64,000 nucleotides of DNA from Clostridiales bacterium (GTDB lineage: Bacteria; Bacillota; Clostridia; Oscillospirales; Acutalibacteraceae), in contig JAIKWV010000026.1 in assembly GCA_024684435.1 (NCBI GenBank), forward strand, positions 1-64,000, in the 5' to 3' direction. Below are positions 1 to 64,000 of the stretch, one piece after another. Numbering within the stretch: position 1 is the first letter of the stretch; each line of letters opens with the position of its first letter. The notes beneath the pieces are model-generated. The model saw nothing but the letters and a program-made list of their open reading frames with translations. It was not told where the DNA came from and made no database searches. Position numbers and translations under genes: made by a program.

Positions 1-36
1 ATCGTTAAATTATACAAAGCGTTAAAATGCAAAAAC

Positions 37-72
37 GGCTCTGCAGGTTCATTTTTGACAACCCGCAGAGCC
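37..72 (-). terminator. Intrinsic terminator-like hairpin at the left edge
   Basis: GGCTCTGC pairs with GCAGAGCC, extended by a wobble and a GGTT/AACC step, and read leftward it is followed by GTTTTTGC. It lies beyond the stronger hairpin of the tRNA-Ser(GCT) unit, so it may be a second terminator for leftward transcription. An 11-base direct repeat (ATCGTTAAATT, at 1 and again at 76) flanks it; its meaning is unknown. Confidence 0.55.
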
Positions 73-129
73 GTAATCGTTAAATTGTAAACCGCAAAGC
101 CTTATGTATCAACGCTTTCAGCAAAAGAA

Positions 130-178
130 AACTGCACACCCCTCAAGATACGTATTGTATCAAAATTGGTGTGCAGTT
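130..178 (-). terminator. Terminator hairpin directly after tRNA-Ser(GCT)
   Basis: An 11-bp perfect inverted repeat (AACTGCACACC / GGTGTGCAGTT) encloses a smaller GATAC/GTATC stem. Read leftward it begins one base after the encoded CCA of the tRNA and is followed by a T-rich run (TTTTCTTTT), as expected for an intrinsic terminator of the tRNA transcript. Confidence 0.75.
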
Positions 179-179
179 A

Positions 180-270
180 TGGCGGAGAAGGGGAGACTCG
201 AACTCCCGCGCCGGTTACCCGACCTACGCCCTTAGCAGGGGCGCCTCGTCACCAACTTGAGTACTTCTCC
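180..270 (-). tRNA. tRNA-Ser, anticodon GCT
   Basis: On the minus strand the gene folds as a class II tRNA: acceptor GGAGAAG pairs with CTTCTCC, a long variable arm is present, the T arm contains GTTCGAG, and CCA is encoded (positions 182-180). The anticodon loop reads CTGCTAA, giving GCT for AGC/AGU serine codons. A second tRNA-Ser lies 67 bases upstream in the same orientation, so both may share one transcript. Class II shape plus anticodon make the assignment firm. Confidence 0.96.
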
Positions 271-299
271 ATGGTAACTGAAAATTTTATTAAGTTTCG

Positions 300-335
300 A
301 TATTAAGCATACAGCGCGGACTGTATGCTTAATAT
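300..335 (-). terminator. 15-bp perfect inverted repeat between the two tRNA-Ser genes
   Basis: ATATTAAGCATACAG and its exact complement are separated by six bases (CGCGGA). Read leftward it starts two bases after the CCA of tRNA-Ser(TGA). It has no long U tract, so it may act as a 3'-processing or stabilising hairpin or a weak terminator rather than a classical terminator. Confidence 0.6.
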
Positions 336-337
336 AA

Positions 338-426
338 TGGCGGAGAGAGTGGGATTCGAACCCACGGTGCCTTGCGACACGACGGTTTTCAAGACCGTTC
401 CGTTATGACCACTTCGGTATCTCTCC
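338..426 (-). tRNA. tRNA-Ser, anticodon TGA
   Basis: The minus strand folds as a class II tRNA with acceptor GGAGAGA/TCTCTCC, a long variable arm, a canonical GTTCGAATCC T loop and an encoded CCA (340-338). The anticodon loop CTTGAAA gives TGA (complement at 389-391), decoding UCA and, by wobble, other UCN codons. It is 67 bases upstream of tRNA-Ser(GCT) and is separated from it by a perfect inverted repeat. Confidence 0.96.
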
Positions 427-485
427 GTGAGGTACGCAAATAATGATATCACATGACAGAGAGATTGTCAACAGTTTTTTAGCTT

Positions 486-955
486 TTATTGCCGTGAAAA
501 TTTTAAGGATAATAATCCTTCGCAACCCTCATAAATATCCCTGTATGCCGTTTCAAAGTCACCGGTGTACCAGGGGTCGGAGACGTCGCCGGGTCTGTGT
601 GTGTAGTCCATCAGCATACTGATCTTGCCGTCCCTGTCGCCGCCGAAAATCCGCCTTACGCTTTGAATATTGTTCCTGTCCATGCATATAAACATATCGT
701 ATTTTCCGTAATCATCGGCGGTCAGCTGGACGGCTCTTTTGCCCGCGGCAGAGAGACCGTGGCGGGCAAGTATCTTCCTGGCGGGGGATAGACCTCCGCG
801 CCGATCCCGTTGAATACGTTTTCATTGCTTGTGGCGCTTGACGCTATAATGAACTCATCACTTCTGCCTGCGTTTTTGACCATATTTCTGAATATGATCT
901 CCGCCATGGGACTGCGGCAGATGTTGCCCAGACAAATAAACATTATCCGTGTCAT
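486..955 (-). pseudogene. Low-molecular-weight protein-tyrosine-phosphatase family, frameshifted
   Basis: The first part (955 to about 788) reads MTRIMFICLGNICRSPMAE, containing the CX5R phosphatase loop of the LMW-PTP family (C-L-G-N-I-C-R-S). The second part (from about 783 to 486) continues in another frame with the family-typical DPWYTGDFETAY, which carries the general-acid aspartate. One extra base in the G5 run at 783-787 would join the halves into a protein of about 156 residues, the normal family length. As written, frame 1 runs on for 17 unrelated residues and stops. A good ribosome site (AAAGGAT) precedes the ATG at 955. It sits 58 bases after the PHP gene and is probably in the same operon. 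A sequencing or assembly slip in the homopolymer is as likely as a true pseudogene. Confidence 0.8.
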
Positions 956-1013
956 ATTTTGATCCTTTTCTTCCTCAAATTATTTGATATCTTCCTGCAA
1001 TGTGCACAGAAAA

Positions 1014-1736
1014 TCAAAGCTTCGGCGGCTGTCGGAGATAATTTACAAGACACTCCGCGGAGCATTCCTCCAGTTGTATATAACGGGCGGCGTCGGGGAT
1101 GTTTTCAAGATAATGGGAGTCGGAATCCGTCAGCAGACGCATATTTTCAAGTATCGGATATTTGAGTATATATTCTTCACGGTCAGCAAGAGCGGTGAGC
1201 TCCGCATTGCAAAAGCCCATGTCCTCGGTTATCATACCAAGGTTCGATATAATGCTGAATGAGGGTCTGTCTATGTGGGCGGGGAAACAGACTCCGCCGA
1301 ATTCGGAGACTATTTTTACCGCTTTGTTCGCGGATATATCGCTTGCCACGTTGAGCAGATGATCCACCGTGCCGATGATATTATCATTTTCATCCATGAT
1401 AAGCTGATTGCCGAAAATATCCCGCGAATAGGATATTTTCATCATTTTTTCTTCAACGTACCCGGAAAAATTCAAAGCCGCTTCCACCGTGGAAAACAGA
1501 CAGACTATGTGTACTTCCTCGGAGGTACAAAGCTCCATGCCCGGCACCACTGTTATGCCGGCATTTTCGCCGACTTTAACGGCGGCGGGACAGTTCAGTG
1601 AGGAGTTGTGGTCAGTTAAGGCAATGATATCGTACCCTGCAAGCTTTGCCATGTTTACAAGGTTGTTAGGGCTCATGTCGTCGCTGCCGCAGGGGGATAA
1701 ACATGAGTGCATATGTAGATCGTAATAACATTTCAT
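1014..1736 (-). CDS. PHP-domain metal-dependent phosphoesterase
   Basis: The 240-residue protein is a stand-alone PHP domain. Visible metal-ligand motifs are DLHMHSCLSPCG near the N terminus, LTDHNS (about residue 42), GMELCTSEEVH (about 66), FPAHIDRPSF (about 153) and TDSDSHY near the C terminus, in the order expected for the PHP hydrolase fold. The start ATG overlaps the stop of the upstream DRTGG gene in an ATGA arrangement, implying translational coupling; there is no strong ribosome site of its own. DRTGG-PHP neighbours are familiar from clostridial hydrogenase-associated clusters, but no hydrogenase subunit is present here. The substrate (a nucleotide or small phosphoester) cannot be told from sequence. 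Confidence 0.88.
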   Translation of the reverse strand: MKCYYDLHMHSCLSPCGSDDMSPNNLVNMAKLAGYDIIALTDHNSSLNCPAAVKVGENAGITVVPGMELCTSEEVHIVCLFSTVEAALNFSGYVEEKMMKISYSRDIFGNQLIMDENDNIIGTVDHLLNVASDISANKAVKIVSEFGGVCFPAHIDRPSFSIISNLGMITEDMGFCNAELTALADREEYILKYPILENMRLLTDSDSHYLENIPDAARYIQLEECSAECLVNYLRQPPKL

Positions 1737-2059
1737 ATCAGCTTGGAGATCTCGACCGCAAGGCGGTATGCATTGAGGGCGGAGCGGAAAACGGAAACAT
1801 TGTTTTCCTTTGCCTTGACCAGAGCATTGCCGTCAAGGGCGGCGTTTTCGCTGAGTATTATGCAGGAAACGTCCGCAAGCACGGCAACACCGATGGAGTT
1901 GATGTTGCCCATTACAGTGATCCACGCGTCGCCGCTGTCTGTGCGGGACATCACCCAGCTGAGCAGATCTCCGCAGTATCCGCCTGTCACCTCGCGGTCA
2001 TCGGAGGACATATTCAATATTTCAAGATCAAGTTTTTTCGCAAGCTCAGAAGCTATCAT
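1733..2059 (-). CDS. DRTGG-domain protein
   Basis: A 108-residue cytosolic protein matching the small DRTGG-domain proteins of clostridia; diagnostic stretches are REVTGGYCGDLLSWVM and ITVMGNINSIGVAVLADV. The domain is thought to be a ligand-sensing module, also found in phosphotransacetylase and CBS proteins, with no known enzymatic residues. I start at the ATG at 2059, because GGAAAGG (2075-2069) is nine bases upstream; a TTG six bases earlier is possible. It is first in a leftward operon with the PHP and phosphatase genes and has a recognisable promoter (2095-2123). Exact function unknown. Confidence 0.85.
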   Translation of the reverse strand: MIASELAKKLDLEILNMSSDDREVTGGYCGDLLSWVMSRTDSGDAWITVMGNINSIGVAVLADVSCIILSENAALDGNALVKAKENNVSVFRSALNAYRLAVEISKLI

Positions 2060-2094
2060 AAGCAAGCACCTTTCCGCTTTTTATTTACAATAAT

Positions 2095-2123
2095 AATTTA
2101 TCATACAGGTGGGACCGTGTCAA
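2095..2123 (-). promoter_or_regulatory. Predicted promoter of the DRTGG-PHP operon
   Basis: Read leftward: TTGACA (2123-2118), 17-base spacer, TAAATT (2100-2095), about 20 bases before the GGAAAGG ribosome site. Confidence 0.6.
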
Positions 2124-2150
2124 CAAAATAAATGTTCAGGATATTTTAAA

Positions 2151-2356
2151 AATGCGGCTCCGGGTCGATACCGCGTAGAACAATAAATTTCCCGGGGCAT
2201 ATAATAAACCTGAGGGCTGACCCTCAAAATTAGGCGCGTACTGCCGGAGGTGACAGTGCTTGTCCTCAGAAAAGCCGCCGGCGAAAAGCGCGCGCCTGAA
2301 AATAACGGGCCGGAATTCATATTTTGCCGATATGTATTCCGACCTGCGGTTTTTGT
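2151..2356 (+). other. Foldable intergenic segment, candidate structured RNA
   Basis: This stretch between divergent genes is less AT-rich than normal spacer DNA and holds several nested complementary segments: CGGGTCG (2161-2167) with CGACCTG (2340-2346) as a closing stem; TGAGGG-CTGA-CCCTCA (2211-2226); AGGCGCG (2232-2238) with CGCGCCT (2291-2297) enclosing smaller stems; and GGAATTCATAT (2312-2322) with ATATGTATTCC (2330-2340), one mismatch. It ends in GCGGTTTTTG. The strand is assumed from this T run. I recognise no known riboswitch or housekeeping RNA in it, and see no convincing promoter of its own. Short reading frames here are unconvincing. Confidence 0.4.
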
Positions 2357-2366
2357 AATAAAACAT

Positions 2367-2395
2367 TTTACAATTTGAAAATAATAGTATATAAT
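2367..2395 (+). promoter_or_regulatory. Predicted promoter of the GDPD gene
   Basis: TTTACA (2367-2372), 17-base spacer, TATAAT (2390-2395). The ribosome site GGAG follows at 2415. Confidence 0.75.
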
Positions 2396-2427
2396 AAAGC
2401 ACAGGAAAAATTTTGGAGTTGATTTGA

Positions 2428-3282
2428 TTGTTGAAAAAATATCTTAAGTGGATAATAATAGGCACCGCGGTGATCCTTGTAGTGATCGGCGGTATTTTCC
2501 TTGTCAAGCATTTCGTAAGTAAAAAGGAAAAGAAAATAGAGCCCAAGGAGCTTATAAGTTTGTCGAAGGCTTCAATAGATACGGAAAACCTGGTGATAAT
2601 CGCTCACAGAGGTCTTTCGGCGATAGCGCCGGAGAATACGGTGTATTCTATTCAAGAAGCAAAAGACGCGGGGTTGACCATGGTGGAGTTTGATATCTCC
2701 GAGAGCCGTGACGGTACCCCTGTACTTATGCACGACAATACCGTGGACAGGATGACCGACGGAAAGGGAAAGGTCAACAGCTTCACCTACTACGAGCTTC
2801 TTAAGCTGAAATTCGATAACGGGGCAAATATAGAAAAGTACGATGACGTAAGGATAGCCACCGCTGAAGAGATATTGGAGATCTGCGATTCAGGCATGAT
2901 CACACCGGTAATTGAATTTAAAGATGTAAGTGATGAATGCGCGAAAAAAGTTTTTCAGATAATTGAGGACAAGGCGCTGCCCACCGTGCCGATAATCATT
3001 TCCTTTGACGGCGAAAAGCTTGCCAGACTGAAAAAGGAATATCCCGACTATAAATATATGTACCTTGTTTCAGAGGTAACGGATGAAAGTATACAGTTCT
3101 GCAAGGATAACGGTATGGGCATTGACTTTGAGGCGAGCAAGAATACGGATGAGGTCATAAAAAAGGTTTTGGAGTCCGAGCTTGATCAGGTCGCCTGCTG
3201 GACCGTGGATGACATAGAGCAGCTTAAAGCTCTTATCGATCTTGGCGTCAGGCTGATAACAAGCAACGTGTTTGTTCCGTAA
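2428..3282 (+). CDS. Membrane-anchored glycerophosphodiester phosphodiesterase family protein
   Basis: The 284-residue protein has an N-terminal membrane anchor (about residues 8-28), then a GDPD domain of the TIM-barrel phosphodiesterase fold. Family signatures are IIAHRGLSAIAPENT (catalytic His60-Arg61), EFDISESRDGTPVLMHD (metal-binding Glu/Asp and the second catalytic His) and VIEFKD. It should hydrolyse glycerophosphodiesters at the outer membrane face; possible substrates are deacylated phospholipids or teichoic-acid-like polymers. The start is TTG at 2428, nine bases after GGAG; a second TTG follows directly. It is monocistronic with its own promoter and converges on the XRE gene across a hairpin. 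Confidence 0.9.
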   Translation: MLKKYLKWIIIGTAVILVVIGGIFLVKHFVSKKEKKIEPKELISLSKASIDTENLVIIAHRGLSAIAPENTVYSIQEAKDAGLTMVEFDISESRDGTPVLMHDNTVDRMTDGKGKVNSFTYYELLKLKFDNGANIEKYDDVRIATAEEILEICDSGMITPVIEFKDVSDECAKKVFQIIEDKALPTVPIIISFDGEKLARLKKEYPDYKYMYLVSEVTDESIQFCKDNGMGIDFEASKNTDEVIKKVLESELDQVACWTVDDIEQLKALIDLGVRLITSNVFVP

Positions 3283-3306
3283 GCATAAAGGTCACCTCTG
3301 AAAAAC

Positions 3307-3337
3307 AACCGCAGAATTCGCAATGAATCCTGCGGTT
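3307..3337 (-). terminator. Hairpin terminator between convergent genes
   Basis: AACCGCAG/CTGCGGTT extended to a 13-bp stem with one mismatch and loop GCAAT. Read leftward it is followed by GTTTTTC, so it best fits the end of the XRE transcript; it may also stop the GDPD transcript. Confidence 0.65.
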
Positions 3338-3362
3338 AGTACAATTACTTGATTGTTATGTA

Positions 3363-3611
3363 TTATTCATCAATACCAAGCAGCCAGTTGACAGATACGC
3401 CAAGCACTTCGGCGATCACCTTAAGCTCAAAATCGGTCACATAACGAAGCTGACCTTCGAGCTTCGATAAGCCTGATGCGTTCAGATCAACGCCCTTTAT
3501 TTGAAGTTGAGTCAAAAGCGCCTTCTGTTTGATGCCAAGTTCCTTGCGCTTTGCTTCAATTTTTGCTCCGACGATGTTACGGTTGCCCAAAGCCTGCTTT
3601 CTGATTCTCAT
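3363..3611 (-). CDS. Small XRE-family helix-turn-helix regulator
   Basis: An 82-residue protein made almost entirely of one Cro/C1-type helix-turn-helix: a KIEAKRKELGIKQKALLTQL segment followed by GLSKLEGQLRYVTDFELKVI and the ending VSVNWLLGIDE typical of XRE regulators. No effector domain. A GGAGAAG ribosome site precedes the ATG. It is transcribed divergently from nicotinate phosphoribosyltransferase, and its promoter and a 21-base tandem repeat lie in the shared region, so autoregulation or control of the neighbour is plausible. That link is inference. Confidence 0.88.
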   Translation of the reverse strand: MRIRKQALGNRNIVGAKIEAKRKELGIKQKALLTQLQIKGVDLNASGLSKLEGQLRYVTDFELKVIAEVLGVSVNWLLGIDE

Positions 3612-3731
3612 TTTTTCTTCTCCTTCTTTATTTGAATTTGTAAAATAATAAAAAGTAACCGCCTGTTCCGACAGAACAGGGGCTGCGCATAAGCAATTGA
3701 GAGAATTTTGCTTAAGCGCTCAATTATATTT

Positions 3732-3760
3732 ATTATAGCAAAACTTTTTACAGGTTACAA
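3732..3760 (-). promoter_or_regulatory. Predicted promoter of the XRE regulator gene
   Basis: Read leftward: TTGTAA (3760-3755), 17-base spacer, TATAAT (3737-3732). The tandem repeat at 3765-3806 abuts its -35 side. Confidence 0.7.
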
Positions 3761-3764
3761 GAGA

Positions 3765-3806
3765 TTTCCGTTAAAAATTGTAAAATTTCCGTTAAAAGTT
3801 GTAAAA
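3765..3806. repeat. Two tandem 21-base repeats, candidate operator
   Basis: TTTCCGTTAAAAATTGTAAAA (with A or G at one position) occurs twice head to tail, at 3765-3785 and 3786-3806, with a single mismatch. A 21-base period is two helical turns, so both copies would face the same side of the DNA. They sit between the XRE promoter and the ribosome site of nicotinate phosphoribosyltransferase. The regulator that binds is not known; the XRE protein is the obvious candidate. Confidence 0.65.
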
Positions 3807-3858
3807 TTTAATGCTTTACTGCGTTTTTTGGAAAAATAATTTTATTTGGAGGTATTAT

Positions 3859-5304
3859 ATGGGAAAATGCGATCAATTCCATTCCTTGCTGAACGACTTT
3901 TATACCCTGACTCTTGCGGATGGCTGCTATGCTCAATTCGGAAGTGACACGGTGGTGTACTATGACGTTTTCTTCAGACGCATACCCGACAACGGCGGGT
4001 TTGCCATTATGGCGGGTCTGGAGCAGCTTGTAAATTATATCAATAATATATCATACTCCGAGGACGAGCTGGACTTTCTGAAAAACAGCGGCATAAGCGA
4101 AAAATTTGTCGAATACCTTCGTAACTTTAAATTTACCGGAGATATTTGGGCGGTCCCCGAGGGAACACCCATATTTCCGGGAGAGCCTGTCGTTACCCTG
4201 AAAGGTTCGCCGGCGGAGCTTCAGCTGATCGAAACCGCGGTTTTGCAGTTTATCAACCATCAGAGCCTTATCGCCACCAAAGCAAACAGAATAGTCCGCG
4301 CGGCGGCGGGTCACGGAGTCATAGGCGCGGGCGCACGGCGTTCCCACGGTGAGGACGGCGCAAGACTGGGAGCAAGGGCGGCTTACATCGGAGGCTGCAA
4401 CGGAACGTCATACGCCGGATCGGCAATGGAGTTCGGCATACCTCCGTTTGATTCCATGAATCACAGCTGGGTCCAGCTTTTCGACAATGAGCTGGACGCT
4501 TTCTGCGCCTATGCAAAACGATTCCCCGAAAAATGCGTGCTGCTTGTGGATACCTATGACACGTTGAGATCCGGCATACCCAACGCCATAGAGGCTTTTA
4601 ACCGTGAGCTTGTACCGAACGGATACAGACCTTATGCCATCAGGATAGACAGCGGGGATCTTGCGTATATTTCCCGTAAGGCAAGAAAAATGCTGGATGA
4701 GGCAGGTTTTCCGGACTGTGAGATCATAGCCACAAATTCCCTGGATGAGTATATTATCCGCGACATGATAATGCAGGGCGCAAAGGTGGATACCTACGAG
4801 GTGGGGGAGAGGCTTATAACCTCCGCGTCGTCGCCTCTGTTTGACGGCGTATATAAGCTGGCGGCTGTTGAAAAGGACGGAAATATCGTTCCCAAGATCA
4901 ACATCAGCGAGAACGTTACAAAAATAACTACTCCGGGCTTCAAAAAGGTCTACAGACTTTTTGACAGGGATACGGGCAAGGCGATCGCCGATCTTATCAC
5001 CCTTGCGGATGAGGTCATCGACGAAAACGAGCCATATGAGCTGTTCGATCCGGACTACACATGGAAGAGTAAGAAAATAAGCAACTTCGTTGCCAGTCCT
5101 TTGCTTAAAAAGATATTTGACAAGGGCGAAGTTTGCTACAAATGTCCCTCTTTGCCGGAGATCCGTGATTACTGCGAGGCTCAGATGTACACATTGTGGG
5201 AAGAGGTGCTGAGATTTGAAAATCCTCACAAGTACTATGTTGACCTTTCCCGTAAACTTTGGAATGAAAAGCAGAGCATAATCGAACAGATGCGCAGCAA
5301 ATAA
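3859..5304 (+). CDS. pncB: Nicotinate phosphoribosyltransferase
   Basis: The 481-residue protein matches the long clostridial/bacillary form of nicotinate phosphoribosyltransferase, which converts nicotinate and PRPP to nicotinate mononucleotide in the NAD salvage pathway. Recognisable stretches are LLNDFYTLTLADGCY at the N terminus, ARRSHGEDGARLGARAAYIG in the PRPP/nicotinate-binding core, LLVDTYDTLRSGIPNA and IRIDSGDLAYISRKAR. I start at the ATG at 3859, because GGAGG (3848-3852) is six bases upstream; an ATG at 3811 lacks a ribosome site. It is monocistronic and divergent from the XRE regulator, with a tandem 21-base repeat upstream. No NiaR- or NrtR-type site was recognised. Confidence 0.94.
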   Translation: MGKCDQFHSLLNDFYTLTLADGCYAQFGSDTVVYYDVFFRRIPDNGGFAIMAGLEQLVNYINNISYSEDELDFLKNSGISEKFVEYLRNFKFTGDIWAVPEGTPIFPGEPVVTLKGSPAELQLIETAVLQFINHQSLIATKANRIVRAAAGHGVIGAGARRSHGEDGARLGARAAYIGGCNGTSYAGSAMEFGIPPFDSMNHSWVQLFDNELDAFCAYAKRFPEKCVLLVDTYDTLRSGIPNAIEAFNRELVPNGYRPYAIRIDSGDLAYISRKARKMLDEAGFPDCEIIATNSLDEYIIRDMIMQGAKVDTYEVGERLITSASSPLFDGVYKLAAVEKDGNIVPKINISENVTKITTPGFKKVYRLFDRDTGKAIADLITLADEVIDENEPYELFDPDYTWKSKKISNFVASPLLKKIFDKGEVCYKCPSLPEIRDYCEAQMYTLWEEVLRFENPHKYYVDLSRKLWNEKQSIIEQMRSK

Positions 5305-5424
5305 GGCAAATGTTTACAAACCCGAAACAAAAAATATATAGGATATTCACTTAATTGAATTATAATCCGGAAGTATAAACCGTGATGATCGCGGAAATAT
5401 GATAACAGGGAAAGGAAGATATTT

Positions 5425-6117
5425 ATGGCAAACGAAAAGATCCTCGTCGTTGATGACGATACAAATATATGCGAGCTTCTCAGGCTTTATCTTGACAAGG
5501 AGGGCTACATCGTATCAATAGCTAATGACGGCGGAACAGCGATCAGAGCTTTTAACAGCCTGGAGCCGGATCTGGTTTTGCTGGACATTATGCTTCCGGT
5601 ACTGGACGGCTGGCAGGTCTGCCGTGAGATCCGCAAGACCTCAAATACACCCATTATAATGCTCACCGCAAAGGGCGAGGTCTTTGACAAGGTCCTGGGA
5701 CTTGAGCTGGGCGCGGATGATTACGTCGTAAAGCCCTTTGATACCAAGGAGATCGTTGCAAGGGTAAAAGCGGTGCTCAGACGTTTCAATGCGGACAAGC
5801 CCGAAAGCGGCGTAAAAGAGGTGGTGTATGACAATCTCACCATCAACCTCACAAATTATGAAATGTGCGTAAAAGGTGAAAAGGTGGACACGCCCCCAAA
5901 GGAGCTGGAGCTTATCTATCATCTGGCAAGCAACCCCAACAGGGTGTTCACCAGGAATCAGCTGCTTGACGAGGTGTGGGGCTTTGATTATTTCGGAGAT
6001 TCCAGAACGGTTGACGTTCATGTCAAACGCCTTCGTGAAAAGCTGGAGGGCGTATCCGATAAGTGGAGCCTGAAAACCGTCTGGAGCGTGGGTTATAAAT
6101 TTGAAACCAAGGAATGA
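5425..6117 (+). CDS. OmpR/PhoB-type response regulator
   Basis: A 230-residue cytosolic regulator with a receiver domain (residues 1-120: acidic triad D10-D12, phospho-acceptor Asp54 in LVLLDIMLP, Lys in the VVKPF motif) and a C-terminal winged helix (about 130-230) ending in DSRTVDVHVKRLREKLE and SVGYKFE. It overlaps no gene but is followed seven bases later by its kinase, so the two form an operon. The family resembles PhoP/WalR/ResD regulators. Five TTAACA-like hexamers upstream of the next gene (7664-7713) are a likely target. Ribosome site: AAAGGAAG. Signal unknown. Confidence 0.95.
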   Translation: MANEKILVVDDDTNICELLRLYLDKEGYIVSIANDGGTAIRAFNSLEPDLVLLDIMLPVLDGWQVCREIRKTSNTPIIMLTAKGEVFDKVLGLELGADDYVVKPFDTKEIVARVKAVLRRFNADKPESGVKEVVYDNLTINLTNYEMCVKGEKVDTPPKELELIYHLASNPNRVFTRNQLLDEVWGFDYFGDSRTVDVHVKRLREKLEGVSDKWSLKTVWSVGYKFETKE

Positions 6118-6123
6118 TCGTCT

Positions 6124-7659
6124 TTGTCCGGGATAAAAAGTAGTTTTCTCAGAAAATACAGCAATATAAGCTGGAAAAGCAAACTGTTCAGAAAATATTT
6201 CTTTACGATATCCGCAGTGATAATGGCAAGCATAGTTATCCTCGGCACGGCATTGACTGCATTCAGCGCAAGATACTGGTCCGAGGAAAAAATCAAGCTC
6301 ATGCAGGAGAACGTAAAGAACATATCCGTGGTCACATCCGATATGCTCAAGCCTGAAAGCGACAATGATTATATGGACACGCCCAGCACGAAAAACTCCG
6401 CAAAGATCCTTTTGAATATGCTGAGCACCATATCCACAGCTATTGACTCGGACATAGTGGTGTGCAATGTCAATACGGGAAAGGTCATTTTCTGCAAAGA
6501 ACAGCTGCATCAGAACATGATAGTTATGGGCAGCTGCGTTATCCATGACAATTACGTATTGCCCCAAAGAATATTGGATAAAGTAAAAACCGACAGCGTA
6601 ACAGAGATAAGCAACATGGACGGAGTTTTCAACGAGAAGAAATTCATTGTTGCCGAGCCTATCGTAATTGACGAAAAAACCGTGGGTGTGGTTTGCGCCA
6701 CCCGCAGCTTTGCCAACGGAGCGGAGGATTATATAACGGACATACTCAAAATGTTCTTCATATCCGCGGCGATGTCCCTGTTTATTGCCTTTGTGGTAAT
6801 ATATCTTATGTCCCACAGGATGATAAAACCCCTGCGGCAGATGGCGACCGCTACAAGGAGATACGCCAAGGGCGATTTCAGCTACCGCGTCACCATAAAG
6901 GGCAACGACGAATTGAGCGAGCTTGCCCATGCCTTCAATTCAATGGCGAGGGCGCTTTCCACAATGGAATCCTCCCGCAGGAGCTTTGTGGCGAATGTTT
7001 CCCACGAACTGAAAACTCCCATGACCACCATAAGCGGATTCATTGACGGCATACTGGACGGAACTATCCCCGAGGATAAGCACGAGCAGTACCTTACAAC
7101 AGTGTCGGATGAGATCAAGCGGCTTTCCCGTCTGGTCACCGGAATGCTGAATATGTCCAAGAGCGAGGCAGGAGAGCTCAAGCTGAACATAACGACATTT
7201 GACCTCAGCGATATGGTGTTCAAGACCCTGCTTTCCTTTGAACACATAATCGAAAATAAATGCATAGAGGTACGGGGACTTGAAAATATAGGCAGCGTTT
7301 ATGTGAACGCCGACGAATCCATGATAAATCAGGTAGTGTACAATCTGGTGGATAATGCTGTAAAGTTTACCGACACAGAGGGCTACATTGCCATCAACCT
7401 TCAGAAGGCGGAGGATAATTCTGTATTTTTCTCCATAAGAAACAGCGGAGCGGGAATACCCTCGGAGGATCTGGGCAAGATATTTGAACGCTTCTATAAG
7501 GTGGACAAGTCCAGAAGCTATGATGTCAAAGGCGCCGGCCTTGGATTATATATAGTAAAAACAATAATTGATATGCATGACGGCAAGATCAGCGTGGATA
7601 GTGTGGAGGGAGAATATACCGAGTTCTCCTTTGAGCTGCCGGGAGTGCCGGAGGGATAA
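6124..7659 (+). CDS. Two-component sensor histidine kinase
   Basis: The 511-residue kinase has a membrane segment near residues 25-48, an extracytoplasmic sensor region (about 50-205), a second membrane segment (about 208-230), a HAMP linker, a HisKA dimerisation domain with phospho-acceptor His294 in ANVSHELKTPMT, and a HATPase domain with the N box (QVVYNLVDNAVKF), the G1-like SGAGIP and the G2 box GAGLGLYIVK. All catalytic motifs look intact. Start is TTG at 6124, preceded by AAGGA inside the end of the response-regulator gene. Partner is the adjacent regulator. The extracellular region is long enough for a PAS/Cache-like sensor fold, but no ligand can be assigned. Confidence 0.94.
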   Translation: MSGIKSSFLRKYSNISWKSKLFRKYFFTISAVIMASIVILGTALTAFSARYWSEEKIKLMQENVKNISVVTSDMLKPESDNDYMDTPSTKNSAKILLNMLSTISTAIDSDIVVCNVNTGKVIFCKEQLHQNMIVMGSCVIHDNYVLPQRILDKVKTDSVTEISNMDGVFNEKKFIVAEPIVIDEKTVGVVCATRSFANGAEDYITDILKMFFISAAMSLFIAFVVIYLMSHRMIKPLRQMATATRRYAKGDFSYRVTIKGNDELSELAHAFNSMARALSTMESSRRSFVANVSHELKTPMTTISGFIDGILDGTIPEDKHEQYLTTVSDEIKRLSRLVTGMLNMSKSEAGELKLNITTFDLSDMVFKTLLSFEHIIENKCIEVRGLENIGSVYVNADESMINQVVYNLVDNAVKFTDTEGYIAINLQKAEDNSVFFSIRNSGAGIPSEDLGKIFERFYKVDKSRSYDVKGAGLGLYIVKTIIDMHDGKISVDSVEGEYTEFSFELPGVPEG

Positions 7660-7663
7660 AATG

Positions 7664-7713
7664 TTAACAACGGATTAAACATATCTTTTAAATATGTTTA
7701 TCCAATGTTTAAA
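7664..7713 (+). promoter_or_regulatory. Five PhoP-box-like hexamers at 11-bp period upstream of htrA-like gene
   Basis: TTAACA (7664), TTAAAC (7675), TTTTAA (7686), TTTATC (7697) and TTTAAA (7708) each lie exactly 11 bases apart with five-base spacers. This is the geometry of direct-repeat sites for PhoP/PhoB-class regulators. A -10-like TACAAT at 7734-7739 places the last hexamer at the -35 position, so activation by a bound OmpR-type regulator is plausible. A 9-bp inverted repeat (7676-7684 / 7692-7700) overlaps the array. Confidence 0.65.
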
Positions 7714-7806
7714 GTTTTTTCATATTATTGGATTACAATATCCTCAAGTTAAAGAAGACCCGCAAGGGTGAGCTCTTAAACAAATAATGCCACGGAGGTA
7801 TTTACA

Positions 7807-9486
7807 ATGGACGAATATAATAAAGATTTAAACGATCAGGGAACTTCCTTCGATATGGAAGGGTCAAACGGAAATGTCTTCGCTTCAGACGCCGGAGAGG
7901 ATACGCTTGAACAGCAAAACACCCCGGAGGGACCTGCTGAAAAGGCAGAACAGCAATACGCTCCCGTTGAGGAACCCGCAGAAAAGGCGGAGCAGTACGC
8001 CGCAGCCGAGAATATGCCTGAGACCGACAATGAGTATCAAAAGGAATATCCCGGCAACGGTTACTATAACGGAAGCGGCGACAGCCGGCAGAACGCGAAC
8101 GCTTACAACGCCTACAGTCCCTATTCACAGCAGTGGCAGTACGGCGGCGGGTATTCCCAGCAGAGGTCTCCGTATAACGCCGGTTACCCGGGCACAGGGG
8201 ACACCCGGCAAAATGCAAAGCCCGCGAACAAAGGCAGAAAAAAGGGCATGAAGATCTTTATGGGCATTGTGGCTGCGGTCCTGATCTTTGCCGTCGGCGC
8301 CGGATCAAATTCTATCATTCAGAAGATGAGATCAAAGACAAGCTCACCGAGCATCTCGACTTCAGATCAGACTCACGAGGCAGGCGGCGATGATACCCAG
8401 ATGAACATTGCAGAGACTCCATCTGCGGATGCTTCCACCGCTGCGATAAAGGGCGCCCTTACACCGGTGGAGATAGCCAATAAGGTTCACAAGTCTATCG
8501 TAGGCATTATCTGCTACGCTAAAAATTCAGATTCAAAATCCGGCGAGGGTACCGGAATAATCATGGGTACGGACAAGACCGGTGAATACACTTATATTGT
8601 GACCTGCGCCCACGTTATCGCAGACGTGACGGGCAGCATGACGGTTCAGCTTTATGATGAGACCAAGTATGACGCCGTAATGGTAGGCTATGATTCAAAA
8701 ACCGATGTTGGAGTTATCAAAGTCAAGGCTACAGGTCTTAACGCCGCTGAGTTCGGAGATTCCACCGCCCTTAAGGTGGGCGAGCCTGTATATGCAGTGG
8801 GCAATCCCGGCGGAACAGAGTTCTTCGGCTCATTCACAGGCGGTATGGTCTCAGCCATCGATCGCTCTGTTACCAGCAAGTATACCATGGAGTGCATTCA
8901 GCATGACGCGGCTATCAACCCCGGCAACTCAGGCGGAGCTCTTGTGAATGTTTACGGTCAGGTCATCGGCATAAATTCCCTTAAGATAGTCGATACAGAG
9001 TACGAGGGCATGGGCTTTGCGATCCCGATAAAAACGGCAAAATCGGTAGTTGACAATCTTATAGCGTACGGTTATGTTCCCAACAGACCCAAGCTTGGAA
9101 TAACGTATGCGCCGGCAACAGCCAGTCAGTATTACAACATGGTGGTTCAGCTCAAAGGTTTACCGTCAGGTTCCCTCATAATCAGCGAGATCGAGGACAA
9201 CAGCGCCTTCAATGGCACGCAGGCTCAGAAGTACGATCTTATCACCGCTGTCAACGGCAAGCCCATGAGCACCTCAAGCGTTCTGCTTGACGCGATCGAA
9301 AACGGCAAGGTTGGAGACACCCTTACGCTCACGCTTTACAGAATAAGCAACAACTATAAAGTGTCTTCATTTGACGTTGAGGTTAAGCTTATTGAAGATA
9401 AGGGCTCCATGGAAACAAAGAAGACCGAAGAACAGACAACTTCCGTTGATATCTTCGACTTCTTCCAGAACCCCTTCGGATTTTAA
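7807..9486 (+). CDS. HtrA/DegP-like membrane-anchored serine protease with PDZ domain
   Basis: The 559-residue protein has a long low-complexity cytosolic N terminus (about 1-145, rich in Glu, Ala, Gln, Tyr, Asn), one membrane segment (about 155-175), a trypsin-like S1C domain with the triad His (TCAHVIAD), Asp (KTDVGVIKV) and Ser (NPGNSGGALVN), and a C-terminal PDZ domain (about 420-530) before the end DIFDFFQNPFGF. It should degrade or chaperone misfolded proteins outside the membrane. GGAGG stands just before the ATG. It follows a two-component system and has a PhoP-box-like array in its promoter, so envelope-stress control by that system is a reasonable inference. Gram-positive HtrA proteins share the anchor layout. 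Confidence 0.93.
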   Translation: MDEYNKDLNDQGTSFDMEGSNGNVFASDAGEDTLEQQNTPEGPAEKAEQQYAPVEEPAEKAEQYAAAENMPETDNEYQKEYPGNGYYNGSGDSRQNANAYNAYSPYSQQWQYGGGYSQQRSPYNAGYPGTGDTRQNAKPANKGRKKGMKIFMGIVAAVLIFAVGAGSNSIIQKMRSKTSSPSISTSDQTHEAGGDDTQMNIAETPSADASTAAIKGALTPVEIANKVHKSIVGIICYAKNSDSKSGEGTGIIMGTDKTGEYTYIVTCAHVIADVTGSMTVQLYDETKYDAVMVGYDSKTDVGVIKVKATGLNAAEFGDSTALKVGEPVYAVGNPGGTEFFGSFTGGMVSAIDRSVTSKYTMECIQHDAAINPGNSGGALVNVYGQVIGINSLKIVDTEYEGMGFAIPIKTAKSVVDNLIAYGYVPNRPKLGITYAPATASQYYNMVVQLKGLPSGSLIISEIEDNSAFNGTQAQKYDLITAVNGKPMSTSSVLLDAIENGKVGDTLTLTLYRISNNYKVSSFDVEVKLIEDKGSMETKKTEEQTTSVDIFDFFQNPFGF

Positions 9487-9510
9487 TTAAAAAGATGAAA
9501 TAATATATAA

Positions 9511-9556
9511 AAGCGGCTGCAGCAATAATTCGTTGCTGCAGCCGCTTTGCATTTTG
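9511..9556 (+). terminator. Strong intrinsic terminator of the HtrA-like gene
   Basis: GCGGCTGCAGCAA (9513-9525) pairs perfectly with TTGCTGCAGCCGC (9533-9545) around a seven-base loop, followed by TTTGCATTTT. Confidence 0.85.
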
Positions 9557-9677
9557 CATTCAGCGTAAATTCATTATCTCTGCCGTCATCGGAATAAAGC
9601 GTTTTCTCGTACCTTATTTCGTTACGTTCAAGGCAAATACTCTTTTAGCTCAAACTTCATAATACAGTTACCTCAAC

Positions 9678-9899
9678 TCATTCGTTATCAATTCTGTTTT
9701 TGGCGGTATTGACAGACGCTGCAAGCATACGACGTATTGAACCGCAGTCGTGTATCAGTTTTGAAAGAGATTCCGCGGGAACCAAATCTGCGCGCTCCAG
9801 CAGTTCAAGCCAATATTCCGTTTCATAACACTCTTTTAATGATATTTGAAGTTTCGAAACAAAATCCGCTTTGCTCACGGTGAAATTAAATCCGTCCAT
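9678..9899 (-). pseudogene. N-terminally truncated four-helix-bundle (23S rRNA intervening-sequence type) protein
   Basis: The 73 residues contain the SKADFVSKL and ETEYWLELL signatures of the third helix of the four-helix-bundle family that includes proteins encoded in 23S rRNA intervening sequences. Full members have about 115-130 residues; the first helix or two are missing here. There is no ribosome site before the ATG at 9899, and the DNA upstream is a cluster of small hairpins rather than coding sequence. I read it as the remnant of a small mobile or intervening element lying beside tRNA-Leu. A short active variant cannot be excluded. Confidence 0.6.
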
Positions 9900-9901
9900 T
9901 C

Positions 9902-9979
9902 ATCCGGCAAAGCGGGATTTCACCGCCGAAGGCGATTTCACTCGAACGAAGTGAGGATTTCTCCCGTCCGCAAGGACGG
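9902..9979. repeat. Cluster of four short hairpins separated by GATTTC
   Basis: Four small inverted repeats stand in a row: ATCC...GGAT (9902-9918), CGCC-GAA-GGCG (9924-9934), TCACT...AGTGA (9938-9954) and CCGTCC-GCAA-GGACGG (9964-9979). GATTTC recurs between them at 9916, 9934 and 9956. Such arrays resemble palindromic intergenic repeat elements of clostridial genomes. It joins the truncated four-helix-bundle gene to the 18-bp palindrome at tRNA-Leu. Confidence 0.65.
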
Positions 9980-9987
9980 ATTTAGTT

Positions 9988-10028
9988 GAAAATGTTCATC
10001 TTTTGTTTACCAAAAGATGAACATTTTC
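9988..10028. repeat. 18-bp perfect inverted repeat abutting tRNA-Leu
   Basis: The 18 bases at 9988-10005 (GAAAATGTTCATCTTTTG) are exactly complementary to 10011-10028 around a five-base loop (TTTAC). The right arm touches the encoded CCA of tRNA-Leu. It lacks a clean U tract on either strand, so it may be a processing hairpin, or an element end, rather than a plain terminator. Confidence 0.8.
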
Positions 10029-10113
10029 TGGTGCACCCGACAGGGATCGAACCTGCACATCTTTCAATACCGGATCCTAAATCCGGCGCGTCTGCCAGTT
10101 CCGCCACGGGTGC
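10029..10113 (-). tRNA. tRNA-Leu, anticodon TAG
   Basis: The minus strand gives acceptor GCACCCG/CGGGTGC, a long variable arm (class II), GTTCGATCC in the T loop, discriminator A and an encoded CCA (10031-10029). The anticodon stem CCGGA/TCCGG holds the loop TTTAGGA, anticodon TAG (complement at 10077-10079), for CUA/CUN leucine codons. Confidence 0.96.
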
Positions 10114-10189
10114 GCGTGAATATCACGCTGATGATTATATCAAAATTGCCTTTGATTTGCAAGACGTATTTGTTTGTTGTGTTTTTCCC

Positions 10190-10218
10190 TTGTTATTTTC
10201 TTTAGCATGTGGTAAACT
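10190..10218 (+). promoter_or_regulatory. Predicted promoter of the HAD phosphatase gene
   Basis: TTGTTA (10190-10195), 17-base spacer, TAAACT (10213-10218). The transcript leader before the TTG start would be about 20 bases. Confidence 0.5.
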
Positions 10219-10243
10219 GATTCGCGGAAGGGCTGTGATATTA

Positions 10244-11032
10244 TTGGCAAGGCACAAGCTGTTTGAAAAAACAAAATACTTTATCATTGATATGGACGGG
10301 ACGTTTTATCTGAGCAACCGGCTGATAAGCGGGTCGGCGGACTTTGTGGGCGGTCTCAAGGACAAGGGGCTGGATTTCTATTTCTTTACCAACAATTCCT
10401 CCAATAACGTTCAGGTTTGCAGCGATAAGCTCAGAAGCATGGGCTTCCCTGTGAATGACGACAAGATCATAATTTCCACCCACGTCACAATTGACTATCT
10501 CAACAAACACCACCCGGGCAAAAGCGTATATTTACTGGGAAACGAGCGGCTGACGGCTGACTTCGAAAAGGGCGGGATAAATCTGGTGCGGGAGGATCCC
10601 GATATTGTAGTGCTGGGCTTTGATACCACCCTTACCTATGAAAAAATACGCAAGGCGGCAAAGTATATAAGCGAAGGGGCGCTGTACATAGCCACACATC
10701 CGGATCTCAACTGCCCCACCGCTGACGGATTCAAGCCTGATACAGGCTCCATGATAGAATTGTTTGCCGCATCCACAGGCAAACGCCCGCTCATAATGGG
10801 TAAACCCATGACGGCTGCCGTCGATTATATTACCGATCTGCTGGGCTGTGAGCGGGAAAATCTTGTTTTTGTGGGTGACAGGCTGATGACAGATATCGCT
10901 GTGGGCGCGAACCACGGAATACCCTGCGTTCTCGTTATGACAGGGGTCACAACACCGGAGGAATACGAAAGATCATCGGTCAAAGCAGACCTGGTCGTTA
11001 ATTCTCTTTCGGCATTAAGCGACTATATTTAA
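10244..11032 (+). CDS. HAD-superfamily (NagD-like) sugar/nucleotide phosphatase
   Basis: The 262-residue protein is a HAD hydrolase of the NagD/4-nitrophenylphosphatase type (subfamily IIA): motif I YFIIDMDGTFYLSNRLI (nucleophile Asp), motif II FTNNSSNN, Lys in IMGKPM, and motif IV FVGDRLMTDIAVGANHGI. It should dephosphorylate a small sugar phosphate or nucleotide. I choose TTG at 10244, because GGAAGG (10227-10232) lies 11 bases upstream and the family N terminus begins here. An open frame extends left through the tRNA-Leu gene, but the residues it adds are tRNA-derived and not real. A plausible promoter lies between the tRNA and the start. Confidence 0.87.
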   Translation: MARHKLFEKTKYFIIDMDGTFYLSNRLISGSADFVGGLKDKGLDFYFFTNNSSNNVQVCSDKLRSMGFPVNDDKIIISTHVTIDYLNKHHPGKSVYLLGNERLTADFEKGGINLVREDPDIVVLGFDTTLTYEKIRKAAKYISEGALYIATHPDLNCPTADGFKPDTGSMIELFAASTGKRPLIMGKPMTAAVDYITDLLGCERENLVFVGDRLMTDIAVGANHGIPCVLVMTGVTTPEEYERSSVKADLVVNSLSALSDYI

Positions 11033-11100
11033 TGTCGTAATGTGTGTATTTTTATCAAAAATCAAGTAATTTTTTTTATATTAAGACAATAAGTAAGATA

Positions 11101-11129
11101 TTGACATGTAATCTCACATATAGTAAACT
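11101..11129 (+). promoter_or_regulatory. Predicted promoter of the lipoprotein gene
   Basis: TTGACA (11101-11106), 17-base spacer, TAAACT (11124-11129). GAAGGAG ribosome site follows near 11168. Confidence 0.78.
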
Positions 11130-11183
11130 ATAGATGAGCAATTATTTGCTGAATCGTTATTAACAAGAAGGAGACATTAGTCA

Positions 11184-12140
11184 ATGAAAAAGTTTTTAGC
11201 ATTGTTAATGGTATTAACATTGGTCCTTTCCTTTGCAGCTTGCGGCGGAAGCACCAATGAGGAGACCACCACCGAAGAAGCCACTACGGATTTCTTTAAC
11301 AGCGACCCCACCACAGAAGTTCCTGAAGAAACCACAATAGCAGACGTTACAGATCCCAGTGCAACAGAGGCTCCCACAGAAGCTCCCACAGAGGCAACCA
11401 CTGCTGACGGCGGTGAGGTCACCACAGCGGCAGGCGAGAACGACACTACGGCTGAGCCGGTTGAAACTACCACCACAACGGCTGAAGAAGCTCCCGTAGG
11501 CAGCGACATTGCAAAGATAGTCGCTTACTACAACAATGTAGCAAACGCTACAAAGGGCTACAAAGGCAAGTTCAAGATCGTCAAGGACGAGCAGAAGAAG
11601 GCTGAGATCACTGAGTTCTCAGTAGGTTTTTTAAAGAGCCTGGCTAACGACCTGCTTCAGAAAGGCATGGGCGATCCGAGGCATAAGGAGGACACCTTCA
11701 ACAACGGTACCGGTAAGGGCGCAAACGGCAACGATCTCAAGAACTTCATTCCTCTTGACGGTGAGATGGTCATGAGCAGACTTACAGCAAACGCCGTTAA
11801 GTCAGCGCAGTGTGTAAAGAGCGGTGATACATATAAGATCAAGATAGTCCTTAAGCCTGAAACAGTCGGCTGCAATCAGAAGCCCGCGAACCATATAAAG
11901 GCAATGGGTATGCTTGAGGTCACCGATAAGGACGTATCTCCCTTTGTGCTTGATAAGGAAAAGACCAGCTTTACCTACACCGGAGCTACCATCGAGGCTG
12001 TTGTCGGTGAAAACGGCTTGCTTTCATACGCTCACTTCTTTAACCCCGTAACCATCAAGGGTACACTCAAGAAGGGTGTTTCCGTTGACGCAACGGTCAA
12101 GGGCAGCTGGGAGCAGAAAGACTATTTCACATATTATTGA
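11184..12140 (+). CDS. Secreted lipoprotein with Thr/Glu-rich linker, unknown function
   Basis: The 318-residue protein begins with a lipoprotein signal peptide ending in the lipobox FAAC (Cys about residue 20). A long linker (about 25-110) rich in Thr, Glu, Ala and Pro includes repeated EAPTEAPTEA-like units, typical of surface lipoproteins that hold a domain away from the membrane. The C-terminal domain (about 112-318) is mixed alpha/beta with no motif I recognise. It has its own promoter and a weak hairpin after the stop. The next gene also codes for an anchored protein with a Thr/Ser linker, but gene spacing argues against one operon. No function is assigned. Confidence 0.85.
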   Translation: MKKFLALLMVLTLVLSFAACGGSTNEETTTEEATTDFFNSDPTTEVPEETTIADVTDPSATEAPTEAPTEATTADGGEVTTAAGENDTTAEPVETTTTTAEEAPVGSDIAKIVAYYNNVANATKGYKGKFKIVKDEQKKAEITEFSVGFLKSLANDLLQKGMGDPRHKEDTFNNGTGKGANGNDLKNFIPLDGEMVMSRLTANAVKSAQCVKSGDTYKIKIVLKPETVGCNQKPANHIKAMGMLEVTDKDVSPFVLDKEKTSFTYTGATIEAVVGENGLLSYAHFFNPVTIKGTLKKGVSVDATVKGSWEQKDYFTYY

Positions 12141-12165
12141 TTTGATCTGACAGCATAAAAATTCG

Positions 12166-12197
12166 GCGGAGGGTTGAATTTCAGCCCTCTGCATTAC
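12166..12197 (+). terminator. Probable terminator after the lipoprotein gene
   Basis: A 12-bp stem containing GGAGGG/CCCTCT with two wobble pairs is followed by ATTACTTTT, a weak U tract. Confidence 0.5.
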
Positions 12198-12333
12198 TTT
12201 TGGCACGCATGTATGCGAGCAAACTGTTCATTTCTTTGACTCTTTCAAGGAGTATGTACTTTTTCGGGGGAATGTGATAGAATATTTTAAAACTTGTCAT
12301 AAAAGAAAAAATACAGAGGAATGGAAGAGAAAG

Positions 12334-13173
12334 ATGACTAAAGAAACAAACAGGAAAATGATCCGGATATTGAGCATTATCATTTCGGTCATTGTTGTCG
12401 CTGCAGCGGGAACAGTATGCGCGATCATTATCAAAAACACGAACAAATCATCAGAGGAAACAACGACATCAAATGAAACATCTGCCGAAACCACTGCTCA
12501 GGCGGATGATCCAGACGGTGATCTGACGCTCGTTACTACCGCTGCAGATACTATGCCGCGGGACACAAAAATACGGCTTCGTTATTGGAATTTCCTTAAA
12601 GACGGCGAACTGACCGAGGTGTGCGCGTCCGAACCGGAGTATGAGGGGATAGAGGGCAATGTGACCATGAACTTAAATGATGATCCATGGGGCTTCGCGT
12701 TTTGCTATTTTGATATAGATCAGGACGGAACGGAAGAACTGATGGTTTGCGACGGCTCTTTTTACAACGGTCTGGATGAGTGGCATCGGGTGATGATCTT
12801 CAAATATGTGCCGTCAGACGACAGCGTTGCCCTTTGCGGATGTCTCTACGGCATTCACGACCTGCTTTATTCGCCCGAGAAAAAGATGCTGAGAAACGCG
12901 GAATATCGCTTGTCGTACAATTACGGGTTTGAGGATTTTTATAAGTTGGAAGGGTATGAATTAAACAAAAAATACACGGTGAGTTATGACAGAAATGCGG
13001 ACGGCAGCGACGCTGACGGCAACCCTATCTATTATAAAAGAGATGTAAGCTCAGACGTACAAGAACCGATAAAAATAAGCGATTATCTTGAAGGATACGA
13101 AGCCATAGGTTATTACAATGAGCTGCCGGAAGACTATGCGATCGAATTCGGCTATGGACCGTATGATCAATAA
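12334..13173 (+). CDS. Membrane-anchored protein with Asp-rich DxDxDG (FG-GAP-like) motif, unknown function
   Basis: The 279-residue protein has one N-terminal membrane segment (about 10-34), a Ser/Thr/Glu linker (about 40-85) and an extracellular domain with FDIDQDGTEELMVCDG, the calcium-loop motif seen in FG-GAP/VCBS-like and dockerin-like proteins of clostridia. The rest, including the Tyr-rich C-terminal part, matches nothing I can name. I start at the ATG at 12334, just after GGAAGAG; the frame stays open to a GTG at 12274, whose ribosome site is too close. Outside-surface location is well supported by the anchor; function is not. Confidence 0.75.
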   Translation: MTKETNRKMIRILSIIISVIVVAAAGTVCAIIIKNTNKSSEETTTSNETSAETTAQADDPDGDLTLVTTAADTMPRDTKIRLRYWNFLKDGELTEVCASEPEYEGIEGNVTMNLNDDPWGFAFCYFDIDQDGTEELMVCDGSFYNGLDEWHRVMIFKYVPSDDSVALCGCLYGIHDLLYSPEKKMLRNAEYRLSYNYGFEDFYKLEGYELNKKYTVSYDRNADGSDADGNPIYYKRDVSSDVQEPIKISDYLEGYEAIGYYNELPEDYAIEFGYGPYDQ

Positions 13174-13249
13174 AATCAAGTGCGTTAATAAGTACAACTC
13201 AGTTAAAGAAAGGTATGCGGCCTGATCCTGTCAGGTTGCCGGTATCATT

Positions 13250-14314
13250 ATGGAATTTGCAAAAGATCTTCTCAGATTCAGCGACGGCCGCAGGGTCACA
13301 ACAAAGGATTTGTGGGAGCTTCGGCGGGCAGAAATACTTAAAATTCTGGCGGAGAACGCATACGGTTATCTGCCCGACGATCCTGTGACCTGCCATATGG
13401 ATATCAAAAACAGCATTGCAAAGTGCTGTTCCGGTCACGGGGTATTGCACGAGGTGGAGTTTGTAATGACCTCGGACAAGGGGGACTGTGCCGTTCCGGG
13501 TCATTTCTTCATGCCCACCTCCGAGGGTCTGCATCCATTGATATTGCTGCTGAATTTCAGACCTGACGCATACGACAGGTACTACCCGGCGGAGGAAATA
13601 ATAGACAACGGATTCGCGCTGATCAGCGTGTGCTATCACGATATCAATCAGGACTTACAGCCGGATATTTCACTGGGTCTGGGTTCCATCCTGACACCTC
13701 CCGATCCGCTGTTCGGATACGGTAAAATATCTCTTTGGGCGTTCGCCGCCAGCAGGATACTTGACAGCCTTGCGGACGTTCCGGGCGTCGATCTGTCAAA
13801 TGCTGCGATAGCGGGACATTCAAGGCTTGGCAAAACGGCGCTCTGGTGCGGAGCGAATGATACCCGGTTTAAATTCGTTTTGTCAAACTGTTCCGGCTGT
13901 ATGGGCGACGCGCTTAATCAATTCAAGCACGAAGGCGCGGAAACTATTCGTGACATTCAGGAAAAATTTCCCTATTGGTTCTGCAATAATTTCTTTAAGT
14001 ACCGTTCCGAGGAGGAGTTGCCCTACGATCAGCATTGGCTGATGGCGTGTATCTCCCCAAGATTCGTGTGCACGGCGGCGGCTGAAAAGAATGAGTGGGC
14101 GGACCCGTTATCACAGCGGCTGTGCTGTGTGGGCGCTTCGGACGCATGGAAGTTCTACGGGCTTGCGGGCTTTGTGGGAAAAGAAGGACAGCCCGCTGTG
14201 AACACAGCAGACCTTGAAGGACATATCGGGCACTCTTACCGTGACGGGATACATTTTCTGGGACGCCCGGATTGGATAAAATATATGGATTTTATAAAAC
14301 GGCATCTCAATTGA
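13250..14314 (+). CDS. Alpha/beta-hydrolase related to CE15 glucuronoyl/acetyl-xylan esterases
   Basis: The 354-residue protein has the CE15-type nucleophile motif GHSRLGKTALW (Ser about residue 189), a downstream SNCSG segment and a C-terminal His in EGHIGHSYRDG, the layout of glucuronoyl esterases and related polysaccharide esterases. No signal peptide is visible, so it is probably cytosolic and acts on imported oligosaccharides or small esters. The ribosome site before the ATG at 13250 is weak. A strong terminator follows. No other carbohydrate-utilisation gene is adjacent. Substrate uncertain; the esterase/hydrolase fold is well supported. Confidence 0.8.
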   Translation: MEFAKDLLRFSDGRRVTTKDLWELRRAEILKILAENAYGYLPDDPVTCHMDIKNSIAKCCSGHGVLHEVEFVMTSDKGDCAVPGHFFMPTSEGLHPLILLLNFRPDAYDRYYPAEEIIDNGFALISVCYHDINQDLQPDISLGLGSILTPPDPLFGYGKISLWAFAASRILDSLADVPGVDLSNAAIAGHSRLGKTALWCGANDTRFKFVLSNCSGCMGDALNQFKHEGAETIRDIQEKFPYWFCNNFFKYRSEEELPYDQHWLMACISPRFVCTAAAEKNEWADPLSQRLCCVGASDAWKFYGLAGFVGKEGQPAVNTADLEGHIGHSYRDGIHFLGRPDWIKYMDFIKRHLN

Positions 14315-14336
14315 GGCTTGCCTGAATAAACGTTAC

Positions 14337-14370
14337 CCGGGTACCGTGATGTACGGCGCCCGGTTTTTAT
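14337..14370 (+). terminator. Terminator of the CE15-like gene
   Basis: CCGGG-TA-CCGT pairs with ACGG-CG-CCCGG around GATGT and is followed by TTTTTAT. Confidence 0.8.
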
Positions 14371-14385
14371 ATATCACAAAAGATC

Positions 14386-14414
14386 GCGCCTGCCCCAATG
14401 CACGGGACAGGCGC
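14386..14414 (-). terminator. Terminator of the coenzyme F420 hydrogenase-like gene
   Basis: Read leftward, GCGCCTGTCCC pairs with GGGGCAGGCGC (one wobble) and is followed by GATCTTTTG. Confidence 0.75.
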
Positions 14415-14423
14415 TTTGATTTA

Positions 14424-15623
14424 TCAGCCTTTTATTTTTTCGATAAATTCATTTATTCTGCGCTTTGTTTTGGAAGGGATCATATTTTTCACCGTTCTGA
14501 TGACATGATCCTTGAAGTGCTTTTTGTAACCATCCGTGAAAGCGGTATACCCTTTTTCAATATACCCGTTGAGCAGTGTCTCATGCTCCGGCAGGGGGAC
14601 GCTTGGTCTTGTAAGCTGTCCGTTTCTCTTCTCCGCAGTCTTTCTGTCGGAGGGGGTGATCGCCAGCCTGCCTTCTACGGACTCAAGCCACTTCTTACCC
14701 TTTTCGGTGTTCACAAGCACGCAGGAAATACCCATGTCCGGGTCAACGCTGCCCATTCCGGAAATGAGCTCCTGACGCACTCCCCAGTAGTCGCCAAGGG
14801 TTATGTCGCCCTGTCTGCCCTCGCCGGGGAATCTGCAGTTGTAGCAGCTTTCCCTGTACACCTCGCCCTTGAGAAAATAGAAATAGTAGGGGGAGCAGCC
14901 CGAGTTATATTTTATCTTTGACCCGTCGGCGAGGAAGGAACCATTTGTGCCCCAGCCGAAGCTCTTGTCCCTGAACCGGATGTCGCTTATCTGAGAAACC
15001 TTTCCGCCTGAAACATAGGAAAGATCGTCCCGGAGCATTTTAGTGCTGGGTACGCCGTGACATATAACGTCCGCTGTCAGAAGCAGGTCACAGTCCTCAC
15101 CGATGAATGCCTTTAGTCCGGCTATCTGGCAGGGTGTGCCGGAATAACAGACGTATCGACCTTCTTTAAGAAGCTCCTTTACCTGTCGGAAGGTGTCTCC
15201 GGTGGAGCTTTGCACATATTTTGAACCCCGCAGTTTTTTAAGCTCCGCATTGTCTTCAACGCAGATGTGAGCTGCAGCCAGATCGTCCGTCCATGCGGCG
15301 CCGAACACGGCTCCGCCCTTGTCTAAAACGGCGTTCGCAAGCTCGGTGAAAATGCCGCCGGAGGAGGACTCCATGAGAACGCTTTTGTCAGCGGTGGCGG
15401 CGGCGTAAACAGACGGTTCGCCGTTTGCGCCCCTGAGCTTTTCGGTAAACACGCACACCTCTGCGCATTTTCCGCACTTTACACACAGGGTCTCGTCTAC
15501 CTCCGGATAGATGAATCCCGCCCTGTCTTCCTTCATTGATATGGCGTCCCGGGGGCATACGTTGACGCAGGCTCCGCAGCCGCAGCATTCACGGGGCTCT
15601 TGAATTTTAATAAAGTCTTTCAT
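14424..15623 (-). CDS. Coenzyme F420 hydrogenase/dehydrogenase beta-subunit-like Fe-S protein
   Basis: The 399-residue protein has an N-terminal double ferredoxin (CCGCGACVNVCPRDAI and CVKCGKCAEVC, eight cysteines) followed by the FrhB/FdhB-like domain (LMESSSGGIFTELANAV, CYSGTPCQIAGLKAF, FRDKSFGW, LGDYWGV). In clostridia and Bacteroides this architecture is common inside capsule and exopolysaccharide loci, often beside pyruvyl transferase-like genes, probably as a sugar-modifying redox enzyme rather than an F420 enzyme. Start: ATG at 15623, directly after AGGAAAA. It is divergent from the first glycosyltransferase and marks the left boundary of the locus. The upstream open frame to 16097 is not coding. 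Confidence 0.87.
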   Translation of the reverse strand: MKDFIKIQEPRECCGCGACVNVCPRDAISMKEDRAGFIYPEVDETLCVKCGKCAEVCVFTEKLRGANGEPSVYAAATADKSVLMESSSGGIFTELANAVLDKGGAVFGAAWTDDLAAAHICVEDNAELKKLRGSKYVQSSTGDTFRQVKELLKEGRYVCYSGTPCQIAGLKAFIGEDCDLLLTADVICHGVPSTKMLRDDLSYVSGGKVSQISDIRFRDKSFGWGTNGSFLADGSKIKYNSGCSPYYFYFLKGEVYRESCYNCRFPGEGRQGDITLGDYWGVRQELISGMGSVDPDMGISCVLVNTEKGKKWLESVEGRLAITPSDRKTAEKRNGQLTRPSVPLPEHETLLNGYIEKGYTAFTDGYKKHFKDHVIRTVKNMIPSKTKRRINEFIEKIKG

Positions 15624-15668
15624 TTTTCCTCCGTTCACACATTTTGATATTTTGATTCTCAATTTGTG

Positions 15669-15697
15669 TTGATTATTATATATTTTTATGATACAAT
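15669..15697 (+). promoter_or_regulatory. Predicted promoter of the first glycosyltransferase gene
   Basis: TTGATT (15669-15674), 17-base spacer, TACAAT (15692-15697). Confidence 0.65.
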
Positions 15698-15755
15698 AAA
15701 AAATTGTATATAGCAACAATTCAGTAAAAATAATCAAACGGTTTGGGGTGTGTCT

Positions 15756-16889
15756 ATGAAAATAGCAATGTTGGGACACAAGAGAATACCGGGCAGAAGC
15801 GGCGGCATCGAAGTTGTGGTGGAAGAGCTGTCCGTTAGAATGGCGGAAAAGGGGCATGATGTGGTCGCCTACAACCGTCATTGCGGCGAAGAAAAGCTGA
15901 AAGAATATAACGGGGTAAAAATCGTTGAGGTGCGCACTTTCAAGACCTCGGCGCTCAACGCCATGGTTTACTCCTTCTTTGCCACGCTTAAATGCATTTT
16001 CAAAAAATACGACGTCATGCACTACCACGCTGAGGGTCCCTGCGTCATGATCCCCCTTGCCAAGCTGTTCGGCAAAAAGGTGGTCGCCACCATCCACGGT
16101 CTTGACTGGCAGAGAAACAAGTGGGGCGGCTTTGCTTCAAAATACATAATGTTCGGCGAAAAGATGGCGGCAAAGCACGCGGACGCGGTGATAGTACTGT
16201 CAAAGAACGTACAGAATTATTTTAAAGAAACGTATGACTGCGACGCGATCTTCGTCCCTAACGGAATAAACAAGGTCGCGCCGGAAAGCCCGGATATCAT
16301 CAGGGAAAAATTTGGCATAGACAAGGACGGATACATCCTGTTCCTCGCCAGGATAACTCCGGAAAAGGGACTCGACTATCTCATTGAAGCCTATAAAGAA
16401 TTGAACACGGACAAGAAGCTGGTCATAGCCGGCGGTCTTGAGCCGGAGACGGAATACATCGCCTCCGTCAAAGAGAAGGCAAAGGGCTGTGACAATATAA
16501 TCTTCACGGATTTTGTCAGCGGAAAGACCCTTTCCGCCCTGTTTTCAAACTGCTATGTTTACGTCCTCCCCAGCGATATCGAGGGTATGCCTATGAGCCT
16601 ACTTGAGGCGGTGGGTTACGACGCCAGGGTAATAGTCAGCGATATACCGGAGAATATTGACTGCCTTGACGGCTACGGCAGCTCCTTTGAACACAGCAAT
16701 GTGGGTTCCCTTAAAACCGCGCTGGAATTTTGTCTTGCCCACGAAGACATGAAAGACCGGGATTTCAAGGCGGATTCCTCTCCCGATGAAGTTCAGCAAA
16801 AGCGCGCCGAGCTTATGGAAAAATACGATTGGAACAATATTACCGACAAGACGCTGGAAATATACAAATCATTAAAGAAAAACAAATAA
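15756..16889 (+). CDS. GT4-family glycosyltransferase
   Basis: The 377-residue protein has the two-domain GT-B layout: an N-terminal acceptor domain beginning KIAMLGHKRIPGRSGGIE, with a glycine-rich loop, and a C-terminal nucleotide-sugar domain with LFLARITPEKGLDYLIEAY and YVLPSDIEGMPMSLLEAVG, the EX7E-type motif of retaining GT4 enzymes. The N terminus is like rhamnosyl- or glucosyltransferases of capsule loci. I start at the ATG at 15756, because GGGGTG lies six bases upstream; a GTG two codons earlier is possible. It is followed 20 bases later by the flippase. Sugar specificity is not known. Confidence 0.88.
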   Translation: MKIAMLGHKRIPGRSGGIEVVVEELSVRMAEKGHDVVAYNRHCGEEKLKEYNGVKIVEVRTFKTSALNAMVYSFFATLKCIFKKYDVMHYHAEGPCVMIPLAKLFGKKVVATIHGLDWQRNKWGGFASKYIMFGEKMAAKHADAVIVLSKNVQNYFKETYDCDAIFVPNGINKVAPESPDIIREKFGIDKDGYILFLARITPEKGLDYLIEAYKELNTDKKLVIAGGLEPETEYIASVKEKAKGCDNIIFTDFVSGKTLSALFSNCYVYVLPSDIEGMPMSLLEAVGYDARVIVSDIPENIDCLDGYGSSFEHSNVGSLKTALEFCLAHEDMKDRDFKADSSPDEVQQKRAELMEKYDWNNITDKTLEIYKSLKKNK

Positions 16890-16909
16890 TTATTGATTGA
16901 AGAGATCTT

Positions 16910-18454
16910 ATGGCAACGAGAACACAACACGCAAAAAGAAATATAATAACCTCCGTCATAAACAAGCTTGTCATAATGCTGGCAAACTTCGTTATGCGCA
17001 CGGTGCTGATCCGGTATCTTGGTGAGATATATCTGGGATTGGACAGCCTGTTTGTGTCCATTCTGCAGTTACTTTCCCTTACGGAGCTGGGTATAAGCGC
17101 AGCGATGGTCTACAGTATGTACAAGCCCCTTGCCCATAACGACACCCCGGCGGTGTGCGCTCTGCTGAAATTGTACCGCACAGTGTACAGGTGTATAGCG
17201 CTTGCAATGACCGTGATAGGTCTGGCGATCTCTCCGTTTTTACCCCTGATAGTAAAGGAAGATCTGCCGGATGGGATGAGTCTATATATCCTTTTCTACA
17301 TAAACCTTGCCAACACGGTAATGTCCTATATTTTCTTCGCCTACCGCTCGGCTCTGTTTACAGCGGATCAGAGATACTCCATCAACAATAACATCTATTC
17401 AATATTCAAGGTGGGCTCCACCGTCGCTCAGGTGCTTGTTATAATCTTTTTCAGGAGCTATTATGTATACTCCATCATTCTGCCCCTTACGACAATGGCA
17501 AAGAATGTGGCGGCGTATATCATATCAAACAGGATGTACCCTCAGTACAAATGCGAAGGGTCCGTGTCGAAGGAAGAGATAAACAACATCAAAAAGCGTG
17601 TTGCGGGAATGTTCCTGAACAAGCTGAGCTTTGTGTTCCGCAACTCTCTTGACAGTATCGTCCTTTCCGCGTTTTTGGGATTGACTGAACTGGCAAAATA
17701 TAACAGCTACTATTACGTTATAAACGCGATATCCGGCATAATGATCCTTGTTTCCAACAGCGTCACCGCTTCGGTGGGCAACTCGATAGTGGTTGAAACC
17801 AAAGAGAAAAACTACGATGACCTTAAAAAGCTGCAACTGTTGTATATGTGGCTGTCCTCCTGGCTGACAGTGTGCCTGGTCGCCTGTCTCCAGCCGTTTA
17901 TTAAGCTGTGGGTCGGACAGAAAATGATGTTCGGAGACGGCATAATGTTCATCTTCTGCATTTACTTCTTTACCACCCATTTCAGCAGGATGTGCTATAT
18001 GTACCGTCAGGCGGCGGGTCTGTGGTGGCAGGACAGGTTCAGACCCATTGCGGAAACAGTAACGAATTTCGTGCTGAACATAGCCCTTGTCAAAATACTG
18101 GGCAACGTCACCGGAGTAATGTTTTCCACGATCTTCTGCATAGTATTTATAGAATGTACCTGGGGCACAAGGACCCTGTTCAAGCATTATTTCACTCAGG
18201 AAAAGCAGTCAAAATATATGCTCAAGCTCCTGATGTATTCCGTAATAACCACAGCCGCCGGAGCGATATGCTACCTGATCTGCGGCAAAATAAATCTTGA
18301 GGGGATACCGGCAATTATAGTGTACGGTATAATCGCCAGCGTGGTATCCAACGTGATATTTGCCGTTGGTACCAGCTTCCTGCCGGAGTTCAGGCCGTCC
18401 ATCGCCTTCGCCCTGAAGGTCGTAGGCATCAAAAAATTTCAAATAAAAAAATGA
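16910..18454 (+). CDS. Wzx-type polysaccharide flippase
   Basis: The 514-residue polytopic membrane protein has about 12-14 hydrophobic segments and starts RNIITSVINKLVIMLANFV, typical of the MATE-like PST/Wzx family. It should flip the undecaprenyl-linked repeat unit to the outer face of the membrane for polymerisation. It lies directly after a glycosyltransferase gene, in one transcription unit, and ends at a strong terminator. The ribosome site (AGAGAT) is weak. Repeat-unit specificity cannot be read from sequence. Confidence 0.9.
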   Translation: MATRTQHAKRNIITSVINKLVIMLANFVMRTVLIRYLGEIYLGLDSLFVSILQLLSLTELGISAAMVYSMYKPLAHNDTPAVCALLKLYRTVYRCIALAMTVIGLAISPFLPLIVKEDLPDGMSLYILFYINLANTVMSYIFFAYRSALFTADQRYSINNNIYSIFKVGSTVAQVLVIIFFRSYYVYSIILPLTTMAKNVAAYIISNRMYPQYKCEGSVSKEEINNIKKRVAGMFLNKLSFVFRNSLDSIVLSAFLGLTELAKYNSYYYVINAISGIMILVSNSVTASVGNSIVVETKEKNYDDLKKLQLLYMWLSSWLTVCLVACLQPFIKLWVGQKMMFGDGIMFIFCIYFFTTHFSRMCYMYRQAAGLWWQDRFRPIAETVTNFVLNIALVKILGNVTGVMFSTIFCIVFIECTWGTRTLFKHYFTQEKQSKYMLKLLMYSVITTAAGAICYLICGKINLEGIPAIIVYGIIASVVSNVIFAVGTSFLPEFRPSIAFALKVVGIKKFQIKK

Positions 18455-18464
18455 TCTGTGATTT

Positions 18465-18496
18465 TCAGCCCGGATTTTATCCGGGCTGATTTTTTT
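18465..18496 (+). terminator. Strong terminator between convergent flippase and CDP-glycerol transferase genes
   Basis: TCAGCCCGGAT pairs perfectly with ATCCGGGCTGA around TTT and is followed by seven T residues on the plus strand. Confidence 0.88.
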
Positions 18497-18497
18497 A

Positions 18498-19667
18498 TTA
18501 AAGCAGTCTGCAAATGGCGTCGTAAACACGTCGGCAGTTGTTTGCGTCGTTGAATATAAAAAACGCGTTCATCTTTTCAAGATATTCGCCGTCGGGTTGC
18601 ATATCGTTTTCAAATATATGGCGCAGGCTGTCGATAGCCTCGTCCTCGGTTTCGACCACGGCGCCGAAGCCGTCCCGCCTGTAGTCAAAGTAGCCTTCCT
18701 TATATTGTATCGCGCGGAAAGAGGCTTCATCATACTGATAAAATACCATGGGTTTGCGCATATATCCGTAATCGAAGAAAACGCTGGAATAATCGGTTAT
18801 CAATACATCGCTGTTGATAAGCAGACTCTGCACGTCGCTGTTGCTGAAATCGGCTATGCTGACCGCGGGATCGTCGGACTTGAAGCAGTCAATGAACCGC
18901 TGAACCTCGTGATGCGGGTAAAATATCAGCTCATAGTCGTATTCCTTTAAAAGCGCCGACAGCTTTTCACTGTTCAAAAATGAATTGTATTTTTTATAAT
19001 AGTCGCTTTCAAGGAAGGTGTGTCTGTTGCAGGTTCGCAGATTTGAACGCCAGGTAGGCATGAACAGGAGCTTATGGGTAAGGGCATCGGTTTTTTTCAG
19101 GTTGTCAAACCGGCAAAGACCGGTGAGTTGAAGTATGCCCTCTTTATATCCGTAAACCTTATCGATATATTCATATTCCGGCACCGCGGAGCAGACAAAC
19201 ATATCTATATTTGTATTATCGGCGTGGCAGAATAACAAATCGTCCTTGATTATACCGTGCTGAAGGAAGATTTTTTTTGCTTTGCTGGGAAAGAGCTTGC
19301 CGAATTTGTTAAAGAAGAGGATATCGGGAGAGTATCCGTCAATGTGGGTGCTCACCCTGACCTTGGCAAGGATGAAGCAAAGGTAATGCTTAAAGCTGCC
19401 GTAATTGACCAGCTTGCCCAAAGGAGCCACCTTGCTTCTGTCCGGAGAGTCCTTTGTGATGATATAGACGGCGTTTATCTCCGGGTGCTCTTTTGTAAGG
19501 AACTTGAAAAAGTGATAGCTGTTATCCCGAGCGTCCACGCCTCTTTCGGCGATGATCCAAAGGTCCTTGTAGGTTTTGCTCCTTCTGACAAAAAGACCCA
19601 CGAACTCGGCGACTGTCATTATCAAAAAAACGCGGATATAAATGAATATTCTTTTTATCTTGTACAT
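18498..19667 (-). CDS. CDP-glycerol glycerophosphotransferase family protein (TagB/TagF-like)
   Basis: The 389-residue protein matches the catalytic domain of teichoic-acid polymerases and primases: FLQHGIIKDDL (catalytic His region), LFMPTWRS, FYPHHEVQRF and VLITDYSSVFFDYGYMRKP, the CDP-glycerol-binding signature. A short hydrophobic N-terminal stretch (about 8-25) may attach it to the membrane. It transfers glycerol phosphate (or ribitol phosphate) to a glycan or teichoic-acid acceptor. Start is ATG at 19667 with GGAG six bases upstream. It is the only gene in the middle of the locus on the minus strand. Single-copy occurrence favours a decorating enzyme over full teichoic-acid synthesis, but this is inference. 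Confidence 0.88.
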   Translation of the reverse strand: MYKIKRIFIYIRVFLIMTVAEFVGLFVRRSKTYKDLWIIAERGVDARDNSYHFFKFLTKEHPEINAVYIITKDSPDRSKVAPLGKLVNYGSFKHYLCFILAKVRVSTHIDGYSPDILFFNKFGKLFPSKAKKIFLQHGIIKDDLLFCHADNTNIDMFVCSAVPEYEYIDKVYGYKEGILQLTGLCRFDNLKKTDALTHKLLFMPTWRSNLRTCNRHTFLESDYYKKYNSFLNSEKLSALLKEYDYELIFYPHHEVQRFIDCFKSDDPAVSIADFSNSDVQSLLINSDVLITDYSSVFFDYGYMRKPMVFYQYDEASFRAIQYKEGYFDYRRDGFGAVVETEDEAIDSLRHIFENDMQPDGEYLEKMNAFFIFNDANNCRRVYDAICRLL

Positions 19668-19793
19668 ATTTTTCTCCGTCTGTTATATTGTTGAGTGTCA
19701 TTATACAGTACGGTAAAATGATTGTCAAGCTGACGGGATCGTGTAAGCTTAAGCCTAAAAAAACAGATTTTTCAGCAAATTTCCATTTTATTG

Positions 19794-19822
19794 TTGATTT
19801 TTATGAGCATAATGATTATAAT
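19794..19822 (+). promoter_or_regulatory. Predicted promoter of the central exopolysaccharide operon
   Basis: TTGATT (19794-19799), 17-base spacer, TATAAT (19817-19822). Transcription would start near 19829 and make a leader of about 135 bases. Confidence 0.75.
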
Positions 19823-19850
19823 ATATGATACCTTTATTATCAGGAATTGT

Positions 19851-19943
19851 CGCTTCTGATCTCCGTTATTTGTATCAGAGGCGTAAAAAACGGACAAACA
19901 AAGATTTTTTGTTTCGGTTACAGAAACAAAAAACACCGTTTTT
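19851..19943 (+). promoter_or_regulatory. Structured leader with two hairpins ahead of the central exopolysaccharide operon
   Basis: Hairpin 1: CGCTTCTGAT (19851-19860) with ATCAGAGGCG (19874-19883), one wobble. Hairpin 2: an outer stem AAAAACGG (19886-19893) with CCGTTTTT (19936-19943) encloses TTTTTTGTTTC (19905-19915) paired with GAAACAAAAAA (19923-19933). The GGGGGTG ribosome site follows directly. The layout suggests attenuation or an antitermination target, but no known element was recognised. Confidence 0.55.
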
Positions 19944-19964
19944 GAAATGGGGGTGAAGCGCAGG

Positions 19965-21083
19965 ATGAGCATAAAACTAAGCATCGGAACGGCGATCTAC
20001 AACATAGAAGAGGAGCTGCTAAGGGAAAACATAGAAAGCACCGTAAGGCAGCTTACGGACGAGACGGAGCTTCTGCTCATTGATGACTGCTCAACGAACA
20101 ACTCCGGGGAGATTTGCCGGGAGTACGCCGCTTCGGACAGCAGGGTCAGATACATCAACATGGGGCAGAACGGCGGACTCAGCCGCGTAAGGAACCGCAC
20201 CATAGATGAGGCCGCGGGAAAGTGGATCTTTTTTGCGGACGGGGACGATCTGCTCTCCGATCATTTCGTGGAGACCGCCCTTAAATTCTGCGATTCGGAA
20301 TACGATATCATAATACACGACAGGCTGAAATTCATAGATAAAAAACAGGAGGAACAGCCCTGTCAGATCACGGAGCTCAGGGAGCTGCCCCGGGAAGCTG
20401 GACGTCAGCTCAGCATATCCTGCCTTTGTCTTGATCCGAGTATTGGAAAAAGGTTCAGTTTGCCGTCCACGGCTTTTTATCACGCGGCATGGGGAGCGAT
20501 ATACAGAAAGGATTTCCTGACAAAGAACGGCCTGCGGTTCCCGGACGGGCAGAAAAAGGCGCAGGACAGCGTCTTCAATACCAGAGCTTATTATTACGCA
20601 GAGAATATCGCATACCTGCCATACGTCATGTACTACTACAGGAACAATCCTCAGGGGATAACCCGCAGGTACAGCAAAGACCTTGTCCCGGTGCTGCAGT
20701 CCCTTATCGGGCATCTTCGGGTCTGCATGGATGAATATTATTCCGGAGACGAGGATGTTGAAGAAAGGTACCTTAACCATCGTGTGATGTCGTTGCTTGT
20801 CGACAGTATGCGCCTGAATGTTTTCCACAGGGATAATCCCAACGACAAAGAAAAAAGGAAAAAGGATTTTCTGGATATAATCGGCTCAGAGCCGTACAAG
20901 AGCGCATTGGAACACTTTGACGCGAAAAAATACGACAGACCGGAATGGCACCTGCCCGCGACACTAATGAGAAAAAAGAAGTTCAATACTCTTGATTGGA
21001 TCATGAGGAAGGACAAACGGTTCATTATGTTTTGCGGCGCAGACAAGCGTCTCATAACGATGTTCGGAAAAAAAGCGAAATAA
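19965..21083 (+). CDS. GT2-family glycosyltransferase
   Basis: The 372-residue protein has the inverting GT-A fold: LSIGTAIYNIEEELL at the N terminus, the nucleotide-binding LLIDDCSTNNSG, GLSRVRNRTIDEAAG, and the metal-binding IFFADGDDLLS (DXD). The C-terminal part (about 230-372) is helical and basic. It should add one sugar of the repeat unit at the inner membrane face. I start at the ATG at 19965, about ten bases after GGGGTG; the ATG at 19947 lacks a ribosome site. It is the first gene after a structured leader and probably heads a transcript running to the sugar transferase at 31021. Confidence 0.9.
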   Translation: MSIKLSIGTAIYNIEEELLRENIESTVRQLTDETELLLIDDCSTNNSGEICREYAASDSRVRYINMGQNGGLSRVRNRTIDEAAGKWIFFADGDDLLSDHFVETALKFCDSEYDIIIHDRLKFIDKKQEEQPCQITELRELPREAGRQLSISCLCLDPSIGKRFSLPSTAFYHAAWGAIYRKDFLTKNGLRFPDGQKKAQDSVFNTRAYYYAENIAYLPYVMYYYRNNPQGITRRYSKDLVPVLQSLIGHLRVCMDEYYSGDEDVEERYLNHRVMSLLVDSMRLNVFHRDNPNDKEKRKKDFLDIIGSEPYKSALEHFDAKKYDRPEWHLPATLMRKKKFNTLDWIMRKDKRFIMFCGADKRLITMFGKKAK

Positions 21084-21147
21084 ACGGAGATCAAATTCAA
21101 AATCCGGCAATGTATCCATTTGAAGAAAGATACGAAAGCAGGACAAA

Positions 21148-22527
21148 ATGAAAGAGCTGCAAAAAGAGTTTTATCCCAAGAAATCAAAGATATATATCGG
21201 TCTGTACATATTTTTCATTTTCGGCGCCGCTATGGGAGACTGGAAGGTTCTGAACATGGCTCTCGGCGCACTGCCTAAGGTCATATCGGTGGGCGCTATC
21301 GGTTTGGCGGTGGCATACATATTCTGGTCGGGAAATTTCAGAAATTTCAAAATACTGTTTAATTTTTCCCTGATGTATTCTTCCATAATAGTGGGAATAA
21401 TTCTGTGCTCCACGTTCATATGGATACTGGATCTCCAGACTATAGGGTATATCATGAAGGGTGCGTCAAAGATATCCTATCAATTTCTTAACATTCTCGT
21501 AGTTTTGTCCGCGGTATATATGTTTGAGGAAAACGCGGCAAAGTACACCTTTTTCGGCATTGCCGCCGCCAACTTCGTTATCATCCTTCTCGGAGCGGCG
21601 ACCACCGGTCCCGCCGGAGCGGTCAGGGATCTTATAGCAAACATCACATCCTTCGGCGCCAGCGACGTTATAGCCAATTCCAATTTCATAAGAGCTATCG
21701 AGATACACGATATCACCTTTGTCATGGGCGTGTATGTGCTGTATTTCCTATTCTTTTGTCCCGGCGAAAAATACAGATATATGTATGCCGCAGTCGCGCT
21801 GTTCCTGTTCTTTGCGGGTCTTAAGCGAATTGCATTTTTGAGCATGATAGCCGCCATAATGTTTGCGATCTTCTGCTCTATGCTGGGTCCGAGAGGCAAG
21901 ACAAGGGTGCTTATCCTGGCTGCGCTGTTCATTGTCGGATTCTGCTATTTTTATATCGTAATAATACAAAAAGGAATTTTTACGGAATTCTGTCAGGAAC
22001 ACGAAATAGAGCTTAACGGCAGAGAAAAAATATATGATTATATATCCAACTTCTACACAGTATCTCCATCATACAAGGGCAAGGGATATGAATTCTGCGT
22101 CTATCTTCTCAAGAGCATGAAGGGCACAAAGGATATGGTGGTCAACATCAACGCCGTGCACAACGATATACTTAAGATGTACGTTGAGCTGGGCTTTTGG
22201 GGCTTCTTCTGCTGGATAATGGGCTACTATGTCTATCAGACCTACTGGTTCAACACCCGCTGCGGAGAAAAGACCGCCGTGTGCTTTATGGCGATAAACG
22301 TATATATGCTTGTTACCTACATGACGGACAACACCATGTTCTACTACTGGTCAAGTATGGTGATACGCATGATCCCAATGTCATTTTTCTTCGCTCCCGT
22401 AAAGGATTTCCCGCTGAGAGAAACCGATCCCTTCAAAATGAACCGCGTTGAAAGGCGGATCTACAAAAAGAGAAAAAGGGACGAGATATATGAGAGGAAC
22501 CCGAGGATGAAGGTTCAGGAAGATTGA
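21148..22527 (+). CDS. Wzy-like O-antigen/capsule polymerase
   Basis: The 459-residue polytopic protein has about ten hydrophobic segments and a larger extracytoplasmic loop (about residues 280-345), ending in a basic cytosolic tail rich in Lys and Arg. Hydropathy, length and position between flippase, glycosyltransferase and chain-length genes fit a Wzy polymerase that joins flipped repeat units. Wzy proteins are poorly conserved, so the call rests on topology and context; an O-antigen ligase-like role is the alternative. Ribosome site AGGA precedes the ATG. Confidence 0.78.
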   Translation: MKELQKEFYPKKSKIYIGLYIFFIFGAAMGDWKVLNMALGALPKVISVGAIGLAVAYIFWSGNFRNFKILFNFSLMYSSIIVGIILCSTFIWILDLQTIGYIMKGASKISYQFLNILVVLSAVYMFEENAAKYTFFGIAAANFVIILLGAATTGPAGAVRDLIANITSFGASDVIANSNFIRAIEIHDITFVMGVYVLYFLFFCPGEKYRYMYAAVALFLFFAGLKRIAFLSMIAAIMFAIFCSMLGPRGKTRVLILAALFIVGFCYFYIVIIQKGIFTEFCQEHEIELNGREKIYDYISNFYTVSPSYKGKGYEFCVYLLKSMKGTKDMVVNINAVHNDILKMYVELGFWGFFCWIMGYYVYQTYWFNTRCGEKTAVCFMAINVYMLVTYMTDNTMFYYWSSMVIRMIPMSFFFAPVKDFPLRETDPFKMNRVERRIYKKRKRDEIYERNPRMKVQED

Positions 22528-22561
22528 GCCGGTTTCATTATTTATTTTTGCAGAGGTAGTT

Positions 22562-23671
22562 ATGATAAGGATTTTACAGTCAGTGAGCAACATGGATCGG
22601 GGCGGCATAGAAACTATGCTGATGAATTTCTACAGAAATGTGGACAGGGAAAAGATCCAGTTCGATTTTCTGGCAAACAAGCCTGCTCCCGGCGACTATG
22701 ATGAGGAGATAAAAGCCATGGGCGGGAGGATATTCATTTCCCCCGGCTTTATGAGCTATCGCAAATATCTCGGTTATATGACCGATCTGTTCAGAGAACA
22801 CCCGGAGTACAAGATAATACATACCCACAACGGCTCGCTTATGCTTTATGCATTAGAGTCCGCGAAAAAGAACGGCATCCCTGTCAGGATAGCCCACGCC
22901 CACGCTACGGCGGTGCCCTTCGGCTTAAAGAACGAGCTGAAAAAGCTCATGCGCCCAATGATAAAATATGTTGCCACGGATTACTGGGGCTGTTCGGACG
23001 CGGCGGGAAAGTTTTATTTTTCCGAAAAACGTTGGAACCGGAAACATCAGCTCATACATAACGCCATAAACGTGGATGATTTCACATTCGATCCCGAGGC
23101 GAGGGCGGCTATACGCAGGCAGTACGGCTTCGGCGACAAGTTTATTCTGGGACACGTTGGCAGACTCACTCCTCAGAAAAACCAGAAAATGATCCTTGAT
23201 ATCTTTGCTGAAATGCACAGGCTTGACCCCAACACACACCTTGTCATGATCGGAACGGGAGAGCTTGAGAAAATGCTTAAAAGCCACACCGCGGAGTTAG
23301 GTATCTCCGACAGCGTGACATATACCGGCGTGCAGACCAACGTAAACGAATGGTACAGCGCATTTGATGTTTTTATAATGACATCAATAAACGAGGGCCT
23401 TCCGGTAGTTGGTGTGGAGGCACAGGCGGCCGATCTGCCCTGCGCCATGTCAAGCACGATTACCCCGGAGGTAAAGGTGACGGACAACGTCAATTTCATG
23501 AGCATCAGCGACCCGCCCATCGAGTGGGCAAAGGCGATCCTTGAATTTCGCTCGAAAGAGAGGACGAGCAGGGGAGCGGAGCTCAAAGAGGCAGGCTACG
23601 ACATAAGATTTGAAGCTCAGAGAATGCAGGAACTGTATCTGGAGCTGTATTCCAATATTAAAGAGAAGTAA
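22562..23671 (+). CDS. GT4-family glycosyltransferase (EpsF-like)
   Basis: The 369-residue GT-B enzyme opens with VSNMDRGGIETMLMNFYR, a signature of EpsF/CapM-like glycosyltransferases, then IIHTHNGSL, ARIAHAHAT-like VRIAHAHATAVPFG, the donor-domain LGHVGRLTPQKNQKMILDIF and FIMTSINEGLPVVGVEAQA. It transfers a sugar to the growing lipid-linked repeat unit. GAGGT stands before the ATG. It is followed after two bases by the pyruvyl transferase-like gene, so translation is probably coupled. Donor and acceptor are unknown. Confidence 0.9.
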   Translation: MIRILQSVSNMDRGGIETMLMNFYRNVDREKIQFDFLANKPAPGDYDEEIKAMGGRIFISPGFMSYRKYLGYMTDLFREHPEYKIIHTHNGSLMLYALESAKKNGIPVRIAHAHATAVPFGLKNELKKLMRPMIKYVATDYWGCSDAAGKFYFSEKRWNRKHQLIHNAINVDDFTFDPEARAAIRRQYGFGDKFILGHVGRLTPQKNQKMILDIFAEMHRLDPNTHLVMIGTGELEKMLKSHTAELGISDSVTYTGVQTNVNEWYSAFDVFIMTSINEGLPVVGVEAQAADLPCAMSSTITPEVKVTDNVNFMSISDPPIEWAKAILEFRSKERTSRGAELKEAGYDIRFEAQRMQELYLELYSNIKEK

Positions 23672-23673
23672 TT

Positions 23674-24822
23674 ATGAAGATAGGGATTTTAACTCATCAC
23701 AGCATAAATAATTTCGGCGCGTTTCTTCAGGGATGGGCTTTGCAGGAAAAGCTGAAGGCTCTTTTTCCGGAGGACGAGGTCTTTATCATCAATTACATAA
23801 TTCCGAAACAAAATATAATAAATGTGGGCGGATTTTTCCGGTTTTATCCGGGAGCGGAGACTCCGGTCTCATGGCTCAACAAGATAACCCAGCCCGCCAT
23901 ATTTGCCGAGAACAGGAAAAAATATTTTAATCTCACAAAAAAGGTTTACAACGCTCAGCAGATAAATTCCCTGGGTCTTGACTGCATAGTAATAGGCAGC
24001 GACGAGGTGTGGAATTACCTTGACCCCAAGGGCTTTTCACTGATAAAATTCAGCGACGGACTCAAATGCCGGAGCATAGTCGCCTACGCCCCCAGCGCAG
24101 GCAAGGCTACAGGTGAAAATGCGCCCGACAATGTCCGGCAGGCGATGAAGGGCTTTACCGCTCTGTCGGCAAGAGATAAGAGCGCGCAGACCCTGTGCCA
24201 AAACGCTTTGGGCGTGACCCCTCAGTTGGTGTGCGATCCCACATTCCTCACCGCCACCCCCAAGGTGGATAACGAAAAGATAAAAAAGCTTACGGAAAAA
24301 CCGTATGTGCTTTTCTACTACTGCAACGGCATCCCTCACGAGTTAAAAAAGAAAGTGGCGGACAATGCCCGGGCTAAAGGCTATGAGGTCATCGGCGCAG
24401 GGGAGTACGACAAGCTGTATTCTCAGATGTCGGTAAGGCTCACCCCCTTTGAATGGGCGGAGCTGTTCAGAAGGGCGGAATACGTCTATACCGGGACCTT
24501 CCACGGGGTGGTCTTCTCAATCCTCAACAGGAAGGATTTCCGCGTTTACGCGTCCATAGACAGCAGGGTCAAAAAGATAGCCGCGTTGCTGGAACAGTTC
24601 GTCATCGGGGACAGAAAGCTTACCCCCGAAGCGTTATCGTATGAGGATGACAAAATAGATTACGACGAAGTATACAGATATATCGACCTTATCCGCGACG
24701 GGAGTAGCGACTATTTGTTCCGCGCCGTTAAGGGCGAAGAGATCAAAGGGGAAAAAATCAATGATAAAAAGCAAAGCCGACCTGAAGCATTATCTGGAGC
24801 AGGACAGGATAGCTCTTTATAA
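23674..24822 (+). CDS. Polysaccharide pyruvyl transferase family protein
   Basis: The 382-residue protein matches the WcaK/CsaB/AmsJ family: KIGILTHHSINNFGAFLQ at the N terminus, IVIGSDEVWN, SARDKSAQTLCQ, LVCDPTFL and EYVYTGTFHGVVFSILN, the conserved C-terminal segment with the family His. The enzyme adds pyruvate ketals to sugars, giving negative charge to the polymer. The gene starts two bases after the upstream stop, and its own last 62 bases overlap the acetyltransferase gene in another frame. The C-terminal 30 residues are Lys/Ser-rich and probably disordered, possibly an effect of that overlap. Confidence 0.88.
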   Translation: MKIGILTHHSINNFGAFLQGWALQEKLKALFPEDEVFIINYIIPKQNIINVGGFFRFYPGAETPVSWLNKITQPAIFAENRKKYFNLTKKVYNAQQINSLGLDCIVIGSDEVWNYLDPKGFSLIKFSDGLKCRSIVAYAPSAGKATGENAPDNVRQAMKGFTALSARDKSAQTLCQNALGVTPQLVCDPTFLTATPKVDNEKIKKLTEKPYVLFYYCNGIPHELKKKVADNARAKGYEVIGAGEYDKLYSQMSVRLTPFEWAELFRRAEYVYTGTFHGVVFSILNRKDFRVYASIDSRVKKIAALLEQFVIGDRKLTPEALSYEDDKIDYDEVYRYIDLIRDGSSDYLFRAVKGEEIKGEKINDKKQSRPEALSGAGQDSSL

Positions 24823-25339
24823 GAAAAGAAAAAAGCCCAGGATAGCAGGGGACGAGATATGGCAGTATGAGATCCTGCTCAGAAAGACAGAGTATTTTAT
24901 AAACTGCAAAAAAGATCCTCTGGGCAAGGCAATGGCTGTGTGGTACCATTACAGGCTCCGCAAAAAGGGGAGAAAGCTGTGCGGCTTTCATATCCCGCCA
25001 AACGCCTTTGAGGAGGGGCTTTCAATAGCGCACTGGGGTCCCATCGTTGTACATCCCACGGCTCGTATCGGTAAGAACTGCCGCATACATCAGTGCGTGA
25101 CAATAGGCGCGACCAACGGTCAGAACGAGGCGGCAACTATCGGAGACAATGTCTTTATCGGTCCATGCACGTCTATAATCGGAAAGATCACCATCGGCAA
25201 CGATATAGCTATAGGCGCGAACACCGTGGTGACAAAAAGCTTTACGGATGACGGCATAACCATTGCGGGTACGCCGGCAAAAAAGATAAGTGACAACAAT
25301 TCACATTCAAACCTTGCAAAGGAACTTAACTTAGACTAA
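24761..25339 (+). CDS. Serine O-acetyltransferase-like hexapeptide-repeat acetyltransferase
   Basis: The 192-residue protein has a helical basic N-terminal part (about 1-85) and a left-handed beta-helix of hexapeptide repeats (about 95-170): LSIAHWGPIVVHPTARIG, CRIHQCVTIGAT, IGDNVFIGPCTSIIG and IAIGANTVVTKSF, closing with GTPAKKI. The catalytic His is in the IHQ stretch. Although CysE-like in sequence, such proteins in capsule loci O-acetylate sugars. GGGG lies eight bases before the ATG, inside the pyruvyl transferase gene, with a 62-base overlap. Confidence 0.88.
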   Translation: MIKSKADLKHYLEQDRIALYKKRKKPRIAGDEIWQYEILLRKTEYFINCKKDPLGKAMAVWYHYRLRKKGRKLCGFHIPPNAFEEGLSIAHWGPIVVHPTARIGKNCRIHQCVTIGATNGQNEAATIGDNVFIGPCTSIIGKITIGNDIAIGANTVVTKSFTDDGITIAGTPAKKISDNNSHSNLAKELNLD

Positions 25340-25365
25340 TCAAGAACGAAAGTGAGGACTGACTG

Positions 25366-26259
25366 ATGGGCAGATCAAAAGACCCTGACAAGAAATCACG
25401 TCCCAGGAAGAAGCACCCCATACTCAAAGCTATACTGCTGATACCGCTGGTCATCATCGTAGCTCTGGGTGGCATTGTGGGATATAACATCATATTGAAT
25501 CAAAACTTTACCGTTACGTTTTATCAGATCCGTTCGGACAAGGTCTCAAATAACGTAAGAATAGTTGAGCTTGCGGATCTTCACAGCAAAGAATACGGCA
25601 AAAACAATCAGAAGCTCATAAACAGGATAAAAGATCTCAAACCGGATATTATCGTTTATGCCGGAGATATGATGATGTACAGGGTGGACGATTATTCCGT
25701 TCTGTTCGATCTGTCGGATAAATTGAGCGAGATAGCGCCGATCTATGCCTGCTTCGGAAACCATGAGTTGGATCAGTACCTTTTCAGGGACAAAAACTTC
25801 AAGCAGGATTTCATCTCTCACAACGTAAATCTTCTGGCCAATGAGGCTGTGGAGGTAGAGGTGAAAGATTCTGTAGTTCAGATCATAGGCCTTACGGACG
25901 ATTACGGTCATTTCGACTCGCCTACAAACAATTCCAAAAAATTCATGGACTCGCTTGAACCCACGGACAACTGCCGTCTTTGTCTTACCCATTATCCGGA
26001 GCTGTTCTTTGACAAGCTGCTGAACAGGGGAATAGACGTTGCGTTTACGGGTCACATTCACGGCGGACTGATCCGCATCCCGAGGATCGGCGGACTTTAC
26101 AGCCCCACCGAGGGTTTCTTCCCCACACTTACGGCGGGTGTTTATGAACCCGGTGACGGATCCCGCGTCGTTATAAGCAGAGGCTTGGGCGACTCAAGCA
26201 AGATCCCCAGGATCAACAATCAGCCCGAGCTGGTAGTCGTTGATATATGCTGGTATTGA
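25366..26259 (+). CDS. Membrane-anchored calcineurin-like metallophosphoesterase
   Basis: The 297-residue protein has a basic N terminus, a membrane segment (about 18-40), then a metallophosphoesterase domain of the YkuE/YaeI type: ELADLHSKEYG (the usual DxH is present as D-L-H), VYAGDMM, CFGNHELDQ, LTHYPELF and FTGHIHGGLIRIPRIGG. All five metal motifs look intact. It faces outward if the anchor is inside-to-out. Its place within the exopolysaccharide operon suggests action on a lipid-linked phosphate or glycan phosphate, but that is inference. GTGAGG precedes the ATG. Confidence 0.88.
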   Translation: MGRSKDPDKKSRPRKKHPILKAILLIPLVIIVALGGIVGYNIILNQNFTVTFYQIRSDKVSNNVRIVELADLHSKEYGKNNQKLINRIKDLKPDIIVYAGDMMMYRVDDYSVLFDLSDKLSEIAPIYACFGNHELDQYLFRDKNFKQDFISHNVNLLANEAVEVEVKDSVVQIIGLTDDYGHFDSPTNNSKKFMDSLEPTDNCRLCLTHYPELFFDKLLNRGIDVAFTGHIHGGLIRIPRIGGLYSPTEGFFPTLTAGVYEPGDGSRVVISRGLGDSSKIPRINNQPELVVVDICWY

Positions 26260-26317
26260 TCAAAATAAGATTTTACACTAACAAATGATAATTATATCAG
26301 GAAAGGAGGAACGGTAA

Positions 26318-27772
26318 TTGGAAACAACATACCACGAAAAGGTTTTTTACTCCCAAAAGAAAAAGCACTTTAAACTCTTGCGCAAATTGATGAGAAAAAT
26401 ATTTTCTCCATTGATCCGTGCGCTTAACAGCGTGGATGAAGATTTTTCGGATCGTTCCCCAATCAGAAAAACATTTTTATTTGCTCTCAGGTGGAAAACT
26501 CCGATATTCGTACTGTTTGTGGTAGTAATGGTGTTGGCGGCGGGATATTTCATTCATAGCAGTGCCGGTGTGGCGACGACGGAAATGAGCCTTAACTACG
26601 AGGAGAGCGCCAACGGACTTAATCCAAATTCTACCAGATTCAACATCTATGACTTTGCCAGCCAGGAAGTGGTGGAGGGGATGCTGAACTATTGCGGCAT
26701 CGACCCCGAAAGCGTAGATATGAATTCAATAATTAATTCAATATCAATAAAGCCAACCAACTCAAAAGCATTTTCCGAGGACAACTATTTTATCTCCACA
26801 TCCTACAGAATAACTCTGAAAAAGCCGCCGGAGATAAGTGATGTAAGCGCAGACGATCTTTTAAATCTTCTGTGCAAGGCATACAAAGACAACCTTTACT
26901 CAAAATATACGGAAAACCGCTCTATCCTGGAATTTGATATAGACAAATTCAATGACGTGGAATTCATGGAAATAGCCGACCTGTTCGACTTGAAGGCTCA
27001 GCAGATCGAAAAGTACCTTAACACAAGGGCAAAGCAGAACAAAACCTTTACCGAGCAGGAGTCAGACGAGACATTCAAATCCCTTGCCGAGAAGGTTGAA
27101 AATCTGCGGATTTACGACATTGATAAATACCGCACATTTGTTATTCAGACCGGACCTTCTTTAAATAAGGAACGCTATACAAGAGCCCTGTCTTATGTGA
27201 ACCTGATAAAGGGCATGAGCTATGATAAGGATATGGCTGCATACGATGTGCGAAACGACGGGATAAAGATGTACAGGGAAAACATGATAAATATAGTAAT
27301 GATCCCGTCAGTTGATGAAAGCAAGAATACATACTATATGTCCAAAACCAAAACAGGTATGGACTACATGGCGAGTCAGGCGGATGATTATCTTCTCACA
27401 GCGCAGGAGACCGCAAAGGAGATATCCACAAACGAGGATATAATCGCCAAGATGCGCGCCGGTACAAACAACGCCGCGGATATCAAAAAGGCAAACGAAA
27501 TGATAAGCGAGATACGCAAAAAGTTTTCCGAACTTTCCAAACAGATAGAAACGGTGGACAAGGCGTATGTCAAATACAAGACAAAGGATTATCTGACCTT
27601 TAAGAAATTAAATCAGGCGCTTAAACAGATCATGAATTTTGATGCTCTGATCGCGCTTGCGGCGGTAATGCTGTTTGGAATATTTGCGGTCATCTGGTTA
27701 AGATTCCGATATTTCGGTGGAGGAGACAAGAGTGAAGGAGTTTCAACTTTTACGTTACCTTTACAAAGGTAA
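26318..27772 (+). CDS. Wzz-like chain-length determinant/co-polymerase protein
   Basis: The 484-residue protein has a cytosolic N terminus (about 1-58), a membrane segment (about 60-80), a long extracytoplasmic, partly coiled-coil region (about 85-445) and a second membrane segment (about 448-468), the Wzz/BexC-like topology. The start of the outer region (NYEESANGLNPNSTRFNIYD) resembles the matching part of the next gene product, so the two are paralogues. There is no kinase domain. Start is TTG at 26318 with AAAGGAGG nine bases before it. It overlaps the next gene by 41 bases. It should set polymer length or gate export together with its partner. Confidence 0.82.
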   Translation: METTYHEKVFYSQKKKHFKLLRKLMRKIFSPLIRALNSVDEDFSDRSPIRKTFLFALRWKTPIFVLFVVVMVLAAGYFIHSSAGVATTEMSLNYEESANGLNPNSTRFNIYDFASQEVVEGMLNYCGIDPESVDMNSIINSISIKPTNSKAFSEDNYFISTSYRITLKKPPEISDVSADDLLNLLCKAYKDNLYSKYTENRSILEFDIDKFNDVEFMEIADLFDLKAQQIEKYLNTRAKQNKTFTEQESDETFKSLAEKVENLRIYDIDKYRTFVIQTGPSLNKERYTRALSYVNLIKGMSYDKDMAAYDVRNDGIKMYRENMINIVMIPSVDESKNTYYMSKTKTGMDYMASQADDYLLTAQETAKEISTNEDIIAKMRAGTNNAADIKKANEMISEIRKKFSELSKQIETVDKAYVKYKTKDYLTFKKLNQALKQIMNFDALIALAAVMLFGIFAVIWLRFRYFGGGDKSEGVSTFTLPLQR

Positions 27773-29543
27773 ATTCATAATTTTCATAGTTGCGCTTGTC
27801 GGTGCTATCTGGGTTTACTCCTTTGCAAACTCGCAGCAGGTATACACGGCGACGACAGTCATCCGTTATGCCAACGGAGCCATAAGCGAAGGGCTTACGC
27901 CCAACGGCTCAAAGCTGGACGTTTCGGAGATATACTCTTCAACCGTCATCAAGGGCGCCATCGAAGATCTGGGACTGAACTGTTCCATCGACGAGGTGCG
28001 TTCCAAGATGAAGGTCCGTGCAATTATACCCGATGAGGAGGAGCAGAGGAAGGAGACCGCGATAAGCAAGGGTGAGGAATATAATTATTTCCCCACCGAC
28101 TATGTCATAACATTTGAGGCGAATTCTGAAAAATCCATGAATTACGTGGCAAATATGCTTGACGCTGTTATCAAAAACTACTATATGTTCTACAGCGAAA
28201 AGTATGTGGATCAGATGATCCTTCCCAACAATGCCGCGAATATCAGCTCAAACGATTACGACTATATCGAAAGCGCGGAGATAATCCAGGAGTCGGTCAA
28301 GGGCATAGACGACTATCTGCTTCAAAAAAGAGCAAGCTATCCCGACTTCAGGGCGTCAGCCACAGGCTATACTTTTACCGACCTTGAAAACATATACAGC
28401 TACATCATAAAGAACAAGGTCCCTCATCTGTACGCAAGCATCTTCCAGGGAAAGTATACCAAGGATAACGATCTGCTTCTGAAAAAACAGCAGAACCGTA
28501 TAGAACAACTTGACATCAGTATAAACAACAACACGCAAAAGGCGGACAAACTCAAGTACTTGCTTGACAATTACAGTGAAAAGGGCGTAAACACGACCAA
28601 CAGCCTTGACGATGATGCTGATGCGGCAAACAGCGGGACAGGTTCCTCGGTCATAGGAAGTAACGACGCGGGCTCAGCTATAATAATGGATGTAAACGGC
28701 TACGACAGGGGCTTGAACGTCATTACGACTTACGATGATCTGATCCAGGAATATGTGAGCATCAACCAGTCGATCAAAAACGATGAGATAGATAAAGAAC
28801 ATGCTGAGTACATAAAATCTGTTTTTGTGGGCAATACGCAGAATCAGGTCCTCAGCGACGGTGTGGAAAAGTACATAGAAGAACTGGTGGACATCCTGAA
28901 CACGGAGTACAGTCTGGTAAAGTCCACAGCGAGAGAGCTCAACGAATATATCGGCGCCAGCTACCTTAACATACTCAACTCAGTCGTTGCGGCGCAGAAA
29001 GTAAATATCAAGCTGTACCTTGCATTGGCTGTCGTGTTCTTCCTGTTCTTCGGCTGCGTCGGCGCGGTGGTTATCGGAAGGCTCAAGGATTTCATACAGT
29101 ACATCCTTTACACAGACAAAAACACAAAGCTTCCCAACCGTCAGATGTGCGATATATATATCAACTCTCTTGCCACGAAGGATGTTGGTGAACAGTACAC
29201 CTGTCTTATCATCAAGATGACCAATCTGTTCGATCTTAACGCGACCCTGGGACGCGCCGCCGCCGATTCGGTTTTGGCTGATTTCGGAGGCATGATAAAA
29301 TCTCTTTCAAGGAATTACGGCTTTGTGGGATATAACAACGGCGGTCAGTTCCTGGGACTGTTCGATAAGTGTACCGCGCAGAAAGTGGAAATGTTTATCG
29401 AAATGCTCCAGAACAACGTGGATGATTACAACGAAAAGCAGATCGAGCTTAACATCAAGTTCACCGCGGCTTATGTCAACTCTACGGATGACGGCATTTA
29501 TGATATCAGAGATATTATCCACCGTACTTACGGGAAGTTATAA
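27732..29543 (+). CDS. Wzz-like chain-length protein fused to a degenerate GGDEF domain
   Basis: The 603-residue protein has a membrane segment near residues 16-34, an extracytoplasmic helical region (about 38-425) beginning like a Wzz domain (ANGAISEGLTPNGSKLDVSE), a second membrane segment (about 428-450) and a cytosolic C-terminal domain (about 458-603) that reads as GGDEF: TDKNTKLPNRQMCDIYIN, a central CLIIKMTNLFDLNATLG, then NNGGQFLGLF at residues 535-544. GGQF replaces GG(D/E)EF, and the inhibitory RxxD site is absent, so cyclase activity is unlikely. GGAGGAG (27719-27725) is six bases before the GTG at 27732, which fixes the start; an in-frame GTG at 27717 is less likely. It may sense a nucleotide and control polymer length. 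Confidence 0.82.
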   Translation: MKEFQLLRYLYKGKFIIFIVALVGAIWVYSFANSQQVYTATTVIRYANGAISEGLTPNGSKLDVSEIYSSTVIKGAIEDLGLNCSIDEVRSKMKVRAIIPDEEEQRKETAISKGEEYNYFPTDYVITFEANSEKSMNYVANMLDAVIKNYYMFYSEKYVDQMILPNNAANISSNDYDYIESAEIIQESVKGIDDYLLQKRASYPDFRASATGYTFTDLENIYSYIIKNKVPHLYASIFQGKYTKDNDLLLKKQQNRIEQLDISINNNTQKADKLKYLLDNYSEKGVNTTNSLDDDADAANSGTGSSVIGSNDAGSAIIMDVNGYDRGLNVITTYDDLIQEYVSINQSIKNDEIDKEHAEYIKSVFVGNTQNQVLSDGVEKYIEELVDILNTEYSLVKSTARELNEYIGASYLNILNSVVAAQKVNIKLYLALAVVFFLFFGCVGAVVIGRLKDFIQYILYTDKNTKLPNRQMCDIYINSLATKDVGEQYTCLIIKMTNLFDLNATLGRAAADSVLADFGGMIKSLSRNYGFVGYNNGGQFLGLFDKCTAQKVEMFIEMLQNNVDDYNEKQIELNIKFTAAYVNSTDDGIYDIRDIIHRTYGKL

Positions 29544-29590
29544 TAATTATTCCGAGCTGCTGTTTTGCCCGGCGAAAGTGAGGTCTTCAT

Positions 29591-31021
29591 ATGTACAAAA
29601 AAAGTAAACACGGATGGATGGCGCACCTTGATTTCAGGATCATGGAAACAGTGGTAATGCTTGGGGTCTATTTTGCGGCGCTTATCCCTTCGGACGCGGC
29701 TGTATTTAAGAATTACCTGAGCGGAGCTCTTATACTGGCTCTGTTCGGAATGTTTGTGGCTACGATACCCAGGCTGTACATAAAAATACTGCACAGAGGG
29801 ATAATAATAGAATTCCTTATATCTGTCGCGTATGTCGGGGTCTGCGATGCCGTAACGTTGCTGTATCTTGTCTTTATTGAAGAGATGATCCCGAAGACTT
29901 TGAATATATGCATATTTGTTGCCGGCAGCATAGTGCTTGATTTCCTTGTAAAGCTTGGTCTCAGATGGCTTGTGAAAAAGGGCTTGAGCGCTGCTGACAG
30001 AAGGAGCAATCTCATTCTTGTGTCCTCCGACGGTGACATTGAGAAAATGATAGACCGCTTTAATAAGAATTTTTTTAACCAGTTTACCATCGCCGGAGTT
30101 ATAGTATATGGAAGCCAAAAATATAAAGTCGGCGATGAGATAAACGGCTGCAAAGTCCTGTGCGATCTTGAAGACCTGCCCAATCTTGTACAGAATGTCT
30201 GGCTGGATGAGGTATATATAAATCTTCCGTCTACCCGTGTGCCCAGAGAAATAATCAGACAGATCCTTACTATGGGCATAGTGGTCCACAGAGTGATAGA
30301 TTTCGACATGGACTATCACAGAAACAAGGTAATAAATAAACTGTACGGTTACACCTGCCTTACCGAAAGTGTCAGCATAATGCCCACGTCACAGTATCTC
30401 ACCAAGCGCTTTATTGACATTATCGGCGGACTTGTAGGCTCTCTTATGACAATAATTCTCACCATTATAGTCGGTCCGCTGATCTTCATAACCGATCCCG
30501 GTCCCATCTTTTTCACTCAAAAGCGTGTGGGTAAGGGCGGCAGAGTGTTCAAAATGGTCAAGTTCCGCTCCATGTACAAGGACGCCGAGGCGCGCAAGGC
30601 GGAGCTTATGAGTCAGAACCAGGTGGCGGACGGCATGATGTTCAAAATGGACAACGATCCGAGAATACTGGGCAGCGGAAAGGATGGCACCAAGAAAGGC
30701 ATAGGCTGGTTCATTCGCAAATTCTCAATAGATGAATTCCCCCAGTTCTTCATGGTGGTCAAGGGCGATATGTCCCTTGTGGGCACCCGTCCTCCAACAC
30801 TGGATGAATGGGAAAAATACGGTCCCACACACAGAGCTCGTATGGCCATCCGTCCCGGCATCACCGGAATGTGGCAGGCTAACGGCAGAAGCGATATCAC
30901 CGACTTTGAAAAAGTCGTGGAGCTGGATATGGAGTACATAAAAAATATGAGCGTGATGTTTGATATCAAGCTCATACTGAAAACCATAAAGGGTATTCTC
31001 ACAGGCTCCGGCGCGAAATAA
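29591..31021 (+). CDS. Polyprenyl-phosphate sugar phosphotransferase (WbaP/CpsE-like)
   Basis: The 476-residue protein has four or five N-terminal membrane segments, a central nucleotide-binding-like domain (about 135-235), another membrane segment (about 275-298) and the C-terminal bacterial sugar-transferase domain: LTKRFIDIIGGLVGS, DPGPIFFTQKRVGKGGRVFK, VKFRSMYKDAE, IRKFSIDEFPQF, GDMSLVGTRPP and IRPGITGMWQANGRSD. It transfers a sugar-1-phosphate from a UDP-sugar to undecaprenyl phosphate and so starts each repeat unit. It ends the central exopolysaccharide operon and is followed by a structured terminator region. Confidence 0.93.
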   Translation: MYKKSKHGWMAHLDFRIMETVVMLGVYFAALIPSDAAVFKNYLSGALILALFGMFVATIPRLYIKILHRGIIIEFLISVAYVGVCDAVTLLYLVFIEEMIPKTLNICIFVAGSIVLDFLVKLGLRWLVKKGLSAADRRSNLILVSSDGDIEKMIDRFNKNFFNQFTIAGVIVYGSQKYKVGDEINGCKVLCDLEDLPNLVQNVWLDEVYINLPSTRVPREIIRQILTMGIVVHRVIDFDMDYHRNKVINKLYGYTCLTESVSIMPTSQYLTKRFIDIIGGLVGSLMTIILTIIVGPLIFITDPGPIFFTQKRVGKGGRVFKMVKFRSMYKDAEARKAELMSQNQVADGMMFKMDNDPRILGSGKDGTKKGIGWFIRKFSIDEFPQFFMVVKGDMSLVGTRPPTLDEWEKYGPTHRARMAIRPGITGMWQANGRSDITDFEKVVELDMEYIKNMSVMFDIKLILKTIKGILTGSGAK

Positions 31022-31076
31022 ACCCGATCGGCACAAAAAATGAATAAACAGTCGCCGCAAGGCAACTGAAACACAG

Positions 31077-31155
31077 ACCTCCGTGGTTACGATCAGATGT
31101 CAGATGATAATATTTTTATCGTCAGCAGATTATCCACCGCGGAGGTGTTTTTATG
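31077..31155 (+). terminator. Structured terminator region after the sugar transferase gene
   Basis: ACCTCCG (31077-31083) pairs with CGGAGGT (31140-31146) and encloses an inner GATGATAA/TTTATCGTC stem; GTTTTTATG follows. The 3' arm looks like a ribosome site followed by ATG AAA TAA, so a regulatory role is also possible. The remaining spacer to 31255 is AT-rich with no other signal. Confidence 0.5.
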
Positions 31156-31255
31156 AAATAAAAAGGCGTATCAAGGGACGCTGAGTAATATAAGTATAAT
31201 ATTGATTAAATATATTATTTTAAACAACGCAAAGATCCGGCAATGCAAAATTGAA

Positions 31256-31284
31256 TTGACATATCGGCGTATATCTGCTATTAT
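31256..31284 (+). promoter_or_regulatory. Predicted promoter of the dTDP-rhamnose genes
   Basis: TTGACA (31256-31261), 17-base spacer, TATTAT (31279-31284). Confidence 0.8.
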
Positions 31285-31343
31285 TGTAATGTGTAATTTA
31301 GACATTTTGTGCAATTATTACCTTTAAGAAAGTGGTGTGAAAT

Positions 31344-32276
31344 TTGAAAGGCATCATTTTAGCAGGCGGTTCCGGCACAAGGCTCTATCCTCTTACGTTG
31401 GTCACCAGTAAACAACTTTTACCGGTATACGATAAACCCATGATATATTACCCTCTTTCCACACTTATGCTGGCGGGAATACGGGAAATACTTATTATAT
31501 CCACATCGGAAGACACCCCAAAATTTCAGGCGCTGATGGGCAACGGCAGTCAGTTCGGGCTCAAGCTTTCCTATGCCATACAGGAAAGACCGGAGGGTCT
31601 GGCGCAGGCGTTCATCATCGGCGAAAAATTCATCGGTGACGACAGCGTGGCAATGGTCCTGGGTGACAATATTTTTTACGGAAACGGTCTGGGACATCTG
31701 CTCAGACAGGCGGCGAAGAACGTTAACAAGGCGACCATTTTCGGCTACTATGTGGATCATCCCGAAAGCTTCGGCGTCATTGAGTTTGATAAGCACAATG
31801 TTCCTGTTTCCATAGAAGAAAAGCCAAAAAAGCCAAAGTCCAATTACGCGGTCACCGGTCTTTATTTCTACGACAACAGGGTAGTGGGGTACGCGAAATC
31901 TCTCAAGCCCTCCAAACGCGGCGAGCTGGAGATAACCGACATTAACCGTATTTACCTTAAGAACAACGAGCTGGATATCCGATTTTTGGGCAGGGGCTAC
32001 GCCTGGCTGGATACCGGTACGGTGGATAACCTTATGGACGCGGCGAATTTCGTCCGCACCGTGGAGCGCCTTCAGGGCATAAAGATCTCCGCCCCGGAGG
32101 AAATAGCCTACAATATGCGCTGGATAACAAAGAAGAATTTGATAAAATCCGCGGAAAAATACGGCAATTCGGATTACGGCAAGCATCTGCTCCGGGTCAG
32201 TGAGGGCAAGATCCTCTACGGCATAAATCCCGGAGATCAGAGACCCCGCTGGGGTATCGAGGACGAGGATGTATAA
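31344..32276 (+). CDS. rfbA: Glucose-1-phosphate thymidylyltransferase
   Basis: The 310-residue protein begins [17 protein letters not shown], the nucleotidyltransferase signature loop, and continues with [49 protein letters not shown] and GYAWLDTGT, all typical of RmlA. It makes dTDP-glucose from dTTP and glucose 1-phosphate, the first step to dTDP-L-rhamnose. Start is TTG at 31344. It heads an rfbA-rfbC-rfbD unit with its own promoter. The C-terminal extension (about 20 residues past the usual 290) is slightly longer than average. Confidence 0.95.
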
Positions 32277-32300
32277 CAGATCACAAGGAGATGTTCTCTG

Positions 32301-32858
32301 TTGAAGGCAATAGAAACCGAGCTTGAGGGTGTTCTTATCATTGAGCCGCAGGTGTTTGGAGATAATCGTGGCTGGTTCTACGAATCCTATTCCCGCAAAA
32401 AGCTGGAGGCTTTGGGGATCAATGCTGACTTTGTTCAGGACAACCGTTCATTTTCAGCTCAGCCGGGCACTGTAAGAGGTCTTCACTGTCAGACAGACCC
32501 CATGGCGCAGGCGAAGCTTGTCACCTGCACCCGGGGCGCCATAAAAGATATTGCCGTCGATATAAGGCAGGGCTCTCCCACATATATGAAATGGATCGGA
32601 GTGGAGCTCAACGATCAGAATAAACTTATGCTGTTCATACCCAAGGGGTTTCTCCACGGCTTTGTGACCCTGACTCCGGACGTAGAGCTTTTCTACAAGG
32701 TGGATGAATACTATTCGCCGGAGAACGACAGAAGCATAAGGTTCAACGATCCGGCAATAGGCGTTGACTGGGGCGTTGAAGACCCGGTGTTGTCCGTTAA
32801 GGATATGAATTCACCGCTGTTGGCAGACAGCAACGTGAAATTTACGTATCAGAGGTAA
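32301..32858 (+). CDS. rfbC: dTDP-4-dehydrorhamnose 3,5-epimerase
   Basis: The 185-residue cupin-fold enzyme shows GVLIIEPQVFGDNRGWFYES, FVQDNRSFS, GTVRGLHCQ (catalytic His), AVDIRQGSPTY and IPKGFLHGFVTLTPD. It epimerises the 3 and 5 positions of dTDP-4-keto-6-deoxyglucose. Start is TTG at 32301, about 11 bases after AAGGAG, a slightly long spacing. Four bases separate its stop from the start of rfbD. Length is normal for the family. Confidence 0.95.
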   Translation: MKAIETELEGVLIIEPQVFGDNRGWFYESYSRKKLEALGINADFVQDNRSFSAQPGTVRGLHCQTDPMAQAKLVTCTRGAIKDIAVDIRQGSPTYMKWIGVELNDQNKLMLFIPKGFLHGFVTLTPDVELFYKVDEYYSPENDRSIRFNDPAIGVDWGVEDPVLSVKDMNSPLLADSNVKFTYQR

Positions 32859-32862
32859 CTGT

Positions 32863-33708
32863 ATGCAGATACTTGTGACCGGTGCCAACGGTCAGCTTGG
32901 CTCCGACGTGATAAGAGAACTTGAGCTCCGTCATATTCCCTGCAAAGGCGTGGATATGGCGGACTTTGACATATGTAATTTTGAACAGGCGAAAGAATAT
33001 ATTTCCGGGTACGCCCCGGAGGCCGTTATTCACTGCGCCGCTTACACCGCTGTGGACAAGGCGGAGACAGAACAGGAGCTGTGCATGAAGGTCAATGCTG
33101 AGGGTACCGAAAACATTGCGAAGGTCTGCCGGGAGCTTGACTGCAAGCTTATGTATATCAGTACAGACTACGTTTTCGGCAACAGCGGTACCCGTGTCCT
33201 TCAGACGGACGCCCCGAAAATCCCCCTGAACATCTACGGTGAATCAAAGCTCGCGGGGGAGAACGCGGTAATTGAAAATGTGAAAAAATATTTCATAGTC
33301 CGCACGTCCTGGGTCTTCGGTCTGCACGGCAATAACTTTGTCAAAACCATGCACAGGCTTGCCACCGACGGCAATCATCCGGAAATAAACGTGGTCTGTG
33401 ATCAGGTGGGTTCCCCCACATACACCGGCGACCTTGCAAAGCTTATCTGCGATATGATCGTAACGGAAAAATACGGTGTGTACCACGCCACCAACGAGGG
33501 CTACTGTTCATGGGCTGATTTTGCCCGTGAGATCATGTACCTTGCCGGGTTATCCGTCAAAATAAACGACATAACCACCGAGGAGTACAACGCCCCGGCG
33601 GCGCGCCCGAAGAATTCGCGGCTCTCCAAAGTGTCTTTGGACGACAACGGCTTTGAACGTCTGCCCTCATGGCAGAATGCTCTGCAAAGATATTTGCAGT
33701 CACTGTGA
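32863..33708 (+). CDS. rfbD: dTDP-4-dehydrorhamnose reductase
   Basis: The 281-residue short-chain-dehydrogenase-fold enzyme shows the NADPH loop ILVTGANGQLGSDVI, VIHCAAYTAVDKAE, YISTDYVFGNSG and the catalytic YGESKLAGE (Tyr-x3-Lys). It makes dTDP-L-rhamnose in the last step. AGAGGT lies six bases before the ATG. The rfbB dehydratase that should act between RfbA and RfbC is absent from this window and must be encoded elsewhere if the pathway works. The gene converges on the calcium-type ATPase without a clear terminator. Confidence 0.95.
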   Translation: MQILVTGANGQLGSDVIRELELRHIPCKGVDMADFDICNFEQAKEYISGYAPEAVIHCAAYTAVDKAETEQELCMKVNAEGTENIAKVCRELDCKLMYISTDYVFGNSGTRVLQTDAPKIPLNIYGESKLAGENAVIENVKKYFIVRTSWVFGLHGNNFVKTMHRLATDGNHPEINVVCDQVGSPTYTGDLAKLICDMIVTEKYGVYHATNEGYCSWADFAREIMYLAGLSVKINDITTEEYNAPAARPKNSRLSKVSLDDNGFERLPSWQNALQRYLQSL

Positions 33709-33745
33709 TCATACAGCCGTAGGGAAGCCACACAGTTTTGTCTCT

Positions 33746-36376
33746 TTATCTTGATTTGCCGCGGCGAAGTTTTATTGACTTTGCCGCCTTTTCTGTTTCA
33801 AATACGGCAAGAGGCAGCAGGGAAAGGGCGGCGACTGCCAGCCATTGAGTCCTGTTGAGCAGTACCGTACCGAATACGGGATCAAGGGCGGGCAGGGCTA
33901 TGACGGCTATCTGCATGGTCGTGCATATCAGATTTGCTGCCAGCATCTTTTTGTTTGAGAATAATCCTATTTTGAATAACGAACGCTCGGATCTTACGTT
34001 GTTTGCGTGGACTATCTCGCTAAGGCTCAGTGTGGCGAACGCCATTGTCCTTGCCACGTTAAGCCCGCCCAAAATATACAGCCCGACTGTGTAAGCCAGC
34101 AGGGTTATCGCCCCCATGAATATGCCCTCAAGGACGATATTTACTCCCAAACCGTGGGCGAACAGGCTCTCTGAGCGGGGAATGGGCTTGCGCCTCATAA
34201 TGTCGCTGTCGAGCTTTTCAACTCCCAGCGCCATGGCGGGCAGGGCATCCGTGACGAGATTCACCCACAGGAGTTGTACCGGTAAAAGGGGAGCGGGCAT
34301 ACCTATCAGAGTGGATACCAGAATGACCAGTATTTCACCGATGTTGCAGCTCAGCAGGAAATGGATAACTTTCTTTATATTGTCATATATCCCTCTGCCC
34401 ATGGCGACAGCGTTGACAATGGTGGCAAAGTTGTCGTCAGTGAGAATGATATCCGCCGCGCCCTTTGCCACGTCGGTACCGCTTTTACCCATGGCGCAGC
34501 CTATATCAGCGGTCTTTAAGGCTGGAGCGTCGTTCACTCCGTCCCCGGTCATGGCGGCGGTCATGCCTCTGCTCTGAAAGGCCTTGACTATCCTCATTTT
34601 ATGTTCCGGGGTGACCCTGGCGAATACCCGGCAGGTCTCCGTACATCTTTTTAATTCATCGTCGGACATCCCGTCGATCTCACTGCCGGTGACCGCCGTA
34701 CTGTTTTCATCGGATATTTTAAGTTTTTTCGCTATTGCTTTTGCCGTCACGATGTGATCCCCGGTTATCATCACCGGGATTATCCCCGCCTCTTTACAGG
34801 TTTCCACCGCGGGCAGAGCTTCTTTTCTTGGCGGGTCGGTCATTCCGATAAGTCCCAAAAACGTCAATTCCTTTTCAGCCATATCCCCGGCGGATGACAG
34901 CTTCCTGTACGCCACAGCGATAACACGCAGGGCGTCGTCTGCAAGATTATTGTTGCATGACATGACGGAATTAGATATGCCGGGTGTCAGAGGAACGGCT
35001 ATGCCGTTTTTGTCATATTTTGTACATTTCTTGAGCAGGACGTCCGGTGCACCCTTGGTTACCTGTATCAGATCGGATCCCGGTCGGCAGACAACTGTCA
35101 TGAGCTTACGCTCTGAGGTGAACGGTATTTCCGCAAGCCGCCTGACAGGTGCGTCTGACCGTTGGCTTTCCGGGTGATCCTGCGCCGCCGAGACTATGGC
35201 GTTTTCCGTGGGTTCTCCCGTCACTGTTCTTTTGGAGCCATTGCCGGTCACCGTGGAGTTGCAGCAAAGAGCCGCGAGGTTCAGCAGCTTTCGGGCTTTT
35301 TCGCAGTTTAATGCAAGCTCCCCTTCAGCGGAACGGAGCTTTGTCACGCTCATGATGTTCTGGGTCAGCGTACCGGTTTTGTCGGAGCATATCACCGTAG
35401 CGCTGCCTAAAGCCTCCACCGCCGTCAGGTTTCTGACGATTGCGTTGCGTTTCGCCATTTTCTGAACGCCCATGGAGAGAACTACGGTAACTATCATGGG
35501 CAGCCCTTCCGGTATTGCCGCCACAGCAAGACTGACGGACAGCATGAAGCTTTCCATGACCGGACTTCTTCTGAGTATGCCCAGCAGGAAAATAACTCCG
35601 CATATTGCCACAGCGCCTATTCCCAGCACCCGTCCCGCGGCGGCAAGCCTTTTTTGCAGGGGCGTTTGGGGAGCGGATTCATCGTTGAGCATTTTTGCGA
35701 TTTTTCCCACCTGGGTGTCCATGCCGGTTTGTGTCACTATGGCAGTGGCGTGACCGGAAACAGCCACTGTGGAGGAAAGCACCATATTTTCCAGCTCCGC
35801 CAGGGGAGTTCTTTCCGGCAGTATCTTTGCCGCCGACTTTTCACAGGGGGCGGATTCGCCCGTCAGAGAGCTTTCCCGGGTCCTGAACCCTACGGCGGAA
35901 ACGAGCCTGCCGTCCGCGGGTATCATATCCCCGGCTTTGAGCACTATCAGATCTCCGCGTACCAGCTCCTCCGCCGGTATTTTCTGCTTTTTGCCGTCTC
36001 TTATCACGGTCGCTGAGGGGGAGGCAAGCTTCTGAAGTTCCGCCAACGCCCTTTCCGCCCGGTTCTCCTGCACCACTCCCACTATGGCGTTGAGGATGAC
36101 GATAAGCAGGATTATTATCGGCTCCGCGTAATTGCCCTCGCCGTCGTACACCGCGGTGACGAATGATATGACCGTGGCAATAAGCAGAATTATTACCATA
36201 AGATTTGCGAACTGCTTAAAAAAGCAGATAATTATATTGCTGTTTTTCTTTGAGTCCAGCTTGTTGTACCCGTCTTTTTCAAGACGCGCGCGCGCCCGTG
36301 ATGAGGAAAGCCCGGTCTCGAGGCTGCTGTCAAGCGCCTTTGCCACACGGACAGGGGACAGACTGTGGGCGTTCAT
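33746..36376 (-). CDS. Calcium-type P-type ATPase (P2 family)
   Basis: The 876-residue pump has an N-terminal cation-ATPase segment (ALDSSLETGLSSSRARARL), the actuator motif SSLTGESAP, the membrane ion site AVAAIPEGLPMIVTVVL (PEGLP), the phosphorylated Asp332 in ICSDKTGTLT, the nucleotide-binding KGAPDVLL, and MTGDGVNDAPALKTADIG with following ion-site helices. This set is typical of bacterial SERCA/PMCA-like Ca2+ exporters; Mn2+ transport is an alternative. All catalytic motifs are intact. It is monocistronic and divergent from the radical-SAM gene. It has no functional link to the rhamnose genes next to it. Confidence 0.92.
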   Translation of the reverse strand: MNAHSLSPVRVAKALDSSLETGLSSSRARARLEKDGYNKLDSKKNSNIIICFFKQFANLMVIILLIATVISFVTAVYDGEGNYAEPIIILLIVILNAIVGVVQENRAERALAELQKLASPSATVIRDGKKQKIPAEELVRGDLIVLKAGDMIPADGRLVSAVGFRTRESSLTGESAPCEKSAAKILPERTPLAELENMVLSSTVAVSGHATAIVTQTGMDTQVGKIAKMLNDESAPQTPLQKRLAAAGRVLGIGAVAICGVIFLLGILRRSPVMESFMLSVSLAVAAIPEGLPMIVTVVLSMGVQKMAKRNAIVRNLTAVEALGSATVICSDKTGTLTQNIMSVTKLRSAEGELALNCEKARKLLNLAALCCNSTVTGNGSKRTVTGEPTENAIVSAAQDHPESQRSDAPVRRLAEIPFTSERKLMTVVCRPGSDLIQVTKGAPDVLLKKCTKYDKNGIAVPLTPGISNSVMSCNNNLADDALRVIAVAYRKLSSAGDMAEKELTFLGLIGMTDPPRKEALPAVETCKEAGIIPVMITGDHIVTAKAIAKKLKISDENSTAVTGSEIDGMSDDELKRCTETCRVFARVTPEHKMRIVKAFQSRGMTAAMTGDGVNDAPALKTADIGCAMGKSGTDVAKGAADIILTDDNFATIVNAVAMGRGIYDNIKKVIHFLLSCNIGEILVILVSTLIGMPAPLLPVQLLWVNLVTDALPAMALGVEKLDSDIMRRKPIPRSESLFAHGLGVNIVLEGIFMGAITLLAYTVGLYILGGLNVARTMAFATLSLSEIVHANNVRSERSLFKIGLFSNKKMLAANLICTTMQIAVIALPALDPVFGTVLLNRTQWLAVAALSLLPLAVFETEKAAKSIKLRRGKSR

Positions 36377-36450
36377 AAAGCATCATTCCTTAATACAGAT
36401 TACTTTATATTTTTACGGCTTGAACATATATTTTAGAACGGAGACAGAAT

Positions 36451-37371
36451 ATGAAATGTACACTTTGTCCGAGAAAATGCGGAGTTGACAGAAGCCTCCG
36501 CGTGGGCGCCTGCGGTATGACGGATACAATAAGAATAGGTCACGCCATGCTCCACAAGTGGGAGGAACCCTGCCTCTCAGGGGAGAACGGTTCGGGAGCA
36601 GTGTTCTTTTCAGGCTGTCCCCTTAAATGCGTATACTGCCAGAACTGGGAGCTGAGCCACAACAACTACGGCACCAACATCACCCCGGATGAGCTGCTCA
36701 ACGTGATGCGCAATATGGTGGATATGGGCGCCAACAACATAAATCTGGTCACACCGACCCACTACGCGGCGCAGCTTGCGGAAATACTAAGGGCGTTCAG
36801 ATCACCCATACCCATCGTATACAATACAAGCGGTTATGAAACTGTGGAGACGCTTAAAATGCTGGACGGTCTTGTGGACGTTTATCTCACGGATCTTAAA
36901 TATTCCGACAATGAGATAGGCAAAAAATATTCCGGCGTTCCGGATTATTTCGACGCGACAAAGGATGCCATACTTGAAATGCAGCGTCAGGTGGGTATGC
37001 TCACCCTCAACAGCGAGGGGCTTGCGGAAAAAGGTCTGATGGTGCGGCACCTCATACTGCCTTCAAATGTCAGGCAGTCCGTGGAGGCGCTGCGGTGGAT
37101 ATCCGAAAATCTGCCCTACGGTACCATGGTGAGCCTGATGAGCCAATATGTGCCAAACGGTCACACAAAGGATTTCCCGGCCATTGACAGAAAGCTCTCC
37201 CGCAGGGAGTATAAAATAGCCGTAAAAGCCGCGATTGACTTTGGCATCGACAATCTCTATGTACAGCAGCTTTTCTCCGCCTCGGACACCTATGTTCCGC
37301 AATTCCTTTTTGATCTGCGGGATACACAATGGCTGATGGACGACATTCCCCATGACTCAGAGGAGGAATAA
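36451..37371 (+). CDS. Radical-SAM protein related to pyruvate-formate-lyase activating enzyme
   Basis: The 306-residue protein has an N-terminal cysteine cluster (MKCTLCPRKCGVDR, with ACG at 20-22) and the radical-SAM site CPLKCVYC (Cys56, Cys60, Cys63), followed by NINLVTPTHYA, PIVYNTSGYE and VYLTDLKYSD. This is the PflA-related group of stand-alone proteins of unknown target, often annotated as putative PFL-activating enzyme. It should cleave S-adenosylmethionine and abstract a hydrogen from a partner protein or small molecule; no glycyl-radical enzyme gene is adjacent. CGGAG stands seven bases before the ATG. Confidence 0.88.
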   Translation: MKCTLCPRKCGVDRSLRVGACGMTDTIRIGHAMLHKWEEPCLSGENGSGAVFFSGCPLKCVYCQNWELSHNNYGTNITPDELLNVMRNMVDMGANNINLVTPTHYAAQLAEILRAFRSPIPIVYNTSGYETVETLKMLDGLVDVYLTDLKYSDNEIGKKYSGVPDYFDATKDAILEMQRQVGMLTLNSEGLAEKGLMVRHLILPSNVRQSVEALRWISENLPYGTMVSLMSQYVPNGHTKDFPAIDRKLSRREYKIAVKAAIDFGIDNLYVQQLFSASDTYVPQFLFDLRDTQWLMDDIPHDSEEE

Positions 37372-37390
37372 TGGCAGACGGCATAAAAAT

Positions 37391-37422
37391 ACCCGCGATC
37401 CGAAATTTATCGGATCGCGGGT
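37391..37422. terminator. Bidirectional terminator between convergent genes
   Basis: ACCCGCGATCCGA and its exact complement flank a six-base loop (AATTTA). The plus side continues AAAATGTTTT and the minus side ATTTTTATGC, so it can stop both transcripts. Confidence 0.85.
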
Positions 37423-37451
37423 AAAATGTTTTCAATAAAATATCATGTCAC

Positions 37452-38657
37452 TTACATAGTCTCGGTATAAATACCGCTGTAGGCTACGTTGTAAGCGCCG
37501 TTTGCATCTCTGTAGGCGACATAGGCTCTGGCGTAATATGTATTGCCCTCAGTAACGCCCTTCTTGGTCAGCGAATACAGTCCGGAATTGGCGGATGAGT
37601 TTGAAATACCTTTTAACACGCCGGCAGTCGTAACAAGAAAGCTGTTCTCATTAAGATTTGCCGTAGACAGAAGAATGCCTGTTTCGACCACAGTCAGGTC
37701 GCTGGTGGCGCTTCTTTCTGAGTAGAAGGTCATGGTGCCCTTAGTGATGTCTTTAACAGCGTTTACGATCCGAACGCATACGCCGCCGGATACAGGTTCT
37801 TCCCCGTATACCGCAGTAAGGGTGGTGTTGCGGGTAATGTAGAACAGGAACAGCGTATTGTAGCAGAGGATCTCACCGGTGACGGCGTCCTTCCAATAAA
37901 GGAACGGTTTGCCCTCGGAGTCTGTCGGGTTTGCTATCGCGGCTGCCTTTGAAAACGCGTCGTACGTTCTTGCACCGGAAACACCCGACGTGTTCGTAAA
38001 GTCAAGAGTGTAAGTGGTGGGGATCAGCACATACTTAGGTCTTACGATCACGAAAGTAGTGGAATTCTTGTAATCATCGGGTTTCTGATCCCAGCCGAGA
38101 AAGTCGTAACCGTCAAGCGCCGGTACCGTGTACGTCTGAAGGAAACCGACCGGATCATAGCTTTCCGGAGTGCTGCCGGTGGGAACGGTGAAGGAATGAA
38201 GAAGTATGCCGGCGTTGTTTACATAACGGACGGTGTACTCTCCCACAGGATGATTTGCAAAAACAACAAATATCTTTCTTGAGCTGGTGGCAGTGAATTT
38301 ATATTCCCTGTTCATGGTGATTATTTTATGTTTGTCAGTTTCCCAGCACATGAAGGGCGCTATGTTGCCTGCGGATGAAGGATTTGCCTCGGTATATCTT
38401 TCCACAGGGGTAAGAGTGATCTCTGTACCCACGGGGACCTTCAGCGTTCTTGTCTGATATGTGCCGGTTTTTGTGACTCCGGTAGCGTCTACGTAAGAAA
38501 ATGTAAAACGACCGCCGCCGGTGTTGCTTATTTCTATACTGCATATCTCGTCTGCTGCAGTGATCTGGAAAAGGCCCATGGAAACAAGTGAGAACAGCAT
38601 TACGAGTGTGAGCATAAAGGAAACTATGCGCTTGGATGAAGAACCGTTATGCTTCAT
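37452..38657 (-). CDS. Secreted protein with InlB B-repeat-like domains
   Basis: The 401-residue protein has a signal peptide (about 1-35, ending near ITAADE). The mature part holds beta-rich repeats resembling Listeria-Bacteroides InlB B-repeats: YTVRYVNNAG...GYDFLGWD (about 145-205) and YTLDFTNTSG...FLYWKD (about 220-265), each ending in an aromatic Gly/Tyr-Trp step. The C-terminal third (about 295-400) looks like another beta domain. No sortase motif or dockerin is visible, so attachment is unclear. RBS GGAGG is about ten bases before the ATG. It may be an adhesin or cell-surface scaffold. Confidence 0.78.
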   Translation of the reverse strand: MKHNGSSSKRIVSFMLTLVMLFSLVSMGLFQITAADEICSIEISNTGGGRFTFSYVDATGVTKTGTYQTRTLKVPVGTEITLTPVERYTEANPSSAGNIAPFMCWETDKHKIITMNREYKFTATSSRKIFVVFANHPVGEYTVRYVNNAGILLHSFTVPTGSTPESYDPVGFLQTYTVPALDGYDFLGWDQKPDDYKNSTTFVIVRPKYVLIPTTYTLDFTNTSGVSGARTYDAFSKAAAIANPTDSEGKPFLYWKDAVTGEILCYNTLFLFYITRNTTLTAVYGEEPVSGGVCVRIVNAVKDITKGTMTFYSERSATSDLTVVETGILLSTANLNENSFLVTTAGVLKGISNSSANSGLYSLTKKGVTEGNTYYARAYVAYRDANGAYNVAYSGIYTETM

Positions 38658-38809
38658 AAATAAAACCTCCGTTCGTTAATTACAAAAAAATACAGATAAT
38701 AATCTACGTTACTTTTATTATTTTATCATAAGTCATAAAGCAATTCAATAAGAAAATAATTTCAAATAATCCAAAATTCAATAAAACTCTTTGTACATAA
38801 TAAATAAAA

Positions 38810-38833
38810 GCGGCAACCTGTTGCGGTTGCCGC
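38810..38833 (-). terminator. Terminator of the secreted-protein gene at 38856
   Basis: Read leftward, GCGGCAACC pairs with GGTTGCCGC and is followed by TTTTATTT. Confidence 0.8.
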
Positions 38834-38855
38834 CGGGAGGATTTTAAGTTGATTT

Positions 38856-39677
38856 TTATTCCGCAGGCTGCTTGAGGCTCTCAAAGTAATCCTTGAGCGC
38901 GCTGAACCAATCTTTGAGATTTGTTGCAAGCTTCATAACATTGGGAGTGAGGATAGCGATATCTTCACCGTATCTTGCCATGAAGGGAGTAACGATCTTC
39001 TGCATTACAAAATCTATAACGGTATCCCTGAGCTTCTCGAAAGCCGTTCTGTTGTCAACAGGGACCGGGAAGGGATTGCTGGGATCCTCTTTCCATTTTG
39101 CGACAAGCTCGACTGTACGCTTTGTGGCGCCTGTGCCGGAGATGGAGATCTCCCAGCAGTCGAAAACACCATGATCAACAACGTAATCAATAGCAACATC
39201 GGATTGTGTCTCGCCGGGTGTGCCGTCCTGATAGGTTATGTCGGCAAAGTTAGCTGTGTCTCCGATGCCTTTAATAGAAAACTGATTCTTGCCGGAGACC
39301 TTGTCACGGAAAACTACAGCAACGCCTGAACCGCCTTCATCAATGGGAGTGGGATCATAATAAACAGCGCTGTGCGCATCGTAAGTGACGTTGTTTACTG
39401 TATCGCCAATTACACCGGGTTTGTAATAAATGGTGGTGTTTGTGATCTTCTTGAGCGTGGGGGGATTGGATGCGTAGAAAGAGACTGTATCGCCGGGTTT
39501 CACAGTAGCCGTCTGGGTGTGCCAGGGCTGATTGGTCTCCGGATTGACAACGCCCTCCGTAGGAGGATCTTTAATGTCGACACCGTACTCAACAAAGTAA
39601 TCTGTCGCGAAGGCGCTTACGCCGAAGCAGGACAGAGCCATGAGCGATGCCAAAAGAACTGCTAAAAACTTTTTCAT
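38856..39677 (-). CDS. Secreted protein of unknown function with helical C-terminal tail
   Basis: The 273-residue protein has a clear signal peptide (MKKFLAVLLASLMALSCFG, cleavage near AFA-TD). The mature part up to about residue 205 is beta-rich with Pro/Gly/Asn turns; the last 60 residues (from FEKLRDTVIDFVMQKI) form amphipathic helices rich in Phe and Trp. It has no anchor motif. A good promoter (39730-39758) and AAGGAG ribosome site show active expression. The neighbour at 37452 is also secreted and on the same strand but has a separate terminator between. Function unknown. Confidence 0.78.
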   Translation of the reverse strand: MKKFLAVLLASLMALSCFGVSAFATDYFVEYGVDIKDPPTEGVVNPETNQPWHTQTATVKPGDTVSFYASNPPTLKKITNTTIYYKPGVIGDTVNNVTYDAHSAVYYDPTPIDEGGSGVAVVFRDKVSGKNQFSIKGIGDTANFADITYQDGTPGETQSDVAIDYVVDHGVFDCWEISISGTGATKRTVELVAKWKEDPSNPFPVPVDNRTAFEKLRDTVIDFVMQKIVTPFMARYGEDIAILTPNVMKLATNLKDWFSALKDYFESLKQPAE

Positions 39678-39729
39678 TTGAAATTACTCCTTATTTTGAT
39701 ATTTGTGCCTATAAATTAGGTTCATACTC

Positions 39730-39758
39730 ATTCTACATCAGATTTATTAAAAAAGCAA
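39730..39758 (-). promoter_or_regulatory. Predicted promoter of the secreted-protein gene
   Basis: Read leftward: TTGCTT (39758-39753), 17-base spacer, TAGAAT (39735-39730). Confidence 0.7.
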
Positions 39759-40028
39759 TATGTATTTGACCGTGTCCGCATTTTTATCGTATTGCACAAT
39801 CGGCATATTTTCAGTTTATTAAACATTTACAAATTTTAAAGAAAATCTTTCCTGACAAATATTCCCGCTGACAGAAAAAATAGCAAAATATACAAAAGAA
39901 AATGCAGAATTAAAATTCTGTTTAGGAATAAAAAGGCGAAAATTATTAAAAATCAGCAAATAAAATATAAATTTTTTACTTTTTTATAGCATTAGCTATT
40001 GCAAAATGTCAAAAGATTGTGTAAAATG
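39759..40028. other. AT-rich intergenic region
   Basis: The spacer between the divergent secreted-protein and PucR-type genes is strongly AT-rich. I see a short palindrome (ATAGC-ATTA-GCTAT, 39986-39999) and no convincing gene or RNA. Confidence 0.5.
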
Positions 40029-40032
40029 TATA

Positions 40033-40041
40033 TGTTATAAT
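40033..40041 (+). promoter_or_regulatory. Extended -10 promoter of the PucR-type gene
   Basis: TG at 40033-40034, one base, then TATAAT (40036-40041). The -35 region is weak, as is usual for an extended -10 promoter. The start codon is 78 bases downstream. Confidence 0.6.
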
Positions 40042-40119
40042 CGGCGATTTGTATAAATGTTCCGATTGTATCATATCGTATCGTGAAATTCCCATTATGT
40101 TAAGTTAGGAGCATCTACT

Positions 40120-41205
40120 ATGTCAAACAGACTTTTCCAAGGAATAATTCATCAAATGCGTGAGGCAGTCGGCCGCACGCTGGGTGTTATTGACGAAAGC
40201 GGCACGATTATTTCTTGCAGTGAGCTTGGCAGAATAGGGGAGGTCTTGTCCTTCTCTGTGGAACCCATTTTTTCACAGAATGAACCTATTTGCACAAACG
40301 GTTACACGTTCTGTTCCTTCGGCACCCACAGCAGCGCCGAGTATGCGGTATTTGTGGACGGCACCGATGAGCCGGCTTCAAAATATGCTCAGATCTGCTG
40401 TGTTTCCCTCAACAGCATTGAACAATTCCACGATGAACGGTATGACAAGGGTAATTTCATAAAGAACGTTATCCTTGACAATATTTTGCCGGGAGATGTT
40501 TACCTCAAAGCCAGGGAGCTTCGCTTCAACAGCGAGGTCTCCAGAGTGGTACTGCTTATCCGTGTGGAGCAGATCAACGACGCATCGGTATACGACGCCG
40601 TTCAGAACCTTTTCCCGGACAAAACGAAGGACTTTGTCATCAATGTCAATGAGTCAGATATTGCTCTGATAAAGGAGGTCCGCCCCGATATCGATCCTAC
40701 GGACCTCGAAAAACTTGCAAGGTCTATCGCGGATTCCGTCAGCAACGATATGTATTCCCAGCCTCTTGTAGGCATCGGCACTATCGTTACAGGCATCCAG
40801 GATCTCGCCTCATCATTCAAAGAGGCTCAGGTAGCTCTTGAGGTCGGCAAGGTGTTCGATACGGAGAAGAACATCGTCAGCTATGACAATCTCGGTATCG
40901 CCCGTCTGATCTATCAGCTGCCCACGACCTTGTGCGATATGTTCCTGCGCGAGGTGTTCAAACGCGGGTCAATAGACACCCTTGACAGCGAAACTCTTTT
41001 CACCATTCAGAAATTCTTTGAAAACAACCTGAACGTTTCCGAAACTTCAAGGAAGCTGTTCGTTCACAGAAACACGCTGGTGTACAGACTTGAAAAAATC
41101 AAGAAGATCACCGGTCTTGATCTGCGTGAGTTTGACGACGCCATAGTTTTCAAAGTAGCCTTGATGGTCAAGAAATACCTCGACGCTCGTCCGATAAAAT
41201 ATTAA
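40120..41205 (+). CDS. PucR/CdaR-family transcriptional regulator
   Basis: The 361-residue protein ends with the PucR-type helix-turn-helix: FFENNLNVSETSRKLFVHRN then TLVYRLEKIKKITGLDLREF, the characteristic recognition region. The middle (about 150-270) is the GGDEF-like-fold domain of CdaR regulators (ADSVSNDMYSQPLVGIGTIV), and the N-terminal 120 residues resemble a small ligand-binding domain. It probably binds a metabolite and activates transcription. It lies 52 bases before ftsE on the same strand, so it may control or be cotranscribed with the division operon. TAGGAGC ribosome site. Confidence 0.87.
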   Translation: MSNRLFQGIIHQMREAVGRTLGVIDESGTIISCSELGRIGEVLSFSVEPIFSQNEPICTNGYTFCSFGTHSSAEYAVFVDGTDEPASKYAQICCVSLNSIEQFHDERYDKGNFIKNVILDNILPGDVYLKARELRFNSEVSRVVLLIRVEQINDASVYDAVQNLFPDKTKDFVINVNESDIALIKEVRPDIDPTDLEKLARSIADSVSNDMYSQPLVGIGTIVTGIQDLASSFKEAQVALEVGKVFDTEKNIVSYDNLGIARLIYQLPTTLCDMFLREVFKRGSIDTLDSETLFTIQKFFENNLNVSETSRKLFVHRNTLVYRLEKIKKITGLDLREFDDAIVFKVALMVKKYLDARPIKY

Positions 41206-41257
41206 GAGACTCGACAGGGATTTTTAAAGGCGGTACTTTAACAAAGGACTGGTAAAA

Positions 41258-42235
41258 TTGGTTGAGTTAAGAAATGTTACAAAAGTTTATGATAACGGAA
41301 CCCATGCTCTTCACGACGTCAACATCAAGATAAATAAAGGCGAATTTGTCTTTATTGTCGGTGCTTCAGGCGCGGGTAAGAGCACGTTTCTTAAACTTCT
41401 CATGCGTGAGGAGACCCCCACTAAGGGAACCATAATCGTTAAGGATTACAATTTAGGGGAGCTTTCACGCAGGCAGATCCCGTATTACAGACGCACGATG
41501 GGTATTGTTTTCCAGGATTTCCGTCTTATACCTACAATGTCGGTATATGACAACGTTGCCTTCGCTATGCGTGTTATAAATACCAAAGAAAAAGTCATAC
41601 GCAACCGTGTTCCCCAGGTCATCAACATGGTTGGATTAAAACATAAGGCGCACAGTATGCCCAACGAGCTTTCGGGCGGCGAGCAGCAGCGCGTTGCTCT
41701 TGCCCGCGCTTTGGCAAACAATGCCGATATCATAATTGCGGACGAGCCTACGGGCAACGTGGATCCGCAGATGTCATATGAGATAGTTGAGCTTCTCACA
41801 AAGCTCAATGAAACGGGTACTACCGTTATCATGGTCACCCATGCCCACGATCTGGTTCGTAAATTCAATCACAGGGTGATAATACTCAAAAACGGCTCCG
41901 TTGTTGCCGACGGTAAGATAGACAAAAAGAGCGGCAGAAAACACGGAAGAACCGCAGGAAAGGTGCCGGTAAAGGAAGAGATACCAAAAGGATCGGAATC
42001 CGCTCCGGAACCCGAAGATTTTTCAGATCAGGAAGCCGCGCAGCCGCCGGCAAATCATGATGTTGCGGAGGATCCGCCGCTTGACGCAGTTACAGAACCG
42101 AAGCCGGAGTTCTTTACAGAGCCGGAAGCTGCTTCCGGGGCTGAAGACCTTTCGGGTCAAGAGGATGTACAGGCTTCTGGACCCGCAGATCCTGAAAAAG
42201 CGGAAATAAAAGCAGAGGACGGTGACAGCCAATGA
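41258..42235 (+). CDS. ftsE: Cell-division ATP-binding protein FtsE with long acidic C-terminal tail
   Basis: Residues 1-228 are a complete ABC ATPase: Walker A GASGAGKST, Q loop FQDFRL, signature LSGGEQQRVALARAL, Walker B DIIIADEPTGNVD and the H-loop VTHAHD. FtsE usually ends near residue 228; this protein continues for about 95 residues of Pro/Glu/Asp/Ala-rich, probably disordered sequence with loosely repeated EPEDFSDQE/AEDLSGQED units. FtsE works with FtsX to activate peptidoglycan hydrolases at the septum. Start is TTG at 41258 after AAAGGA. Its stop overlaps the ftsX start (ATGA). Confidence 0.95.
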   Translation: MVELRNVTKVYDNGTHALHDVNIKINKGEFVFIVGASGAGKSTFLKLLMREETPTKGTIIVKDYNLGELSRRQIPYYRRTMGIVFQDFRLIPTMSVYDNVAFAMRVINTKEKVIRNRVPQVINMVGLKHKAHSMPNELSGGEQQRVALARALANNADIIIADEPTGNVDPQMSYEIVELLTKLNETGTTVIMVTHAHDLVRKFNHRVIILKNGSVVADGKIDKKSGRKHGRTAGKVPVKEEIPKGSESAPEPEDFSDQEAAQPPANHDVAEDPPLDAVTEPKPEFFTEPEAASGAEDLSGQEDVQASGPADPEKAEIKAEDGDSQ

Positions 42236-43152
42236 AAGGCGCAAGTTTATCGTACCTCACAAAGGAAGGCCTTCGCAACGTGAGGGTCAACAGGCTTATG
42301 AGCATAGCGTCTGTATCCGTACTTATGTTTTGCATGATAATAGTCGGTCTGGCGTTTTCCACACTTACCAATGTGAACGTCATTGCGGACAGTATAGAGG
42401 ATAAGAACGTCATGGAGGTTTTTGTTGCCGACGAAGCTGAACAGGAACAGATAGACAAGCTTGGCAATGATTTAAATTCTCTTGATAATGTTAAGTCCGT
42501 AGTCCTGGTCACACCGGAAGAGGCTCTGGAGCAGACGCGCAAAAAAGTGGAAGGTTCAGATGCGCTGTGGGAGGGAATTGACGAGAGTATCTTCCCTTAC
42601 AAATACATAATAACCGTTGATGCTCTTGAAAAATTCGATGACACGTTGGATCAGATTAAAAAACTTGACAACGTTCAGAAAGTAAACGCAGACAAGATCG
42701 TAGCGGAAAAGATACATTCTATTCGCATCATGGTATACTATACCAGTATAGTTTTGATCGCGGCGTTTTTACTTATGTCTATTTTCATTATTTCAAATAC
42801 CATAAGGATAACGATCTTCAGCAGACGGCTCGAGATCAGCATAATGAAGAGCGTGGGCGCCACCCGCAGCTTCATTCGCTGGCCCTTTATGATAGAGGGT
42901 ATGGTGATAGGTCTGATCGCGGGCGTACTGGGATTTCTGGTAGTCTGGGGATCTTATTCGATGTTGTGCAGTTTTTTGGTAAAGCTCGATCTTGATGAAT
43001 TATTCCAGCCTGTTGAATTTTTCAGCTTTGCATGGAATATGCTGGCAACATTCCTTGCGGGCGGCATAATCATCGGCGGACTGGGCAGCGGTATATCTGT
43101 AGGCAGATATTTAAAGGAGCAGAGTTATGATGTTATCGAAGAACAAATTTAA
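42232..43152 (+). CDS. ftsX: Cell-division membrane protein FtsX
   Basis: The 306-residue protein has the FtsX topology: a cytosolic N terminus with SYLTKEGLRNVRVNRLMS, a first membrane segment (about 25-45), an extracytoplasmic domain (about 50-165) with FPYKYIITVDALEKF, then three membrane segments (about 175-200, 225-250, 275-295) around EISIMKSVGATRSFIRWPF, the FtsX/MacB coupling motif. It passes the FtsE ATPase signal to the outside. The start is coupled to ftsE by a four-base overlap, and its end overlaps the M23 gene by 26 bases. Confidence 0.95.
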   Translation: MKGASLSYLTKEGLRNVRVNRLMSIASVSVLMFCMIIVGLAFSTLTNVNVIADSIEDKNVMEVFVADEAEQEQIDKLGNDLNSLDNVKSVVLVTPEEALEQTRKKVEGSDALWEGIDESIFPYKYIITVDALEKFDDTLDQIKKLDNVQKVNADKIVAEKIHSIRIMVYYTSIVLIAAFLLMSIFIISNTIRITIFSRRLEISIMKSVGATRSFIRWPFMIEGMVIGLIAGVLGFLVVWGSYSMLCSFLVKLDLDELFQPVEFFSFAWNMLATFLAGGIIIGGLGSGISVGRYLKEQSYDVIEEQI

Positions 43153-44581
43153 CCGTTTTTCACGCACGGTTGTATCACTTGTTCTGTGTCTTGCAATGCT
43201 TACACCCTACTTGCTTGCGGCGGAGACCACCGAAAAAGAGGAAACGTCTTCAAAAACGGAGACCACGGCGGAGACTACTACCCTGTCTACCGCAGATGAC
43301 AAAGCGTTAAAGGATCTTCAGAACAAATATGACAAGCTTGAAAAACAGATAAAACAGAACGAGAAAAAGCTTGATAAGGTAGAGAGCTCCAAGTCGGAGG
43401 AGGAGGTCAGGCGCAATAAACTCAATTCTGAAATTGCAGATCTTAACAGCCAGATAAGCCTTCTTAACGAGAAAATTTCCGTACTTGACGGCTCCATAAA
43501 CAAGATAACAAGCAACATAAATAAGCTTGACAATGATATTGGAGAGCTTGACAAAGAGATAAACAAGATAAACTACGATATAGCGGTTACACAGAACGAT
43601 ATAAACAGCCGTTACGATACGCTTAAGAAGAGACTCAGGGCTTATTACATGTCGGGCAATACTTCAAATCTGCAGATACTTTTGTCATCCAAGGATTTCA
43701 GCGCTTTATTTGACAACGCGGAAATGATAAAGCGTATCGCGGACTACGACATGGAGGTAATCAATGGGCTTGAGGATAAGATAGCTCAACTTAACGATCT
43801 GAACGCCAGCTGCGTCAAAGCCAAAAATGAACTCAACGACAAGAGGATCGAGCTTTCAAGCGAGAAGAAATCTCTTTCCGCGAGGAAGGCGGACGAGAAG
43901 TCCAGCGAAGAACTGCTTGACAGCAAGCTGTCAGAAGTCTCCGAAAAACGCGCTGAGTCCAACAAGCTCATCGATCAGATGGACAAGGAAAGCGAAGAGT
44001 ACAAGAAAATCATAGCAGACAAGGAAGCGGAGCGGCAGCGCGTTGAAGCGGAAATGGACAAGCTGATCATTGCGCGAGGCTCAAACGCAGGGGATAAGGT
44101 CGAGGACGACAACTCAGACGGTGAGGAGATCAAGGCCAGCGGCAAATATGTAAAAAATCCCCTTAAAAATATGCAGTGGCCCGTACCTTACCAAGGCTGT
44201 TATATTTCGTCTCCCTACGGTTCTCGCACCATGAACGGTGTGAAAAAGTTCCACAAAGGCATGGACATCACCGTTTCAAAAGCTTTAGGCAAGGATATAG
44301 TTGCGGCTCAGAACGGCTCTGTTTTCGAGACAGGGTACAATAATTCCTGCGGAAACTACATAGTCATAGATCACGGCAGCGGTGTTTTCACAAAGTATTA
44401 CCATTGTCAGAAGGTCCTGGTCAAAAAGGGTCAGTTCGTGGACAAGGGCATGCGCATCGCGCTTATCGGCAGTACGGGAGATTCTACCGGACCCCATCTG
44501 CATTTTATGGTTTGTGTTAAAGAAAACGGCGAGTTAAAAACGCTTAACCCCGCCAACTATATTTCCGATCCGTACAAATAA
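43127..44581 (+). CDS. EnvC/PcsB-like coiled-coil protein with M23 (LytM) peptidase domain
   Basis: The 484-residue protein has a signal peptide (about 8-30), a Glu/Thr linker, a long coiled coil (about 55-315) and a C-terminal M23 domain (about 345-484) with KFHKGMDITV (His and Asp zinc ligands) and GPHLHFMV (HxH). All zinc ligands seem present, so it may be an active endopeptidase, unlike Gram-negative EnvC. Coiled-coil M23 or CHAP proteins encoded after ftsEX are the direct partners of FtsX at the septum. Start: ATG at 43127 with AAGGAG nine bases before it, inside ftsX; a second ATG follows at once. Confidence 0.92.
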   Translation: MMLSKNKFNRFSRTVVSLVLCLAMLTPYLLAAETTEKEETSSKTETTAETTTLSTADDKALKDLQNKYDKLEKQIKQNEKKLDKVESSKSEEEVRRNKLNSEIADLNSQISLLNEKISVLDGSINKITSNINKLDNDIGELDKEINKINYDIAVTQNDINSRYDTLKKRLRAYYMSGNTSNLQILLSSKDFSALFDNAEMIKRIADYDMEVINGLEDKIAQLNDLNASCVKAKNELNDKRIELSSEKKSLSARKADEKSSEELLDSKLSEVSEKRAESNKLIDQMDKESEEYKKIIADKEAERQRVEAEMDKLIIARGSNAGDKVEDDNSDGEEIKASGKYVKNPLKNMQWPVPYQGCYISSPYGSRTMNGVKKFHKGMDITVSKALGKDIVAAQNGSVFETGYNNSCGNYIVIDHGSGVFTKYYHCQKVLVKKGQFVDKGMRIALIGSTGDSTGPHLHFMVCVKENGELKTLNPANYISDPYK

Positions 44582-44603
44582 TATCTACAGAGGATAATCC
44601 TTA

Positions 44604-45812
44604 ATGAACAAAAAAATTTCCCTGGGGCTGGCGATCTCCATAGCTGTGGCGTGTATAACAATTACATTTGCCGTGACTATGTCGGTGGCTCAGCACACGT
44701 ACAACAAGCTTGTTTCAAATCTGTCCGGACGAACGGACACCAACAAAATAATATCGGAGCTTGTGGACACGGTGGCTGTTGAGTATTACGGCTCCATTTC
44801 TCCCGAATCCGTCAACGCAAAGACAGCGGCGGGCTATGTGGAGGGATTGGGTGACGAGTTTAGCTTTTATCTTACCGCAAGGGATTATTCCGATTACAAC
44901 ACAAGAATGTCCGGAAAGACCTCCGGTATAGGTATTTCCGCAGAGCTTGACAGAGAAAACGGCTATATGCACGTTATGGATGTCTATAAGGGCTCGGCGG
45001 CGGATTCAAGCGGTCTGCAGAAGGATGACTACATCATCGCCATCAACGATGAGGATGTTACAGAGCTTACATATGAGAGGCTTTCAGGTGTCCTTTCCGG
45101 GCAGAAGCTTACCACGGTAAAGCTTACCTATCTGCATGAAAGTACAAAGAAGACCGCCAACGTTATGATAGGATACAGCTCACAGTCGATCTACGGTGAG
45201 CCGATAGGCTCTGTGGGATACATCAGGATCTCCGCCTTTTACAAAAATACTGCGACTCAGCTGAAGAATACGATCAACGAGCTTGCCGAAGAGGGAGCAA
45301 CATCCCTTGTACTTGACGTCAGGGGCACGAAGGACGGCACAATTGAGTGCGCCTGTGATGTTCTGGATGTTATAGTGCCGGTGGCAAGTATAGAAAACGG
45401 CGCGCTGGCAACGGCGGTGTTCTCCGAGGCAAAGGGCAGTGTAAAAGAGGTCATTGCCACCTCTGATACGGAGAGCGTGACCCTGCCCATGGTAGTGCTT
45501 GTTGACGGTGAGACTTCAGGCGGCGCCGAACTTTTCGCCTGTGACCTGAGAGATTTTGAGATGGCGGAGCTCGTTGGTGAAAAAACCAAGGGAAACGATA
45601 CATACCAAAAGGTCTTTGAGCTTGACGACGGCAGCGCGGTGGTACTCACCGTGGCGAAAATAAAGCCCTACCGCACCGAGACTTACGCAGGCGGACTTGT
45701 TCCTGACCATGAGGTCAAGCTTTCAAGGGCAAGATCGGAGATAGCAAGCGCCGAGGAGGATGAGCAGCTTCAGGCTGCTATCGCGCTGCTTAATAACAAA
45801 GTAAATTCCTGA
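44604..45812 (+). CDS. S41 (C-terminal processing peptidase) family protein, catalytic residues missing
   Basis: The 402-residue protein has an N-terminal membrane anchor (about 8-28), a helical region, a PDZ domain (about 100-180, GIGISAELDRENGYMHVMDV) and an S41 core. In active CtpB/Tsp the core reads SASASE with the nucleophile Ser, and Lys 25 residues later in GKG. Here the aligned stretch is TSGGAE, with Gly306 in place of Ser, and GND with Asn331 in place of Lys; the third residue, Gln335, is kept. Spacing (25 and 4) matches exactly, so the alignment is firm. It is likely a pseudoprotease or scaffold. It follows the M23 gene after 22 bases, as ctpB follows ftsEX in Bacillus. Confidence 0.9.
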   Translation: MNKKISLGLAISIAVACITITFAVTMSVAQHTYNKLVSNLSGRTDTNKIISELVDTVAVEYYGSISPESVNAKTAAGYVEGLGDEFSFYLTARDYSDYNTRMSGKTSGIGISAELDRENGYMHVMDVYKGSAADSSGLQKDDYIIAINDEDVTELTYERLSGVLSGQKLTTVKLTYLHESTKKTANVMIGYSSQSIYGEPIGSVGYIRISAFYKNTATQLKNTINELAEEGATSLVLDVRGTKDGTIECACDVLDVIVPVASIENGALATAVFSEAKGSVKEVIATSDTESVTLPMVVLVDGETSGGAELFACDLRDFEMAELVGEKTKGNDTYQKVFELDDGSAVVLTVAKIKPYRTETYAGGLVPDHEVKLSRARSEIASAEEDEQLQAAIALLNNKVNS

Positions 45813-45843
45813 ACAAACAAGGAACGGCATATTTTTACAGCAC

Positions 45844-45872
45844 AGGAGGCTACCGGATTTGCGTAGCCTCCT
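45844..45872 (+). terminator. Probable terminator of the division operon
   Basis: AGGAGGCTAC pairs perfectly with GTAGCCTCCT around nine bases. The following ATTAAAT is a poor U tract. Confidence 0.6.
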
Positions 45873-46038
45873 ATTAAATAGCACCACACGATCAACTGCC
45901 GTGCAGATATGTCAACCCAGGGCATGGATACATTTATGCCGAAAGGCTGCGGATATAATGTTCAGAACGGTCCCGAAATCCGTGAACAGCAAATATTAAC
46001 GAAAAACTTTTTTGTATTCCCAAAAGGAGGAACCCGTA

Positions 46039-47844
46039 TTGGATAAATTAAGAAAGAAAGCGGCTGAATTTGTCGATATCTTCAAGCAGTCCGGCTACGT
46101 TGTTGCGGCTGTGGTGACGGCCTTTATAATTGCATCTATTTTCGGTTTGTTTGATTTCAACAAGATCTTTGCCGATGCGGAATCCATAAAGTTTATAAAT
46201 CTTCCCGTATTCATTGCGGTGTTTGCGGCGAGTCTTGTTTATCTTGCTGTGCTGTGTTTTGCAACGGGGAAAAAGTCTGTCATACCGATCTTCCTTGTTG
46301 CGTCGGCGTTGGTGTTTTCGATCATGCTCGTTACGATCTATACCAAACAGCTGTTCTTTGATCTGGGTGTGATATTTATCGACTGTCTGATAATAAGATG
46401 GGCGCTTGACGGGGATAAGCTGGGTATAGGTAGGCTGAAATTTTCAAAGAGAGTAAGCTTTTGGCTGACGGTATTTTTCTTTGCCGTCTTTTCCGTAACG
46501 ATGGCCTCGGCCTCGGCTATACGTTATAAGATATACGGCGCGCCCTCATTTGATTTCGGGATATTTGCCCAGATGTTTGAAAATATGCGTCACACAGGTC
46601 TGCCGTTGACAACGGTGGAGCGCAACAAGGTGCTGTCCCATTTCGGCGTGCATTTTTCACCGATATTTTATCTTGTGCTGCCCTTTTATATGATATATCC
46701 TCACCCGGAAACTATCCTGGTCATTCAGGCTGTCGCTGTGGCGTCGGGAGTTTTTGCGGTGTATAAAATAACGGATCATATCGGATATTCCCCCAAATGC
46801 ACCCTTGCGTTTTCATTGATATATCTGCTTATGCCGTCCATGTCCGTAGGCTGTTTCTGCGACTTCCACGAAAACAAATTCCTGTCGGTCATGATCTTGT
46901 GGACAGTATATTTTATGCTCAGGGGCAAAACCGCAGGACTGTTCATTTTTTCCCTGCTGACCCTTTCCGTCAAGGAGGACGCGGCGATCTATGTTTTTGC
47001 AATAGCCCTCTATATCATCCTTGCGCAGAAGGATAAGCTCAAGGGCGTACTGCTGTTCGTAATGGCGTTCGTCTATTTCCTGGTAGCTGTCAAGGTGGTG
47101 GACATTTTAGGAAACGGTGTAATGACCACAAGGCTGGAAAACTACTGGGCGCCGGGCTCGGACGAAAAAGGCTTTGCTCAGGTGATAAAGACCTGTGTGG
47201 GCAATATGGGTTATCTTATCGGTCAGGTATTTGTTGAGGAAAAGCTGAAATTCGTTCTTTGGATGCTGCTGCCTGTTATGTTCACCCCGTTTTTGAACAA
47301 AAAAATAAGCACCCTTGTACTGCTTGTGCCCATGCTTGTTATAAACTTAATGCCCAACTACGTTTACCAGTACAACTTTGAGTTCCAGTATACCTACGGT
47401 TCCGGAGCGCTTATAATTGCGGCGGCTGCGCTTACCGTCGCGGAGTTCAAGCCGGAGACGAAGAGAACGGTACTCGCCTGCTGCGTCACGGCGGCGACGG
47501 TACTCACAATGTCGGTAACACCGGCGCGTGCTGCGGGTTATTACAAGTCCTACGGTCTGGATATCAAAACCTGCAGACAGGTGGATGAGATGCTGGAAAA
47601 AATACCGAAGGACGCGGATATACTCTCAAATACCTTTATCGCATCACATCTTTACAATTACGAAAACGTTTATATTTTCCCCAACTATAACGGTCCCAAC
47701 ACCATGAAATGCACCTACGCCCTTGTGGATACCAGATACGAGCCGGAGCTTTTCTATGAGTACATGGGCGATGATTATGTGCTCACCGACTCCACGGGCT
47801 TCTGTGAGGTCTATATGAGAAAAGAGGCGGCTCCCAATGCGTAA
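46039..47844 (+). CDS. DUF2079 polytopic membrane protein
   Basis: The 601-residue protein has about 12 membrane segments and the DUF2079 signatures FDFGIFAQMFENM, SHFGVHFSPIFYLVLPFY, CDFHENKF and SVKEDAAIYVFAI. The fold is related to GT-C lipid-linked sugar transferases, with a possible catalytic acidic residue near the first loop (the D of FDFG). It probably glycosylates a surface polymer or lipid; no substrate is known. I start at TTG at 46039, eight bases after AAGGAGG; an in-frame TTG at 46012 lacks a ribosome site. A TATAAT at 45954 may be its -10. Its end overlaps the HD gene by eight bases. Confidence 0.87.
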   Translation: MDKLRKKAAEFVDIFKQSGYVVAAVVTAFIIASIFGLFDFNKIFADAESIKFINLPVFIAVFAASLVYLAVLCFATGKKSVIPIFLVASALVFSIMLVTIYTKQLFFDLGVIFIDCLIIRWALDGDKLGIGRLKFSKRVSFWLTVFFFAVFSVTMASASAIRYKIYGAPSFDFGIFAQMFENMRHTGLPLTTVERNKVLSHFGVHFSPIFYLVLPFYMIYPHPETILVIQAVAVASGVFAVYKITDHIGYSPKCTLAFSLIYLLMPSMSVGCFCDFHENKFLSVMILWTVYFMLRGKTAGLFIFSLLTLSVKEDAAIYVFAIALYIILAQKDKLKGVLLFVMAFVYFLVAVKVVDILGNGVMTTRLENYWAPGSDEKGFAQVIKTCVGNMGYLIGQVFVEEKLKFVLWMLLPVMFTPFLNKKISTLVLLVPMLVINLMPNYVYQYNFEFQYTYGSGALIIAAAALTVAEFKPETKRTVLACCVTAATVLTMSVTPARAAGYYKSYGLDIKTCRQVDEMLEKIPKDADILSNTFIASHLYNYENVYIFPNYNGPNTMKCTYALVDTRYEPELFYEYMGDDYVLTDSTGFCEVYMRKEAAPNA

Positions 47845-48385
47845 CAGCAATAATATTTCTACAATAAACGGCGTGGAGTTCAATCCCACAGAGCCGAAAT
47901 TGTCTGATATTCTGATCGAGGATATAGCCCACGCTCTTTCTTATCTCTGCAGGGCGAACGGACACTTCAAAAGCTTTTACTCAATAGCCCAGCACAGCGT
48001 CAACTGCTGTCTTGAGGCGAAGCTCAGAGGATATTCCGCAAGGGTGCAGTTAGCTTGCCTGCTCCACGATGCCTCCGAGGCGTATATGAGCGACATAACA
48101 AGACCGGTGAAAAGGCAGCTTAAGGACTACTGCGTTTTTGAGGAAAGGCTCCAGGATCTGATATTTGAAAAGTTCGGCATAGGTGACCTGACACCGGAGG
48201 AAAAGGAGCAGGTCAAGTCGGTGGACGACTGTATGCTTTACCATGAGTTCATAAGATTAAACGGAGCGGCGCTCTTTGAAGCACCGCCCCGCATGGTCAT
48301 TGATTTAGATGTATCGGAATATCCGTTCAGTCATTTTGAAAATGAATTTATTCGTCTGTTTTCGGATTGCCGTAAAAGTCTTTAG
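47837..48385 (+). CDS. HD-domain phosphohydrolase (YfbR-like)
   Basis: The 182-residue protein has the HD metal motifs in order: YSIAQHSVNCC (His), CLLHDASEAYMSDI (HD), and a later Asp in VKSVDDCMLYHE. This is the 5'-deoxynucleotidase/YfbR-like group that dephosphorylates deoxynucleoside monophosphates; the DITRPVK stretch is typical. It overlaps the DUF2079 gene by eight bases, so translation is coupled. Its 3' end also overlaps the convergent hydrolase gene by 38 bases. The link with DUF2079 may be only positional. Confidence 0.85.
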   Translation: MRNSNNISTINGVEFNPTEPKLSDILIEDIAHALSYLCRANGHFKSFYSIAQHSVNCCLEAKLRGYSARVQLACLLHDASEAYMSDITRPVKRQLKDYCVFEERLQDLIFEKFGIGDLTPEEKEQVKSVDDCMLYHEFIRLNGAALFEAPPRMVIDLDVSEYPFSHFENEFIRLFSDCRKSL

Positions 48386-50363
48386 CACCGTGGTATTTAT
48401 AAACGAAGTCGCTGAGCCACTTTGAACCTTCTGTGGCGGCGGGGATAACGGCGTATCTTACCTCAGGCGGCTGATAATCAGCCATATTGTCTATAAAACG
48501 GAGCTCGTACATTATTGTATAGAGCTCTTTTTCTACTTCCCAAGCCTCGTCGTAGTCCCATTCCTTCTTAGCAAGCAGAGCCTTTGACGTTTCAATGGCT
48601 TTGTTGAGCCTTTCGACCTGCTCCGGCGTGGGATTGGCGGCGGCAAGGCGCTCTTCTCCGCTTGCCGCATACTGACCGAGGAATCTTTCGATCAGGCGAA
48701 GGTTCCTGTAGTTGTTGAACTGGGCATAACCGCCGTTGTTTTCACGGGCGTCCTTGATGTTGTGGTCAACGGCTATCTCGATGCACATTGTAACGATGTC
48801 GTTGATGGAAGCCTGCAGCCTGTTGTGGCTCTGATTCCTTACGAACCAGGTGCTGTCCGGCAGAGCCGCCGTACCTGCGTCAACGTCCTTGTGAGGGGAG
48901 ATGTAGCTCTCGTCAATGGCGGGAATGTAATCATCGGGCAGGGTCTCGTCGCAGGGCGCGAAGGTGGCGCCGATGGAAGTCGAGGAGGCCTCGATGATAT
49001 TGTCTGAGCTTAAGCCGTATGAGCCCAGGACCGCAGGCAGACCCAGGTTGTATCCGCAGACTACGAAGATCTCCATGCCTTCATCGCGGAGTCTGCGGAT
49101 TGTCTGCTTGGCGTTCTTCTGGATATTGTAATATGCGTCGGCCTTTGCCTTCAATTCTTTGTGCGCCTCATCGGATATGAGCTTTTCGGAAATGGCAGGA
49201 TATTTTTCCGCCGGTATGGTAGCCCACATTGACGGACAGTTCTTTGTAATGTTCAGCAATACCTCGTTGCACAGACGTTCAAGGGCGGTGTTGACCCAGT
49301 CGGAAAACACCTTGTTGGGGATGATCCTCAGCAGGATGTTCGCAAGATAACCTGCCCACATCAGACCCTCTTCATTTGAGATATAAAGAAGGTTTGTTAC
49401 AACGCCGGAATAGAGAACTTCATTGTTTTTGAAGTTAAAGTTGGCGGACATTATGTCGCTGAGCAGGGAAGAACCGTTGACAGCGGCGGCGGCAAAGACT
49501 ATTCTGTCGATATCCGCGGGGTTGCAGTACTGTGAAAGATAGACGTTTGCGATGGTACCGCCAAGGCTTATGAACACTATGCTTACCTTGTCGTGACCGG
49601 TCTGCTCCTTGACCATCTGAACATACTCGTTGAACCTTTCTGCTATGGAGAAGGTGTCGCCGAAGGAGCTGTAGGCATAGTAGTAGGTGTGGTCATAGCC
49701 GTATTTCTCACAGAAATTTCTAATGTCCACCTGTCTGACTATAAAGTCATACTGGGTCTTGTATCTTGTGGTGGGCAGAGGATTGCCGTTTTCGTCCTTG
49801 TCGTAGCCCTTTGCGTAATTATAGGACTTATCGGGGTGCTTCTTGCACTCCTCAAGGGAGTACCAGTATTCGTCAACCGCAACGTTTCTGCACCTTGTGC
49901 CGTCGGGATTGAAATAGTGATCCTGCAGATTTTCATCAAATATTTCCACAAGCTTATCAATGAAATAATCCTTGTTCCTTGTGAGAAGGGACTTGATAAG
50001 AGGGAGGATGAGTTTGGGGAGATCCTTCTTGAACTTGACAGTGTCAAGCATAAAGGTCAGATCCATACCTTCCGTGATGGGGAACCCGTCAGAGGTGAGG
50101 ATGTCGTTGCCGTTCTCATCCTGAATGTATACCTGAGACTGCATGATGCCGGGCACTATTATCAGGGGAGATACGCCGCAGTTGCCGTCACACACAGGGT
50201 AGGAAGTTTCGCCGCCGACTACGTCAAGGGCGTCTTCCAGAGAGTTGGCGTAATAAATTTTATCCGCCGTGTTTGTTCCGGAGGCTATAGCTGTCACCGC
50301 AACGGACAGTACCAGAGCCAGAACCAGAACGATACTTGTGATCTTCTTTGCTAAACGAGACAT
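48348..50363 (-). CDS. Large secreted alpha/beta hydrolase (lipase/LCAT-like)
   Basis: The 671-residue protein has a signal peptide (about 1-28). The mature part opens with PLIIVPGIMQSQVY, the first strand and oxyanion-hole region seen in LCAT/lipase-like hydrolases, and has the nucleophile elbow VSIVFISLGGTIANVYL (Ser about residue 266); the usual first Gly of GxSxG is Phe. A later HNRLQASIND may hold the catalytic His. The C-terminal 120 residues are helical. No anchor motif is visible. It is probably an extracellular esterase or lipase; substrate unknown. Its promoter lies at 50412-50441. Its 3' end overlaps the HD gene. Confidence 0.78.
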   Translation of the reverse strand: MSRLAKKITSIVLVLALVLSVAVTAIASGTNTADKIYYANSLEDALDVVGGETSYPVCDGNCGVSPLIIVPGIMQSQVYIQDENGNDILTSDGFPITEGMDLTFMLDTVKFKKDLPKLILPLIKSLLTRNKDYFIDKLVEIFDENLQDHYFNPDGTRCRNVAVDEYWYSLEECKKHPDKSYNYAKGYDKDENGNPLPTTRYKTQYDFIVRQVDIRNFCEKYGYDHTYYYAYSSFGDTFSIAERFNEYVQMVKEQTGHDKVSIVFISLGGTIANVYLSQYCNPADIDRIVFAAAAVNGSSLLSDIMSANFNFKNNEVLYSGVVTNLLYISNEEGLMWAGYLANILLRIIPNKVFSDWVNTALERLCNEVLLNITKNCPSMWATIPAEKYPAISEKLISDEAHKELKAKADAYYNIQKNAKQTIRRLRDEGMEIFVVCGYNLGLPAVLGSYGLSSDNIIEASSTSIGATFAPCDETLPDDYIPAIDESYISPHKDVDAGTAALPDSTWFVRNQSHNRLQASINDIVTMCIEIAVDHNIKDARENNGGYAQFNNYRNLRLIERFLGQYAASGEERLAAANPTPEQVERLNKAIETSKALLAKKEWDYDEAWEVEKELYTIMYELRFIDNMADYQPPEVRYAVIPAATEGSKWLSDFVYKYHGAKDFYGNPKTDE

Positions 50364-50411
50364 TCAAAGAACCTTCTTTCCGTCTAATTTACTGTTTCGA
50401 TTGTACCTTAA

Positions 50412-50441
50412 ATTATACCAAATATAATAAAGTTAAATCAA
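50412..50441 (-). promoter_or_regulatory. Predicted promoter of the secreted hydrolase gene
   Basis: Read leftward: TTGATT (50441-50436), 18-base spacer, TATAAT (50417-50412). Confidence 0.65.
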
Positions 50442-50714
50442 ATGACTTTTTATACAATGATACCAATACATTTTTGTGTACTAATAACATAAGGGGCAAA
50501 AATTTTAAAAAAAGTTACACAAACTTTTTTGTAACCGACGGTAACCTCAGTTTTTTATTTGTAAACAATGGCGATAAAAATAAAACTGTTACAGCAATAT
50601 GCACAAAATAGATTCGTCATATTTGTTTATATCATACAAGACGAGCAAATAATTGCAAAATCGAATATTCGTCATAATGCACAAAGACAAAGCAAATTAT
50701 TTGTAGAAAATGCC
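50442..50714. other. AT-rich intergenic region
   Basis: The spacer between the divergent hydrolase and small-protein genes is AT-rich, with runs of A and T and an imperfect GTTAC...GTAAC repeat near 50513-50534. I see no gene or structured RNA that I can support. Confidence 0.5.
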
Positions 50715-50742
50715 TTGACTTTTTTAAAAAATTGACTATAAT
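50715..50742 (+). promoter_or_regulatory. Strong predicted promoter of the 45-residue gene
   Basis: TTGACT (50715-50720), 16-base spacer, TATAAT (50737-50742). Confidence 0.75.
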
Positions 50743-50777
50743 AAGAATCACAAAGCGACGAAACGGAGGAATAAAAT

Positions 50778-50915
50778 ATGTTTGGCTTTGATTACAATAT
50801 GGAAAAATACGCTATTGAGAAGGAGCTCATCGCGGAGCTTCGCAGTGAAAAGCACTTCACCTTGAGAAAACTGGGAAAGCTTTTTGAGCTTTATGCGTTC
50901 AGCGCTTCAATGTAA
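50778..50915 (+). CDS. Small 45-residue protein, unknown function
   Basis: The frame from ATG at 50778 to TAA at 50915 encodes 45 residues beginning MFGFDYNMEKYAIEK and ending LFELYAFSASM. It is helical and charged (alternating Lys/Arg and Glu) with no membrane segment. Support for a real gene is strong for its size: GGAGGA seven bases before the ATG, a near-consensus promoter 36 bases before the start, and two hairpins with a T-rich end after the stop. It does not overlap other genes. I recognise no family; a small cytosolic regulator or binding protein would fit. Confidence 0.7.
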   Translation: MFGFDYNMEKYAIEKELIAELRSEKHFTLRKLGKLFELYAFSASM

Positions 50916-50936
50916 GAAAAATTTAAGCAATAGCGT

Positions 50937-50951
50937 GGGGTGAAGCACCCC
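50937..50951 (+). terminator. Short hairpin after the small-protein gene
   Basis: GGGGTG-AAG-CACCCC, a six-bp GC-rich stem followed by GAAAAAC; no U tract. Confidence 0.45.
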
Positions 50952-50961
50952 GAAAAACCAC

Positions 50962-51019
50962 AATCCCGTCCCGATCAGATTTATGCGCGTCTGCGTTTTA
51001 AATACGGTCGGGATTTTTT
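50962..51019 (+). terminator. Intrinsic terminator between the small-protein gene and mscL
   Basis: AATCCCGTCC (50962-50971) pairs with GGTCGGGATT (51006-51015), one T-T mismatch, followed by TTTT. Confidence 0.72.
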
Positions 51020-51020
51020 G

Positions 51021-51049
51021 TTGAAATTCTTGTTGTTTTGTGTTAATAT
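51021..51049 (+). promoter_or_regulatory. Predicted promoter of mscL
   Basis: TTGAAA (51021-51026), 17-base spacer ending in TGT, TAATAT (51044-51049). Confidence 0.65.
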
Positions 51050-51091
51050 ATAACCGTATCACGGCAAAAGAAAAATGAAGGAGTTGTTTTT

Positions 51092-51523
51092 ATGGCAAAT
51101 AAAGAGAAAAAAGGCATAGTCAAAGAGTTCAAGGAGTTCATTTCCAAGGGCAACGTTATGGATCTGGCAGTAGGCATGATCATAGGCGCCGCATTTACGG
51201 CTATCGTTAATTCCGTTGTAAACGATCTTGTTATGCCGCTGATAAGCATTGTTGTCGGCAAGGTGAATTTCAGCGACCTTAAATGGGTTATCAAAGCCGC
51301 TGAAGGTGAAGCAGAAGAAGTTGCGTTATGTTACGGCAATTTTATACAGGCAGTAATCAACTTCCTTGTAATTGCTCTGGTAATATTCCTTGTTGTAAAG
51401 GGAATCAATTCCTTCAGACGCAAGAAGGAAGAAGAGGAAGAGGAGAAGCCCGCAGAGGAGCCCAAGCCCTCCGACGAGCTGCTCATGCTCACCGAGATCA
51501 GAGACCTGCTCAAGAAAGACTGA
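51092..51523 (+). CDS. mscL: Large-conductance mechanosensitive channel MscL
   Basis: The 143-residue protein has the MscL layout: N-terminal helix KEFKEFISKGNVMDLAVG, the pore helix GMIIGAAFTAIVNSVVNDLV (about 30-50) with MPLISIVVG, an extracellular loop (about 65-85), the second membrane helix (about 87-108) and a charged Glu/Lys C-terminal bundle. It opens under membrane tension to release solutes on osmotic downshock. Length is normal. It has its own promoter, a GAAGGAG ribosome site and a terminator, so it is monocistronic. Confidence 0.96.
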   Translation: MANKEKKGIVKEFKEFISKGNVMDLAVGMIIGAAFTAIVNSVVNDLVMPLISIVVGKVNFSDLKWVIKAAEGEAEEVALCYGNFIQAVINFLVIALVIFLVVKGINSFRRKKEEEEEEKPAEEPKPSDELLMLTEIRDLLKKD

Positions 51524-51549
51524 TCTGCGGATCAAAGAATAATGATCAA

Positions 51550-51583
51550 AGCCGAGGAGTTTTTCAGCTCCCCGGCTTATTTT
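51550..51583 (+). terminator. Terminator of mscL
   Basis: AGCCGAGGAG pairs with CTCCCCGGCT (one mismatch) and is followed by TATTTTT. Confidence 0.82.
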
Positions 51584-51721
51584 TGGTTGAGATGACCTCC
51601 GGCGACCCGATGCCGAAAGTCCGCACCTGTTGAGATGGAACGCGGGGACCGCGTTCCCTACATTTCCGGATATCTCTCAGTGAGTTTATAACGATAAAAA
51701 TTATAGGAAATTTTACAAACA

Positions 51722-51751
51722 ACGCCGCTCTGTTCAAAGACAGAACGGCGT
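51722..51751 (-). terminator. Terminator hairpin after hemW
   Basis: ACGCCGCTCTGT pairs with ACAGAACGGCGT (one mismatch) around TCAAAG. It lies just after the leftward hemW stop; the U tract is weak on this strand. Confidence 0.65.
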
Positions 51752-51760
51752 AAAACATTT

Positions 51761-52861
51761 TTAATTTTCCAGCAGTTCTCCGATTATCGTGTTGGAGAGC
51801 AGGAACCCCTTTCGGGTAAGGCGGATGCCATCGCCGTCAACGACCGTGAGCCCCCCTGCCTGAAATCTTGCGGCGCTGTCCCGCATTCTTTGCGGTATGG
51901 GAACCCCGAAACGCTCCCGCACCCCGATCTCGGTGAGCCCCTCGGACAGGCGCAGACGGAGCATGACGTACTCGTCAAAGCCGCCTCCCTCTCCGTCGTC
52001 AACGGGCGCGCCGGAGTTTATGAAATATTCCGTGTCCCTGGGAAAGAAAAAGCGTTTGCCCTCCAGAAACGAATGTGCCGCGGGACCTATGCCCAGGTAT
52101 TCCTCGTCGTTCCAGTATTTCAGATTGTGACGGCTTTCAAAACCGGGCAGAGCGGCGTTGGATATCTCATACTGCCTGAATCCGTGACCGTCCAGCCGTT
52201 CAAACGCCCTCATGTATAAATCGCACTGAGCGTCCTCGTCGGGCAGATCAAGGGCGTCCTTTCGTTTATAAAACTGTGTGCCTTCCTCAATCTTCAATAT
52301 GTACATGCTTATGTGCTTTACCCCGGATGACAGGCAAAAATCCACCGAACGGTCAAGGCTTTCCGCGGTTTGACCGGGTACGCCAAGCATCAGGTCAAGG
52401 GAGATATTGTCAAAGCCCGCACGGACGGCGTATTCCACGGCGGCCGTCACTTTCTTTGAGTCCGCAAGGCGACCCAGAGCCCGTCTTTCTCCGTCCACAG
52501 CGGACTGCATACCCATGGATATGCGGTTAAAGCCGGCGGAAAACAGCTCTTTGAAAAATTCAGGGTCCACGCTTGATGGGTTGCATTCCGCGGTCACTTC
52601 GCAGTTATCTGTCATATGGTCTTTTGCGGAATTGAGGATTTTTACAAGCCTTTTAGCGCCTATCACCGAAGGGGTGCCGCCGCCGAAATAGATAGTGTCG
52701 AGCTTAAGCCCGCGCACGGAAAGCTCACGGGATATCCTGTCGCCGCAGGCCTGAGCGTACATATCAAAATCCGTTTCCGTACCCCGGAGTGAGTAAAAAT
52801 CGCAGTAGGGACATTTTGAGGCGCAAAAGGGGATGTGAATATATAAACCGACGGTTTTTAT
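51761..52861 (-). CDS. hemW: HemW-type radical-SAM heme chaperone, apparent AUA start
   Basis: The 366-residue protein matches HemW (coproporphyrinogen-III-oxidase-like): KTVGLYIHIPFCASKCPYCD (radical-SAM Cys13, Cys17, Cys20), TIYFGGGTPSVIG, VTAECNPSSV, NRISMGMQS and GLYEISNAA-like RQYEISNAALPGF. It is thought to insert heme into proteins; it lacks the extra cysteine of true HemN. The Fe-S N terminus lies before any ATG, GTG or TTG. The only well-placed start is ATA at 52861-52859, eight bases after GGAGG (52874-52870), and homologues usually begin Met-Lys-Thr-Val at this point. A TAA closes the frame a few codons upstream. It follows the membrane-protein gene by 16 bases. Confidence 0.88.
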   Translation of the reverse strand: MKTVGLYIHIPFCASKCPYCDFYSLRGTETDFDMYAQACGDRISRELSVRGLKLDTIYFGGGTPSVIGAKRLVKILNSAKDHMTDNCEVTAECNPSSVDPEFFKELFSAGFNRISMGMQSAVDGERRALGRLADSKKVTAAVEYAVRAGFDNISLDLMLGVPGQTAESLDRSVDFCLSSGVKHISMYILKIEEGTQFYKRKDALDLPDEDAQCDLYMRAFERLDGHGFRQYEISNAALPGFESRHNLKYWNDEEYLGIGPAAHSFLEGKRFFFPRDTEYFINSGAPVDDGEGGGFDEYVMLRLRLSEGLTEIGVRERFGVPIPQRMRDSAARFQAGGLTVVDGDGIRLTRKGFLLSNTIIGELLEN

Positions 52862-52877
52862 ATTTATCGCCTCCGTG

Positions 52878-53696
52878 TCATTTTATTGCGTTCAGGGCTT
52901 TGCGCGCCGCCGCGCCGGGCATAAGGTCAGCCTGACAGCAGGCGCAGGTCTGCCTGTAGTATGGGATAACGTATATCGCCGGGAGGATGAGCAGGCATGA
53001 AACGAACCACAGGAAAAAGCTCCATTTCATCCTTGCCGTCCTTATACAACTGCCGTCCATAAGTTTGCCGCTGAGCTTGACGGCTTTGGCAAAGCTTATC
53101 TGCGGGTCGTTTACAAGTATGGGTATCACCAGGAAATAGCGCTGTACCATGACCGAGAAAAAGCCCACGCCCACAAGGAGCAGTAAAAAGCTCCCGCCGC
53201 ACACCGCGATAAGCAGATTTAATTCGTAATTGTCCGTCACCGCGGAATAGACCGTCCCGCCGAAGAGGAAAAGCCCGGGGGAAAGGAATATGACAGCCCA
53301 AAAGGCTTTTATCAGCCCCAGCGCCGTTACATACAGCGTGCTCCGCAGAGCCTTTGAGGGCTTAAACCAGTACATTATTCTGGAATAGCGCCGCCTTATC
53401 CCCAGCGCCGGGCTCAGAAACCAGGCGCTTCTGCCCACCTTAAAGGGAAATATGATCAGCGCTGTCGCCGCAAGCAATAAGACGCAGGCGGCTATCCTGA
53501 CGATATCCGGCAGACCTTCATAAACAGAGGACAGTCGGCCGGTCACGGACTGTGAACCGATGATAAAATTGATCCCCGCCGTGATAAGCCCCAGCACGGC
53601 GGCAAGGGCAAAAGTCACGCACATAAGTATTGCGGCGCGGACGCCGTCCCCGATGAGCATTTGTTTTCCGGTTATTTTTACACGACTGCAAGACAT
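52878..53696 (-). CDS. Polytopic membrane protein (DUF975-like)
   Basis: The 272-residue protein has about five or six membrane segments: residues 20-45, 68-90, 120-145, 160-190 and 220-245. Segment spacing, SPALGIRRRYSRIMYWFKP and a C-terminal cysteine cluster (CACCQADL) recall the DUF975 family of uncharacterised membrane proteins, but the match is weak. I start at the ATG at 53696, about eight bases after GAGGTG; a TTG at 53714 adds six residues. It overlaps no gene and is followed by hemW in the same orientation. Function unknown. Confidence 0.72.
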   Translation of the reverse strand: MSCSRVKITGKQMLIGDGVRAAILMCVTFALAAVLGLITAGINFIIGSQSVTGRLSSVYEGLPDIVRIAACVLLLAATALIIFPFKVGRSAWFLSPALGIRRRYSRIMYWFKPSKALRSTLYVTALGLIKAFWAVIFLSPGLFLFGGTVYSAVTDNYELNLLIAVCGGSFLLLLVGVGFFSVMVQRYFLVIPILVNDPQISFAKAVKLSGKLMDGSCIRTARMKWSFFLWFVSCLLILPAIYVIPYYRQTCACCQADLMPGAAARKALNAIK

Positions 53697-53782
53697 GATA
53701 CAGCACCTCTTCAAAATCAGTAAAGCAGGGAATGATCCATGCTTTTATTTTTGGCGCTGAAAATGCAGTCTATACAATAGAA

Positions 53783-55216
53783 TCAGCCTAAAATTTCCTT
53801 GAGTATGGCGGTGACCTCCTGAGCGGGAGCCTTGCCCTTGAGCACCCTCATACTTTGACCGATGAGGTACTGCAAAGCCTGAGTTTTGCCGTTTTTGTAC
53901 TCGTTGACGGATTTTTCGTTTGCCGCAACCACCTGCTCGATGGCGGCTCTGATGGCGGAATTGTCCGTCATCATGCCCAGATTGTTTTCCTCGACATATT
54001 TTACCGGATCAACGTTGTTTTCAAAGACCTCGGCAAATACTTTTTTAGCTGTGCCTCTGTTGATCTTATTCTCGCTGACCATGTTGATAACGGCGGCAAG
54101 GGAATCTATGTTGAAGTTCATGTTTTCCGGCAGGGTCTGGGTGTCGTTGAGGAGCTTCAACAGCTCTACCATGATCCAGTTGGCGGTCTCCTTGGGATTG
54201 CCGGTGAGGGCGCAGGTGTGCTCAAAGAGCCTGACCAGATGCACGGAACCGGTGATTATGCCCGTGTCATATTCCGGCAGTCCAAGCTCGTTTATGTAGC
54301 GCGCCTTCTTTGCCTCGGGCAGCTCCGGCAGAGACTTCCTGATATTTTCGATCTGCTCGTCGGTTATCTCTATGGGAGGGATGTCCGGCTCCGGGAAATA
54401 TTTGTAGTCCTGAGCGTCCTCCTTTGAGCGCATGGAACGGCTGTGACCCACGGTATCGTCCCAGTGACGAGTCTCCTGTACCACCTCTTTGCCTTCGTGG
54501 AGAAGCTCTATCTGACGGTGAGTTTCGTTTTCAATAGCTCTTGCGATGGCCTTGAAGGAGTTTATGTTCTTCATTTCCGTCCTTGTGCCGAATTCCTCGG
54601 AACCCACGGGACGCACGGAAATGTTAACGTCCGCGCGGAGGGAGCCCTCCTGCATCTTGCAGTCGGACACTTCCACATACTGAAGAATGGATTTGAGCTT
54701 TTCGAGATAGTCTATTACCTCTTCCGCGCTGCGCATATCCGGCTCGCTGACTATCTCAAGCAGGGGAACGCCGCAGCGGTTGTAGTCAACAAGGGTCACA
54801 TTTTCCACAGGGTCGTGGATAAGCTTTCCCGCGTCTTCTTCCATATGTATCTCTCTTATTTTGACCTTTTTCGGATTGCCGTCGGCATCCTTGATCTCAA
54901 TATATCCCCAGGTGCATATGGGCATATAGAGCTGGGATATCTGATAAGCCTTGGGCAGATCGGGGTAAAAATAATTTTTGCGGTCAAATTTGTTGTACTT
55001 GGTTATATTGCAGTTGAGGGCAAGCCCCGCCTTTATGGCGTAATTCACCACAGCCTCGTTCATGACAGGCAGGGTGCCGGGCATGCCGGAGCAGATCTCG
55101 CAGACGTGGGTGTTGGGTGCGCCGCCGAATTCGGTGGAACAGCCGCAGAAGATTTTTGATTTTGTGGAGAGCTCGGTGTGAACCTCCAGACCTATTACGG
55201 TTTCATACTTTATCAT
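53783..55216 (-). CDS. gatB: Asp-tRNA(Asn)/Glu-tRNA(Gln) amidotransferase subunit B
   Basis: The 477-residue protein begins YETVIGLEVHTELSTKSKIF and has the zinc-site cysteines (FCGCS, HVCEICSGMPGTLPVMN), DLPKAYQISQ, EDAGKL and LRADVNISVRP, then the C-terminal tail (YqeY-like) domain ending LIGQSMRVLKGKAPA. It binds misacylated Glu-tRNA(Gln) or Asp-tRNA(Asn), phosphorylates the side chain and, with GatA ammonia, amidates it. The start overlaps the gatA stop (ATGA) with GGAGGTG before it. Last gene of gatCAB. Confidence 0.96.
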   Translation of the reverse strand: MIKYETVIGLEVHTELSTKSKIFCGCSTEFGGAPNTHVCEICSGMPGTLPVMNEAVVNYAIKAGLALNCNITKYNKFDRKNYFYPDLPKAYQISQLYMPICTWGYIEIKDADGNPKKVKIREIHMEEDAGKLIHDPVENVTLVDYNRCGVPLLEIVSEPDMRSAEEVIDYLEKLKSILQYVEVSDCKMQEGSLRADVNISVRPVGSEEFGTRTEMKNINSFKAIARAIENETHRQIELLHEGKEVVQETRHWDDTVGHSRSMRSKEDAQDYKYFPEPDIPPIEITDEQIENIRKSLPELPEAKKARYINELGLPEYDTGIITGSVHLVRLFEHTCALTGNPKETANWIMVELLKLLNDTQTLPENMNFNIDSLAAVINMVSENKINRGTAKKVFAEVFENNVDPVKYVEENNLGMMTDNSAIRAAIEQVVAANEKSVNEYKNGKTQALQYLIGQSMRVLKGKAPAQEVTAILKEILG

Positions 55217-56679
55217 ACGGCACCTCCGGGAGTTCTTTTATGGAAATCCGTTGCCTGCTGGTATGCGTGTCCCGCGCCTAAGAGCAGACCCTCGCTGAAG
55301 GGCTTGCCGATAAGCTGTAAGCCAACGGGGAGCATCCCGCTGTCAAATCCGCAGGGTACGGATATCGCCGGCAGACCGGCTATGTTTATCATAACTGTAT
55401 AAATATCGCCCAGATACATCTTAAGGGGGTCGGAGAGGCTTTCGCCGCATTTGGGAGCGGTGGTGGGATAGACGGGTCCCAAAATGATGTCGTACTTTTC
55501 AAACGCCTCAAGGAAGGATTTCTGAATAAGTCTTTTTGCCTGAAGAGCCTTTTTGTAGTAGGCGTCGTAGTAGCCGGAGCTGAGAACGAAATTGCCCAGC
55601 ATTATGCGGCGCTTGACCTCCATGCCGAAGCCTTCGCTGCGGCTCTTTATATAGGTATCAATTATATTCGACGAATGGGGGGAGGAGTAGCCGTACTTTA
55701 TACCGTCGTAACGGGAAAGATTGGAGCAGGCCTCCGCGCAGGCGATTATGTAGTAGGTGGGTATGGCGTATTTCGCGATGGGCAGGGGGAAGCTTTCAAC
55801 CTCTGCGCCCATACCTTTGAGTGTTTCTACGGCCTCCATGACCCTTGCTTTGACATCGGGATTGAGACCCTCCCCGAAGAAGTCCTCCGGAATGCCGATC
55901 TTTTTGCCCTTTATATCAGTGTTCAAAGCCTTTTTAAAGTCGAATTTTACAAAATCCATGGAGGTGCTGTCGCCGCTGTCCCTGCCGGAAATGATCTCAA
56001 ATATTGCGGCGCAGTCCGCGGCGTCATGGGCTATGGGACCGATCTGGTCAAGGGATGAGGCGAATGCGACAAGGCCTCTTCTGGAAACGGAGCCGTAGGT
56101 GGGCTTAAGTCCGGTCACGCCGCAGAAGGAGCTGGGCTGACGGATGGAACCGCCGGTGTCCGAGCCTAAAGCCGCTGGAGCTTCCAAAGCCGCCACAGCC
56201 GCCGCGGAACCGCCGGAGGAACCGCCGGGAACGTGATCCGTGTTCCAAGGGTTGCGGGTCACTCCCGCCGCGGAGGTCTCCGTGGTGGAGCCCATGGCAA
56301 ATTCGTCCATATTCACCTTGCCCAGTATTATAACGTCGGCGTTGCAGAGCTTTTCTATCACCGTGGCGTCATAGGTGGGCTTGAAGTTTTCAAGTATCCT
56401 GGAGCCGCAGGTGGTGAGTATTCCCTTTGTGCAGATGTTGTCCTTTATCGCCATTGGCACTCCGGCAAGGGGTGAGCGGATATCTCCGCTGTTTATCCTT
56501 GCCTGAATATCATCGGCTCTCGCGTATGCGGTCTCTTTGCAGAGAGTTATATAGCAGTTGTATTTTTTGTCCTTGGCGTCAATGCGGTCAAAATAGGCGT
56601 CGACAGCCTGACGGACGGTTATCTCGCCGCTGTGTATCTTTGCGGCAAGCTCTAAAGCAGACAGAGAAATAATATCCAT
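55213..56679 (-). CDS. gatA: Asp-tRNA(Asn)/Glu-tRNA(Gln) amidotransferase subunit A
   Basis: The 488-residue amidase-signature enzyme has the Ser-cisSer-Lys site: AIKDNICTKG (Lys), GGSSGGSAAAVAA and GSDTGGSIRQPSSFCGV (cis-Ser and nucleophile Ser). It releases ammonia from glutamine for GatB. I start at the ATG at 56679, nine bases after AAAGGA, which matches the family N terminus; the frame remains open to a GTG at 56703 that overlaps gatC. Middle gene of gatCAB. Confidence 0.96.
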   Translation of the reverse strand: MDIISLSALELAAKIHSGEITVRQAVDAYFDRIDAKDKKYNCYITLCKETAYARADDIQARINSGDIRSPLAGVPMAIKDNICTKGILTTCGSRILENFKPTYDATVIEKLCNADVIILGKVNMDEFAMGSTTETSAAGVTRNPWNTDHVPGGSSGGSAAAVAALEAPAALGSDTGGSIRQPSSFCGVTGLKPTYGSVSRRGLVAFASSLDQIGPIAHDAADCAAIFEIISGRDSGDSTSMDFVKFDFKKALNTDIKGKKIGIPEDFFGEGLNPDVKARVMEAVETLKGMGAEVESFPLPIAKYAIPTYYIIACAEACSNLSRYDGIKYGYSSPHSSNIIDTYIKSRSEGFGMEVKRRIMLGNFVLSSGYYDAYYKKALQAKRLIQKSFLEAFEKYDIILGPVYPTTAPKCGESLSDPLKMYLGDIYTVMINIAGLPAISVPCGFDSGMLPVGLQLIGKPFSEGLLLGAGHAYQQATDFHKRTPGGAV

Positions 56680-56699
56680 TGCGCACCATCCTTTCTTCA

Positions 56700-56987
56700 T
56701 CACTCAACGGTTTTGCGGACCTTGAAGCATCCGTCTTTTTTGTGGGGAGCGTTTGCGAGAATATTTTCACTGTCGTCACCGTTGGTGACCACATCAGGAT
56801 GAAAAACGTTTTCCACGGGGAATGAGTGGGAGAGAGGCTCTACACCTTCGGTATCAAGCTCATTGAGGGTGTCTATGTATGACAGGATATCCTGCAGATC
56901 CTTTTCGCATTTGATCCGTTCGTCCTCGGTCAGCTCTATCCTCCCCAACGCTTCAAGATAGGTTATAAGCTTTTTGTCAATAGTCAT
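56700..56987 (-). CDS. gatC: Asp-tRNA(Asn)/Glu-tRNA(Gln) amidotransferase subunit C
   Basis: The 95-residue protein shows the GatC pattern: MTIDKKLITYLEALGRIELT at the N terminus, DLQDILSYIDTLNELDTEG, PLSHSFPVENVFHPD. It holds GatA and GatB together. I start at the ATG at 56987, six to seven bases after AAAGGAG; the longer open frame to 57074 is not family-like. First gene of the operon, with promoter at 57065-57093. Confidence 0.93.
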   Translation of the reverse strand: MTIDKKLITYLEALGRIELTEDERIKCEKDLQDILSYIDTLNELDTEGVEPLSHSFPVENVFHPDVVTNGDDSENILANAPHKKDGCFKVRKTVE

Positions 56988-57064
56988 ATAAAGGCTCCTT
57001 TCCGCCTTTGGAATAAGAATCCATAGATAAATAAAGGAACAATTCCCTATTATAATTATCAAAT

Positions 57065-57093
57065 AGAATACCACTTTTTCGGTAATTTGTAAA
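57065..57093 (-). promoter_or_regulatory. Predicted promoter of gatCAB
   Basis: Read leftward: TTTACA (57093-57088), 17-base spacer, TATTCT (57070-57065). Confidence 0.65.
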
Positions 57094-57142
57094 GTAAATA
57101 AAAAATTTTAAAGCAAAAATATTAAATAATTTTAAAATACTA

Positions 57143-57172
57143 TTGTATTTATAGGGAATAGTGTGCTAAAAT
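57143..57172 (+). promoter_or_regulatory. Predicted promoter of hom-lysC
   Basis: TTGTAT (57143-57148), 18-base spacer ending in TGC, TAAAAT (57167-57172). The leader is about 60 bases; no T-box or lysine riboswitch was recognised. Confidence 0.65.
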
Positions 57173-57240
57173 GAAATCCATTGTAAGCGGGAAAATATAA
57201 TTTGCCGCGGGTTATGGTAATTTTTAGGGAGTGTTTTAAT

Positions 57241-58479
57241 ATGTATATAGCAATAATGGGCTATGGCGTAGTAGGCTCAGGCGTTGCTGAGGTCCTTGCA
57301 AAGAACCATGAAAGTATCGTGAAACGCAGTTCTCAGCCCGAGCTGGAGCTGAAATACATTCTCGATCTCAGGGATTTCCCCGGAGATGTAAACGAGAAGC
57401 TGGTCATCAAGGACTTCAACACCATCCTCAACGACGACAGCGTCAAGATAGTCGTGGAGACCATGGGCGGAGTACACCCTGCATTTGAATTTGTTTCTTC
57501 CTGCCTCAAGGCGGGCAAGAGCGTTGTGTCCTCCAACAAGGAGCTTGTGGCAACAAACGGCTACGAGCTGCTGAAGCTGGCGCAGGAAAATAACGTGAAT
57601 TTCCTTTTTGAGGCAAGCGTGGGCGGCGGTATCCCCATACTCCGTCCCATCAGTCAGTGCCTTGCCGCGAATAAAATAGATGAGATCGCCGGCATATTGA
57701 ATGGAACAACAAACTTCATTCTGACTAAAATGATAAATGACAAGATGAGCTTTGCCGACGCATTGAAGCTGGCGCAGGAAAACGGCTACGCAGAGAAGGA
57801 CCCCACCGCAGACATAGAGGGTATTGACGCCTGCCGCAAGATCTGCATACTTGCATCACTGTGCTTCGGAAAGCACGTTTACGCAAAATACGTATACACC
57901 GAGGGCATTACCAAAATAGCTCTTGAGGACGTGGAATACATAAGATCCTGGGGCGGAGTTATAAAGCTTATCGGCAGAGCAAAGTGGCTTTCTGACACCA
58001 AGATCTCAGCTATGGTCACCCCCGCGGTGATCGCAAACGGAAGTCAGCTGGCAGGCGTGAACGACGTGTTCAACGCCATCCTCATCAGGGGTAACGCGAT
58101 AGGCGACGTGGTATTCTACGGCAGGGGAGCGGGCAAGCTGCCCACCGCCAGCGCCGTTGTCGCGGATGTTATCGACTGTGCAAAGCATACCGGCAGGAAG
58201 AAGATCTTCGGCTGGGAAGACAGCTGCGATAACTATGTTGTTGATTATCTTGATATGGACACGGCTCTTTATGTCAGGGCGGAGGCTGAAAACAAAGCCG
58301 AGGCGAAGAAAGCCATACAGTCAGTGTTCGAGGGCGCTAAATTCCTTAAGAGGGACAATGCGCCGGAGAACGAGCTGGCATTCACCACAGGTGTTGCCAG
58401 TGAGCGTGAGCTGAGAACGAGGCTCGACACTCTCCACTGCATAAAGCCCCTGTCAGTGATACGTATTACAGACTATTAA
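57241..58479 (+). CDS. hom: Homoserine dehydrogenase
   Basis: The 412-residue protein has the NAD(P)-binding loop IMGYGVVGSGVAEVL, the catalytic-domain stretch SNKELVATNGYEL, GILNGTTNFILTKM and AEKDPTADIEGIDACRK, and a C-terminal ACT-like domain (about 335-412) that would bind threonine or another effector. It reduces aspartate semialdehyde to homoserine, leading to threonine and methionine. I start at the ATG at 57241, nine bases after GGGAG; an upstream ATG at 57202 adds non-family residues. It is followed 19 bases later by lysC. Confidence 0.96.
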   Translation: MYIAIMGYGVVGSGVAEVLAKNHESIVKRSSQPELELKYILDLRDFPGDVNEKLVIKDFNTILNDDSVKIVVETMGGVHPAFEFVSSCLKAGKSVVSSNKELVATNGYELLKLAQENNVNFLFEASVGGGIPILRPISQCLAANKIDEIAGILNGTTNFILTKMINDKMSFADALKLAQENGYAEKDPTADIEGIDACRKICILASLCFGKHVYAKYVYTEGITKIALEDVEYIRSWGGVIKLIGRAKWLSDTKISAMVTPAVIANGSQLAGVNDVFNAILIRGNAIGDVVFYGRGAGKLPTASAVVADVIDCAKHTGRKKIFGWEDSCDNYVVDYLDMDTALYVRAEAENKAEAKKAIQSVFEGAKFLKRDNAPENELAFTTGVASERELRTRLDTLHCIKPLSVIRITDY

Positions 58480-58498
58480 CTTTTTGGAGGCATAATAT

Positions 58499-59707
58499 AT
58501 GGCGTTGATAGTACAAAAATTCGGCGGCAGCTCTGTCGCAAACGCTGAACGTGTTATGAACGTTGCGGGCATTGTGGCGGACACCTACAAGGCGGGCAAC
58601 GACGTTGTTGTGGTCGTTTCCGCTCAGGGCGATACCACCGATGACCTTATTGAAAAGGCAAAAGAGATCAATCCCAACGCGCCCAGGCGGGAGATGGATA
58701 TGCTCCTCGCCGCCGGTGAACAGATATCTATATCTCTCCTTGCAATGGCGCTTATCAAAATGGGCTTGCCCGCTATTTCTCTTTTGGGCTGGCAGGCGGG
58801 TTTCCACACAAATTCATCCTACGGCAGCGCCAGGATCAAATCCGTCAAGGCTGACCGTATCAAAATGGAACTGGACAGAAAGAATATCGTCATCGTCGCC
58901 GGATTCCAGGGTCTGTGCAAGTATGACGACGTCACTACTCTGGGCAGGGGCGGCTCCGATACCAGCGCGGTAGCCATCGCGGCGGCAATGCACGCCGACC
59001 GCTGTCAGATATTTACGGACGTTGAGGGCGTGTACACCGCCGACCCGAGGAAGGTCCCCAACGCCAAAAAGCTCAAGGAGATCACCTATGACGAAATGCT
59101 TGAGCTTGCCACTTTAGGCGCTCAGGTGCTCAATAACCGTTCGGTTGAAATGGCAAAGAAATACAACGTGGAGCTTGAAGTGCTTTCAAGCCTTAACAGA
59201 GTCCCCGGAACGATAGTCAAGGAGGTAACAAATATGGAAAAAATGTTAGTCAGAGGCGTAACCAAGGACACGGACGTTGCCCGTATTTCGGTCATAGGAG
59301 TTCCGGATGTTCCGGGAGTAGCATATAAGCTTTTCGGCAAGCTTGCCGCGAAGAACATAAACGTTGACATCATTCTCCAGTCCGTGGGCCGCGACGGCAC
59401 CAAGGACATCACATTTACCGTTGCCCGCAGCAATGCAGACGAGGCTCTTGAGGTCATCAATTCCTGCAATCTCTTTGGCGGCAGCAATGTGGTCTGCGAC
59501 ACAAGCGTCGCCAAGCTTTCCGTTGTGGGCGCCGGTATGGAGACCCACCCCGGCACGGCTTCCACCATGTTTGAGGCTTTGTTCGACGTGGGAGTAAATA
59601 TCCAGATGATCTCCACCAGCGAGATAAAGATCTCCGTACTTATTGACGAAAATGACGCTGACCGCGCTGTTTCAGCGGTACATAAGGCATTTTTCCCCGA
59701 GGACTGA
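58499..59707 (+). CDS. lysC: Aspartate kinase
   Basis: The 402-residue protein starts ALIVQKFGGSSVANAERV (kinase signature KFGGSS), has GEQISISLLAMAL and TTLGRGGSDTSAVAIAAAM in the catalytic domain (about 1-240), and two ACT domains (about 255-402) with VPGVAYKLFGKLAAKNINVD and VGAGMETHPGTASTMFEAL. It phosphorylates aspartate at the head of the lysine, threonine and methionine pathway. GGAGG precedes the ATG. An internal in-frame start at 59234 could make the regulatory half on its own. It forms an operon with hom. Confidence 0.96.
   Translation: MALIVQKFGGSSVANAERVMNVAGIVADTYKAGNDVVVVVSAQGDTTDDLIEKAKEINPNAPRREMDMLLAAGEQISISLLAMALIKMGLPAISLLGWQAGFHTNSSYGSARIKSVKADRIKMELDRKNIVIVAGFQGLCKYDDVTTLGRGGSDTSAVAIAAAMHADRCQIFTDVEGVYTADPRKVPNAKKLKEITYDEMLELATLGAQVLNNRSVEMAKKYNVELEVLSSLNRVPGTIVKEVTNMEKMLVRGVTKDTDVARISVIGVPDVPGVAYKLFGKLAAKNINVDIILQSVGRDGTKDITFTVARSNADEALEVINSCNLFGGSNVVCDTSVAKLSVVGAGMETHPGTASTMFEALFDVGVNIQMISTSEIKISVLIDENDADRAVSAVHKAFFPED
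59219..59236 (+). promoter_or_regulatory. Internal ribosome site and in-frame ATG for a separate aspartokinase beta subunit
   Basis: AAGGAGG (59219-59225) is eight bases before ATG (59234-59236), in frame with lysC. Translation from here would give 157 residues holding both ACT domains, the arrangement known for Bacillus subtilis aspartokinase II and Corynebacterium aspartokinase. Confidence 0.75.
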
Positions 59708-59737
59708 TATACAGAAAAATCATCACTAAGGAACGAT

Positions 59738-59770
59738 AAGGAATATTTGGTTTTTGCCGGATATTCCTTT
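59738..59770 (+). terminator. Terminator of hom-lysC
   Basis: AAGGAATAT pairs perfectly with ATATTCCTT around a 14-base loop, followed by TAAGTTTAT. The stem is AT-rich and may allow readthrough into the subtilase gene. Confidence 0.6.
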
Positions 59771-59811
59771 AAGTTTATAAAAATATTACATATCCAAAGG
59801 AGAGACTGTGA

Positions 59812-62757
59812 ATGAAGAAAACTTTATCCGTATTACTGTCTGTTCTGCTGCTAATCGGCACGCTGAGCGTCTGTGCGCCCGCTTTGGCTAAAAAGGCCGC
59901 CGATGTTCAAAAAACAACGTTTATCGTTGAACTTAAGGGTGAGAACGCCCTTGAAGCTTTGAACGAAGGACTTACCCTGCAGAATGCGCTTGATCCCATC
60001 AACGCCAATCGCAAGAATGCGGTACAGGCTATTGAATCTGTTTCAAAAAACGCAAAAGTCGTTTACACATATACCCACGTGCTCAACGGTATAGCTGTTG
60101 AAGCGTCCAAGGGCGACGAGGAGAAGATAAGAGATCTCAACGGCGTCAAGGCTGTTTATGACGTGGGCAGCGTCAAGGTACGTGTAGAGGATGTTCCCAC
60201 AGAGAGCCTTATCACGTCCGGTACGATGATCGGTCTGGATAAGCTCCATGAGATGGGCATTAACGGAACCGGTACCGCTATAGCGGTCATTGACGGCGGA
60301 CTTGACTGCGATCACGAGGTCCTGAAGCTTTCCGACCCCTCAACGGCAAAGTTTACCAAGGCAGACATCCAGGCGGTACTTTCCGCCAACACCATGAACT
60401 GTGAGGGCGCCTCAGTGGACGATCTGTATAAGAGCGCAAAGGTACCCTTCGCCTTCGATTACTGTGACGAAGATACAATAGTCAACGATGACTCAAACAG
60501 CCACCCGGATCACGGAACTCATGTCAGCGGTATCGCCGCGGGCAACGGTGACAAGCTGGTGGGTGTCGCGCCTGAAGCGCAGATCCTTATGTTCAAGATA
60601 GACATATATGATGACGAGACTTTTTTGGCAAACCTGCTTGCGGCCATCGATGACGCCGCGAAGTTTGACATTGCGTCCATGAACATGAGCGTGGGCATGG
60701 ATTTTGAATTGCCCAGCAATCCGGCGCATGAGCTGCTCGGCAAAGCCATTACCAACGCACGCAACAGCGGTATCTCTGTCTGCACCGCTGCCAGCAACAG
60801 CGCCGTTTCCACTAACGATGTGCTCAATCCCGACAACGGTACCAACGGTATCCCGAATTCATTTATGGATTCCACAAGTGTTGCCTCGATAGATAACATA
60901 AACAAATCTGAACCTGTAGGATACATTATGTCGATAAAATACGACGGAGACAAAAAGGCGGATGTTTTGGGATATTCCTCTATGGCGTTCCCTGCCAAGG
61001 GAGAGTATGTCCCGACCGGCAAAAAACGTCCCTCTGACGACATGAAGAACAAGGTCGTATTGCTTTATGACGCCCGTATCCACATGGATCCCTATTTTGA
61101 GGATACAAGTCTCAAGGGTATCATTGTGTCAGAATCAGTATTTGAAAAGTTTTATTACAGTAATGATGATGCAGATTTTTTAGAGGCGTCGCCGATATTA
61201 TTGATAAGCGACAGTGACGCGTACCGTATGCTCCATGCGGGCAATAAAACCTATGAGCTGGACTATCTCTGGCAACATGTCGAACCTGCCGATATCCTTC
61301 AGCCCAGCGAGTTTACAAGCTACGGTGTCAGTGAGGATCTGAAGCTGACCGTGGATGTTGCGGCTCCCGGCGGTATTATATATTCCAGCGTTGTGGGTAG
61401 TTATGATATTTATTGGGGCACATCAATGGCTTCGCCCCATGTTGCGGGCAGCGCCGCTCTGCTTGACCAGTATTTCAACGAAACTTATCCCGAAGTTAAG
61501 AGCAGAGATAAAGCAGATCTCAAGGAAAATCTGCTCTGCTCCACGGCTGATCCCGTTAAGATCGACGGAGTTCCTTCATCACCCCGCGCTGTGGGCTCAG
61601 GTCTCATAAATCTTCAGGAAGCTGTTGCGGCTAAAGCCGTTCTTGTAGGCAAGGACGGAAATACCGCAATGAATCTGGGAGATAAAATCGACGACACGGT
61701 AAAAATGTCATTTACCGTTAAGAACGTTTCAAAGGATACGGTACGTTACGATACTTTGGATCTGGACGTTATAACAGATGAATATGAGACAGAACGTGTG
61801 TTTGACGAACTGACCGGAAAATATGAAACAAAGAGCTACATCACCGGAAAGAGCGTACCGCTTAATTATACCATTACTCAGTCCGATATGCCCCGCAGCA
61901 TCGTTCTTCAGCCCGGCGAATCCAAGACGGTCACATTTACCGTAAAGCTTGACGCTCAGCAGCTTGAAGAAAACGCGGAAGTGTTTACAAACGGCTTCTA
62001 CGTAGAGGGTTATGCTTATCTTACCGACTCAATGTCTGACAGCACGCCTCTTAATATACCATTCATGGGTTTCAGAGGCGAATGGGATATGATCCCCGCG
62101 GTGTCATTTGAGGAAGAAGGTTATGAATTATTCTTAGGATACCTTTTCTTTAACGAAGCCAGCTATACAGTCAACCGTAACCTTAAATCATTGACCTTTG
62201 TGCTTCTGGACGATGAGGGTCAGGAGTGTGCAGAATATACCGTTGAAAACGTTTACAAGACAAGTTACTATTATGTGAGTGAAATTGCGGATTTCTTCTA
62301 TGATGAAGATGTAGAGGACGGAACGTATACTCTTTCGGTACGCGCTGTGACCCGTGAATCCGCTGAACCGCAGACAATAAACAACGGTGTGAAGATCAAC
62401 GTAGACAGGGTAGCGCCCACCATTATCAAAACTAAAAAGGTGCGCACGGATAACGGCTGGGATATGATCATCACCTGTGACTGTGACGATCTTGATTACG
62501 TCGAGATAAAAGGAGCATCCGTATTTAATATAAACAAATACGATCTCTGTCCCTTTGACGGTTATGACCATGTGGACGAAAACGGCAACTATGTCTATAT
62601 AGCCCATTTGATCGACAATATACCGGGGCTTACGGTTGTAACAGCGACAGACTTTAACGGAAATGAAGGCTCCTACGGTCACTTCACTCCCCTGGTATGG
62701 CTCTACAATTTCTTTAAGAGTCTGCCTGAGCGGATCTTCGGCGCCTTATATTATTAA
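59812..62757 (+). CDS. Large secreted subtilisin-family (S8) protease
   Basis: The 981-residue protein has a signal peptide (about 1-26), an I9-type propeptide (about 35-125) and an S8 catalytic domain with Asp (TAIAVIDGGLDCDHE), His (PDHGTHVSGIAAGN) and Ser (GTSMASPHVAGSAAL) in normal order. A protease-associated insert (about 380-480) sits between His and Ser, as in C5a-peptidase-like enzymes. Beta-sandwich domains follow (about 625-950), and the protein ends in a hydrophobic tail VWLYNFFKSLPERIF. No LPxTG motif is visible. It is probably extracellular and may process host or diet proteins. AAAGGAG ribosome site precedes the ATG. Confidence 0.93.
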   Translation: MKKTLSVLLSVLLLIGTLSVCAPALAKKAADVQKTTFIVELKGENALEALNEGLTLQNALDPINANRKNAVQAIESVSKNAKVVYTYTHVLNGIAVEASKGDEEKIRDLNGVKAVYDVGSVKVRVEDVPTESLITSGTMIGLDKLHEMGINGTGTAIAVIDGGLDCDHEVLKLSDPSTAKFTKADIQAVLSANTMNCEGASVDDLYKSAKVPFAFDYCDEDTIVNDDSNSHPDHGTHVSGIAAGNGDKLVGVAPEAQILMFKIDIYDDETFLANLLAAIDDAAKFDIASMNMSVGMDFELPSNPAHELLGKAITNARNSGISVCTAASNSAVSTNDVLNPDNGTNGIPNSFMDSTSVASIDNINKSEPVGYIMSIKYDGDKKADVLGYSSMAFPAKGEYVPTGKKRPSDDMKNKVVLLYDARIHMDPYFEDTSLKGIIVSESVFEKFYYSNDDADFLEASPILLISDSDAYRMLHAGNKTYELDYLWQHVEPADILQPSEFTSYGVSEDLKLTVDVAAPGGIIYSSVVGSYDIYWGTSMASPHVAGSAALLDQYFNETYPEVKSRDKADLKENLLCSTADPVKIDGVPSSPRAVGSGLINLQEAVAAKAVLVGKDGNTAMNLGDKIDDTVKMSFTVKNVSKDTVRYDTLDLDVITDEYETERVFDELTGKYETKSYITGKSVPLNYTITQSDMPRSIVLQPGESKTVTFTVKLDAQQLEENAEVFTNGFYVEGYAYLTDSMSDSTPLNIPFMGFRGEWDMIPAVSFEEEGYELFLGYLFFNEASYTVNRNLKSLTFVLLDDEGQECAEYTVENVYKTSYYYVSEIADFFYDEDVEDGTYTLSVRAVTRESAEPQTINNGVKINVDRVAPTIIKTKKVRTDNGWDMIITCDCDDLDYVEIKGASVFNINKYDLCPFDGYDHVDENGNYVYIAHLIDNIPGLTVVTATDFNGNEGSYGHFTPLVWLYNFFKSLPERIFGALYY

Positions 62758-62767
62758 GCAAAAATAT

Positions 62768-62812
62768 GCCGCCGTACCCGAAGCTTATCAGGTGCGGCGG
62801 CGTCTTTATTCT
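62768..62812 (+). terminator. Terminator of the subtilase gene
   Basis: GCCGCCGTACC pairs with GGTGCGGCGGC (one wobble) around 12 bases; GTCTTTATTCTT follows. Confidence 0.78.
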
Positions 62813-62829
62813 TGTAAAGGGGATTTATT

Positions 62830-63321
62830 ATGAAAAAGATAAATAAAATAATCAGCGTGGTTTTGGCGGCGCTTATGATGCTGTCATTGACCTGCACGGT
62901 ATTTGCCGAGGAAGAAATACCGCCCATTGAATCGCTTGACACTTCGGCTGTCAACGGAAAATTGACGGCGTACAAGGGTGTAGAGACCTACTTTGTGATA
63001 TATCCTCAGCCCGAGGAGGCAGAACCCCGATTTGACGTGAGGAACGCCGTTATCACCTGCAGTAAAGAGGGCATAGTTAAGGCGGAAGCCTACAAAAACG
63101 AGGAGTACAGGTTCGGCGCGGTCAATATAACCGGCTTGAAATTAGGCTCCACCGTTGTTACTGTTACAGATCCGGACAGCGGCATTTCCTGTTCGATAAA
63201 GGTTACGGTATTTCCGGGAGTTTTCTACCGTATTAAAAATATCGCAAGCTTTATCGATTATATTCCCTATTACGTTTTCTTCTGGATACTTAAGGTCTTG
63301 GGTAAATATCCTGTTAAATAA
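62830..63321 (+). CDS. Small secreted Ig-like (BIG2-type) protein
   Basis: The 163-residue protein has a signal peptide (about 1-26, ending near TVFAEE), one beta-sandwich domain (about 45-125) with GLKLGSTVVTVTDPDSG and a closing IKVTVFP strand like bacterial Ig-like group 2 domains, and a hydrophobic aromatic tail (about 130-163, IDYIPYYVFFWILKVLG). GTAAAGGGG precedes the ATG. No promoter was found between the subtilase terminator and this gene, so it may depend on readthrough. Function unknown. Confidence 0.72.
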   Translation: MKKINKIISVVLAALMMLSLTCTVFAEEEIPPIESLDTSAVNGKLTAYKGVETYFVIYPQPEEAEPRFDVRNAVITCSKEGIVKAEAYKNEEYRFGAVNITGLKLGSTVVTVTDPDSGISCSIKVTVFPGVFYRIKNIASFIDYIPYYVFFWILKVLGKYPVK

Positions 63322-63323
63322 AC

Positions 63324-63357
63324 AAAAATATCCACCGGTCGACCGGGGGATATTTTT
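63324..63357. terminator. Bidirectional terminator between convergent secreted-protein genes
   Basis: AAAAATATCC-A-CCGGTC pairs with GACCGG-G-GGATATTTTT, a near-perfect palindrome with T runs on both strands. Confidence 0.85.
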
Positions 63358-63391
63358 ATGAAAAAGATTTGTGACCGTTAAACGGCGGAGA

Positions 63392-63970
63392 TCAGAACGT
63401 AGCTTTTTTATTGCCTGAAAGGCTGTCAATGATCCCGTTGATAAATCCTTCAATAATTGCGCTGAAGATGCCGGTCACGACCGGAGCGATAACCTTTTCA
63501 CCGATCAGATTAACTATCGGCTCGATCATCGGACCGAATACTGCCCACAGGGCGTCTTCAAAGAATTCGCTGATACTGTTTGCCGACTTGGGAAGCACCT
63601 TGACGGAACAGGTGGTACTGCACAGCACATTTTTGTTTCCGTCGAGTACGGTGTAAGTGATCTCGGCGCTTCCGCGTTTCAAGGCATGAGCCGTTCCGTC
63701 CGGATCGATCTTGACTATGCTTGGCGATTTGGACGACCATTCGACCGTATATTCCTGCTCAGGAGCATAGGGAGAGAAGCTTGCGGAGAGTACTGCGCTT
63801 TCTCCTTTTACGATCTCTTGATCCGACACGGTTACTGTGTAGACGAACGGTTCCTCTTCCAAAGAAACGTCCTGTGCCTCTTCGATCGCGTATGCGCATA
63901 CGGGGTGGATGGCGCCGAGCATCAGAACCGCAAGCAGCGCCGCCAATAAACGTTTCCAAAAGCGTTTCAT
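63392..63970 (-). CDS. Small secreted Ig-like (BIG2-type) protein
   Basis: The 192-residue protein has a signal peptide (about 1-28), an Ig-like group 2 domain (about 42-130) with VSDQEIVKGESAVLSASF, IVKIDPDGTAHALKRGSAEI and a closing SVKVLP strand, and a C-terminal hydrophobic helical tail of about 60 residues (from ISEFFEDALWAVFGPMI). AAAAGGAGG stands before the ATG. It converges on the gene at 62830, whose product has the same plan, so the two may be distant relatives or partners. Function unknown. Confidence 0.75.
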   Translation of the reverse strand: MKRFWKRLLAALLAVLMLGAIHPVCAYAIEEAQDVSLEEEPFVYTVTVSDQEIVKGESAVLSASFSPYAPEQEYTVEWSSKSPSIVKIDPDGTAHALKRGSAEITYTVLDGNKNVLCSTTCSVKVLPKSANSISEFFEDALWAVFGPMIEPIVNLIGEKVIAPVVTGIFSAIIEGFINGIIDSLSGNKKATF

Positions 63971-64000
63971 GGGATATCCTCCTTTTAAAAAATTATAAAG

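Follow-up and report, generated by a model that had tools for sequence, protein, structure and literature searches.

The synthase-dependent polymers cellulose, PNAG, and Pel are controlled by c-di-GMP through separate receptors or PilZ domains, and the co-polymerases of Wzx/Wzy systems are controlled by tyrosine phosphorylation. Dead GGDEF and EAL folds can serve as c-di-GMP receptors, as in LapD and FimX, proteins that combine the two domains and act on adhesin or pili, whereas the protein described here, WzzG, is a polysaccharide co-polymerase-like protein with a degenerate GGDEF domain. It is encoded in a 64,000-nucleotide stretch of a Clostridiales genome (GCA_024684435.1, contig JAIKWV010000026.1), referred to below as the window.

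Three described systems come closest to this arrangement. In PelD, known from Pseudomonas and from Bacillus cereus pelDEADAFG, a dead GGDEF domain controls exopolysaccharide (PMC7112168). The likeness lies in a membrane protein that bears a degenerate GGDEF domain and in post-translational exopolysaccharide control, as proposed here for WzzG, with Gram-positive bacteria included. PelD, however, belongs to a synthase-dependent system, in which it acts as a separate GAF-GGDEF receptor that binds c-di-GMP at an intact RxxD motif, whereas in WzzG a Wzx/Wzy co-polymerase-like part carries the domain as a fusion and the motif is gone. YdaK of Bacillus subtilis is another dead-GGDEF exopolysaccharide regulator, which docks the cyclase DgcK (PMC7064775). 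Its degenerate GGDEF domain likewise sits on a membrane protein, and YdaK is needed for an exopolysaccharide operon; however, it is a separate subunit that requires an intact I-site for docking, unlike the fused, RxxD-free domain of WzzG. Finally, Wzc and CpsC/CpsD, representing PCP-2a and PCP-2b, use a tyrosine kinase (reviewed in PMC12220298). These proteins share with WzzG two transmembrane segments, a large outer domain, an association with Wzy, and a cytosolic side that serves, or in WzzG would serve, as the control point, but their control is exerted by a BY-kinase, fused or separate, whereas in the WzzG loci no such kinase was found, a GGDEF or EAL module is present instead, and the match to the Pfam Wzz profile is sub-threshold.

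No description of a co-polymerase fused to a GGDEF or EAL domain was found in open-access full texts. Co-polymerases that bear such domains instead of being coupled to a kinase would join both modes of control and would allow a direct test of the way in which chain length is set by a signal from the cytosol. The fusion occurs widely among Clostridia of the rumen and gut, in which exopolysaccharide control is little known.

Gene Cluster Encoding WzzG

The following genes surround WzzG in the window:

16910-18454, forward strand: probable Wzx flippase
21148-22527, forward strand: Wzy-type polymerase (PF04932, 40.7 bits)
25366-26259, forward strand: membrane-anchored, YaeI-like metallophosphoesterase (PF00149)
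26318-27772, forward strand: paralogous co-polymerase Wzz1 (PCP1), 484 amino acids, without a cytosolic domain (hhalign)
27732-29543, forward strand: PCP2-GGDEF fusion WzzG, 603 amino acids
29591-31021, forward strand: polyprenyl glycosylphosphotransferase, the initiating enzyme (PF02397 and TIGR03025, both over cut-off)
31344-33708, forward strand: dTDP-rhamnose genes rmlA (PF00483), rmlC, and rmlD (the latter two from sequence reading)

A preliminary description of this DNA had placed the open reading frame of WzzG at 27732-29543, and it is present there, starting with GTG at 27732 behind GGAGGAG, a good ribosome-binding site, and overlapping the upstream gene by 41 nt. The exopolysaccharide operon claimed in that description is borne out by the genes of the locus, which are of the Wzx/Wzy type. 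The probable flippase is inferred from its position and its 514-residue hydrophobic sequence, and NCBIfam profiles gave no match on it. In many relatives the Wzy gene lies directly downstream of WzzG, and a Wzy profile match is found in 56 of 57 GGDEF loci. In the part of the window from 10 to 40 kb, no c-di-GMP riboswitch was found over the operon. A TarF-like glycerophosphotransferase gene lies on the opposite strand within the cluster (18498-19667, reverse), with profile scores far below the family cut-offs.

Two neighboring genes are conserved together with the fusion. Wzz1 aligns with the WzzG family over 401 columns at 99.8% hhalign probability, its AlphaFold2 model has a pLDDT of 81, and its fold matches to Wzc and FepE are weak. 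The PCP1 gene adjoins in all of the gene neighborhoods checked (57/57 GGDEF loci and 10/10 EAL loci); in locus L183, a PCP1 homologue occurs in an unusually long ORF of 801 amino acids beside a domain-less PCP2. Of the GGDEF loci, 62/64 have the metallophosphoesterase gene next to the co-polymerase pair, as do 11/12 EAL loci. Its product scores 97.7 bits against the YaeI model, below the cut-off of 188, and a search for a close solved structure found none; lipid-carrier recycling or polymer release is perhaps its role, as one guess.

The Outer Part of WzzG

The order of elements in WzzG is TM1, an outer domain of about 390 amino acids, TM2, and a C-terminal GGDEF-fold domain, and the N-terminal portion is delimited as follows:

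27732-29078, forward strand: Wzz/PCP-like part with TM1 (residues 14-34), outer domain, and TM2 (residues 426-449), from the AlphaFold2 model

The model was computed with AlphaFold2 from a 57-sequence family alignment and has a mean pLDDT of 84, rising to about 90 across the GGDEF part, with a low-confidence insert at residues 286-331. Besides the helices at 14-34 and 426-449, it contains long helices at 246-294 and 376-411, and thus has the topology of PCPs, in which a large outer domain with long helices stands between TM1 and TM2. The genomic context is also that of a PCP, with Wzy, the initiating transferase, and glycosyltransferases co-encoded. The Wzz likeness noted in the preliminary description stays below threshold at the profile level, however: PF02706 matches residues 5-50 only, with 18.7 bits against a cut-off of 25.5. 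Foldseek returns Wzc (7nhr) as a weak match (E 1.4e-5, probability 1.0, TM only about 0.17), and the Pro-rich motif before TM2 is absent, there being no Pro in residues 405-430. Because of the sub-threshold Pfam match and the missing Pro-rich motif, WzzG is called co-polymerase-like, an assignment based on topology, context, and the weak Wzc fold match. Its probable role is to determine how long a secreted sugar chain becomes.

The Degenerate GGDEF Domain

The C-terminal domain and its landmark residues are located as follows:

29109-29540, forward strand: degenerate GGDEF domain, residues 460-603 (PF00990, Foldseek, profile)
29238-29240, forward strand: Asn503, equivalent of the guanine-contact Asn, kept in 67/71 members
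29265-29267, forward strand: Asp512, equivalent of the guanine-contact Asp, kept in 69/71 members
29331-29351, forward strand: YNNGGQF, residues 534-540, in place of RxGGDEF (family consensus YNGxGxF)

The GGDEF assignment comes from profile and structure matches. PF00990 covers residues 460-592 with 43.7 bits (cut-off 23.8), and in a search of the whole genome the WzzG locus scores 47 bits. Foldseek aligns the domain with the GGDEF structures of GcbC, FimX, and SadC (TMt 0.70-0.73), the profile comparison with DgcR gives E 1e-13, and LapD and FimX appear among the sequence or fold matches. The two-TM architecture with an outer domain and a cytosolic GGDEF-like domain, as first described, is thereby upheld by PF00990, AlphaFold2, and Foldseek.

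A survey of the fusion elsewhere yielded 71 non-redundant Clostridia members that keep the GGDEF domain. The loss of the signature, originally reported as GGQF, extends to the whole family, in which GG[DE]EF occurs in 0/71 members; the NGGQF of WzzG is more degenerate than that label implies, because it has G at the D/E position and Q for the E. Across the 71 members, the Glu that ends the motif is not conserved. The reported absence of RxxD is equally general: WzzG has RNYG, and the Asp of RxxD is found in 0/71. The metal Asp is kept in 29/71 members and is K in WzzG, and the phosphate-contact Lys (Lys332-equivalent) is kept in 9/71. Asn503 and Asp512, the equivalents of PleD N335 and D344 with the guanine-contact roles established there, are nevertheless among the kept residues, and R450, F518, and R593 are further, newly conserved residues. 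Wherever dS was computable, dN/dS of the domain is 0.05-0.22, and the domain is under purifying selection; within WzzG's own group, its rate of evolution exceeds that of the outer part. Motif loss, low dN/dS, and the kept Asn and Asp therefore indicate a domain retained as a non-catalytic module. Since neither GG[DE]EF nor RxxD is present, it is neither an active cyclase nor an I-site receptor of the PelD/YdaK type, and both candidates were rejected on these residues.

An EAL Domain in the Sister Clade

In a sister clade of WzzG, from the same order and class, an EAL domain occupies the same C-terminal place (PF00563, 93-203 bits), and domain-less forms of the same co-polymerase occur in that order and class as well. 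The PCP-EAL fusions are:

L168, 7186-9480, forward strand
L169, 6795-8993, reverse strand
L131, 3679-5994, reverse strand
L132, 8032-10245, forward strand
L170-L177, further loci

The degree of degeneration varies: the EAL domain of L168 is near-canonical, whereas those of L132 and L170-L177 are strongly degenerate. In the most basal member, L166, which is the gene in L168, the metal-site residues E, N, E, D, D, K, and E are intact, but Ser replaces the Glu ending the ITE-type motif; in L167 and L131, DD is changed to DN.

In a tree built from the co-polymerase part alone, the GGDEF forms make up one clade (bootstrap 100, SH-aLRT 100) and the EAL forms a separate one (bootstrap 100, SH-aLRT 98), with the domain-less forms grouping on the GGDEF side and so lying between the two. 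A joint GGDEF and EAL clade apart from the domain-less forms was rejected by the AU test (p = 0.0004). The simplest reading is that c-di-GMP domains were fused onto one scaffold on two separate occasions. A less simple and less likely alternative is a tandem GGDEF-EAL fusion in the ancestor that was broken up by several losses; it needs more steps, and no tandem form of the co-polymerase was seen. The pair of fusions is the best evidence for a c-di-GMP connection of the module, which it suggests, and it strengthens the initial idea of a signal module built into the co-polymerase. The earlier interpretation stands in its architecture, motif loss, and Wzx/Wzy operon, but it overlooked the EAL sister clade, the paralogous co-polymerase, the metallophosphoesterase, and the fact that no BY-kinase is found in the locus.

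Kinases and c-di-GMP Proteins

No BY-kinase was found in the scanned loci, a scan with a weak control because its positive matches were the query proteins themselves. Independently of the scan, TIGR01007 has no match on the window's contig. On the result of the scan a kinase-linked PCP was rejected, and the TIGR01007 search agrees for that contig. Elsewhere in the genome there are two conventional fusions of Wzz and BY-kinase (L137, 8176-10077, forward strand; L138, 8358-9788, forward strand; contig C3). The genome also encodes two EAL domains and, besides that of WzzG, six to seven GGDEF domains whose motif is intact or nearly so, whereas no PilZ domain was found in it.

Proposed Function and Alternatives

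The C-terminal domain of WzzG may be a non-catalytic, c-di-GMP-linked regulatory module in a Wzx/Wzy co-polymerase, a reading to which an even chance is given. WzzG would be one of two paired, kinase-free co-polymerases in a Wzx/Wzy exopolysaccharide system, and its dead GGDEF domain would sense the c-di-GMP state from the cytosol. It could do so with the former active-site pocket, which would bind c-di-GMP or another guanine nucleotide, or else as a docking site for a cyclase or phosphodiesterase. TM2 would relay the signal to the outer domain, where the oligomer or the way it contacts Wzy would change, leading to altered chain length or polymer amount. The regulatory module would sit where kinase coupling usually does. 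The dead GGDEF domain here and the EAL domain in the sister clade suggest that c-di-GMP signaling is wired directly into the polymer-export machinery. Architecture, degeneration, constraint, co-conserved genes, and the two separate fusions are observed, and from them we infer signaling by the domain, its ligand, and the direction of its effect. Counted for this reading are the GGDEF and EAL domains at the same co-polymerase place, each in one clade, the metal-site residues kept in the most basal EAL member, the retention of Asn503 and Asp512 while catalytic residues were lost, the low dN/dS, a genome with other GGDEF domains and EAL domains but no PilZ, the lack of any BY-kinase match in the scanned loci although the genome has two elsewhere, and the PelD and YdaK precedents. 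Counted against it are the missing RxxD, the mostly lost Lys, a metal Asp in a minority of members (29/71), and the faster evolution relative to the outer part in WzzG's own group; moreover, Asn503 and Asp512 could be retained for folding, and the domain-less relatives evidently work without a C-terminal domain.

The main rival to the c-di-GMP-linked reading is a structural role only, possible though doubtful, in which the domain would involve no nucleotide and would act by dimerization or docking, to keep the co-polymerase ring in order or to hold a partner enzyme, namely the initiating transferase or a glycosyltransferase. GGDEF domains dimerize, no catalytic or inhibitory site is left, and YNGxGxF together with the new conserved R450, F518, and R593 resembles a new surface; however, the same position also received an unrelated EAL domain, which in one member is near-canonical, and the guanine-contact residues are better kept than the catalytic ones. 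Retention of the guanine-contact Asn and Asp with loss of metal and phosphate residues would also suit a pocket reading another guanine nucleotide, whether GTP/GDP or (p)ppGpp to signal growth or a precursor of the GDP-sugar kind, and PleD structures with (p)ppGpp exist (9g85, 9g86). This is unlikely, since the EAL fusion in the sister clade is left unexplained and the cluster of the window encodes dTDP-rhamnose genes rather than GDP-sugar genes. Diguanylate cyclase activity of the domain despite its unusual signature is highly improbable: the fold is kept and some members have the metal Asp, but GG[DE]EF is found in none of the 71, the last motif Glu is not kept, and the Lys332-equivalent is lost in 62.

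Returning to the c-di-GMP-linked reading, a bolder version may be put forward tentatively, in which a family of kinase-free paired co-polymerases specific to Clostridia acquired c-di-GMP domains on two separate occasions, once GGDEF and once EAL, as built-in control of Wzx/Wzy polymer synthesis; some EAL forms would perhaps cleave c-di-GMP on the spot, and the dead GGDEF domain would use the former substrate pocket, not an I-site, to read a guanine nucleotide.

Distribution of the Family

A scan of 84,980 genomes recovered relatives of WzzG in 59 loci, mostly in rumen and hindgut Clostridia MAGs. These relatives in other genomes, together with dN/dS, rule out a chance or chimeric ORF. Two of the MAGs are labeled Spirochaetales and Abditibacteriota and may be mis-binned or represent transfers. 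Of the genome samples searched at E 1e-15, that of the order had matches in 31/396 genomes and that of the class in 104/392, many of the lower-scoring ones being ordinary GGDEF proteins. At E 1e-25, matches occurred in 3/398 genomes of the phylum sample, among them the genome of WzzG itself and a second one from the same family, and the WzzG family is therefore essentially confined to Clostridia. One PCP-GGDEF protein (L178, 6678-9320, forward strand) carries an extra low-complexity cytosolic tail of about 280 residues.
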